32,356 nt of DNA from an uncultured Ruminococcus sp. (GTDB taxonomy: Bacteria > Bacillota > Clostridia > Oscillospirales > Acutalibacteraceae): the NCBI GenBank assembly GCA_902793125.1, contig CADBCC010000030.1, positions 1-32,356 on the forward strand, read 5' to 3'. The translations under genes and the position numbers were made by a program. The notes beneath the pieces are model-generated. The model had not been told where the DNA came from. It was given only the letters and a program-made list of their open reading frames with translations, and ran no database searches. Each line of letters begins with the position of its first letter. Position 1 is the stretch's first letter. Shown here piece by piece: positions 1 to 32,356 of this stretch.

Positions 1-178
1 TTTTAATTTTTGTGAAATTCATCCGAAAAAGAAATCACTATCTGATTTTCTCACTCTACGTCCGCTTTCGCCGCGCTCAGCGTCATCGTTTCCGTACCAA
101 ACAAAACCCCTCCGCGAAATGAACTGCCCCAAATTGTACGGACAGTACAAAAAGCCCCCTAAGGCAGAATATTAAGAA

Positions 179-964
179 TTAAGCAACATACTGACGTCGG
201 TATTCGATCGGCGTCAGTTTTGTTTTTAGTTGAAGACGCTGGTTGTTGTAAAAGTAGATATACTCATCTATGACCTTCCTCGCTTCATTAAAAGACTGTA
301 ATTTAATTCTGTGAATACATTCCGTTTTGAGAATGGAAAAGAAATTTTCAGCTAAAGCGTTGTCATATGGATTTCCGCGTCTTGACATTGACTGCGTAAT
401 GCCGTAAGATTGAGTTAGGTTAAAGTACGCTAAGGAAGTATACTGAAAACCTTGGTCACTGTGGAGCTGCAACTCCCCGGTGACCTTTTCTTTGCGCTTG
501 GCAGCTTTGATGGTGTTCAAAACGAGGTTGATCGTTTGCTGTGTTGCAGTTTTGTATGCGATAATACTGTTGTCGAACAGATCACGAATAACAGATAAGT
601 ACAAGAATCCTTGTTTAGTTGGAATGTATGAAATATCTGTTACCCATTTCTGGTTAGGTCTGTCTGCATGAAAATCTCTGTTCAATAGATTCGGATATTT
701 GTGGAGGACAGAGCTGTAATGCTGGTATCTCTTTCTTCTGACCACTGAAAGCAGATTGTACTTCTGCATTACTCTGAGTACGGTTTTAGGATTATGATGT
801 ATTCCCTTTTTGTCCAGCCATATACTAACACGCCTGTATCCGTATGTGCTTTTACATTCTTGCTGACATTCTTCTATTAACTGAGCAAGCGGCAGATCTT
901 TGTCCGTGATCGAATACTTGTCCTTGTGTCTGTAGATTACTAAATACTTTACCTTTGGTCTCAC
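179..964 (-). CDS. IS3-family transposase OrfB (DDE integrase core)
   Basis: This is the 261-residue catalytic subunit of the insertion sequence, which cuts and joins DNA at the element ends. An HTH_21-like N-terminal segment (about residues 25-80, containing YGYRR) is followed by an rve-type integrase core. The catalytic residues are D110 (WVTD), D170 (HSD) and E206 (ALAENFF), and D170 and E206 are separated by 35 residues as is typical for IS3. The start is GTG, overlapping the orfA stop in a GTGA tetranucleotide. Many IS3 members make an OrfAB fusion by -1 frameshifting on an A-rich slippery run. I see no obvious canonical slippery heptamer at this junction, so translational coupling or an unusual frameshift site are both possible. 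Confidence 0.93.
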   Translation of the reverse strand: MRPKVKYLVIYRHKDKYSITDKDLPLAQLIEECQQECKSTYGYRRVSIWLDKKGIHHNPKTVLRVMQKYNLLSVVRRKRYQHYSSVLHKYPNLLNRDFHADRPNQKWVTDISYIPTKQGFLYLSVIRDLFDNSIIAYKTATQQTINLVLNTIKAAKRKEKVTGELQLHSDQGFQYTSLAYFNLTQSYGITQSMSRRGNPYDNALAENFFSILKTECIHRIKLQSFNEARKVIDEYIYFYNNQRLQLKTKLTPIEYRRQYVA

Positions 965-1296
965 TTCCTTTCTGTGAGCGAGAGAAAATCCCGCATCAAT
1001 TCATTTTCCATCTCCAACGCTTTTATCTTAGAATCTTTTCTTGCGATGATATACCTTAATTCACTGATTCTATCTGCTTTAGATACTTCATAATCCTTTG
1101 GTGGTCTTCCTTTTCTCCTGATTGCCAATCCTGCCGCTATTTTCCTTTGTTTACGATTGTATCTTTTGAAAAACTCATGTGTTTGTTCATATGATAACCC
1201 AAACCGTTCTCCTATTTCTCTAACTGTTAAGCCTTTTGCTTTTAACTCTAACAGTTCTTTTTCATATTGCTGTATATGTGTGTAATTCCTTGCCAT
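961..1296 (-). CDS. IS3-family transposase OrfA (helix-turn-helix)
   Basis: A 111-residue DNA-binding subunit of the insertion sequence. Residues about 22-45 (LTVREIGERFGLSYEQTHEF) form a helix-turn-helix. A basic stretch follows (about 47-66, RKQRK...RRKGRPP), then a C-terminal Glu/Leu-rich coiled coil (about 75-105) of the type used for multimerisation. The start is supported by AAGGGGGA just upstream. That ribosome binding site lies at the 3' edge of a perfect 14-bp hairpin (listed separately), which could limit translation. It overlaps orfB by 4 bases. Confidence 0.9.
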   Translation of the reverse strand: MARNYTHIQQYEKELLELKAKGLTVREIGERFGLSYEQTHEFFKRYNRKQRKIAAGLAIRRKGRPPKDYEVSKADRISELRYIIARKDSKIKALEMENELMRDFLSLTERK

Positions 1297-1303
1297 ACAA
1301 AAT

Positions 1304-1339
1304 CCCCCTTATGGTAGTTTCTATTCTACCATAAGGGGG
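1304..1339 (-). promoter_or_regulatory. Perfect hairpin covering the transposase ribosome binding site
   Basis: Arms 1304-1317 and 1326-1339 are perfect 14-base inverted complements around an 8-base loop. On the minus strand the 3' arm contains the AAGGGGG that serves as Shine-Dalgarno for orfA. A transcript entering from outside the element would fold and hide the site, a strategy known for other insertion sequences. A transcript starting inside the stem would not fold. The structure is seen in the sequence; the role is inferred. Confidence 0.6.
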
Positions 1340-1394
1340 TGTTCTTTTCTATTGTCCGTTTTTACTGGACCTGTTCATTTAAATTCTTATTAAG

Positions 1395-1502
1395 CCTTCT
1401 CCTTGAGGAGACTCCTCCATTGGAGGAGATGTCGCGAATGCGACAGAGGTGGTGCTGTCTCCCGCTAGGGAAAAGGTGCCGAGTGAAGCGAGGCGGATGA
1501 GG
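1395..1502. repeat. Nested MITE-like palindromic repeat
   Basis: Three short palindromes follow one another: 1398-1411 (TCTCCTTGAGGAGA), 1412-1428 (CTCCTCC/GGAGGAG) and 1430-1445 (TGTCGC/GCGACA). They are followed by AGGTGCCGAGTGAAGCGAGG and GCGGATGAGGTG. From memory, units of the form CTTCTCC...GGAGAAGGTG...GGATGAGGTG are common non-autonomous repeats in gut clostridia. Here the outer unit appears split by a second, related unit. No open reading frame in it looks real. Confidence 0.5.
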
Positions 1503-1506
1503 TGTA

Positions 1507-1554
1507 AAACAAAAAAACGCCCTGACGGACGTTTTTGTTTTGGCTGAGGAATAG
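1507..1554. repeat. Duplicate of the tRNA-Gln 3' end and terminator
   Basis: This is a near-exact direct repeat of 1687-1734. It carries the last bases of tRNA-Gln (TGGCTGAGGAATAG read on plus) and the adjoining terminator hairpin, with one substitution and one extra A. It breaks off after 14 bases of tRNA, so it is a fragment and not a second gene. It marks a past duplication or an integration scar at the tRNA. Confidence 0.7.
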
Positions 1555-1632
1555 TTTCTTAACTTTAAAAAAACTTCATCTCGAACCTTGTGTTCACGTA
1601 AGGGAGAAAGGTTTCTGCAACGCAACGGGCTA

Positions 1633-1655
1633 AAAATCGTCCACTGGACGATTTT
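1633..1655. repeat. 10-bp palindromic hairpin in the repeat patch
   Basis: AAAATCGTCC and GGACGATTTT form a perfect 10-bp stem with a 3-base loop, flanked by a further GGGC/GCCC pairing. It resembles the terminator-like hairpins at 1691-1715 and 2123-2147 in shape but not in sequence. The rest of 1555-1666 shows no gene. Confidence 0.55.
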
Positions 1656-1666
1656 CTTAACGCCCT

Positions 1667-1742
1667 TTCGAATCCCTATTCTCAGAAAACAAAAAACGCC
1701 CTGATGGACGTTTTTGTTTTGGCTGAGGAATAGGGATTCGAA
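1667..1742. repeat. 76-bp palindrome spanning the tRNA-Gln 3' end and its terminator
   Basis: TTCGAATCCCTATTCTCAG at 1667-1685 is an inverted copy of the tRNA-Gln T-arm/acceptor 3' strand (1723-1742), matching 19 of 20 positions with one base missing. The inner part is the terminator hairpin, so the whole stretch can fold as one long hairpin. The same design, tRNA 3' end then hairpin then inverted tRNA 3' end, recurs at tRNA-Pro. Confidence 0.75.
1691..1715 (-). terminator. Intrinsic terminator of tRNA-Gln
   Basis: Downstream of the tRNA on the minus strand, AAAACGTCC and GGGCGTTTT form a stem (with a G-T wobble) around a short loop, followed by T-rich sequence. It lies 5 bases beyond the encoded CCA. 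Confidence 0.65.
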
Positions 1743-1793
1743 CCCCAACAAACAGAGTCAGAGTCTGTCGTGCTACCGTTACACTATTCCTCA
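1720..1793 (-). tRNA. tRNA-Gln (anticodon CTG)
   Basis: The cloverleaf is complete on the minus strand. The 7-bp acceptor stem is TGAGGAA/TTCCTCA. The anticodon stem is ACAGA/TCTGT around loop CTCTGAC (anticodon CTG, reading CAG codons), and the T-arm contains GGTTCGAATCC. The discriminator base is G, and CCA is encoded at 1722-1720. Confidence 0.95.
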
Positions 1794-1824
1794 ATATTAA
1801 ATTATTGCCTTAACAGCATTATTT

Positions 1825-1852
1825 ATTATATTACAAAATGAAAATTTGTCAA
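1825..1852 (-). promoter_or_regulatory. Sigma-A promoter for tRNA-Gln
   Basis: On the minus strand, consensus TTGACA (1852-1847) and consensus TATAAT (1830-1825) are separated by 16 bases, about 32 bases before the tRNA. Confidence 0.8.
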
Positions 1853-1884
1853 TACCTTTTTGTGAAAATATTTTTAATATTCTA

Positions 1885-1913
1885 TTGAAATATTAAAAAA
1901 TTTATGTTACAAT
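1885..1913 (+). promoter_or_regulatory. Sigma-A promoter for tRNA-Pro
   Basis: TTGAAA (1885-1890) and TACAAT (1908-1913) are separated by 17 bases. The expected start near 1920 lies about 14 bases before the mature tRNA. It is divergent from the tRNA-Gln promoter. Confidence 0.75.
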
Positions 1914-1933
1914 AGCGAAGTTGAAATAAATAT

Positions 1934-2010
1934 CGAGGCGTGGCTCAGTTTGGTAGAGCGCTGCGTTCGGGACGCAGAGGCCGCAGGTTCAAATCCTGTC
2001 GCCTCGACCA
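1934..2010 (+). tRNA. tRNA-Pro (anticodon CGG)
   Basis: The 7-bp acceptor stem is CGAGGCG/CGCCTCG. The D-arm contains GGCTCAGTTTGGTAGAGC. The anticodon stem is CTGCG/CGCAG with loop TTCGGGA (anticodon CGG, reading CCG), and the T-arm contains GGTTCAAATCC. Discriminator A and an encoded CCA end the gene. Confidence 0.95.
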
Positions 2011-2088
2011 TTATTTAGACAGTATCTTTTCGATACTGTCTAAATTATTAACAAAATTCTGAGAGTAGACAGGATTTGAACAGGCTGT
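1997..2088. repeat. tRNA-Pro-derived direct repeat, copy 1
   Basis: This unit starts in the last 14 bases of tRNA-Pro. It contains a perfect 13-bp hairpin (2014-2026 with 2032-2044) and ends with GACAGGATTTGAAC (2068-2081), a perfect inverted copy of the tRNA T-arm strand at 1987-2000. It repeats at 2227-2318 with three mismatches. The hairpin could also act as a weak terminator for the tRNA, although the T-tract is poor. Confidence 0.8.
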
Positions 2089-2091
2089 GCA

Positions 2092-2147
2092 TTAGATTTA
2101 AGCGTAAGCGAAAATCTAAGGTAAAAACAGTTCGGTGAACTGTTTTT
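2092..2147. repeat. Two hairpins between the tRNA-Pro repeats
   Basis: TTAGATTT/AAATCTAA (2092-2099 with 2112-2119) is followed by an 11-bp perfect stem AAAAACAGTTC/GAACTGTTTTT (2123-2133 with 2137-2147). The second has terminator-like A and T flanks on both strands. No gene is visible in 2148-2226. Confidence 0.6.
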
Positions 2148-2226
2148 AAGCCGCCGCGATTATGAATGTTTTAGCTACTACACACGCCGCAACAAACGAA
2201 ATTATACTTTTCTGAATATGAACATA

Positions 2227-2318
2227 TGTCGCCTCGACCATTATTTAGACAGTATCTTTTCGATACTGTCTAAATTATTAACAAAATCCTGAGAGTAGAC
2301 AGTATTTGAATAGGCTGT
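2227..2318. repeat. tRNA-Pro-derived direct repeat, copy 2
   Basis: This second copy lies 230 bp after the first and includes TGTCGCCTCGACCA, the tRNA-Pro 3' end with CCA, but no tRNA body. The inverted T-arm segment at 2298-2311 has drifted (GACAGTATTTGAAT). It looks like an attachment-site-type or repeat-expansion scar. Confidence 0.75.
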
Positions 2319-2373
2319 CGCCTATACCATTTATTTATACAATTAAACTATTATCAAAGAGGAGTAATATAAA

Positions 2374-2946
2374 TTGGTATTATTAAAAAAGATTAGTTTT
2401 GCTGTAATAACTTTGTTTTTAATATTAACCATTTCAGCATGTTCTTTTGGAGAAGAATACATTACAGATTCAAAACAATATCGGAGATTTGACGGTTCAC
2501 AAACCATTAATTATTTTCCTGAAAACATAAGCAATTACTCAATAAACGACTATTCATACAGAACGTATAATTATTTTGATAGATGTACAGAGATTTTTTT
2601 GGATATTACAGTTTCAAAAGATGAGTTTAATAAGTTAGTTAATTCAGCAAGACGTTATTCAAAAAAACCGGTTACACAAAAAGCATATTATGATAAAGAT
2701 TATACCGAAATCGTTTTTGACAATTATTATGGAATCAATGATGAAAATGCTGAAAAAAACAATGTAGGTAACGCGGATATAAAAAAAGTAATTTATAACA
2801 GAAATAAACGCAATATCATCTATGTGTACTTTAAAGCTTTCGATACAGGCGTATATCCTTTAAAGAATGTAGCCTATTTTAATCATTTTAATATAAAAGA
2901 ATCCGAATACGCAAAACACGCCGAAAGTTATTTCGAGGATGAATAA
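2374..2946 (+). CDS. Predicted lipoprotein, function unknown
   Basis: A 190-residue secreted protein anchored by lipid. The N-terminus has two lysines, a hydrophobic stretch (about residues 7-20) and a lipobox ISAC with Cys23 as the modified residue. The rest is rich in Tyr, Asn and Asp with no motif I recognise, so it should sit on the outer face of the membrane. The start is TTG, with AGAGGAG nine bases upstream. It stands alone between the tRNA repeat patch and a terminator, and no partner gene suggests its role. Confidence 0.8.
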   Translation: MVLLKKISFAVITLFLILTISACSFGEEYITDSKQYRRFDGSQTINYFPENISNYSINDYSYRTYNYFDRCTEIFLDITVSKDEFNKLVNSARRYSKKPVTQKAYYDKDYTEIVFDNYYGINDENAEKNNVGNADIKKVIYNRNKRNIIYVYFKAFDTGVYPLKNVAYFNHFNIKESEYAKHAESYFEDE

Positions 2947-2969
2947 AACTTAAATATTAACTTTAAAAA

Positions 2970-3009
2970 GGTGCCGGCTCAAAACTCGGAAAGTTTTTGA
3001 GCCGGCACC
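2970..3009. terminator. Bidirectional terminator between convergent genes
   Basis: A perfect 15-bp stem (GGTGCCGGCTCAAAA with its complement at 2995-3009) has AAAAA on its left, which gives a T-tract for the minus-strand replication genes. It also ends the lipoprotein transcript on plus, where the T-tract is weaker. Confidence 0.85.
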
Positions 3010-3014
3010 ATATT

Positions 3015-4004
3015 TTACGTCTTTTTCAACCTTACATCCTCGCCGAAGAAGTCGAGGCGGCGGGCTTCGCCTATTATTCTCGACACAAAGCGCTGGGTAT
3101 AGAGCTTTTCGAGTTCGGCAAGATCAAGGTTTGTATTTATTATAATCGGTTTTCCGAGCAGAAGGCGCGAGTTAAAAAGATTATAAAGCGCTTTTGAGGA
3201 AAACTGGGTTGAGAACTCGGTTCCGAGGTCGTCAACAATAAGCAGGTCACACTCGGTTAAGGTCTGTTCGGTATTATTATTCTCCTTATTGCGGGAGAAC
3301 TGTTCCTTTTCAAGTTTAGAAACTATAATAGGAGCGGAAACATATATTACTCCGTAACCGCGTTTTATTACTTCGTTAGCTATAGCGAGGCTGAGATGGG
3401 TTTTTCCGAGACCTGTCATTCCGTTCATAAAAATACTTTCACTGTCAGGTCTGAATTTTTCGGCATAGTTTTTGCAGTATTCAAAAATTTTATTCATCTG
3501 CTCGTAAGATGAACGGGGATAATCGGGATTCTTCTCTTTTGAATAATATTTTAAATCTAAGTCCTCGAATGTGCAAAGACTTAAAGGCGAATTTTTATTA
3601 AGCTCGGCGCAGGCTGTTTCGACCATAACCTTTTTAAGGCAGGAACACATAACAGTACGGTTATCTTTTTCGATAAAGCCTGTATCGTTACATTCCTTGC
3701 AGTAATAATCGGGCTCGGTATCTTTTGTGGAATAGCCTTTTGAATTTAAAAGGGTTTCGTACTCAGCCTGAAGCTTTAAACTTTCGTCTTTCAGCTTTTC
3801 AAGCTCCGATTTCACGTCGCCTCCGCGAATTACAGCGCGTCCCGCTTTAATAGCGCAGGAAGCGATTTTCCGCTCGTACTCGGCTGCTTCGGGAATTACC
3901 GAAAAGATTTTATCGCGTTTAAAATCCGCTTTTCTTTCGGCGGAAAGCTTGCGTTCTTTTATAATATCAATTGATTTTTTTCTTACTTCTGAACTATATC
4001 CCAT
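3015..4004 (-). CDS. DnaC/DnaI-like replicative helicase loader
   Basis: A 329-residue AAA+ ATPase expected to load the replicative helicase onto DNA. An N-terminal helical region (1-95) is followed by a probable zinc site, C102, C105, C120 and C122. The ATPase core has a Walker A at 195-202 (GMTGLGKT) and a Walker B at 254-261 (LLIVDDLG). An arginine-containing segment near 305-316 may supply the sensor/finger residues. An AGAGGA ribosome binding site supports the start. The gene lies 10 bases after a DnaD-domain gene on the same strand. That pairing, plus the zinc finger, points to the chromosomal DnaI-type loader over an IstB transposition protein. There is no sign of a phage around it. 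Confidence 0.88.
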   Translation of the reverse strand: MGYSSEVRKKSIDIIKERKLSAERKADFKRDKIFSVIPEAAEYERKIASCAIKAGRAVIRGGDVKSELEKLKDESLKLQAEYETLLNSKGYSTKDTEPDYYCKECNDTGFIEKDNRTVMCSCLKKVMVETACAELNKNSPLSLCTFEDLDLKYYSKEKNPDYPRSSYEQMNKIFEYCKNYAEKFRPDSESIFMNGMTGLGKTHLSLAIANEVIKRGYGVIYVSAPIIVSKLEKEQFSRNKENNNTEQTLTECDLLIVDDLGTEFSTQFSSKALYNLFNSRLLLGKPIIINTNLDLAELEKLYTQRFVSRIIGEARRLDFFGEDVRLKKT

Positions 4005-4014
4005 AAGATTTCCT

Positions 4015-4977
4015 CTACTTAATTTTCATTAACTCCTCTAAATCATAGGAAGATTTTTTTGAAGTTTTCTTTTCGGATTTTTTATCCTGCTTATTATCTA
4101 ACTTTTTAACATCATCTAAAGTTACGGCTCCGGCGTCGTGCCAGCGTTTAAGCACTTTATTAATATACGGGAAAGACATTTTTCCTGTATTATCTACATT
4201 TGCCTCGTAGGCAAAACGCAGCATTTCATCCGAGAAATGCCACTCGCCTATCCATACATCCGCGTAATCAAGCTGTTTCGCGGTCGGAGAACCGGCGTTA
4301 TTAAGACCGAATACGTATTTTATTCTGCTCCAGTTTTCACTTGAGCGTTTAGCGGCGGCGATTTTATTATCGGCGGCTTCTATAGTATCAACTCCGTCGT
4401 CAGCCCACTTCACACCGAGACGTTCGATTGTACGCATATCGGTTTTTCCGATACTTACGCAGTAATTAACGAGCATAACGATAACTTCAGCCGGAAGCCC
4501 GCAGGTATCGTAAAGCATTACGATTACGGAAGTACCTCCGCTTGAGAGAGGTTTCGAGAGAGAAACTTCAACCTCAGCTAAAAGCGCTTTTAAATTATCG
4601 TCGGTATTTATAATCTGAGCGGTAGTTATAACATCGGGTTTAACAGGTCTTGTAACGACTGTTTTCTTCTTAACGTCAAAAGCCTGTTTGTCCTCGGCAG
4701 TAGACTTTTCAGAAGCTTTGCCCGGAGCAAGCCCGTTTTCCGCTTTCGTTAAAACCTCACGCTCAACCCAAAATTCAACGCAGTCTTTTACATCGGATTC
4801 GTGAAGTGTTAAAGCATCGCCGATTTCTTTATATGTATAACTTTTATCTGAATTTTTAAGCAAAAACAGAAGAACTTTAAGCTGGCTCGCGCCCGCGATT
4901 TTAAGATGTTCGTCAACTACGCAGGACGGTACAGCGAATACAGAACCCCATTTTCCTAAGTTTATTCGGACAGACAT
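4015..4977 (-). CDS. DnaD-domain replication initiation protein
   Basis: A 320-residue protein of the DnaD/DnaB group that helps remodel DNA and recruit the helicase loader in Firmicutes. An N-terminal winged-helix-like region (about 20-75) is followed by a charged linker. Two tandem DnaB_2-type domains come next (about 125-205 and 215-290); the second ends in the characteristic FPYINKVLKRWHDAG motif. The C-terminus is Lys/Ser-rich with a final LEELMKIK peptide. It precedes the DnaC/DnaI-like gene and is probably translated with it. AAAAGGATG provides the ribosome binding site. A possible extended -10 (TGTTATACT on minus, about 5020-5028) lies upstream, but I see no good -35. Confidence 0.87.
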   Translation of the reverse strand: MSVRINLGKWGSVFAVPSCVVDEHLKIAGASQLKVLLFLLKNSDKSYTYKEIGDALTLHESDVKDCVEFWVEREVLTKAENGLAPGKASEKSTAEDKQAFDVKKKTVVTRPVKPDVITTAQIINTDDNLKALLAEVEVSLSKPLSSGGTSVIVMLYDTCGLPAEVIVMLVNYCVSIGKTDMRTIERLGVKWADDGVDTIEAADNKIAAAKRSSENWSRIKYVFGLNNAGSPTAKQLDYADVWIGEWHFSDEMLRFAYEANVDNTGKMSFPYINKVLKRWHDAGAVTLDDVKKLDNKQDKKSEKKTSKKSSYDLEELMKIK

Positions 4978-5067
4978 ATTTACATCCTTTTCCAGTATAA
5001 TAATTAATATACATCATAGTATAACACAAAAATCCACTCCTTACCACAAAAAATATAAAAAATTTTC

Positions 5068-5096
5068 TTGACTTGGATTTACCGAGGTCATATAAT
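5068..5096 (+). promoter_or_regulatory. Sigma-A promoter for the TSCPD gene
   Basis: TTGACT (5068-5073) and consensus TATAAT (5091-5096) with a 17-base spacer, 30 bases before the TTG start. Confidence 0.8.
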
Positions 5097-5125
5097 AGTT
5101 AAAAAACATAAAAGGGTGAGTTAAT

Positions 5126-5377
5126 TTGAAGTACAATTACACTCCGTACGGAGTTTGCTCAAGGAATATTGCCGTTGAAATTGAGGACGGAATTATTAAG
5201 GATTGTAAATTTACAGGCGGCTGTAACGGAAATACTACGGGAGTCGCGGCGCTCGTTAAAGGAATGAAGGCAGAAGACGCGGTTAAAAAGCTTAAAGGCA
5301 TCGACTGCAACGGCAGAGGAACTTCCTGTCCCGACCAGCTTGCTATCTGTATTGAAGAAGCTTTACAAAGAGCTTAA
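5126..5377 (+). CDS. TSCPD domain-containing protein
   Basis: A small 83-residue protein with the TSCPD signature near its C-terminus (TSCPDQL, residues about 68-74) and conserved Cys residues at about 11, 27, 33 and 61. It matches the short stand-alone TSCPD family (TIGR03905 type). The domain also occurs at the end of some ribonucleotide reductases, but the function of the stand-alone form is not established. The start is TTG with AAAGGGTGAG upstream. It is followed after 17 bases by the FliB-like gene, so the two probably share the promoter at 5068. Confidence 0.85.
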   Translation: MKYNYTPYGVCSRNIAVEIEDGIIKDCKFTGGCNGNTTGVAALVKGMKAEDAVKKLKGIDCNGRGTSCPDQLAICIEEALQRA

Positions 5378-5394
5378 TTCTTTTAAGGAATAAT

Positions 5395-6348
5395 ATGCAA
5401 AAATTTTATCCCGATTATTATAAAAAATTCAAATGTATCGCTAATCAGTGCCCCGACAGCTGTTGTCAGGGCTGGGATGTTGTTGTGGATGAAAAAAGCG
5501 AGCTTTTCTACAACGATGTAAAAGGAGAATTCGGCGATAAATTGAGAAAAGTCACCGTAACCGACGAGGACGGTGACCGAATTTTTACGCTTAATAATAT
5601 GCGCTGTCCGTTCTGGAACAAGGACGAGCTGTGCGATATTTACATAAATTTAGGCGAGGAAAACCTCTGCGAAACCTGTAAAAAGTTCCCGAGGATAACT
5701 ATGGATTACGAGAGTTTTACGGAGCATACGCTTTCTTTAGCCTGTCCCGAAGCGGCGAAGTTAATATTAAACGAAGATTTTATAATTCCCGAAAAGAATT
5801 ATAATCTTAATAACGTAAGCTATAACCGCGAAAATATGGATAAACTCCTGAATTTAAGAACGGAAGCTCAGAAGATAATTATAAATAAGGATTTACCGTT
5901 CAGAGAAAGGCTTAAACAGCTTTTGAAGTATTTCGGAGGTAAAAGTAATTTCTCAAAAAGAAATATAAAATTCATTTTCGATATTCACGAGAGACTGGAG
6001 TTTATTAACCCCGAATATAAAAACATAATAAAAAAAGCTTCCGATTACAACCAAAGCGATAAGTACGACGAGATATATACAAGGTTGGCGGTTTATTATT
6101 TATATCGTTATTTCTTAAACGCTGTTGACGGCTCGGATATGCTCGACACAATTAAAAAGTTTTTCTGCGCTTATATTATTACGGCTTCCATAGCCTCGGC
6201 TAAGGAAAATCCCGATGTAATAAGAATAATTCAGAATTACTCAAAAGAAGTTGAGCATTCTTACGATAATAATCGAACTTTAGAATTCTTTTTTGAAAAT
6301 GACGATAATTTTTCAATTGATAATTTAATTTCTCTTTTAGAAAAATAA
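5395..6348 (+). CDS. FliB-like lysine-N-methylase family protein
   Basis: A 317-residue protein with the cysteine-rich N-terminal half of the FliB/flagellin lysine-N-methylase family: C14, C19, C23, C24 (CPDSCCQGWD), then C71, C80, C92 and C95. These Cys residues resemble a metal or Fe-S cluster site as in YkgJ-like proteins. The C-terminal half is helical and less conserved. AAGGAAT precedes the ATG. It is the second gene after the TSCPD gene. Family members are often annotated as flagellin methylases, but no flagellar gene is in this window, so the substrate here is open. Confidence 0.78.
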   Translation: MQKFYPDYYKKFKCIANQCPDSCCQGWDVVVDEKSELFYNDVKGEFGDKLRKVTVTDEDGDRIFTLNNMRCPFWNKDELCDIYINLGEENLCETCKKFPRITMDYESFTEHTLSLACPEAAKLILNEDFIIPEKNYNLNNVSYNRENMDKLLNLRTEAQKIIINKDLPFRERLKQLLKYFGGKSNFSKRNIKFIFDIHERLEFINPEYKNIIKKASDYNQSDKYDEIYTRLAVYYLYRYFLNAVDGSDMLDTIKKFFCAYIITASIASAKENPDVIRIIQNYSKEVEHSYDNNRTLEFFFENDDNFSIDNLISLLEK

Positions 6349-6349
6349 A

Positions 6350-6377
6350 AGGCCGGTTACCCGGCCTGATTTTTTTA
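6350..6377. terminator. Terminator between the FliB-like gene and prfB
   Basis: AGGCCGG/CCGGCCT forms a 7-bp stem with a 4-base loop, followed on plus by GATTTTTTT. The A-rich left flank makes it usable for prfB on the minus strand too; it lies against the prfB stop codon. Confidence 0.8.
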
Positions 6378-7493
6378 ACTATCCAATGTTCCTGTACTTA
6401 AACCTTTAAGATACGCGTTTATAAATCCGTCGAGATCGCCGTCCATAACTTTTTCAACATTACCTGTTTCAAAATTTGTGCGGTGGTCTTTTACCATTGT
6501 GTACGGCATAAATACATAGGAACGTATCTGGCTTCCCCATGTAATTTCCTTCTGGACGCCCTTAATATCCTCAATTTTATCGAGATGTTCGCGCTCTTTT
6601 ATTTCCATTAATTTTGACGCCAACATTTTCATAGCGACGTCGCGGTTCTGGTACTGGCTTCTTTCTACCTGGCTCGCTACAACAATTCCCGTAGGGATAT
6701 GAGTAAGTCTAACTGCCGAGGAAGTTTTATTTACCTTCTGGCCGCCTGCGCCGCTGGCGCGGTAAACGTCCATTTTAATATCTTCGGGATTAATATCAAC
6801 CTTTATATCGTCGTCAATCTCGGGCATTACTTCAAGAGAAGCGAAGCTTGTATGGCGTCTGCCCTGGGAATCAAAAGGCGAAACTCGCACAAGACGGTGA
6901 ACTCCCGCCTCGCTTTTAAGGTAGCCGTAAGCGTTTTCGCCTTCGATAAGAAGAACGGCGGATTTTAAGCCGGCTTCATCGCCGTCAAGATAATCGACGG
7001 TTTTAACTTTAAAATTATGCGCTTCGGCCCAGCGGGTGTACATACGGAAAAGCATTTCCGCCCAGTCCTGAGCCTCGGTACCGCCCGAGCCCGCGTGGAA
7101 AGTAAGCACGGCATTGTTTTTATCATACTCGCCCGTTAAGAGAGTTTTAAGCTTTTGCTTAGCGAGATCGGATTCAACCGCCTCAACCTCAGACAGAGCC
7201 TCGTCATAAAGCCCTTCGTCCTCTTCCTCGTTTGCGAGTTCGATAAGCGCTTTAGCGTCGTCATAATGCTCTACAAGCTTGTTATACTCTTCAACCGTCG
7301 CTTTTAAAACTCCGGTTTTCTGAAGTACGGACTGGGATTTTTCTACATCATCCCAGAAACCCGGCTCGGTCGCTTTAAGCTCAAGCTGTTCGATTTCCGA
7401 CATCATGGATTTTAAACCGAGCGCGTCGGATAAATCGTCGATATCGGGTTTTGAATTTTCAAGTCTTAATAAAAGTTCTTCAAACTGAACCAT
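6375..7493 (-). CDS. prfB: Peptide chain release factor 2, single-frame gene
   Basis: A 372-residue RF2, which recognises UGA and UAA stops and triggers peptide release on the ribosome. The SPF stop-codon recognition tripeptide is at 205-207 (RVSPFDSQ) and the GGQ peptidyl-hydrolysis motif at 250-252. The length matches bacterial RF2 (about 365). Most bacteria control prfB by a programmed +1 frameshift at an in-frame UGA near codon 25. Here residues 1-48, through GFWDD, are read in one frame. The codons at the equivalent place encode ALGLKS, with no CTTTGA. GAGGT upstream of ATG and a consensus promoter (7563-7591) support the start. Confidence 0.96.
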   Translation of the reverse strand: MVQFEELLLRLENSKPDIDDLSDALGLKSMMSEIEQLELKATEPGFWDDVEKSQSVLQKTGVLKATVEEYNKLVEHYDDAKALIELANEEEDEGLYDEALSEVEAVESDLAKQKLKTLLTGEYDKNNAVLTFHAGSGGTEAQDWAEMLFRMYTRWAEAHNFKVKTVDYLDGDEAGLKSAVLLIEGENAYGYLKSEAGVHRLVRVSPFDSQGRRHTSFASLEVMPEIDDDIKVDINPEDIKMDVYRASGAGGQKVNKTSSAVRLTHIPTGIVVASQVERSQYQNRDVAMKMLASKLMEIKEREHLDKIEDIKGVQKEITWGSQIRSYVFMPYTMVKDHRTNFETGNVEKVMDGDLDGFINAYLKGLSTGTLDS

Positions 7494-7562
7494 AAATATT
7501 ACCTCTTTTTTATTTGCGCACCCGCAAGCACGCTGCGCGCGCTTTTACTAAAGCTGCTGTTT

Positions 7563-7591
7563 ATTATAACAAAAATACTCAATAATGTAAA
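7563..7591 (-). promoter_or_regulatory. Sigma-A promoter for prfB
   Basis: On the minus strand, TTTACA (7591-7586) and TATAAT (7568-7563) are separated by 17 bases. The roughly 60-base leader is GC-rich (about 7515-7550) with no clear riboswitch or terminator. Confidence 0.75.
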
Positions 7592-7604
7592 TAATTATTT
7601 TTAT

Positions 7605-7633
7605 TTGCTTTTTTTGGCAAATAATGATATTAT
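7605..7633 (+). promoter_or_regulatory. Sigma-A promoter for the RING protein/galU operon
   Basis: TTGCTT (7605-7610) and TATTAT (7628-7633) have a 17-base spacer, about 40 bases before the ATG at 7674. It is divergent from the prfB promoter, and the two -35 boxes are about 13 bases apart. Confidence 0.7.
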
Positions 7634-7673
7634 AAATATTAAAGAATACAATATGAAATCTTAGGGAGAATCT

Positions 7674-8663
7674 ATGGATTTTAATGGTTTAAAATGCCCC
7701 GTCTGCAACGTTGAGTTTAAAGACGGCGACGATATTGTTGTTTGTCCCGAATGCGGCGCTCCGCACCACAGACAATGCTACGAAATTGAAAACCGCTGCG
7801 CTTATGAAAATCAGCACGGCGAAAATTTCAGTTTTAATAAAGAAGAAGAAAAGAAAGAATCCGAAAGCGACAGTATAATTTGTCCCAGATGTAAAACGGA
7901 AAACCAAAAGGGAATGTTCTACTGCGGAAGATGCGGTTTCCCCCTTTCCTCTCAAAACGCAAATACCCAGAATCCGGGCGGTTTTAACCCCGGCGGTTTC
8001 AACCCTAATTTCACTAACGTTATGGACCCGATGGCGGGAGTAAATCCCGAGGAAGATATGGGCGACGGCGTAACCGCGGGCGAAATTTCAAAATATGTTC
8101 AAAAAAACACACCTTATTTCATAAGAGTTTTCAACAACATAAAGAACTTTTCAAAAGGACGGTTTAATTTCTGCGCTTTCTTATTCAGCGGAGGATATCT
8201 TCTTTATCGTAAGATGTATAAAATCGGAGCGTTGATTACAGCTTTAATGATTTTTTTGTGGATATCCGAGCTTTATATTCACTACTGCACACCCGCAGGC
8301 CAGCAAATGAACGAGCTTTTTAACAACTACTACGCATCCGCTTCTAATCCGACTGACGCTATGAACGAACTATACAAAGGCATAGCTTCAATGAGTTCTT
8401 TAAATCTTATATTGCTTGGGCTTATGTATTTCAGCTCAATAGCTCAGTTAGCTCTTAAAATAATTGTCGGTATCTTTGCGAACAGATGGTATTTTAAACA
8501 TTGTAAAACTAAAATCAAAGATATAAAATCCAATAGCGAAAAACCGGCTGACGAATTTCAGACAAAAGGCGGAGTAAATACCGCTATCGCGATAAGCCTA
8601 CTCGCCGTATATTTCGTTATTGAATTCATCCCCTATTTTGTTTTTACAGGAGGTGTATTATGA
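7674..8663 (+). CDS. Prokaryotic RING/zinc-ribbon DUF2628-like membrane protein
   Basis: A 329-residue membrane protein with two N-terminal zinc modules. The first (residues 8-42; C8, C11, C24, C27, H31/H32, C35, C42) resembles the prokaryotic RING finger family 1. The second is a zinc ribbon (C70, C73, C84, C87). A Pro/Gly/Asn-rich linker repeats PGGFNPGGFNPNF. The C-terminal half (about 150-329) has several membrane helices around GYLLYRKMYKIGALIT, like DUF2628 proteins. The zinc modules probably lie in the cytoplasm. Its stop overlaps the galU start (ATGA), so it is translationally coupled to galU. The role is unknown; a scaffold or sensor at the membrane is a guess. Confidence 0.8.
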   Translation: MDFNGLKCPVCNVEFKDGDDIVVCPECGAPHHRQCYEIENRCAYENQHGENFSFNKEEEKKESESDSIICPRCKTENQKGMFYCGRCGFPLSSQNANTQNPGGFNPGGFNPNFTNVMDPMAGVNPEEDMGDGVTAGEISKYVQKNTPYFIRVFNNIKNFSKGRFNFCAFLFSGGYLLYRKMYKIGALITALMIFLWISELYIHYCTPAGQQMNELFNNYYASASNPTDAMNELYKGIASMSSLNLILLGLMYFSSIAQLALKIIVGIFANRWYFKHCKTKIKDIKSNSEKPADEFQTKGGVNTAIAISLLAVYFVIEFIPYFVFTGGVL

Positions 8664-9547
8664 AAGGTACTCAAAAAATAAGAAAAGCAATAATCCCCGC
8701 CGCGGGGTTCGGTACAAGGGTTCTTCCCGCCACAAAAAGTATGCCCAAGGAAATGTTTCCGATTGTGGATAAACCTACTATTCAGTACATTGTTGAGGAA
8801 GCTGTTGCCGCGGGAATTACCGATATTTTAATTATTACAAACAGAGGCAAAGGAGTAATTGAGGACCACTTTGATTACTCGCCCGAGTTAGAGGCTAATC
8901 TCAGAAAAAGCGGAAAAGACGATTTCTTAAAGCAGATTCACGAAATCGCTAATCTTGCTGACATAACTTTTATCCGCCAGAAAGAAATGAAAGGCCTCGG
9001 ACACGCGGTACTTAAAGCAAAAGCTTTTGTAGGAAACGAACCTTTCGCTGTACTTTTCGGCGACGGCGTTATAGACTGCGAGGGAACTCCCGCGATTAAA
9101 CAGCTTATTGACGCTTACGGCGAATTCGGCGAGGGTGTTTTAGGAGTTAAAAAAGTTCCCGAAAGCGAAATTCACAAGTACGGTTCGCTTGAAGTTGAAA
9201 ATATCCGCGATAATATCTTTAAATGCACGGATATGGTCGAGAAACCTCAGACAAAAGAGGAAGTTCTTTCACTTTATTCCATTACAGACCGCGTTGTTCT
9301 TCCTCCCGAAATTTTTGAAATACTTGAAAGAACCAAACCCGGAGCCGGAAACGAGATTCAGCTTACGGACGCTATGAAAGAAATTGCCGTAACAAAAGGT
9401 ATGACCGCTGTTGAGATGGAAGGCAACCGCTTTGATATGGGCAACAAGTTCGGCGTTTTAAAGGCAAATATCGACGTTGGACTCAAACATCCCGAAACCA
9501 AAGACCAGCTTAAAGAATACATAAAAAAACTCGCCCGGGAGTTATAA
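8660..9547 (+). CDS. galU: UTP--glucose-1-phosphate uridylyltransferase
   Basis: A 295-residue GalU that makes UDP-glucose from UTP and glucose-1-phosphate for cell-surface glycans and galactose metabolism. The nucleotide-binding loop is at residues about 13-20 (PAAGFGTR), followed by MPKEMFPIVDKP (about 29-39). FGDGVID carries the metal-binding Asp and VEKP lies in the sugar-binding region. The length is typical. It has a very strong ribosome binding site (AGGAGGTG) and overlaps the upstream RING-protein gene by four bases. A promoter-terminator unit follows it. Confidence 0.95.
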   Translation: MKGTQKIRKAIIPAAGFGTRVLPATKSMPKEMFPIVDKPTIQYIVEEAVAAGITDILIITNRGKGVIEDHFDYSPELEANLRKSGKDDFLKQIHEIANLADITFIRQKEMKGLGHAVLKAKAFVGNEPFAVLFGDGVIDCEGTPAIKQLIDAYGEFGEGVLGVKKVPESEIHKYGSLEVENIRDNIFKCTDMVEKPQTKEEVLSLYSITDRVVLPPEIFEILERTKPGAGNEIQLTDAMKEIAVTKGMTAVEMEGNRFDMGNKFGVLKANIDVGLKHPETKDQLKEYIKKLAREL

Positions 9548-9590
9548 TTTTACAAATTTCGACTAATTTAAAAAACTTACTTCGCTATAC

Positions 9591-9619
9591 TTGAAAAACA
9601 GCTCACGGAGTGATATAAT
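9591..9619 (+). promoter_or_regulatory. Strong promoter with no gene before the terminator
   Basis: TTGAAA (9591-9596) and consensus TATAAT (9614-9619) are exactly 17 bases apart. The predicted start near 9626 is only about 7 bases before a terminator stem, so any transcript would be about 45 bases long. Confidence 0.6.
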
Positions 9620-9632
9620 TTTTTCGACAACG

Positions 9633-9672
9633 AAAGGCAATGAAGCTTTCCGCTTCATTGCCTTTACTTTTT
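9633..9672. terminator. Terminator shared by galU and the PHP gene
   Basis: A perfect 14-bp stem (AAAGGCAATGAAGC with its complement) has a TTTCC loop, followed by ACTTTTT on plus. The A-rich flank allows use on the minus strand as well. Confidence 0.85.
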
Positions 9673-9675
9673 GAA

Positions 9676-10503
9676 TCAATACCAGATTTCCACATATTTA
9701 GGCTCGCGTTTACAGAAAACGGTATAATACTTAAACCCGCAGGTTTTTATAAGCTCTATTCCCTTTTCAACGCCTTTCCCTAAATCTTCGGCGTTATGGG
9801 AATCGCTTCCGACGGTAACATATTTTCCGCCGAGCTCTTTAAAGCGTTTTACAAGGTTTATATCGGGAAGAGTTGTGCCGATAAGTTCAAAAAGCCCCGA
9901 AGTATTCACTTCAAGCGCCTTATCCCTTTTAATCAGCGCTTTAAAAATTTCGTCAATCACGCCGCTGTATTTATTCATATCGGGCCTGATATCCGTTCTT
10001 TCGTAGATATACCTTAGAGGATATGTTAAATGAGCAAGGCTGTCAAATTCGGCGTTTTGGGCTGTATCAAGAAGTTCGTCAAAATATCTTTTTAATAAAC
10101 TGTCGACATTATTCTCATTATACTCAAGATAGTAAAAATCTTCCTCGTCTTTAAGATTATGAACCGAGGCGAGTATAAAATCAAAATCAGCTATTTCAAG
10201 CGCTTTTTTTGTAAGTTTAGGCATATGCATCGGCTCGCCGAGCTCCATTCCCTTTAATAGCCTGAGTTCATCTTTATATTTTTCGGAGTATTTTTCCACG
10301 TCCGATACAGACTGAGCTATTGATTTACAGGCGTTACCATAGACGCTTTTATCTCCGAGGCGTATCTCGGGCGCTTCCATATGGTCGGTAACAATTACTG
10401 TATTTATCCCCTTTTTAACGGCGGATTCGCAGATTTCGGCAACCGAGCTTTCGCCGTCGAATGAATTATCGGAATGAACATGTGTATCGCAAATTATTTT
10501 CAT
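9676..10503 (-). CDS. PHP-domain phosphoesterase, histidinol-phosphatase-like
   Basis: A 275-residue PHP superfamily metal-dependent phosphoesterase. Motif 1 is DTHVHSD at the N-terminus, followed by TDHME, an ASVHNL motif and GSDSHN near the C-terminus. These are the usual His/Asp ligands of a trinuclear metal site. It is closest in layout to HisJ/HisK histidinol phosphatases, but no histidine genes are nearby, so the substrate is uncertain. I chose the ATG at 10503 over an upstream TTG (10548). The ATG has GGTGA before it, and a promoter (-35 TTGCAT, -10 TATATT) occupies the region that the longer form would translate. Confidence 0.85.
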   Translation of the reverse strand: MKIICDTHVHSDNSFDGESSVAEICESAVKKGINTVIVTDHMEAPEIRLGDKSVYGNACKSIAQSVSDVEKYSEKYKDELRLLKGMELGEPMHMPKLTKKALEIADFDFILASVHNLKDEEDFYYLEYNENNVDSLLKRYFDELLDTAQNAEFDSLAHLTYPLRYIYERTDIRPDMNKYSGVIDEIFKALIKRDKALEVNTSGLFELIGTTLPDINLVKRFKELGGKYVTVGSDSHNAEDLGKGVEKGIELIKTCGFKYYTVFCKREPKYVEIWY

Positions 10504-10519
10504 AACAATCACCGAATTA

Positions 10520-10548
10520 AATATATCATAATTAATAAATTTATGCAA
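10520..10548 (-). promoter_or_regulatory. Sigma-A promoter for the PHP gene
   Basis: TTGCAT (10548-10543) and TATATT (10525-10520), read on minus, are 17 bases apart. The leader would be only about 10 bases. Confidence 0.65.
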
Positions 10549-10569
10549 ACGAAATTTGTAGTTTTATAT

Positions 10570-10598
10570 TTGCAAAATCAAATTATAAGTAGTATAAT
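10570..10598 (+). promoter_or_regulatory. Sigma-A promoter for the ACT/UPF0210 operon
   Basis: TTGCAA (10570-10575) and consensus TATAAT (10593-10598) with a 17-base spacer, 33 bases before the ACT-domain gene. Confidence 0.8.
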
Positions 10599-10631
10599 AT
10601 TTAGTTGTATTAAAACGCACGGAGGTACAAA

Positions 10632-10901
10632 ATGAAAGCTATAATTACCGTAGTCGGAAAAGACAAAGTAGGAATACTCGCGAAAGTATCCGCAGCCTGC
10701 GCCAACGCTGACGTAAATATAATCGAAGTTACCCAGAGCGTGCTTCAGGATATGTTCGCAATGACTATGATGGTTGAGATAAAAAAAGGCGATATTGAGC
10801 TTGACGCGTTAAGAGAAAAGCTCGAAAAAGTCGGAGAAGAAACCTCTACCAAGATTCACGTTATGCACGAGGACATCTTCAACAGTATGCACAGGATTTA
10901 A
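10632..10901 (+). CDS. ACT-domain protein, UPF0237 family
   Basis: An 89-residue protein consisting of one ACT domain, a small ligand-binding fold that usually senses amino acids. The motif VVGKDKVGILAKVSAACANADVNI (residues about 7-30) is typical of the UPF0237 family, related to the first domain of the glycine-cleavage regulator GcvR. ACGGAGGT supports the start. It is 21 bases before the UPF0210 gene; this pair is conserved together in many Firmicutes and archaea. The ligand is unknown. Confidence 0.9.
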   Translation: MKAIITVVGKDKVGILAKVSAACANADVNIIEVTQSVLQDMFAMTMMVEIKKGDIELDALREKLEKVGEETSTKIHVMHEDIFNSMHRI

Positions 10902-10922
10902 AGCTTTCGAGAGGATTTAATT

Positions 10923-12284
10923 ATGTTAGAAACAAAAGATATTCTTGAAACTATAAATATGATTGATAACGAAAACTTAGACGTAAGAACGATTACGATG
11001 GGTATTTCGCTTTTGGACTGTATGGACGAGAATATAGATAAAGCAAGCGGCAGAGTTTACGATAAAGTTTGCAGATACGCTCAGGATCTCGTTAAAACAG
11101 GCGAAGATATAGAAAAAGAATACGGTATTCCGATAATTAACAAGAGAATTTCCGTTACCCCCATCGGTATGGTGGCGGCTCCCTGCCAGAGCAAAAACGT
11201 CGTAAAATTCGCGAAATCGCTCGATAAAGCGGCAAAAAACCTCGGCGTTAACTTTATCGGCGGATACTCCGCGCTCGTTCAGAAAGGTTTTTCCGCGGGA
11301 GATTACGCCGTTATCGACAGCATTCCCGAAGCTTTGGCGGTTACCGAAAGAGTTTGCTCATCGGTAAATATTGGCTCAACCAAAGCGGGGCTTAATATGG
11401 ACGCCGTTAAAATGATGGGTAAAATCGTAAAACAAACCGCCGAAAAAACCGCCGACAGAGATTGCATCGGGGCGGCTAAGCTCGTTGTATTCTGCAACGC
11501 GCCCGAGGACAACCCGTTTATGGCGGGAGCTTTCCACGGCGCGGGCGAATCAGACTGCGTAATTAACGTAGGCGTTTCGGGACCGGGTGTTGTAAGAGCG
11601 GCTTTAGCTAAAGACGGCGCCGGAAAAAGTATTGACGAAATAGCGGATATGGTTAAAAAGACCGCTTTTAAAATCACAAGAATGGGCCAGCTTGTAGCTA
11701 AAGAAGCTTCAAAAAGATTATGCGTTCCTTTCGGAATAGTTGACCTCTCCCTCGCCCCGACTCCCGCGGTCGGCGACAGCGTAGCGTATATTTTAGAGGA
11801 AATGGGACTTGAAAGCTGCGGATGCCACGGAACGACAGCCGCTTTGGCGCTTTTGAACGACGCGGTTAAAAAAGGCGGAGTTATGGCGTCGTCACACGTA
11901 GGCGGACTTTCGGGAGCGTTTATTCCCGTAAGCGAGGACGCGGGGATGATTTCCGCGGCAAAAAAAGGCGCGCTCGATATTACAAAATTAGAATGTATGA
12001 CCGCTGTATGTTCGGTTGGACTCGATATGATTGTTGTTCCCGGAGATATAAGCGCCGAAACGATTTCGGCTATTATAGCCGACGAGGCGGCTATCGGTAT
12101 GGTAAACTCAAAAACAACGGCCGTAAGACTTATTCCCGCTATCGGTAAAAAAGCAGGCGACGACCTCAATTTCGGCGGACTGCTCGGTACAGGCCCCGTT
12201 ATGCCGATAAGAAAAGGAAACGCCGATGTATTTATAAACAGAGGCGGACGGCTTCCCGCGCCGCTTCAGTCGCTGAAAAATTAA
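10923..12284 (+). CDS. UPF0210 (DUF711/PFL-like) family protein
   Basis: A 453-residue protein of the UPF0210 family, the usual length for the family. Conserved blocks include [17 protein letters not shown] (near residue 80), [25 protein letters not shown] (near 205) and the Gly-rich C-terminal [13 protein letters not shown]. The fold is related to glycyl-radical/PFL-like barrels, but no glycyl-radical consensus is apparent and the reaction is not established. It is in an operon with the ACT-domain gene, which suggests control by an amino-acid-like ligand. A 134-base AT-rich gap follows; I found no clear hairpin terminator there. Confidence 0.9.
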
Positions 12285-12418
12285 ATTTTTACAATGTTTT
12301 TTTAATTTATTTCGTTATTATAATTATAACTAAATAATATTTATATATAATTTCTTTGGAAAGTTTTGATTAAACATTTTTCTGTTCTAAATAATTAAAA
12401 TGGAGTATTATATCTGAT

Positions 12419-12730
12419 ATGGAAAATCAAGAGCATCTTACTTATCTGAAAATTAAAAACGATTACGAAGAAGCAAAGCGAAAAAGGTTAAGTTACAAAA
12501 AATACGGAACAATTTTTATTATTATTTCCGGGATTTTGTTCCTTACGCTTATGTTCAGTCTTGAAAACAAAATTGCGTTTCTGATTCTTTGGGTAATTAC
12601 CGATTTCTGGTGCGCGGCTCTTATGATACGCGCCGACTACAAGTACCATAAATACGCTGAATACCTCGGCGTTGAGGATGAATACAGCATTAAACCCGAA
12701 ACCGGGGAAAACGAGGAGGAAAAGTATTGA
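12419..12730 (+). CDS. Small two-helix membrane protein
   Basis: A 103-residue protein of unknown family. A charged N-terminal helix (1-28) precedes two membrane helices (about 29-46 and 51-69), and the C-terminus is acidic (ending in EEEKY). Its stop overlaps the TTG start of the YhgE-like gene (TTGA), so the two are translationally coupled and their products may associate. TGGAG lies about 13 bases before the ATG, a weak or distant ribosome binding site. No good consensus promoter is visible in the AT-rich 12285-12418. Confidence 0.7.
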   Translation: MENQEHLTYLKIKNDYEEAKRKRLSYKKYGTIFIIISGILFLTLMFSLENKIAFLILWVITDFWCAALMIRADYKYHKYAEYLGVEDEYSIKPETGENEEEKY

Positions 12731-14892
12731 AAAATATATTTTCAATTTTAAAATATGACTTAAAAAATGTCGCAAGAAATATTATAGTATTTGTTGTAAT
12801 TATAGGAATTGCCATCCTTCCCGCTTTGTATTCCTGGTTCAATATCGCGTCAAACTGGGACCCGTATTCAAATACCGGAGCGCTTAATTTCGCGGTCTGT
12901 TCGCTTGATAAAGGATACAACTACAAGGCTTTAAAGATTAACGCCGGTGATTCGATTACCGATAATTTAAAGCAAAATAACAGCATGGGCTGGAAATTCG
13001 TTAACAAAAAGACGGCTCTCCAAGGCGTAAAAGACGGAAAATACTACGCCGCTGTTGTCATTCCCGAGAATTTCAGTAAGAGCCTGTTTTCCATAACAAC
13101 GGGTAAATTCAAGCAAGCTAAAGTTCAGTACTACGTAAACGAAAAAATCAACGCTATCGCTCCCAAAATCACTGCCAAAGGCGCCGAGGCGATTGAAAAA
13201 TCCGTTAATAAAACCTATGTCGATAAGATTACCGAAGTTATAGCGACCGCTTTAAATATGACAGGAACGGATATCTCCGACTACAAGGCTGACGCGGCGG
13301 ATAAAATAGTAAAAATTCTTAAAAACACAAAAGTCGATTTAAATGAATTCAGCAAAACAAACGCGCTGTTTATTTCAACTTTAGATTCAATTAACAACCT
13401 TTTGGAATCCAATAAGGATTTGGAACCCGCAATAAGAGCGGCTATCAATAAAGCCGGAGCTGTAGGCACGGATGTTAAAAATACTCTTAAAGGTTTCAGC
13501 TCAACCTCAAGCCAGATAAGTGACTCAATCGCGTCAATTATCAATCAGGGTTCCGGCTATTCACAGGATGTTGACGATGAATTAACCGACACTTTTAAAG
13601 AGCTGGGCAAAGATTCAGACGCCGCTGCCGACAAGCTTTCTCGTATTACTTCAATTAATAATAAAATTATTTCTGTAAATAATACGGCTATTTCGGTTTT
13701 AAATAAGATTCAAACGGTTTTCCCGAAAATAAAAACCGACATCCTTATAAAACTTCTTAATAAATCAAATAAAAAGCAAAACAATATTATTAATAAAATC
13801 AACAAAGCCTGCAACACAATCCGCACCACAGGCAATCTTCCCAAAAATGTTCAAAATGAAATTAAATCCGAGATTTCTTCAGCTAAAACCGAATTAAGCA
13901 AAGCTAAAACAAACTTCTCGGATATTAAGAGCAAATTGGATAAAGCCGCGAACGAAACTTATTCCGCGCTCGACAATGTTTCGGAATTTGTAAGTTCGCT
14001 CGGTTCGGGCACAGGTACAATCAAAAAGGTCTTAAACAACGGAATTAAAACGGTAGACAACCTTAAAGCCACATTTAATAACCTTAACGATTTACTGAAG
14101 AACGCGGGCACAAAAATAGATTCCTTAGTTAAAAAAGTTGAGGATATAAAGAATAACAAGAAAGTTGAAAACTTTATTACTCCGATTATCGAAAACCCCG
14201 AAGAGCTCGGCAAGTTTGTATCAGGGCCTGTTGCAACAAAAGAACACAGAGTATACCCTGTTAAAAACTACGGCTCGGCTATGACACCGTTCTATACTTC
14301 CCTCGGTCTGTGGGTAGGCGGAGTTGTGCTTGTCGCCGTAATAAGCGTAAGCCTTACAAAGCGCGAGCTTAAAACGCTTAACAAGCCTAAAGATTATCAG
14401 ATTTATTTCGGACGTTACCTTATATTCTTTATTATGGCGGAAGTACAGGGACTCGTTATCGCTTTAGGCGACATACTATTCCTTAAAATACAATGTGATG
14501 ACCCGTGGCTGTTCATTTTCGCGAGCCTTGTCTCAAGTTTTGTTTATTCATTAATTATTTACTCGCTGACAATTACATTCAGCGTACTCGGAAAGGCGCT
14601 CGCGGTTATTATTCTTGTGCTTCAGGTAGCGGGCTCCGGCGGAACATTCCCGATAGAAGTTCTACCCGAACCGTTCAGGGCAATGGCTCCTTTCCTTCCG
14701 TTCAAATACGGAGTAAGCGCGTTAAGAGAAGCTGTAGCAGGTGTGAATTCCACAAATTACTGGATGAATTTAGGCTTACTTTTACTGTTCGCGTTAGGAG
14801 CGCTGTTTATAGGTTTGGTTTTAAGAAAACCCTGTATTAAAATTATAGAATTCTTTAACGAAAGAGTTGAAGAAAGCGAGTTAGTAATTTAA
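12727..14892 (+). CDS. YhgE/Pip-like membrane protein, ABC-2 permease fold
   Basis: A 721-residue protein of the YhgE/Pip group, related to EsaA/YueB of type VII secretion loci and to ABC-2 exporters. There is one N-terminal membrane helix (about 18-37, containing AILPALYSWFNI, a family hallmark) and then a large extracellular, helix-rich and Asn/Lys/Ser-rich region (about 40-510). Five or six membrane helices end the protein (about 515-710; VLQVAGSGGTFPIEVLPEPF lies between the later ones). It starts at TTG behind a strong GAGGAGG. No WXG100 or type VII ATPase gene is nearby, so its substrate is unknown. It sits 24 bases before the V-ATPase operon and may be read through into it. Confidence 0.85.
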   Translation: MKNIFSILKYDLKNVARNIIVFVVIIGIAILPALYSWFNIASNWDPYSNTGALNFAVCSLDKGYNYKALKINAGDSITDNLKQNNSMGWKFVNKKTALQGVKDGKYYAAVVIPENFSKSLFSITTGKFKQAKVQYYVNEKINAIAPKITAKGAEAIEKSVNKTYVDKITEVIATALNMTGTDISDYKADAADKIVKILKNTKVDLNEFSKTNALFISTLDSINNLLESNKDLEPAIRAAINKAGAVGTDVKNTLKGFSSTSSQISDSIASIINQGSGYSQDVDDELTDTFKELGKDSDAAADKLSRITSINNKIISVNNTAISVLNKIQTVFPKIKTDILIKLLNKSNKKQNNIINKINKACNTIRTTGNLPKNVQNEIKSEISSAKTELSKAKTNFSDIKSKLDKAANETYSALDNVSEFVSSLGSGTGTIKKVLNNGIKTVDNLKATFNNLNDLLKNAGTKIDSLVKKVEDIKNNKKVENFITPIIENPEELGKFVSGPVATKEHRVYPVKNYGSAMTPFYTSLGLWVGGVVLVAVISVSLTKRELKTLNKPKDYQIYFGRYLIFFIMAEVQGLVIALGDILFLKIQCDDPWLFIFASLVSSFVYSLIIYSLTITFSVLGKALAVIILVLQVAGSGGTFPIEVLPEPFRAMAPFLPFKYGVSALREAVAGVNSTNYWMNLGLLLLFALGALFIGLVLRKPCIKIIEFFNERVEESELVI

Positions 14893-14916
14893 CTTTTATA
14901 TATAGGAGATTTAGTT

Positions 14917-15225
14917 ATGCAAGATATAATTAAAAAATTAGTTGATATTGACGAGCAGGCTAAAGCTTTCGGCGAGGAAACAAAAAAACAAAAAGAAGAA
15001 TATGAAGTTCAGATAAGCGAAGAATCAAAGAAAATATACGAAAAATATATTGATGACGCAAAAGCGGAAGTTGAAGCTCAGAAAGGAAAAATAGAAAACG
15101 AAAGCAAAGAAAAGTACGAAAAGACTATAGCTTTAACACAAAAGCAGTCCGAAGCGCTAAAGAAAAAATTTGATGAAAACGCCGACCGCTGGGTTGACGA
15201 AATTGTCGCGGACGTACTTAAATAA
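14917..15225 (+). CDS. ntpF: V-type ATP synthase subunit G/H (peripheral stalk)
   Basis: A 102-residue, almost entirely alpha-helical protein rich in Glu, Lys and Ala, as expected for the G/H subunit that pairs with subunit E to form the peripheral stalk of V/A-type ATPases. The assignment rests on its helical pattern, its length and its position as first gene of the V-ATPase operon; the sequence itself is low-complexity. AGGAGA precedes the ATG. Its natural partner, subunit E, is frameshifted downstream in this window. Confidence 0.82.
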   Translation: MQDIIKKLVDIDEQAKAFGEETKKQKEEYEVQISEESKKIYEKYIDDAKAEVEAQKGKIENESKEKYEKTIALTQKQSEALKKKFDENADRWVDEIVADVLK

Positions 15226-15270
15226 AAGCCGAACCCCTTCCCTGTTTTAATAACAGCAAATGTACGGCTT
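15226..15270 (+). other. Nested inverted repeats before ntpC
   Basis: AAGCCG/CGGCTT (15226-15231 with 15265-15270) encloses CTGTT/AACAG (15242-15246 with 15252-15256). There is no T-tract, so it is not a terminator; it could be an mRNA stem that tunes stability or relative subunit levels. Confidence 0.35.
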
Positions 15271-15286
15271 AAAGAGGTGAATAAAT

Positions 15287-16318
15287 ATGTCGGATACCAG
15301 TTACGCGGTATACGCGCGCGCTAAAGCCAAATACGGAAAGCGCTTAACGGATAAAGACTATAAGGCTCTTTTAAACTGTCAGAGCGTTCCCGATGTTATG
15401 GCATATTTAAAACAGAATACTCAATATATTAACGCTTTCGGTGAAGCTAATGAGAGAGGAATGCGCCGCGGACTTTTTGAAAGTCTTTTAAAGCAGTATC
15501 AGATTAACGAATTCGATACTTTGTGCCGTTATGAGCTTAGCGTCGGCGAGGATATATCCGCTTATGTCGCGCATAAAACCGAGATTAACGAGATAATAAG
15601 AATCCTTACTATGCTCAACTCAAACGAAAAGCGCAGCTATAATTTCACCGTTCCGGCTCATATCGCTAAAAAAACTTCTATTAATCTCAACGCTTTAGCC
15701 GAAGTAAAAAACTATGAACAGTTTATAGAAGCGGTTAAAAATACGCGTTACGAAAAAATCCTCAGTAAATATAACTCAAATGATTTGAAAAAAATCCCGA
15801 TAACTCAAATCGAAAACGAGCTTTATACAAATTTATATATTGAGCTTTATAACGCGATTGAGAAAAGCGGAAAGTCCGCTGAGTATGTGGAACTGAAAAG
15901 CTTTTTTGATTCAATTATAGATTACAGAAACTTTCTCAATATAGTTCGTTTAAAGAAATATTATCATATCGATCCGAAAACCGTAAACAGTTATATTATT
16001 CCTTTCGGAACTTTAAAACCCGCTGTAATCGACGCAATGTGTCACGCGCAGACCGTTGAGGAAGTTTACGATATAATGGCTCAGACAAGAACAGGAAAAC
16101 TTATTGATAAACTTGACTACGATTATTTGGATGAGCTTGAGATTAAAGTAAAATACAAGAAAGCAAAGCACAATATGTATTTCTCGGACAGCGCTACAAC
16201 TGTTATGATTTCATACATTGTGCTGTGTGAAATAGAACTCCACAATCTCATATGCCTTACCGAAGGCGCGAGATATAACGTGGATAAAAGCGTAGTTGAA
16301 CTTCTGCTTGTATATTAG
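15287..16318 (+). CDS. ntpC: V-type ATP synthase subunit C (d, central-stalk adaptor)
   Basis: A 343-residue soluble, helical subunit that sits as a funnel on the membrane c-ring and links it to the central stalk (D and F). The start SDTSYAVYARAKAKYGKRLTDKDY and the pattern YFDSIIDYRNFLNIVRLKKYYH-like, here KSFFDSIIDYRNFLN (near residue 205), are family features. The length is normal. AAGAGGTG precedes the ATG. The gene order puts it directly before the membrane subunit I, its contact partner. Confidence 0.9.
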   Translation: MSDTSYAVYARAKAKYGKRLTDKDYKALLNCQSVPDVMAYLKQNTQYINAFGEANERGMRRGLFESLLKQYQINEFDTLCRYELSVGEDISAYVAHKTEINEIIRILTMLNSNEKRSYNFTVPAHIAKKTSINLNALAEVKNYEQFIEAVKNTRYEKILSKYNSNDLKKIPITQIENELYTNLYIELYNAIEKSGKSAEYVELKSFFDSIIDYRNFLNIVRLKKYYHIDPKTVNSYIIPFGTLKPAVIDAMCHAQTVEEVYDIMAQTRTGKLIDKLDYDYLDELEIKVKYKKAKHNMYFSDSATTVMISYIVLCEIELHNLICLTEGARYNVDKSVVELLLVY

Positions 16319-16347
16319 TTTATAAACATTTAAGGAGGTGATTTGGA

Positions 16348-18291
16348 TTGAGTGTTGAAAATATTAAAGCTTTCAGTATAATAGGTCATAAACAAGCTCT
16401 TGACGACGTTTGTTTAATACTCGGAAAGTCGAAGGCGTTTCAGCCCGATGAGGTAAGCAACTTCTATTCGAATATGGTCGGTTTCAACAGAGCGACTCCG
16501 CATAACATTTACAGCGAACCGATGGCGAGAATTACCAATGTTCTTAAAATTCTCTCAATTGAGCCGAGATATATACACACGAAAAAGAAGTTTAAACCGA
16601 AATACGAAAGAATCGAAGAATACTCTAAAAAGATTTCCGCAACGGTTGAAAAAATGGAAAACGAGCGCGCCGGACTTCAGAAAGAATACAACGAATGTAA
16701 ACGCGCCCGTGAAGAAACAAGCCACTTCGTTTCCGTTGACGCGAATATCGAAGAGCTTTTGGAGATGAAGTACGTTAAGGCTGTTTTCGGACGTTTGCCT
16801 AAAGAAAATCTTAAAAAACTCGGCACCGAGAATTTTAAGATGGACTATATAGAGTTTATTCCATGTATGGAAGAAGGCTCGTATATGTGGGCTGTGTACT
16901 TTGTACCCGTTACAATGTACGAAAAAGCGGAACGGCTTTTCGCGAGACTTTATTTTGAAAAGAGTTCATTCGGAGATATGGACGAGGCTCCAGAAAAACG
17001 TTACAAACGTCTTAAATCCGATGTGGAAAAGCTGAAAGCCGAACTCGATCAAATCAATGAAAAGATAAGAACTTTTGCCGCGGAAAACGAAAAGAAGATT
17101 TTGAGTTACTATACAAAAGCTTCTGAGTACAACCTTTCCCTTACAATCAGAACACACGCTATGGAAAGAGGCGAAGGGTTTATTCTAACCGGATGGGTAT
17201 CCGAGCAAAAGGCGGCAAAAATAAGGAAAGCTCTTCTGAAAATTGAGAGCGTTGAGGTAAGCGTAAGCAACGCCAAAGATGAGCTTCAGCTTAATCCTCC
17301 TGTTAAGTTAAAAAATAATTTCTTTGCGCGTCCGTTCCAGTTCTATACGGAAATGTACGGCGTTCCCAAATACAAAGAAATTGACCCGACGATGTTTATC
17401 GCGATTACATATTTTACGCTGTTCGGTATAATGTTCGGCGACGTCGGGCACGGACTTTGCGTAATGCTTGCGGGTCTCTTTATGTGGTTTAACAGAAAGA
17501 TGGCTATAGGTAAGATACTTCTGCCGTGCGGTTTTTCGGGAATGATATTCGGAGCTCTGTACGGAAGCGTTTTCGGATTTGAAAACGGTATGGACTGGTT
17601 CTATAAGGGTATTCTGCATATGAAAGAAAAACCCATTGAAGTAATGTCCTCCGAATGTATAAACTACATACTGTATATAGCCGTTGCGATAGGTATGCTG
17701 CTATTGTGTATGGCGATGTGTCTTAACATTTACACTTCAATAAGACAGGGAAATATAGGAAAAGCTATTTTTGATACGAGCGGAATTTGCGGACTCATTT
17801 TCTACGGAATGATTTGCGCGGGGCTTGTTGAATTGTTATTTTTAAATAATAACATCTTTTCCCCTATCTACATTATTATAATCGCAATCGCTTTTATACT
17901 GATATTCCTGAGAGAACCTCTTTCGAAACTTGTTAACGGCGACAGCGACTGGGCTCCCGAAAGCTGGGGGAACTTCATTCTTGAAAACGTATTTGAATCA
18001 ATAGAAGTGCTTTTGAGTTACGTTTCAAATACAATGAGCTTTTTAAGAGTCGCGGCGTTTGTACTCGTTCACGCGGGTATGATGCAGGTTGTATTTACTC
18101 TCGCCGAAACAGTAGGCTCCGTAGGTTACTGGCCTGTTGTTGTAATCGGAAACGCGCTTGTGTGCGCGCTTGAGGCGCTTCTCGTATCGATTCAGGTATT
18201 AAGACTTGAATATTACGAAATGTTCAGCAGATTCTATTCGGGCGAAGGCAGACCGTACGAACCGGTTAAGCTCAGCCTGGTAAAAAATTGA
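16348..18291 (+). CDS. ntpI: V-type ATP synthase subunit I (a, ion channel)
   Basis: A 647-residue subunit with a long cytoplasmic N-terminal part (1-330), including coiled-coil stretches near 85-125 and 205-255, that anchors the peripheral stalks. The C-terminal membrane domain has the family motif MFGDVGHG (near 365). R567, within SFLRVAAFVLVHAG, is the expected essential arginine of the ion half-channel, and a second Arg lies near 619. The start is TTG behind AAGGAGGTGAT. Whether it moves protons or sodium cannot be told from this subunit. Confidence 0.94.
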   Translation: MSVENIKAFSIIGHKQALDDVCLILGKSKAFQPDEVSNFYSNMVGFNRATPHNIYSEPMARITNVLKILSIEPRYIHTKKKFKPKYERIEEYSKKISATVEKMENERAGLQKEYNECKRAREETSHFVSVDANIEELLEMKYVKAVFGRLPKENLKKLGTENFKMDYIEFIPCMEEGSYMWAVYFVPVTMYEKAERLFARLYFEKSSFGDMDEAPEKRYKRLKSDVEKLKAELDQINEKIRTFAAENEKKILSYYTKASEYNLSLTIRTHAMERGEGFILTGWVSEQKAAKIRKALLKIESVEVSVSNAKDELQLNPPVKLKNNFFARPFQFYTEMYGVPKYKEIDPTMFIAITYFTLFGIMFGDVGHGLCVMLAGLFMWFNRKMAIGKILLPCGFSGMIFGALYGSVFGFENGMDWFYKGILHMKEKPIEVMSSECINYILYIAVAIGMLLLCMAMCLNIYTSIRQGNIGKAIFDTSGICGLIFYGMICAGLVELLFLNNNIFSPIYIIIIAIAFILIFLREPLSKLVNGDSDWAPESWGNFILENVFESIEVLLSYVSNTMSFLRVAAFVLVHAGMMQVVFTLAETVGSVGYWPVVVIGNALVCALEALLVSIQVLRLEYYEMFSRFYSGEGRPYEPVKLSLVKN

Positions 18292-18325
18292 TAAATAAGT
18301 CTATTATAAAAAAGGAGATATTATT

Positions 18326-18745
18326 ATGTTATTAAACGCTGTTTTTATGATTTTACCTGTAGCACTTTTAGTTTTATCCGTAGTAGCTGCTACAAAGAAT
18401 TTCCAGAAAAAAGGTAACGCTAAGCGTTCCCTGCTTTTACAGTTAGCTTCTTTCGGCGCTGTATTATCATTATGCCTTATCTTCCCTCTTGCCGCGGGCG
18501 CGGCTACTGATTCAGCTGCCGCTGTTGACGCTACGGCAAAAGGCTTCCAGTATCTCGGAGCAGGCCTTTCAACAGGTATCGCCTGTATAGGCGGCGGTAT
18601 CGCGGTTGGACACGGAGCTCCCGCCGCTATCGGAGCTGCTGCTGAGGATCCCAAAAACTTCGGTAAGGCAATTATCTTCGTTGCTCTCGGTGAAGGTATC
18701 GCGCTTTACGGAATGCTTATTTCAATTCTTATTCTTAACGGTTAA
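18326..18745 (+). CDS. ntpK: V-type ATP synthase subunit K (c-ring proteolipid)
   Basis: A 139-residue proteolipid of two helical hairpins: helices about 6-22 and 35-57, then 72-95 and 113-136. Only the second hairpin carries the ion-carrying carboxylate, E123 in ALGEGIALYG; the first hairpin has none. This fits duplicated V-type c subunits with one ion site per subunit. The residue after E123 is Gly, not the Ser/Thr of many sodium-binding c subunits, so coupling-ion specificity is unclear. AAGGAGA precedes the ATG. Confidence 0.94.
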   Translation: MLLNAVFMILPVALLVLSVVAATKNFQKKGNAKRSLLLQLASFGAVLSLCLIFPLAAGAATDSAAAVDATAKGFQYLGAGLSTGIACIGGGIAVGHGAPAAIGAAAEDPKNFGKAIIFVALGEGIALYGMLISILILNG

Positions 18746-18746
18746 T

Positions 18747-19055
18747 ATGAAATACTATCTTATTAGTGATAACGTTGATACCCAGATGGGTATGAGGCTT
18801 GCGGGCGTTGAAGGCGTTGTTGTTCATTCGGAAGAACATATACGCCGGGAGCTTTTAAAAGCTATGGAAGATCCCGAAATCGCCGTAGTATTAATGACGG
18901 AAACTTTGGTTTCAAAATGCCCCGAGCTCGTTTATGACTTAAAGCTTAACCGAAAACGTCCTCTTATCGTCGAGATTCCCGACCGCCACGGAAACGGAAG
19001 AACGGCCGACAGTATTACAAGATACGTTCAGGAAGCTATCGGTATTAAGCTGTAA
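18747..19055 (+). CDS. ntpG: V-type ATP synthase subunit F (central stalk)
   Basis: A 102-residue central-stalk subunit, beginning one base after the ntpK stop at ATG 18747 (MKYYLISDNVDTQMGMRLAGVEG). A longer open frame exists upstream, but it overlaps ntpK out of frame and is not real. The Rossmann-like layout is seen in VEGVVVHSEEHIRRELLKAMEDPEIAVVLMTETLV, and the C-terminal helix DSITRYVQEAIGIKL is the regulatory end in this family. No strong ribosome binding site is needed given coupling to ntpK. Confidence 0.9.
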   Translation: MKYYLISDNVDTQMGMRLAGVEGVVVHSEEHIRRELLKAMEDPEIAVVLMTETLVSKCPELVYDLKLNRKRPLIVEIPDRHGNGRTADSITRYVQEAIGIKL

Positions 19056-19067
19056 GGAGATGAAAAA

Positions 19068-19603
19068 ATGAGTGATAATAAATCGAGCAATTTCTTAAAC
19101 GCCATAAAGAAATACAACGATGATGTCATCGTGCTGAAGGAAAAGCTGACGCCGATAAATACATAAAGAAGCTTATTTCCGCCGAAAAATCCGAAATCAC
19201 GGGAAAATACGCGGTTAAAAATCTTGAAGCTCAGGGAAATGTTTTCAGAATCCGCGACGAGATGGTAAGTACAATCTTTCAGCACAGCGAAGACAAGCTT
19301 AAAGATTTTTCCGAAACCCCCGAATATAAAGATAAGCTTTTGGCTTTCGCGAAAGAAATTGCTGATACTTTTAAAGACAACAGCTGTATCATCTATGTAA
19401 AAGAAGATGATTTAAAATTTGAAAAAGATATTAAATCCGTTTTTTCGGGCGAAGCCGAAGTAAAAGCCGATAACAAAATCCGAATCGGCGGACTCAGAGG
19501 TTTTTGCGAAAAGCTTGAAATTGTTGCCGATAATACTTTAGACAGCAAGTTAGACAGCAAACGAGCTTCTTTCCTCAAGAACGCGGATTTAAAAATCAGC
19601 TGA
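19068..19603 (+). pseudogene. ntpE: V-type ATP synthase subunit E, frameshifted
   Basis: This peripheral-stalk subunit is broken in the sequence as given. A proper start exists at 19068 behind AAGGAGATG and reads MSDNKSSNFLNAIKKYNDD..., typical of the E N-terminus, but that frame stops at 19164 after 32 codons. The rest of subunit E (AEGKADADKYIKKLISAEKSE... to KNADLKIS) is open in the -1 frame from 19124 to 19603. The joined product would be about 178 residues, somewhat short for the family (about 195-200), so a short deletion as well as the shift is possible. A quasi-palindrome, ACGATGATGTCATCGT (19117-19132), lies exactly at the switch. No canonical slippery heptamer is present. Internal initiation at ATG 19262 would give only the C-terminal globular part. 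Confidence 0.8.
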
Positions 19604-19619
19604 TAAGTGAGATGATACT

Positions 19620-21386
19620 ATGAATAATAATGTAATTTTCGGTATTAACGGACCTGTAATTACGGTTAAAGGCAAGACCGAATTTAAAATGATGGAAATG
19701 GTACATGTCGGAAAGGAAAACCTTGTAGGCGAAATTATCGGCATTACCGACGATTATACTACGGTTCAGGTTTACGAGGAGACCACCGGACTTAAACCCG
19801 GCGACCCGATTACGGGTACAGGAAATCCGATGAACGTACTTTTAGGTCCCGGTATACTTGATAATATGTACGACGGAATCGAGCGCCCGCTTAAGGCGAT
19901 TGAAAAAGAATCCGGCGCGTTTATTAGCCGCGGTTCCCAGGTTAACGCTTTAGATTCCGAGAAGCTTTGGAACGTTACTTTAAAGGTTAAGCCCGGCGAT
20001 AAACTTAACGCGGGAGAAATTTACGCGACAATTCCCGAAACACAGATTATCGAGCACAGACTTATGGTTCCTCCCGAAATTTCAGGAGAGATTACCGAAG
20101 TAATGCCTGACGGCGAATACAAAATCTTTGATACCGTAGCAAAGATAAAAGACGAATACGGCGAGATTCACGAGCTTACTCTCTGCCAGAAATGGCCTAT
20201 ACGTTTTTCCCGTCCGATTGAAAAAAGACTTCCCACAACTGTTCCGCTTATTACGGGACAGCGTACAATGGATACAATGTTCCCGATTGCCAAGGGCGGT
20301 ACCGCCGCTATTCCGGGCGGTTTCGGCACAGGTAAAACAATGAACCAGCACCAGTTAGCTAAATGGAGCGACGCGGATATTATTGTTTACGTCGGCTGCG
20401 GAGAACGCGGAAACGAGATGTCGCAGGTACTCGAAGAGTTTTCAAGCCTCGTTGACCCGAAATCCGGACGTCCGATGACCGATCGTACAGTTCTTATAGC
20501 AAACACATCCAATATGCCCGTTGCCGCGCGTGAGGCTTCTATTTACACGGGAATTACCCTTGCGGAATATTACCGCGATATGGGTTACGACGTAGCTATT
20601 ATGGCGGACTCCACTTCACGATGGGCTGAGGCTTTAAGAGAAATTTCGGGACGACTTGAAGAAATGCCTGCCGAGGAAGGCTTCCCCGCTTATCTTCCGT
20701 CGAGACTCGCGGAATTCTACGAAAGAGCCGGACGAGTAAAAACTCTCTCCCACGACAGCGGTTCGGTTACAATTATCGGAGCGGTTTCACCGCAGGGTTC
20801 GGACTTCTCGGAACCCGTAACTCAGAACACAAAGCGTTTTACACGTGTATTCTGGGCTCTTGATAAAGCGCTTGCGTACGCGAGACACTACCCGGCTATT
20901 AACTGGATGGATTCATACAGCGAGTATTTTAACGATCTGGATCCCTGGTTTAACGAAAATATCGGTCCCGACTTTGTAGAATGCAGAAACAGATTTTCCG
21001 CCCTTTTACAGGAGGAAAACTCTCTTATGGAAATCGTAAAGCTCATAGGCTCCGACGTACTCCCCGACGACCAGAAATTAGTTATTGAAACAGCTAAGTT
21101 AATTAGAGTGGGATTTTTACAGCAGAACGCTTTCCACGCGGAAGATACTTACGTTCCGCTTGAAAAACAGCTTAAAATGATGCAGGTTATTCTGCATTTG
21201 TACGATAAATCGAAAGAAGTAATATCGAAAGAAATTCCTATTTCAAAACTTCTTGCTACAGGAATTTTTGATAAGCTTACTAAGATTAAGTACGATATTC
21301 CGAACAACAAGCTTGAGATGTTCGACGACTATAATAAAGAAATCGACGAAAAGATAGATAAAATACTTACAGACACTATAATCTAA
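19620..21386 (+). CDS. ntpA: V-type ATP synthase catalytic subunit A
   Basis: A 588-residue catalytic subunit of the V1 head. The P-loop is at 233-240 (GGFGTGKT; more often GPFG in the family), the catalytic glutamate is in GERGNE (E262), and the ADSTSRWAEALREISGRLEEMP block is at about 329-350. The non-homologous region that distinguishes V-type A from F-type beta (about 110-190) is present. It is full length. The start has only a weak ribosome binding site (GTGAG), which fits coupling to the upstream ntpE. Confidence 0.96.
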   Translation: MNNNVIFGINGPVITVKGKTEFKMMEMVHVGKENLVGEIIGITDDYTTVQVYEETTGLKPGDPITGTGNPMNVLLGPGILDNMYDGIERPLKAIEKESGAFISRGSQVNALDSEKLWNVTLKVKPGDKLNAGEIYATIPETQIIEHRLMVPPEISGEITEVMPDGEYKIFDTVAKIKDEYGEIHELTLCQKWPIRFSRPIEKRLPTTVPLITGQRTMDTMFPIAKGGTAAIPGGFGTGKTMNQHQLAKWSDADIIVYVGCGERGNEMSQVLEEFSSLVDPKSGRPMTDRTVLIANTSNMPVAAREASIYTGITLAEYYRDMGYDVAIMADSTSRWAEALREISGRLEEMPAEEGFPAYLPSRLAEFYERAGRVKTLSHDSGSVTIIGAVSPQGSDFSEPVTQNTKRFTRVFWALDKALAYARHYPAINWMDSYSEYFNDLDPWFNENIGPDFVECRNRFSALLQEENSLMEIVKLIGSDVLPDDQKLVIETAKLIRVGFLQQNAFHAEDTYVPLEKQLKMMQVILHLYDKSKEVISKEIPISKLLATGIFDKLTKIKYDIPNNKLEMFDDYNKEIDEKIDKILTDTII

Positions 21387-21398
21387 GGAGGGAACGCT

Positions 21399-22772
21399 AT
21401 GTTAATAGATTATGTAGGCGTTAAAGAAATTAACGGCTCACTCATCGTAATAGACGGCGTAAAAGGCGTTTCCAACGAGGAAATCGTCGATATCCGTCTT
21501 GAGAACGGAACAATTCGCCAGGGTAGAGTCGTTCAGATTGAGGGCGAAAGAATTGTTGTACAGGTTTTTGAAGGTACAAGAAACATAAGCCTTGTAAACG
21601 CTAAAGTAAGACTTACGGGTCACCCGATGGAGCAGCCGCTTTCACCGGAGATTATCGGACGTGTGCTTGACGGCGCCGGTCGTCCCGCTGACGGTCTCGG
21701 AGATATTTATCCCGAAACCCGTCGAAATATAAACGGTACTCCGATTAATCCCGTATCGAGAGTTTATCCGACCAACTATATTAATACAGGTATTTCTACG
21801 ATTGATACTCTTATGACTCTTATAAGAGGCCAGAAACTCCCGATTTTCTCGGGTTCGGGTATGAAGCATAATGATTTAGCTGTACAGATTGTACGCCAGG
21901 CTAAAATTTCAGGAGCTACCGAAGATAATTTCTGCGTAGTTTTCGCCGCGATGGGTGTTCAGAAAGACGTCGCGGAATACTTCAGAAAAAGTTTCGAGGA
22001 AAGCGGAGTTCTTTCCCACGTTGTAATGCTTTTAAATCTTTCGAGCGACCCGATTATCGAGCGTACACTTACCCCAAGATGCGCGCTTACAATTGCCGAG
22101 TATTTAGCATTTGACCTCGATATGCACGTACTCGTTATTATGACGGATATGACTTCATATGCCGAGGCGCTTCGTGAGTTCTCGTCCTCAAAGGGTGAAA
22201 TCCCGGGACGTAAGGGTTATCCCGGATACCTTTACTCCGACCTCGCTTCCATTTACGAAAGAGCGGGTATGATTAAAGGCCACGACGGTTCGGTTACTCA
22301 GATTCCGATTCTTACGATGCCGAATGACGATATTACACATCCTATCCCCGACCTTACCGGTTACATTACCGAGGGCCAGATTACTTTGGACCGTTCTTTA
22401 CAAGGCCAGGGCTACTATCCGCCCGTATCGGTACTTCCTTCGCTTTCGAGACTTATGAAGGACGGTATCGGCGAAGGATTTACAAGAGCCGACCACCAGG
22501 CGCTCGCGAATCAGCTTTTCGCGTCTTACGCAAAGGTAATTGACGCGAGATCGCTCGCTTCGGTTATCGGCGAAGAGGAGCTTTCCCCTGTTGATAAAAA
22601 ATATATGGAATTCGGAAAGCTTTTCGAAACCCGCTTTGTAAATCAGGGATTTAACGAAAACCGCGACATCACAGAAAGTCTCGACCTCGGATGGGAGCTT
22701 CTTTCGACATTACCGAGAAGCGAACTCGACAGAGTTGACGACGAGCTGCTCGATAAATATTACAAAGGATAA
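21399..22772 (+). CDS. ntpB: V-type ATP synthase regulatory subunit B
   Basis: A 457-residue non-catalytic partner of subunit A in the V1 hexamer. The P-loop position holds a degenerate SGSGMKHND motif in place of GKT, as is normal for [40 protein letters not shown] carries conserved nucleotide-interface residues. AAGGAGGGA precedes the ATG. It lies 12 bases after ntpA. Confidence 0.96.
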
Positions 22773-22787
22773 AAAGAGGTTTTTATA

Positions 22788-23411
22788 ATGGCAGTTCAGG
22801 CTGTGCCTACCAAGGGCAATCTGATGAATACAAAAAAATCTTTGTCTCTCGCCAGGATGGGATATGAGCTTATGGATAAAAAGCGTAATATCCTAATCAG
22901 AGAGATGATGATGCTTATAGATAAGGCGAACGAAATTCAGGGGAAAATCGACAAGACCTACGACGAAGCTTACTTCGCTTTGCAGGCCGCGAATATTATG
23001 CACGGTTACTGTCTCGATATAAGTAAGACAATTCCTGTTGAAAATTCGCTTACGCTTGATTACCGCTCGGTTATGGGGGTTGAGATTCCGATTATAAAAA
23101 TGGACGATCCAAACCGAAGCGAACTTCACTTCGGTCTGAATTCAACAAGCACAGCGCTTGATAACGCTTTCCAGAAATTTACCGACGTTAAAATTCTTAC
23201 GGCGGAGCTTGCGGAAATTGAAAACAGCGTTTACCGCTTAGCCGATTCAATCAAAAAAACTCAGAAACGCGCGAACGCTCTGAAAAACATTATGATTCCG
23301 AAATTTGAGGAAACCGTTAAATATATTTCCGACGCGCTCGACGAAAAAGACCGTGAAGATTTTTCAAGAATGAAAGTAATTAAAAGACAAAAAAGTAAAA
23401 AGAAAAGTTAG
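22788..23411 (+). CDS. ntpD: V-type ATP synthase subunit D (rotor shaft)
   Basis: A 207-residue two-helix rotor subunit. The N-terminal VPTKGNLMNTKKSLSLARMGYELMDKKRNILIREMM is the family hallmark, and the C-terminal helix is long and basic. The middle (about 85-140) is the short globular part. It is the last gene of the V-ATPase operon, ending at a terminator. Confidence 0.94.
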   Translation: MAVQAVPTKGNLMNTKKSLSLARMGYELMDKKRNILIREMMMLIDKANEIQGKIDKTYDEAYFALQAANIMHGYCLDISKTIPVENSLTLDYRSVMGVEIPIIKMDDPNRSELHFGLNSTSTALDNAFQKFTDVKILTAELAEIENSVYRLADSIKKTQKRANALKNIMIPKFEETVKYISDALDEKDREDFSRMKVIKRQKSKKKS

Positions 23412-23449
23412 AAAAAAGGCGTTACGCGAAATGCGTACGCCTTTTTTTG
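23412..23449. terminator. Terminator between the V-ATPase operon and the ECF operon
   Basis: AAAAAAGGCGTTACGC pairs with GCGTACGCCTTTTTTT with one bulge; T-tract on plus and A-tract on the left for the minus-strand operon, so it can end both. Confidence 0.85.
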
Positions 23450-23465
23450 TAATATAAAAATATAT

Positions 23466-24140
23466 TTATATTCCGTATTTTGTTTTCAGCCGTTCAATTT
23501 TCTTTTCGAAAAGCGGAACGAGTATAATCAGGAAAATAATATTGGAAACAATATATTTAACCGTTACGGGCAGGGCGGTAATTACGGCGCCGAAAAACCT
23601 TTCAATATTAAAATATCCGTCCATCCAGAGAACCGTCCAGACATCCATCATAAGCGAGTAAAAAACGCCCGCTAACGCTCCGTAAACTATGAGTAAGATT
23701 TTACTTTTAATAAGCGGACTCGAAAGCAGTCCGGCAATAAAGCCGATTATTCCCCAGGAAAACATCTGAAACGGAGTCCACGCACCCTGGCCGAAATAGA
23801 AATTGGATATAAACGCGGAAAGCGCTCCGGTTAAAAATCCGAACTCCGCGCCGAAATACATTCCCGCGATTACAACCATCGCGGTTACGGGTTTAAAGAA
23901 AGGAACAGGAGCAAATATAAATCTTCCCGCTGCGGAAAGAGCCGTCATCACCGCTAATAATACGATTTTTCTTGTTGAGTTATTCTTTTTTTCAAAGCTG
24001 AGAAAGAAAGGTACGCACGAAAGAAGCACCGCAATCAGCGACACAAACGCGTAGCTCCGTTCGGGATAAAAACACGCCCCTGCTATTATAAGCAGCGGAA
24101 TCAGTAAAAGAATTACTACATATTTTAAATATTTTTTCAT
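23466..24140 (-). CDS. ECF transporter S component, probable cobalamin/corrinoid binder
   Basis: A 224-residue integral membrane protein with about six helices, the substrate-binding part of an energy-coupling-factor importer. Typical S-component features are a short basic N-terminus, AGRFIFAPVPFFKPVTAMVVIAG and AEFGFLTGALSAFISNFYFGQG in the core (about 72-118), and WTPFQMFSWGIIGFIAGLL. Its start overlaps the ecfA stop by four bases. Family alone does not give the substrate. Because the operon is under a cobalamin riboswitch and includes transcobalamin-like proteins, cobalamin or another corrinoid is the best inference, functionally like CbrT. Confidence 0.85.
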   Translation of the reverse strand: MKKYLKYVVILLLIPLLIIAGACFYPERSYAFVSLIAVLLSCVPFFLSFEKKNNSTRKIVLLAVMTALSAAGRFIFAPVPFFKPVTAMVVIAGMYFGAEFGFLTGALSAFISNFYFGQGAWTPFQMFSWGIIGFIAGLLSSPLIKSKILLIVYGALAGVFYSLMMDVWTVLWMDGYFNIERFFGAVITALPVTVKYIVSNIIFLIILVPLFEKKIERLKTKYGI

Positions 24141-25711
24141 TTTTCCTCTTTTAATTCACTAATCAATTCATCCGCGGTTACGGCGCTGCCTCCTGTTGCG
24201 CAGGAAATCTTCGCCGCGGGAGTAGTAAAGAAAATATTATTCATAAAAAAGCTTTTCGCGCCGCGCTCACTCGTAATTTCGCCGTCAAAAAGAAGTCCGC
24301 ACCTGTCTGAAAACTCAGCGGCAAATTCCAAATCATGAGTAACAAGAATAATAGTTAATCCGTTTTCGGTCAGATTTTTTAGGAATCCGCCGAGTTCTTT
24401 TTTAGAGAAACTGTCGAGACCTTTTGTGGGTTCGTCAAGCAGAATTATATCAGGCTTAGTCAAAAGAACTTTTATTATTGCGGCGCGCTGGAGTTCTCCC
24501 CCGCTTAAATCGTACGGATGTGTATTAACATATTTTTCGAGACCGAAACGTTCCAATAATTCTAAATAGGAATTATTTATCGATTTCAAATCTTCCTCAA
24601 GGTTATCTTTAACAAAAACATTTTTCGGATTCTGCGGAAGATAAGCGACCTTGGAGGCGCACTTTATTTTGCCTCTGTAAGGCTTTAGCGAGCCGTTTAG
24701 CAGATTAAGGAGTGTAGACTTTCCGCTGCCGTTTTCGCCTAATACAGCGTAAATCTCGCCTTTTTTCACATTTACAGAAAAATTCTTCAGAATATCTCTG
24801 CTGTTTTTTTGGTATCTGAACCAAAGATTTTTAGCGGATAAAATAACTTCTTTTCTATATATTTCGTTTAAAGAATTATAGTTGCTTTTTATATTATTTT
24901 TATTAAGGAAAGAAATTGCGTCCTTAACCGTTACGGGACATTCGCCGTCTAAGTTAAAACAGTTAAAAATCCTTACGGGTACAGGGAGAGTTTTTTCAAT
25001 TTCCTTTCCCCTGACGCTTTGATATATTTCATTTATAGAATTAACCGCGGTTAGTTTTCCGTCTTCAAGTAAGGCGACTCTATCGGCAAACTTAAAAACA
25101 TCCAAGAGATGATGCTCGGCTATAATAATCGTTGTACCGAATTCATCATTTATTTTTTTAAGGGAATTTATAAACTTTTCGGCAAAGATAGGATCGATCA
25201 TTGAGACAGGCTCGTCGAGAATAATAACTTCGGGATTCATCACCATTACCGAAGCTAAATTCAGAAGCTGTTTCTCCCCTCCCGACAGCGAATCGGTTTT
25301 TCGCTCAAACATATAAGATAAACCGAAAAAATTAGCGAACTCCGCTACTCTCGCGCGTATTGTTTCTTTATCATATCCTATATTTTCAAGTCCGAAAGCA
25401 AGCTCGGAATACACCTTATCGGTAACAATCTGGGATTCAACATCCTGCATTATGAAACCGATTTTTGAGGCGGTTTCCATAGAATTATAATCAGTTATCT
25501 TTTTTCTTTTAAAGAATATTTCTCCTTCTGATTTGCCGAAGGGAGTAAGCTCCTTTTTAAGCATTTTTAACAGAGTGGTTTTACCGCAGCCCGACTGTCC
25601 GATTAAAAGCAGGAACTCTCCTTTTTTTATTTCGAGATTGATGTCTTTAAGGGCGGGAGAATCGGAAGCGTTATACGTAAAGCTCAGATTTTTGAGACTG
25701 AAAATTTCCAT
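24137..25711 (-). CDS. ecfA: ECF transporter ATPase, two ABC domains fused
   Basis: A 524-residue protein with two complete ABC ATPase domains, equivalent to EcfA1 plus EcfA2 in one chain. Domain 1 has Walker A at 38-45 (GQSGCGKT), signature LSGGEKQ at 142-148, Walker B VIILDEP at 162-168 and an AEHH switch at 198-201. Domain 2 has Walker A at 325-332 (GENGSGKS), signature LSGGELQ at 402-408, Walker B IILLDEP near 422-428 and THD near 458-460. It drives import by hydrolysing ATP. The start (AAGGAGGGGATAAT before ATG) lies 28 bases inside the end of ecfT. Both sites look catalytically intact. Confidence 0.93.
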   Translation of the reverse strand: MEIFSLKNLSFTYNASDSPALKDINLEIKKGEFLLLIGQSGCGKTTLLKMLKKELTPFGKSEGEIFFKRKKITDYNSMETASKIGFIMQDVESQIVTDKVYSELAFGLENIGYDKETIRARVAEFANFFGLSYMFERKTDSLSGGEKQLLNLASVMVMNPEVIILDEPVSMIDPIFAEKFINSLKKINDEFGTTIIIAEHHLLDVFKFADRVALLEDGKLTAVNSINEIYQSVRGKEIEKTLPVPVRIFNCFNLDGECPVTVKDAISFLNKNNIKSNYNSLNEIYRKEVILSAKNLWFRYQKNSRDILKNFSVNVKKGEIYAVLGENGSGKSTLLNLLNGSLKPYRGKIKCASKVAYLPQNPKNVFVKDNLEEDLKSINNSYLELLERFGLEKYVNTHPYDLSGGELQRAAIIKVLLTKPDIILLDEPTKGLDSFSKKELGGFLKNLTENGLTIILVTHDLEFAAEFSDRCGLLFDGEITSERGAKSFFMNNIFFTTPAAKISCATGGSAVTADELISELKEEK

Positions 25712-26535
25712 ATTATCCCCTCCTTAATTTCGAAAATAAAAGGTATAAATGATAAAACTAAAAATGAAAAATAACTTATACAATTAAGCAAGCTTAAATC
25801 GGGAAATATAAATTCCGGATAATAGGTAAAAGACGTTCTTCCGATAACTGTTAAAATGAAAAGCACGGCTGAGATAATCAGTAAAAATAAATCGGTCGGC
25901 GTAAATTTAAAGCGTGAGTAAAAAGTTTTATGTTTAAGCAAATAACCCCGGGCGTTCATACTGTCGGAGGTTATTACAGCGTTTTCCATACTTTGCGTTA
26001 TTACCGCGGAGAAAGAGTTTAGATATCTTTTTAAACGGTGGTTTTTAAGGAGCAGTTTTTGCGAAGTATTTACGCTTCGGAAAGTTTTTATAAAATTCGG
26101 AATAAAACGTAAAGTCATAGAAATTACAAGAGCGGTTTTCGGGCTTATTTTCCCGAAAAGAAAAATAATCTTTTCGCTGTCAAAAATAAGATTAAAACAT
26201 TTAAACCAAAAAATAACCTCAACAACCGCGAGCGCGAGTACCGCGCCGTAAATTAAAGCTTCGAGCGTAACGCGGTTATCGTTTATAAAAAACAATACCG
26301 TCTTTCCGTTATGCGAAAACAGCGGATTCAGTACCGCTACGGCTAAAAAAATCAAAAGATAAAAAATTATTGATTTTAAAATATTTTTCTTTTCAAGAAT
26401 TAAAAAACAATAAGAAAGCGCTCCCAACATTCCCGAAGTCAGATAAATAGGATTAAAAGAAAATATTGAGATAAATAATACAAAAATAAAATATGAAATT
26501 AAAAAGTACGGATTAAGGTTTTTAAAACTGTTCAT
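25684..26535 (-). CDS. ecfT: ECF transporter transmembrane coupling subunit
   Basis: A 283-residue EcfT that transmits movement from the ATPases to the S component. Membrane helices lie near 10-45, 53-70, 88-112 and 212-270. The cytoplasmic coupling region (about 140-200) includes ISMTLRFIPNF and ends with the SMNARGY motif (ARG at 195-197) used to contact the ATPase. It overlaps the upstream lipoprotein gene by four bases and ecfA by 28. Having its own EcfT in the operon makes this a dedicated (group I-like) ECF transporter, not one borrowing a shared module. Confidence 0.9.
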   Translation of the reverse strand: MNSFKNLNPYFLISYFIFVLFISIFSFNPIYLTSGMLGALSYCFLILEKKNILKSIIFYLLIFLAVAVLNPLFSHNGKTVLFFINDNRVTLEALIYGAVLALAVVEVIFWFKCFNLIFDSEKIIFLFGKISPKTALVISMTLRFIPNFIKTFRSVNTSQKLLLKNHRLKRYLNSFSAVITQSMENAVITSDSMNARGYLLKHKTFYSRFKFTPTDLFLLIISAVLFILTVIGRTSFTYYPEFIFPDLSLLNCISYFSFLVLSFIPFIFEIKEGIIWKFSVSKI

Positions 26536-27005
26536 TCTTTATACTTATTACCGATATCGGCGCCTAAATCGCAGGTATAAAGCCAGCGGATTTCATCGCC
26601 GTTTTTAAGCTTAAAGGCATTACAGCCTACATTCGGAAATTTTCCGTTTACGCTGTATTCCCAACCCGAAAGATCACCACAGTCGAATTCATAAAGGTAG
26701 TCTATCCCTTTAATGTAAATACTGTCCGCGCTTCCGGAATACTCAAAATGGATTTTATTATTTTTACAGGCGTTTTTAAACGCGGTATAGACTGTATCTC
26801 CTTTTTTAAAGGACATTTTATAATCTTTAAGAATAGCTGCTTTTTTTCGTTTTGAGTTTTTATATTTTACGGCTGTTTCACAATTAATTGAAATTTTTGC
26901 CGTTAATTCTCCCGAATCGGTATTTTTATAGTATTCATCGGGAGTTTTTATTGAACATGATGATAAAAGAAAAATCAGAAGTATAAGGATAATAGTTTTT
27001 TTCAT
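26532..27005 (-). CDS. Lipoprotein with DUF4430 (transcobalamin C-terminal-like) domain
   Basis: A 157-residue surface lipoprotein. A signal peptide ends in lipobox LSSC with Cys17 lipidated. Residues about 65-150 form a DUF4430 domain: KGDTVYTAFKN..., then GWEYSVNGKFPNVGCNAFKLKNGDEIRWLY at about 114-143. The Pfam family is named for similarity to the C-terminal beta domain of transcobalamin and intrinsic factor, which closes over the lower part of bound cobalamin. It overlaps the genes on both sides (4 bases each). In this operon it would be the beta half next to a separate alpha half (27002-28384), close to the transporter at the membrane. Cobalamin binding itself is inferred. Confidence 0.87.
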   Translation of the reverse strand: MKKTIILILLIFLLSSCSIKTPDEYYKNTDSGELTAKISINCETAVKYKNSKRKKAAILKDYKMSFKKGDTVYTAFKNACKNNKIHFEYSGSADSIYIKGIDYLYEFDCGDLSGWEYSVNGKFPNVGCNAFKLKNGDEIRWLYTCDLGADIGNKYKE

Positions 27006-28384
27006 TTTTTACCTCCCGATTTTATCGAAAAAACTATAATATAACCCGCTAAAAGGATAACCGCGTTTATATACTGCGGGTAATTTTCAGTAGGTTTATT
27101 TGGTTTTTTATTCTTCTTAGATTCGGATACAGGTTTTTCTTTTTTTATTATTTCAGCGGATTGTACAGCATTTTTTACTGTTTCGGTTTTTTTATTCTTT
27201 TTTAATTTTGGTTTTGTTTCTTTTTTATTATTTTCTATATTAGAATTATAATCAGGTTTTGAAGCGGTTTTTTTGAAGTTGGTTTTTTTATTATTTGAAG
27301 AAGTTTTTATTTTTTTCTTATGCTTAACGGACGCTTTATTAATCTTTTTATCAACTGATTTTGTAGTGGATTTAACTTTTGCTTTAAAATCGTAAAAAGA
27401 CGCGTTACCGCTTAAAAATCTGTACGAAGCTACAAGCGCGCAAAGGCTCTGGTAGGTTGCGATATTATTTACGGATAAGTCAATCATATGGCGAAATCCG
27501 CCTGAAGAAGTTTTAAAGCAGTTCAGCCCGTCTAAAGGGGTGTTTCCGTTTTGGATAAAGCGGCTGTCGGAGGACGGATTAATACCAAGCGAAGTAAGCG
27601 CAATAATAACCTGAGCGGTGGACTCGGCGGTTATTTTCCCGGAAAAGGACTTAAACGCTCCGCTTTCATCCTGACGTTTTTCGAGGATTTTAAGACAGCT
27701 TTCGATACTGTTTTTTACCTTTAATTTACTTTTATAAGGCGCTAACGACTGCAATACTATTGAAGTAATATCAATATCCGCTCCTTTTCCGAATAACGCG
27801 TAACCGCCGTTTTCGAGTTCAAACGAGAGAATTTTTTCAATTATTTTTTCACGGTCTGTTTTTGAATCTTTCGGGACCGGATAACCTTTTGAATCTAAAA
27901 GCAAAAGCGCGTAACACAGAGAGTTAACTCCCTGCGAATCAAGCTCCTTATATTTTTCGCGATTATAAGTAGCGTCCGCCAAAAGGTTATGACCGTTTAC
28001 GTCGGTAATATCCTCTTTACAGGCTGTAAGAGCTAAAGCTGTCCGCTGCATATCGGTTACTTTTACATTTTCAAGTCCTTTTTCATAAAAAGAGTTAACA
28101 GCATTTTTCAGCGCGTTTATACTCTTTTCGTTCTTGCAGTTGATTCCGTACTGAGACAGGGCTATATAATACCAGTCGGAGCTGTAATCGCCCGCGTTTT
28201 CGCTTAGTTTATCAAGCAGTTCAAAGGTTGATGAGCATTTTAATGAGTTTGTTTTATATAAAATTACACCCTCGACGGAGTTTTTTACGCCGCCGAGAGT
28301 GTTAATATCCGAACAATAGGCGGTAAAAGGTGCAGTTACAGCGAGTAAAACCGAAGCAATAACCGCAATAAACCTTTTACACAT
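27002..28384 (-). CDS. Membrane-anchored alpha/alpha-toroid protein, transcobalamin N-domain-like
   Basis: A 460-residue extracellular protein. It has a signal peptide (about 1-24), then an alpha/alpha-barrel of prenyltransferase/squalene-oxidase-type repeats (about 55-330). Repeat-like helices include MQRTALALTACKED, NSLCYALLLLDSKG, DIDITSIVLQSLAPY and STAQVIIALTSLGINP. Residues about 335-435 are an extremely Lys-rich, low-complexity stalk. A C-terminal membrane helix (about 437-454) with a basic tail anchors it. Human intrinsic factor and transcobalamin have this toroid as their N-terminal cobalamin-binding domain. No prenyltransferase active-site logic is expected for a secreted protein. 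AAGGTGAG precedes the ATG; it lies 12 bases after the previous gene and overlaps the next by four. Confidence 0.86.
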   Translation of the reverse strand: MCKRFIAVIASVLLAVTAPFTAYCSDINTLGGVKNSVEGVILYKTNSLKCSSTFELLDKLSENAGDYSSDWYYIALSQYGINCKNEKSINALKNAVNSFYEKGLENVKVTDMQRTALALTACKEDITDVNGHNLLADATYNREKYKELDSQGVNSLCYALLLLDSKGYPVPKDSKTDREKIIEKILSFELENGGYALFGKGADIDITSIVLQSLAPYKSKLKVKNSIESCLKILEKRQDESGAFKSFSGKITAESTAQVIIALTSLGINPSSDSRFIQNGNTPLDGLNCFKTSSGGFRHMIDLSVNNIATYQSLCALVASYRFLSGNASFYDFKAKVKSTTKSVDKKINKASVKHKKKIKTSSNNKKTNFKKTASKPDYNSNIENNKKETKPKLKKNKKTETVKNAVQSAEIIKKEKPVSESKKNKKPNKPTENYPQYINAVILLAGYIIVFSIKSGGKK

Positions 28385-28396
28385 ATTCTCACCTTA

Positions 28397-29638
28397 TTAT
28401 TTTACTTTTACTTTAATTTTCAGCTTATATCCGCCGTTGGTTGTAACCGTAATAGTAGCTTTACCCTTCTTTTTGGCGGTAATTTTACCCTTTTTGCTTA
28501 CCTTAGCTACGGACTTTTTGGAAGACTTATACTTCTGTGTTCCCGCTTTTCCGGTAATCTTAATCTTAAAAGTTTTACCCTTTTTAAGAGTTATTGACTT
28601 CTTATTAAGCTTGGGATTTTTTACGGTGACTTTAAATTTCTTTGAAACACCGTTATTTTTAACTGTGATAGTAGCTGTACCCTTTTTTCTCGCGGTAACT
28701 TTTCCGCTCTTGTTAACGGAAGCGATACTCTTTCTGTTGGAAATATAAGATGTTTTTCCTACAGGGTTCTTTATTTCCGCGTTTATTTTAAATGTCTGGC
28801 CGCGATAAAGAGTTTTATCGGCGGGTACGGAAACAACGGTATCTTTGCTTTCTGTAGTCGGCGGAACTTCTGTAACAGGTTCGGTTACGGGCGCTGTGGG
28901 CTCAACTGTAGCGGGCTGGGTTTCACCCGAAACAGCCCCGAGTGCGAAATTATAACCCTTAGCGAAGCGTAATACCTGCGGAGCGCCTTTATCGGAGTAT
29001 TTACTTATCTGCGCGTATACTGTATCGTTTTCTTTAAACTTGGAACGGTCGAAATTAACAATACCGTTTTCATCGGATGTATATTCATATTCATTTAAGC
29101 TGAGCTTAGCGCCTGCTACGGGAGCCCAGTCGGAAGTTGACTTCCATTCGCCCAGCTCATCCTGATACCATACGCTGTCGTAGCTTTGTACTTTTATTAC
29201 GCCGTTTTCGACGTCCTTTAAATCAAGAACGGGAACCTGGCAGGGATAGTCGCCGTAAAACAGCACAACGCTGTCGCCGTCTTGAAGCTTATAATCATTA
29301 ATTCCGATATCGGGAACTACTCCGTTTACGCTGTAATACCAGCCGGCATAATCTCCGTACTGTCCTGATTGTTCACCGTTAACTGAACTAATGTAGTTAT
29401 CGGCAATTCCCTCGATTGTAATTGATTCATCGTTGTCGCTGATGTATTGCAAAGCTTTTCCTACGGTGTACTCAATCGGATCGCTGCCTTCGGATGAAAT
29501 ATCCAGGTTACTGTCGTAAATGTTTTTAGTTACACCTTCAATTCTGACACTAAACGAGAGTGCAGACGCCGAAGCGGCGATTACGAAGATAGTTGTAAGA
29601 AGCGCCGCAACAAGCGCTAATGAAATTATTTTTTTCAT
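28397..29638 (-). CDS. Secreted DUF4430 protein with two basic Ig-like domains
   Basis: A 413-residue secreted protein, first gene behind the cobalamin riboswitch. It has a signal peptide (1-26, ending ASASA) and a DUF4430 domain at about 55-130 (AGWYYSVNGVVPDIGINDYKLQDGDSVVLFYGDY). A middle domain (about 135-225) is unassigned. A Pro/Thr linker (about 238-264) leads to two bacterial Ig-like group 2 modules (about 265-340 and 343-413). Each module has a KSIASVNKSGKVTARKKGTATITV-like block and is very rich in Lys. I see no LPXTG motif or membrane anchor, so it is either released or held on the anionic wall by its basic modules. The start is ATG 29638 (MKKIISLAL) behind AAGGAGGATA; a longer frame to 29701 would read through the terminator hairpin and is rejected. 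Confidence 0.88.
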   Translation of the reverse strand: MKKIISLALVAALLTTIFVIAASASALSFSVRIEGVTKNIYDSNLDISSEGSDPIEYTVGKALQYISDNDESITIEGIADNYISSVNGEQSGQYGDYAGWYYSVNGVVPDIGINDYKLQDGDSVVLFYGDYPCQVPVLDLKDVENGVIKVQSYDSVWYQDELGEWKSTSDWAPVAGAKLSLNEYEYTSDENGIVNFDRSKFKENDTVYAQISKYSDKGAPQVLRFAKGYNFALGAVSGETQPATVEPTAPVTEPVTEVPPTTESKDTVVSVPADKTLYRGQTFKINAEIKNPVGKTSYISNRKSIASVNKSGKVTARKKGTATITVKNNGVSKKFKVTVKNPKLNKKSITLKKGKTFKIKITGKAGTQKYKSSKKSVAKVSKKGKITAKKKGKATITVTTNGGYKLKIKVKVK

Positions 29639-29654
29639 TTTATCCTCCTTAAAT

Positions 29655-29677
29655 GAAAAAATGCCCACTTTGGGCAT
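29655..29677 (-). terminator. Riboswitch-controlled intrinsic terminator
   Basis: In the leader of the cobalamin operon, ATGCCCA/TGGGCAT forms a 7-bp stem with loop AAG, then TTTTTTC, five bases before the ribosome binding site. TTGGGCA (29708-29702, minus strand) just after the aptamer is complementary to TGCCCAA (29676-29670) in the terminator 5' arm and can serve as antiterminator. Confidence 0.8.
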
Positions 29678-29714
29678 ACAAAATATAAACCGCGTCTCCA
29701 TTGCCCAAGCACAG

Positions 29715-29880
29715 TTTTAGTACGAGTACGGCAGGTCTCCCGGCTTACATCATATATTACAAAGCGCCTTCCCGAAAACTCAGTGGCATAATGCTTTCTT
29801 TAAAATGAACACGGTAATGGCTGTTGCGGCGGACTTTAACCGCCTTCCCTATTAATTCCCGCGAAACCGTACAAGTTTTA
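29715..29880 (-). promoter_or_regulatory. Cobalamin (B12) riboswitch
   Basis: Read on the minus strand, the leader contains the B12 box TAAGCCGGGAGACCTGC (29747-29731). It is preceded by the conserved GCCACTG and CGGGAAGGC blocks (about 29793-29764) and by GGGAAGGCGG and CCGCAACAG further 5'. A closing helix GTACGG (29872-29867) with CCGTAC (29731-29726) frames the aptamer. These match the cobalamin riboswitch family, which usually turns B12 uptake or synthesis genes off when cobalamin is abundant. It lies directly after a consensus promoter and before a terminator. Confidence 0.93.
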
Positions 29881-29889
29881 TTTTTTTAG

Positions 29890-29918
29890 ATTATAACATA
29901 TTTACTGTAATAAAGCAA
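29890..29918 (-). promoter_or_regulatory. Proximal sigma-A promoter of the cobalamin operon
   Basis: TTGCTT (29918-29913) and consensus TATAAT (29895-29890), read on minus, are 17 bases apart. The expected start near 29883 coincides with the 5' edge of the riboswitch. Confidence 0.8.
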
Positions 29919-29937
29919 GATACTTTTATTCGTGCTT

Positions 29938-29966
29938 ATTATATCAACCAAATCATTAATTGTCTA
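29938..29966 (-). promoter_or_regulatory. Possible distal promoter of the cobalamin operon
   Basis: TAGACA (29966-29961) and consensus TATAAT (29943-29938), read on minus, are also 17 bases apart, 48 bases upstream of the proximal promoter. It would add a 5' extension before the riboswitch. Confidence 0.5.
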
Positions 29967-29974
29967 TTATAAAG

Positions 29975-30017
29975 AAAGACCGAGCCATCCTAAAGAATTG
30001 CACGGTCTTTTATTTTT
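29975..30017. terminator. Terminator between the ABC exporter operon and the cobalamin operon
   Basis: AAAGACCG (29975-29982) pairs with CGGTCTTT (30003-30010) across a 20-base loop. A T-tract follows on plus, and a T-rich stretch (TCTTTCTTTAT) on minus. Its position suggests it ends the exporter operon on minus. 30018-30113 shows nothing else. Confidence 0.6.
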
Positions 30018-30113
30018 TTGGGATAATCTCGGCTATCCCTTTTTTCTGCTTTCTATTTTATAGTATACCGAAGCCTTGAACTTGCCGAAAATGGCGGAGA
30101 GTATTATGGGAAG

Positions 30114-31829
30114 CTATTCGATTATCATCAAACTCTTTTCCGCTTTTTTAACGGAGGTTTTGTTGACTGCTAAAGCGATCACAAAAAATATGAGCGCAAA
30201 AACCGCAGACGTGACAGCAGCGGCCGTAACCGTTTTGCTGTTAAGTAATATCGCGGAAAACTGAGGAATCATAGCGATGATAATAAAAACAAAAAGAGCG
30301 ATATACATCACAAATCCGACGATAAGCGCAACGGCGTTTAAACCGCCCAGCTTGCGTGATATTTCCGTTTCGCTGTCCCTGCTGAAAACCGGACTCTTGG
30401 CGTTGTTCACAAGCATAAGGTTGACAAAAATCAAGTTGCAAAGTATACATACGAACGCGCTATACAGAAATACCCAGCTTTCGGTGAGCAAAACGATACC
30501 TGTCACAATACAAACGATACCGAGAATCAGGATATACGACACGCTTCCAAGCGAACATATCAGCATGGAAAAGCGGAGCTTACTCTTGTAGTAATCCTTA
30601 AAATCAAGCGGCATGGCGCGTAAAATATAGAAGCTTTCACCCTCACGCGAAAAGGCGGTTCCGGCCAAATTGTTTAAACCGCAGGCAAAGCAGGACGCCG
30701 CAACACCGAGAACCAACGCGCATATCAGCGCGGCGCTTGTGGCAACTGAACCATTTACGGAGCTAAAAATCGCGTTTTTGCCAAAAGCGAACGGCAGAAC
30801 AAAAAACAGCGGCCAGATAAAGGTCATGGCAAAACCGTAAATCATATAAGAGGGATTCCTACGCGCGTTTTTCGCCTCGTAAGAAGTCAGCGCTTTCAGA
30901 GCGACGCATTTCTTACGAGCGGAAAGCATACTTTTTTCGACAGGCTTTTTTGCAGAGCCGGTATTTTGCATAGAAAGCGCTGTGGAAAGATAGAACAGCT
31001 TAATAGCAAGCAAAGCTAAAGCGATAACAGCGGCGGTAATACCAAGGCTGATGAACAAACCCATGATACTTCCGTCGAACATAAATCCGCTCATAAACGC
31101 GACGTTTGGGAAATAGTCAGATAAGCCCGCGACCATCGAAATTGTATTCAAAGCAGCGTCAGGGGAATCATTGTTGTTGAGAATACTGCTGACGACCATA
31201 TAGCCGACTGTCAGCACGAGCGTCAGGATACCGCCGATCGCTACCATTATATCGCGATTTCGGATAAATCCGCAGCACTTGAAGATCACGACCGTCATAA
31301 ACGCGGCGATCGCAAGACCTGTCACAGGAATAAGAAAGCTTGAAAGCACAGTGCCGATGTAAAACGCCGCGCCTATTCCTGCCCGTAAGCCGAAGCCGAA
31401 AAAGCTCGCGTTGATCAGAATTAAGCTTAAAACCACAGGGAACTTCAAGGTTACGGTCAGCTTGGCGATTACGATCTGACCTGCCGAAAAAGGCATGGGC
31501 AGTAAAACCGGAAGATCATCCGCAGTATACAGCACAGTGACGATGTTTTTAACCGACAGCACTAAGCTGAACAAAAGCAGTATCATCATCAAAAATCCCG
31601 TAAAGTCACGCAGGGAAATGTACGGCGAGATGAAGGGTTCCGCAAAGTAAGCCGCCATCGCCAAAACCGCGGTCAAAAAAACCAATCCGACAGCGGCAAT
31701 AATTTTCGCAGCCCTCGGTGAGATCAGTGCTTCGCTGCCGCCGATCTTTGATTTGCCGTTACATTTTTCCAAAACGGAAATAAGCTTTCTTACCTTGGAA
31801 AACTCACCGGCTGTTTTTTGATTACTCAT
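30114..31829 (-). CDS. ABC transporter permease, putative exporter
   Basis: A 571-residue membrane protein with about twelve predicted helices in two halves separated by a basic cytoplasmic loop (about 290-320, AKKPVEKSMLSARKKCVALKALTSYEAKNARRNPSYMIYG). This loop and the layout resemble large ABC-2-type permeases that pair with a separate ATPase. The substrate is unknown. Its start overlaps the small membrane protein gene by 8 bases, and the ATPase gene is just upstream, so the three form one operon. Codon choice looks less AT-biased than in the neighbouring ECF operon; this is an impression, not a measurement. Confidence 0.78.
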   Translation of the reverse strand: MSNQKTAGEFSKVRKLISVLEKCNGKSKIGGSEALISPRAAKIIAAVGLVFLTAVLAMAAYFAEPFISPYISLRDFTGFLMMILLLFSLVLSVKNIVTVLYTADDLPVLLPMPFSAGQIVIAKLTVTLKFPVVLSLILINASFFGFGLRAGIGAAFYIGTVLSSFLIPVTGLAIAAFMTVVIFKCCGFIRNRDIMVAIGGILTLVLTVGYMVVSSILNNNDSPDAALNTISMVAGLSDYFPNVAFMSGFMFDGSIMGLFISLGITAAVIALALLAIKLFYLSTALSMQNTGSAKKPVEKSMLSARKKCVALKALTSYEAKNARRNPSYMIYGFAMTFIWPLFFVLPFAFGKNAIFSSVNGSVATSAALICALVLGVAASCFACGLNNLAGTAFSREGESFYILRAMPLDFKDYYKSKLRFSMLICSLGSVSYILILGIVCIVTGIVLLTESWVFLYSAFVCILCNLIFVNLMLVNNAKSPVFSRDSETEISRKLGGLNAVALIVGFVMYIALFVFIIIAMIPQFSAILLNSKTVTAAAVTSAVFALIFFVIALAVNKTSVKKAEKSLMIIE

Positions 31830-32157
31830 CGTCGGTCATCTGCTTACACTTTGACGCAACGATAAAGTAAACGATCAACATAATAATAATGGCGCCAAAC
31901 AAAATCGCTTTAATCACAAAAACATCGTTAATGATTTTTTGAAATTCAAGAAAGTCGACAATACATTCCCCGATCAAAAAGAGACCGGCAACGATATACA
32001 TCACGACATTAATCAGCTTATAAGTGCGTGCGCCTTTCTTTGAATACGAGGCGATTTTCGCTTCCTCGCTTTTTGAAAGTGTACCGGTAAGAAGAATTTT
32101 TATGCCGAAGATAACCAAACCGGCTCCTAATACACCAAACGCAATAGACATAATCAT
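31822..32157 (-). CDS. Small membrane protein of the ABC exporter operon
   Basis: A protein of 111 residues with three membrane helices (about 3-25, 46-68 and 80-105) and an acidic C-terminus (ending MTDDE). I do not recognise the family. The ATG at 32157 is preferred over a TTG at 32172 because GGAGGTAG lies 8 bases before it; the TTG overlaps that ribosome binding site. It lies between the ATPase and permease genes and overlaps the latter by 8 bases, so it may be an accessory subunit of the exporter. Confidence 0.7.
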   Translation of the reverse strand: MIMSIAFGVLGAGLVIFGIKILLTGTLSKSEEAKIASYSKKGARTYKLINVVMYIVAGLFLIGECIVDFLEFQKIINDVFVIKAILFGAIIIMLIVYFIVASKCKQMTDDE

Positions 32158-32172
32158 TTTTACTACCTCCAA

Positions 32173-32356
32173 TTAATTTTTTATTTCCGTTAATTCAAGA
32201 AAAATATTTTCAAGTGAAGCATTTGATTTGTGCGTAGCTCTCAGTTCATCAAGGGTTCCGCAGTACAAAAGCTCTCCTTTTTTGATGATGCAGATCTCGT
32301 CGCACAGCTTTTCGGCAACCTCGAGCACGTGTGTTGAAAAGAACACCGAGTTCCCT
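32173..32356 (-). CDS. ABC transporter ATP-binding protein, 3' end only
   Basis: The window ends inside this gene; only the last 61 codons are visible. They read GNSVFFSTHVLEVAEKLCDEICIIKKGELLYCGTLDELRA... to EIKN and a stop at 32175-32173. The H-loop STHVLEVAE and the IIKKGEL block that follows it identify the C-terminus of an ABC ATPase domain. The Walker motifs lie outside the window. Fifteen bases separate its stop from the next start, and it is presumably the energy-supplying subunit for the permease at 30114-31829. Confidence 0.88.
   Translation of the reverse strand, partial: GNSVFFSTHVLEVAEKLCDEICIIKKGELLYCGTLDELRATHKSNASLENIFLELTEIKN

Follow-up and report, generated by a model that had tools for sequence, protein, structure and literature searches.

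A cobalamin riboswitch-controlled operon of an uncultured Ruminococcus combines a CbrT-type ECF importer with a putative intrinsic factor-like corrinoid capture module

Capture of vitamin B12 at the cell surface, ahead of the membrane pump, is established for the Bacteroidetes, in which BtuG and BtuH bind the vitamin. For Gram-positive gut bacteria, little is known of how B12 is captured before it reaches the pump in the membrane. One pump has been described: CbrT binds and transports both cobalamin and cobinamide, according to an excerpt of the paper on ECF-CbrT (PMC5997447), and the names CbrTUV and ECF-CbrT also occur in portions of PMC8123684, PMC6593275, PMC6722938 and PMC9306216. The same excerpt gives the gene order nrdJ-cbrS-cbrT-pduO for Lactobacillus delbrueckii (PMC5997447), and a table in another paper annotates a lipoprotein gene beside a CbrT-type transporter of lactobacilli and labels a Lactobacillus rhamnosus protein an additional lipoprotein component of a cobalamin ECF transporter (PMC9963975). 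In a library of open-licence papers, which lacks most subscription titles, no account came up of B12 binding by DUF4430 or toroid proteins from bacteria; this is weak evidence of absence. The pump of the operon described below is of a known kind, with CbrTUV and an adjoining lipoprotein already in print, and the capture module may be the new part.

The window analysed here is a stretch of 32,356 nucleotides from an uncultured Ruminococcus sp. (contig CADBCC010000030.1 of assembly GCA_902793125.1, positions 1 to 32,356). Six genes on its minus strand encode, in order, a DUF4430-Ig protein (D1), an alpha/alpha-toroid protein, a DUF4430 lipoprotein (D2), EcfT, a duplicated EcfA and an S component (Table 1), separated by a 12-nt gap at the first junction and overlapping by 4, 4, 28 and 4 nt at those that follow. 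Pfam and Rfam matches bore out these genes, their order and overlaps, and the cobalamin riboswitch upstream, all as proposed in the initial annotation, and an AGGAGG ahead of 29638 favours the start chosen there for the first gene, of which a longer ORF (from 29701) is possible. The aptamer exceeds the RF00174 gathering score of 31.5 bits and is the sole match to this model found in its own genome. Judged from its sequence, the hairpin between aptamer and first gene is likely the expression platform, on which switching would depend. The promoter-like site is a consensus match only, such sites being as frequent in shuffles of the region; this site and both terminator-like hairpins were absent from the initial list of features. 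PADLOC returned no match to defence systems.

Table 1. Features of the operon and its flanks, in the order of transcription
Feature	Positions	Strand	Support
Promoter-like TAGACA-17-TATAAT, TG before second hexamer	29938..29966	-	11/12 consensus bases
Cobalamin riboswitch aptamer	29713..29886	-	RF00174, 92.7 bits, E 5e-22, whole model
Terminator-like hairpin downstream of aptamer, ahead of first gene	29661..29677	-	7-pair stem, then T run
D1, secreted protein of DUF4430 with Ig-like repeats at its C-terminus	28397..29638	-	Pfam DUF4430 8.1e-14, Big_2, Big_3
Alpha/alpha-toroid protein	27002..28384	-	Prenyltrans 1.7e-6, 28.1 bits (cut-off 26.5)
D2, DUF4430 lipoprotein	26532..27005	-	DUF4430 2.3e-20, lipobox-like LLSSC
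EcfT (CbiQ family) transmembrane component	25684..26535	-	PF02361 1.7e-6
ECF ATPase, duplicated within a single chain (two ABC domains)	24137..25711	-	Two ABC_tran stretches
CbrT-like S component	23466..24140	-	Pfam ECF S component 1.2e-15; 6fnp_A 5.3e-8
Terminator-like hairpin after last gene, end of operon	23423..23437	-, also +	Sequence

The operon probably specifies a B12-repressed, intrinsic factor-like module for corrinoid capture that feeds a CbrT-type ECF importer. When B12 is scarce, the riboswitch would allow transcription through the terminator into the six genes. The toroid, anchored through a membrane helix at its C-terminus, and the DUF4430 lipoprotein, both outside the membrane, would form the alpha and beta halves of a binder, with the corrinoid sitting between them before it passes to the CbrT-like S component, from which the EcfT-EcfAA motor would drive it into the cell. 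D1 would represent a further module, probably associated with the wall, with a possible part in gathering corrinoids or passing them on. The imported vitamin would serve the methionine synthase MetH, which a family search found in the genome.

This genomic context is recurrent, as the survey of co-occurrence suggested in the initial annotation revealed. In 98 genomes, its own included, 53 of 67 RF00174 matches have a same-strand DUF4430 match downstream within 12 kb, where fewer than one would be expected by chance at approximately two DUF4430 genes per 2-Mb genome (our own arithmetic). A sample of 20 other families in the phylum, with 20 DUF4430 loci, shows the riboswitch immediately upstream in 16 and toroid, DUF4430 and ECF genes together in 14. 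Eleven of the 14 RF00174 matches that lack DUF4430 lie outside the genus, some of them before unrelated genes. The three within it comprise one for which the contig ends 84 bases past the riboswitch (G034), one with a D1-profile ORF and a toroid (G055, locus L096), and one with an ORF that matches the D1 profile only and nothing in Pfam (G058); the D profiles also cover Ig-like repeats, and a gene mapped as D is not necessarily DUF4430.

Homologous loci under other control had been named at the outset as evidence that would count against the proposal. Ten loci have no RF00174 match (L122-L127, L129, L130, L133 and L134), one of which, L125, carries AdoCbl-II (RF01689) over the curated score. 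A search at permissive threshold, which took in L122, L123, L126 and L133 and left out L124, L127, L129, L130 and L134, placed AdoCbl (RF01482) immediately ahead of the first DUF4430 gene in L122 (E 0.0044) and L123 (0.0041), with marginal matches at the same place in L133 (0.11) and L126 (0.26), all four below the curated score. In nine further named loci, eight from Ruminococcus flavefaciens and one from Pseudoruminococcus, the element directly upstream of the first gene is AdoCbl-II over the curated score in four; the other five have at this place a match to the cobalamin clan that falls short of the curated score (E 6e-5 to 0.005). The objection was rejected for those loci with a cobalamin-clan match upstream of the first gene, some of these matches falling below the curated score.

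The comparison with intrinsic factor, of which the two halves were proposed to be encoded here as separate proteins, draws its support from relatives and from DUF4430. Toroid and DUF4430 domains are naturally fused in relatives, in both domain orders. Because the operon contains two DUF4430 proteins and fusions are known with either, either could be the beta partner of the toroid. When a predicted model of one fused relative (pLDDT 90.5) was compared with the PDB, ranks 1-15 were all transcobalamin, intrinsic factor or haptocorrin, matched over both domains, at an rmsd of approximately 10-15 A and with a pTM of 0.68 that leaves domain placement uncertain. By sequence, profiles of the fused proteins matched terpene cyclases and no B12 carriers. 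A profile built from 38 DUF4430 proteins, D2 included, finds haptocorrin (4kki, 6.5e-5) and the transcobalamin beta domain (5no0, 0.0042) by itself. In D2, W115 is conserved in the alignment of relatives, and the start of the protein scores 18.5 bits against LPAM_1, under the cut-off of 20.

The toroid of the window itself did not show this likeness. Its AF2 model (pLDDT 78.3) consists of a signal-like N-terminus, the toroid, a Lys-rich linker of low confidence and a C-terminal hydrophobic helix (437-455). Modelled alone, it yielded no B12 carrier among the 50 fold matches listed, which were to generic toroids, GH105 proteins, terpene cyclases and prenyltransferases among them, and neither it nor 14 fused proteins gave a Pfam match to the B12-carrier alpha domain. 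Conserved residues include D205, T207 and H299; the last, kept in 137 of 148 alignment rows, is not equated with the cobalt-binding His173 of transcobalamin (excerpt of PMC4947154). The initial interpretation was supported in part, namely for B12 control, the dedicated ECF importer and likeness to intrinsic factor; corrinoid binding, a B12-sized cleft and a clamp formed by two chains are predicted features.

The listed matches to carbohydrate-active and prenyl-binding toroids fit a different arrangement: contact with the corrinoid would fall to the DUF4430 proteins alone, serving a B12-regulated CbrT-type importer as accessory lipoproteins, and the toroid would be a scaffold or act on another partner, for instance the wall, a polysaccharide or a foreign B12-carrier protein. 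The toroid is absent from 24 of 80 DUF4430 loci of relatives and 3 of 20 across the phylum, and is therefore not always needed; minimal riboswitch-DUF4430-S loci that lack it (L082, L102, L103 and L112), the L. delbrueckii gene order and the L. rhamnosus lipoprotein label, as excerpted above, point the same way. This arrangement is nevertheless unlikely in view of the repeated fusion of toroid to DUF4430 and the two-domain match of the fused relative to B12 carriers.

That the importer is a dedicated ECF system, as initially annotated, was confirmed. All parts of a CbrT-type transporter are encoded, namely a CbrT-homologous S component, EcfT and two ECF ATPase domains, the ATPase scoring 326.6 bits against TIGR04520 (cut-off 315). 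The S component groups with the B12 S component CbrT: its profile matches 6fnp, which is taken here to be ECF-CbrT, at E 4.8e-31, and the next match is at 1.9e-4. From this kinship, cobalamin transport is predicted. Pfam places the S component in the riboflavin ECF family, above cut-off, and the families that it matches in Pfam and NCBIfam are named for riboflavin and folate, with the NCBIfam match falling under its cut-off. A search of the genome gave no match to the MetE, PduO, CobS, CbiD or FecCD/BtuC families, the last being the type of permease found in the BtuCDF importer. It is very improbable that the operon imports, in place of cobalamin, some other compound linked to B12 use, such as cobinamide, a base for the lower ligand or a different vitamin. 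The family names, and the fact that riboswitch control is no proof of substrate, speak for this reading; against it stand the match to 6fnp, far ahead of any other solved S component, the homology of DUF4430 to the B12 carriers, and a genome in which MetH is present and no CobS was found to finish cobinamide.

If the toroid and DUF4430 proteins bind corrinoids, DUF4430 would gain a function, it would be explained how Ruminococcus and numerous other Clostridia scavenge B12, and the animal B12 carriers would be tied to bacterial proteins. A bolder idea, entertained tentatively, is that the animal carriers have true relatives in bacteria, an intrinsic factor-type alpha/beta clamp that is one chain in many relatives and two separately anchored proteins here, closes over a corrinoid at the surface and hands it to a CbrT-type importer, and that the animal family shares ancestry with it or derives from it. 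Gut bacteria and their host would then compete for B12 with carriers of one kind. Because natural fusions are present in named R. flavefaciens strains, corrinoid binding by toroid and DUF4430 proteins is directly testable.

In comparison with known systems, BtuG and BtuH are different proteins in a Gram-negative setting. The DUF4430 structure 3u7z (Ruminococcus gnavus RUMGNA_00854) is matched at E 1.2e-17 by the DUF4430 profile that includes D2, although it is a crystallised chain of 101 residues without a toroid and is labelled a putative metal binding protein. ECF-CbrT/CbrTUV, as excerpted (PMC5997447), shares the CbrT-like S component, EcfT and the ECF ATPase, whereas the window operon joins both ATPases in one chain and adds the toroid and two DUF4430 surface proteins under a riboswitch. 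With intrinsic factor, transcobalamin and haptocorrin, the operon shares an alpha/alpha-toroid, which is generic in the window, and a DUF4430-type beta domain homologous by sequence. It differs from them in an alpha domain that sequence does not recognise as a B12 carrier, in halves that form two anchored chains here and one chain in relatives, and in its membrane or wall anchors and linked ECF importer.

The operon probably encodes a corrinoid scavenging system, made up of a toroid/DUF4430 binder and a CbrT-like importer, and this assessment takes into account the results that speak against it. Six close-packed genes lie on the minus strand of the window, preceded in order by a promoter-like site, a cobalamin riboswitch and a terminator-like hairpin. 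The initial annotation had placed a cobalamin riboswitch ahead of six tightly packed genes on this strand, and both the RF00174 match and the gene coordinates agree with it. Because the first hairpin lies between the aptamer and the ribosome site, riboswitch control via transcription termination is suggested. V/A-type ATPase genes (window 19620-23411, plus strand; Pfam ATP-synt_ab twice and ATP-synt_D) converge on the operon, and no sign of a B12 link was seen in them.

Regulatory features associated with the operon
Feature	Position	Strand	Remarks
Cobalamin riboswitch		minus strand of window	RF00174, 92.7 bits over whole model
Terminator-like hairpin	29677-29661	minus	between aptamer and ribosome site
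Terminator-like hairpin	23437-23423	minus	after last operon gene

The window riboswitch is the sole RF00174 match found in its genome, which is 97.56% complete. The single match to the B12-binding domain (PF02310) lies in a protein that also has homocysteine methyltransferase and pterin-binding domains and is therefore MetH. Searches of the same genome returned no match to PF01717 (MetE), PF01032 (FecCD/BtuC), PF01923 (PduO type), PF02654 (CobS) or PF01888 (CbiD). The operon is the sole candidate B12 importer found, allowing for missing sequence or undetected families.

The proposal of a dedicated ECF importer held up. The closest solved structure to the window S component is 6fnp_A (E 5.3e-8), and a profile from 26 S-component homologues matched it at E 4.8e-31, with the runner-up at 1.9e-4. 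We take 6fnp to be the ECF-CbrT structure. Because the S component is nearest to 6fnp and CbrTUV is published as a B12 transporter, the pump is of a known kind. CbrT is described as binding and transporting cobalamin and cobinamide (PMC5997447), CbrT, CbrU and CbrV are named as a B12 transporter (PMC8123684, PMC6593275, PMC6722938, PMC9306216), and one of the latter four describes Ruminococcus genomes as carrying cbrT and cbrV. In one clade (loci L106-L110, L114-L117, L130, L141), EcfA and the S component form a single ORF of ~870-950 aa.

Across 98 genomes, the window's own included, DUF4430 was present in 84; at E 0.001 RF00174 matched 60, and 52 had a match above the curated score. Among the 67 RF00174 matches counted, nine of them under the curated score, 53 were followed, on the same strand and no more than 12 kb downstream, by a DUF4430 match (36/39 in the genus, 17/28 in the rest of the order); conversely, 75 of 130 DUF4430 matches had a riboswitch upstream by the same rule. 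Toroids occurred at 47 of 80 relatives' loci and the full set of toroid, DUF4430 and ECF genes at 39. In a phylum sample of 299 genomes, DUF4430 was found in 91 and RF00174 in 280. Each of 20 families contributed one locus, picked by DUF4430 among the matches listed, which tilts these loci toward strong DUF4430 matches; RF00174 was present at 16/20, always ahead of the operon's first gene and on the same strand, a toroid at 17/20, EcfT, EcfA and S together at 15/20, and these three ECF parts plus toroid and DUF4430 at 14/20. The arrangement with B12 riboswitches and ECF genes recurs. Two of the four riboswitch-less loci (L259, L263) reach contig ends.

Homologous loci under non-B12 control were sought. 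All nine named loci, eight from R. flavefaciens, had a cobalamin-clan match directly upstream of the first gene; four matches exceeded the curated score and five fell below it. Four further exception loci had sub-threshold matches directly upstream, two clear and two marginal; as evidence for B12 control, such matches are suggestive. A SAM riboswitch lies within one locus at L116:10750-10844 (minus strand). Minimal pairs of DUF4430 and a CbrT-like S component, with neither toroid nor ECF motor genes nearby, occur with a riboswitch at L082, L102, L103 (S component versus 6fnp, E 2.6e-5) and L112, and at L134 and L136-L139, where no riboswitch was detected.

The proposed likeness to intrinsic factor stood for a fused relative's fold and for DUF4430 sequence, but not for the window toroid alone. 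A natural toroid/DUF4430 fusion (L201:6004-7623), modelled from 75 fused homologues (pLDDT 90.5, pTM 0.68), retrieved transcobalamin, intrinsic factor or haptocorrin at ranks 1-15 of a PDB fold search (E 3.7e-8 to 2.7e-6), in alignments of >500 columns spanning both domains; the first non-carrier was a terpene cyclase (2.9e-4), and the isolated transcobalamin beta domain (5no0) scored 1.6e-3. Since no other PDB entries are known to us to combine these two domains, the ranking speaks for the architecture rather than the ligand, and an rmsd of ~10-15 A to the carriers leaves relative domain placement in the model uncertain. A profile of 38 DUF4430 proteins matched 3u7z (1.2e-17), haptocorrin (6.5e-5) and transcobalamin beta (0.0042) by sequence, aligning the near-invariant Trp of DUF4430 with a Trp of the carriers. 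Sequence profiles of fused proteins matched terpene cyclases via the toroid. Modelled alone (pLDDT 78.3), the window toroid matched GH105 hydrolases, terpene cyclases and prenyltransferases, and the best 50 of 769 fold matches included no B12 carrier; this model-based search is the main result against a carrier reading of the window's own toroid. Over aligned rows, to which some proteins contribute more than one, toroid residues T207 (152/152), D205 (149/152) and H299 (137/148) and W115 of the DUF4430 lipoprotein (216/219) are conserved and are candidate ligand contacts. The solved DUF4430 protein 3u7z (R. gnavus RUMGNA_00854) is labelled a putative metal binding protein; it may instead be a B12-uptake lipoprotein.

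Fusions of toroid and DUF4430 exist in either order, and longer forms carry several copies; a genome scan with fused proteins as the query placed both in one ORF at 76 of 78 loci among the matches listed. The fusion carries a short basic loop between two hydrophobic helices, so that both domains should lie outside the membrane. Separate DUF4430 proteins start within or just past the position of this loop, their signal/anchor helix aligning with the second helix; the C-terminal hydrophobic helix of the window toroid (437-455) would be the counterpart of the first helix. A tree was built from 69 EcfT proteins, leaving out 17 of 134 rows that lacked a toroid state and sampling 24 of 72 toroid-DUF4430 rows; on it the four toroid/DUF4430 states require eight changes, and starred branches force about five for 'split', an approximate figure because some 'split' labels ('Tor>D', 'D>Tor') may be incomplete readings. 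The window locus belongs to a starred clade made up of 13 split loci. Extra domains in nine proteins scanned include dockerin, SLH and Ig-like repeats. One toroid clade has a C-terminal dockerin type I (L105:8540-11992, L107:9998-11899, L108:1562-3640, L109:9962-11890), which would anchor these putative B12 binders on a cellulosome-like surface, and L069:2307-5411 combines two toroid stretches, DUF4430 and three S-layer homology domains.

In the mechanism we infer, the toroid would form the alpha half and the DUF4430 lipoprotein the beta half of a membrane-anchored binder, which would sandwich a corrinoid and hand it to the CbrT-like S component, while the secreted DUF4430 protein with Ig-like repeats may act as a second, wall-associated module. 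Searches of an open-licence library listed no paper that describes toroid/DUF4430 proteins from bacteria as binding B12. Already in print are CbrTUV itself, a lipoprotein annotated as part of a cobalamin ECF transporter (PMC9963975) and the C-terminal DUF4430 domain of the vertebrate carriers (PMC4350170).
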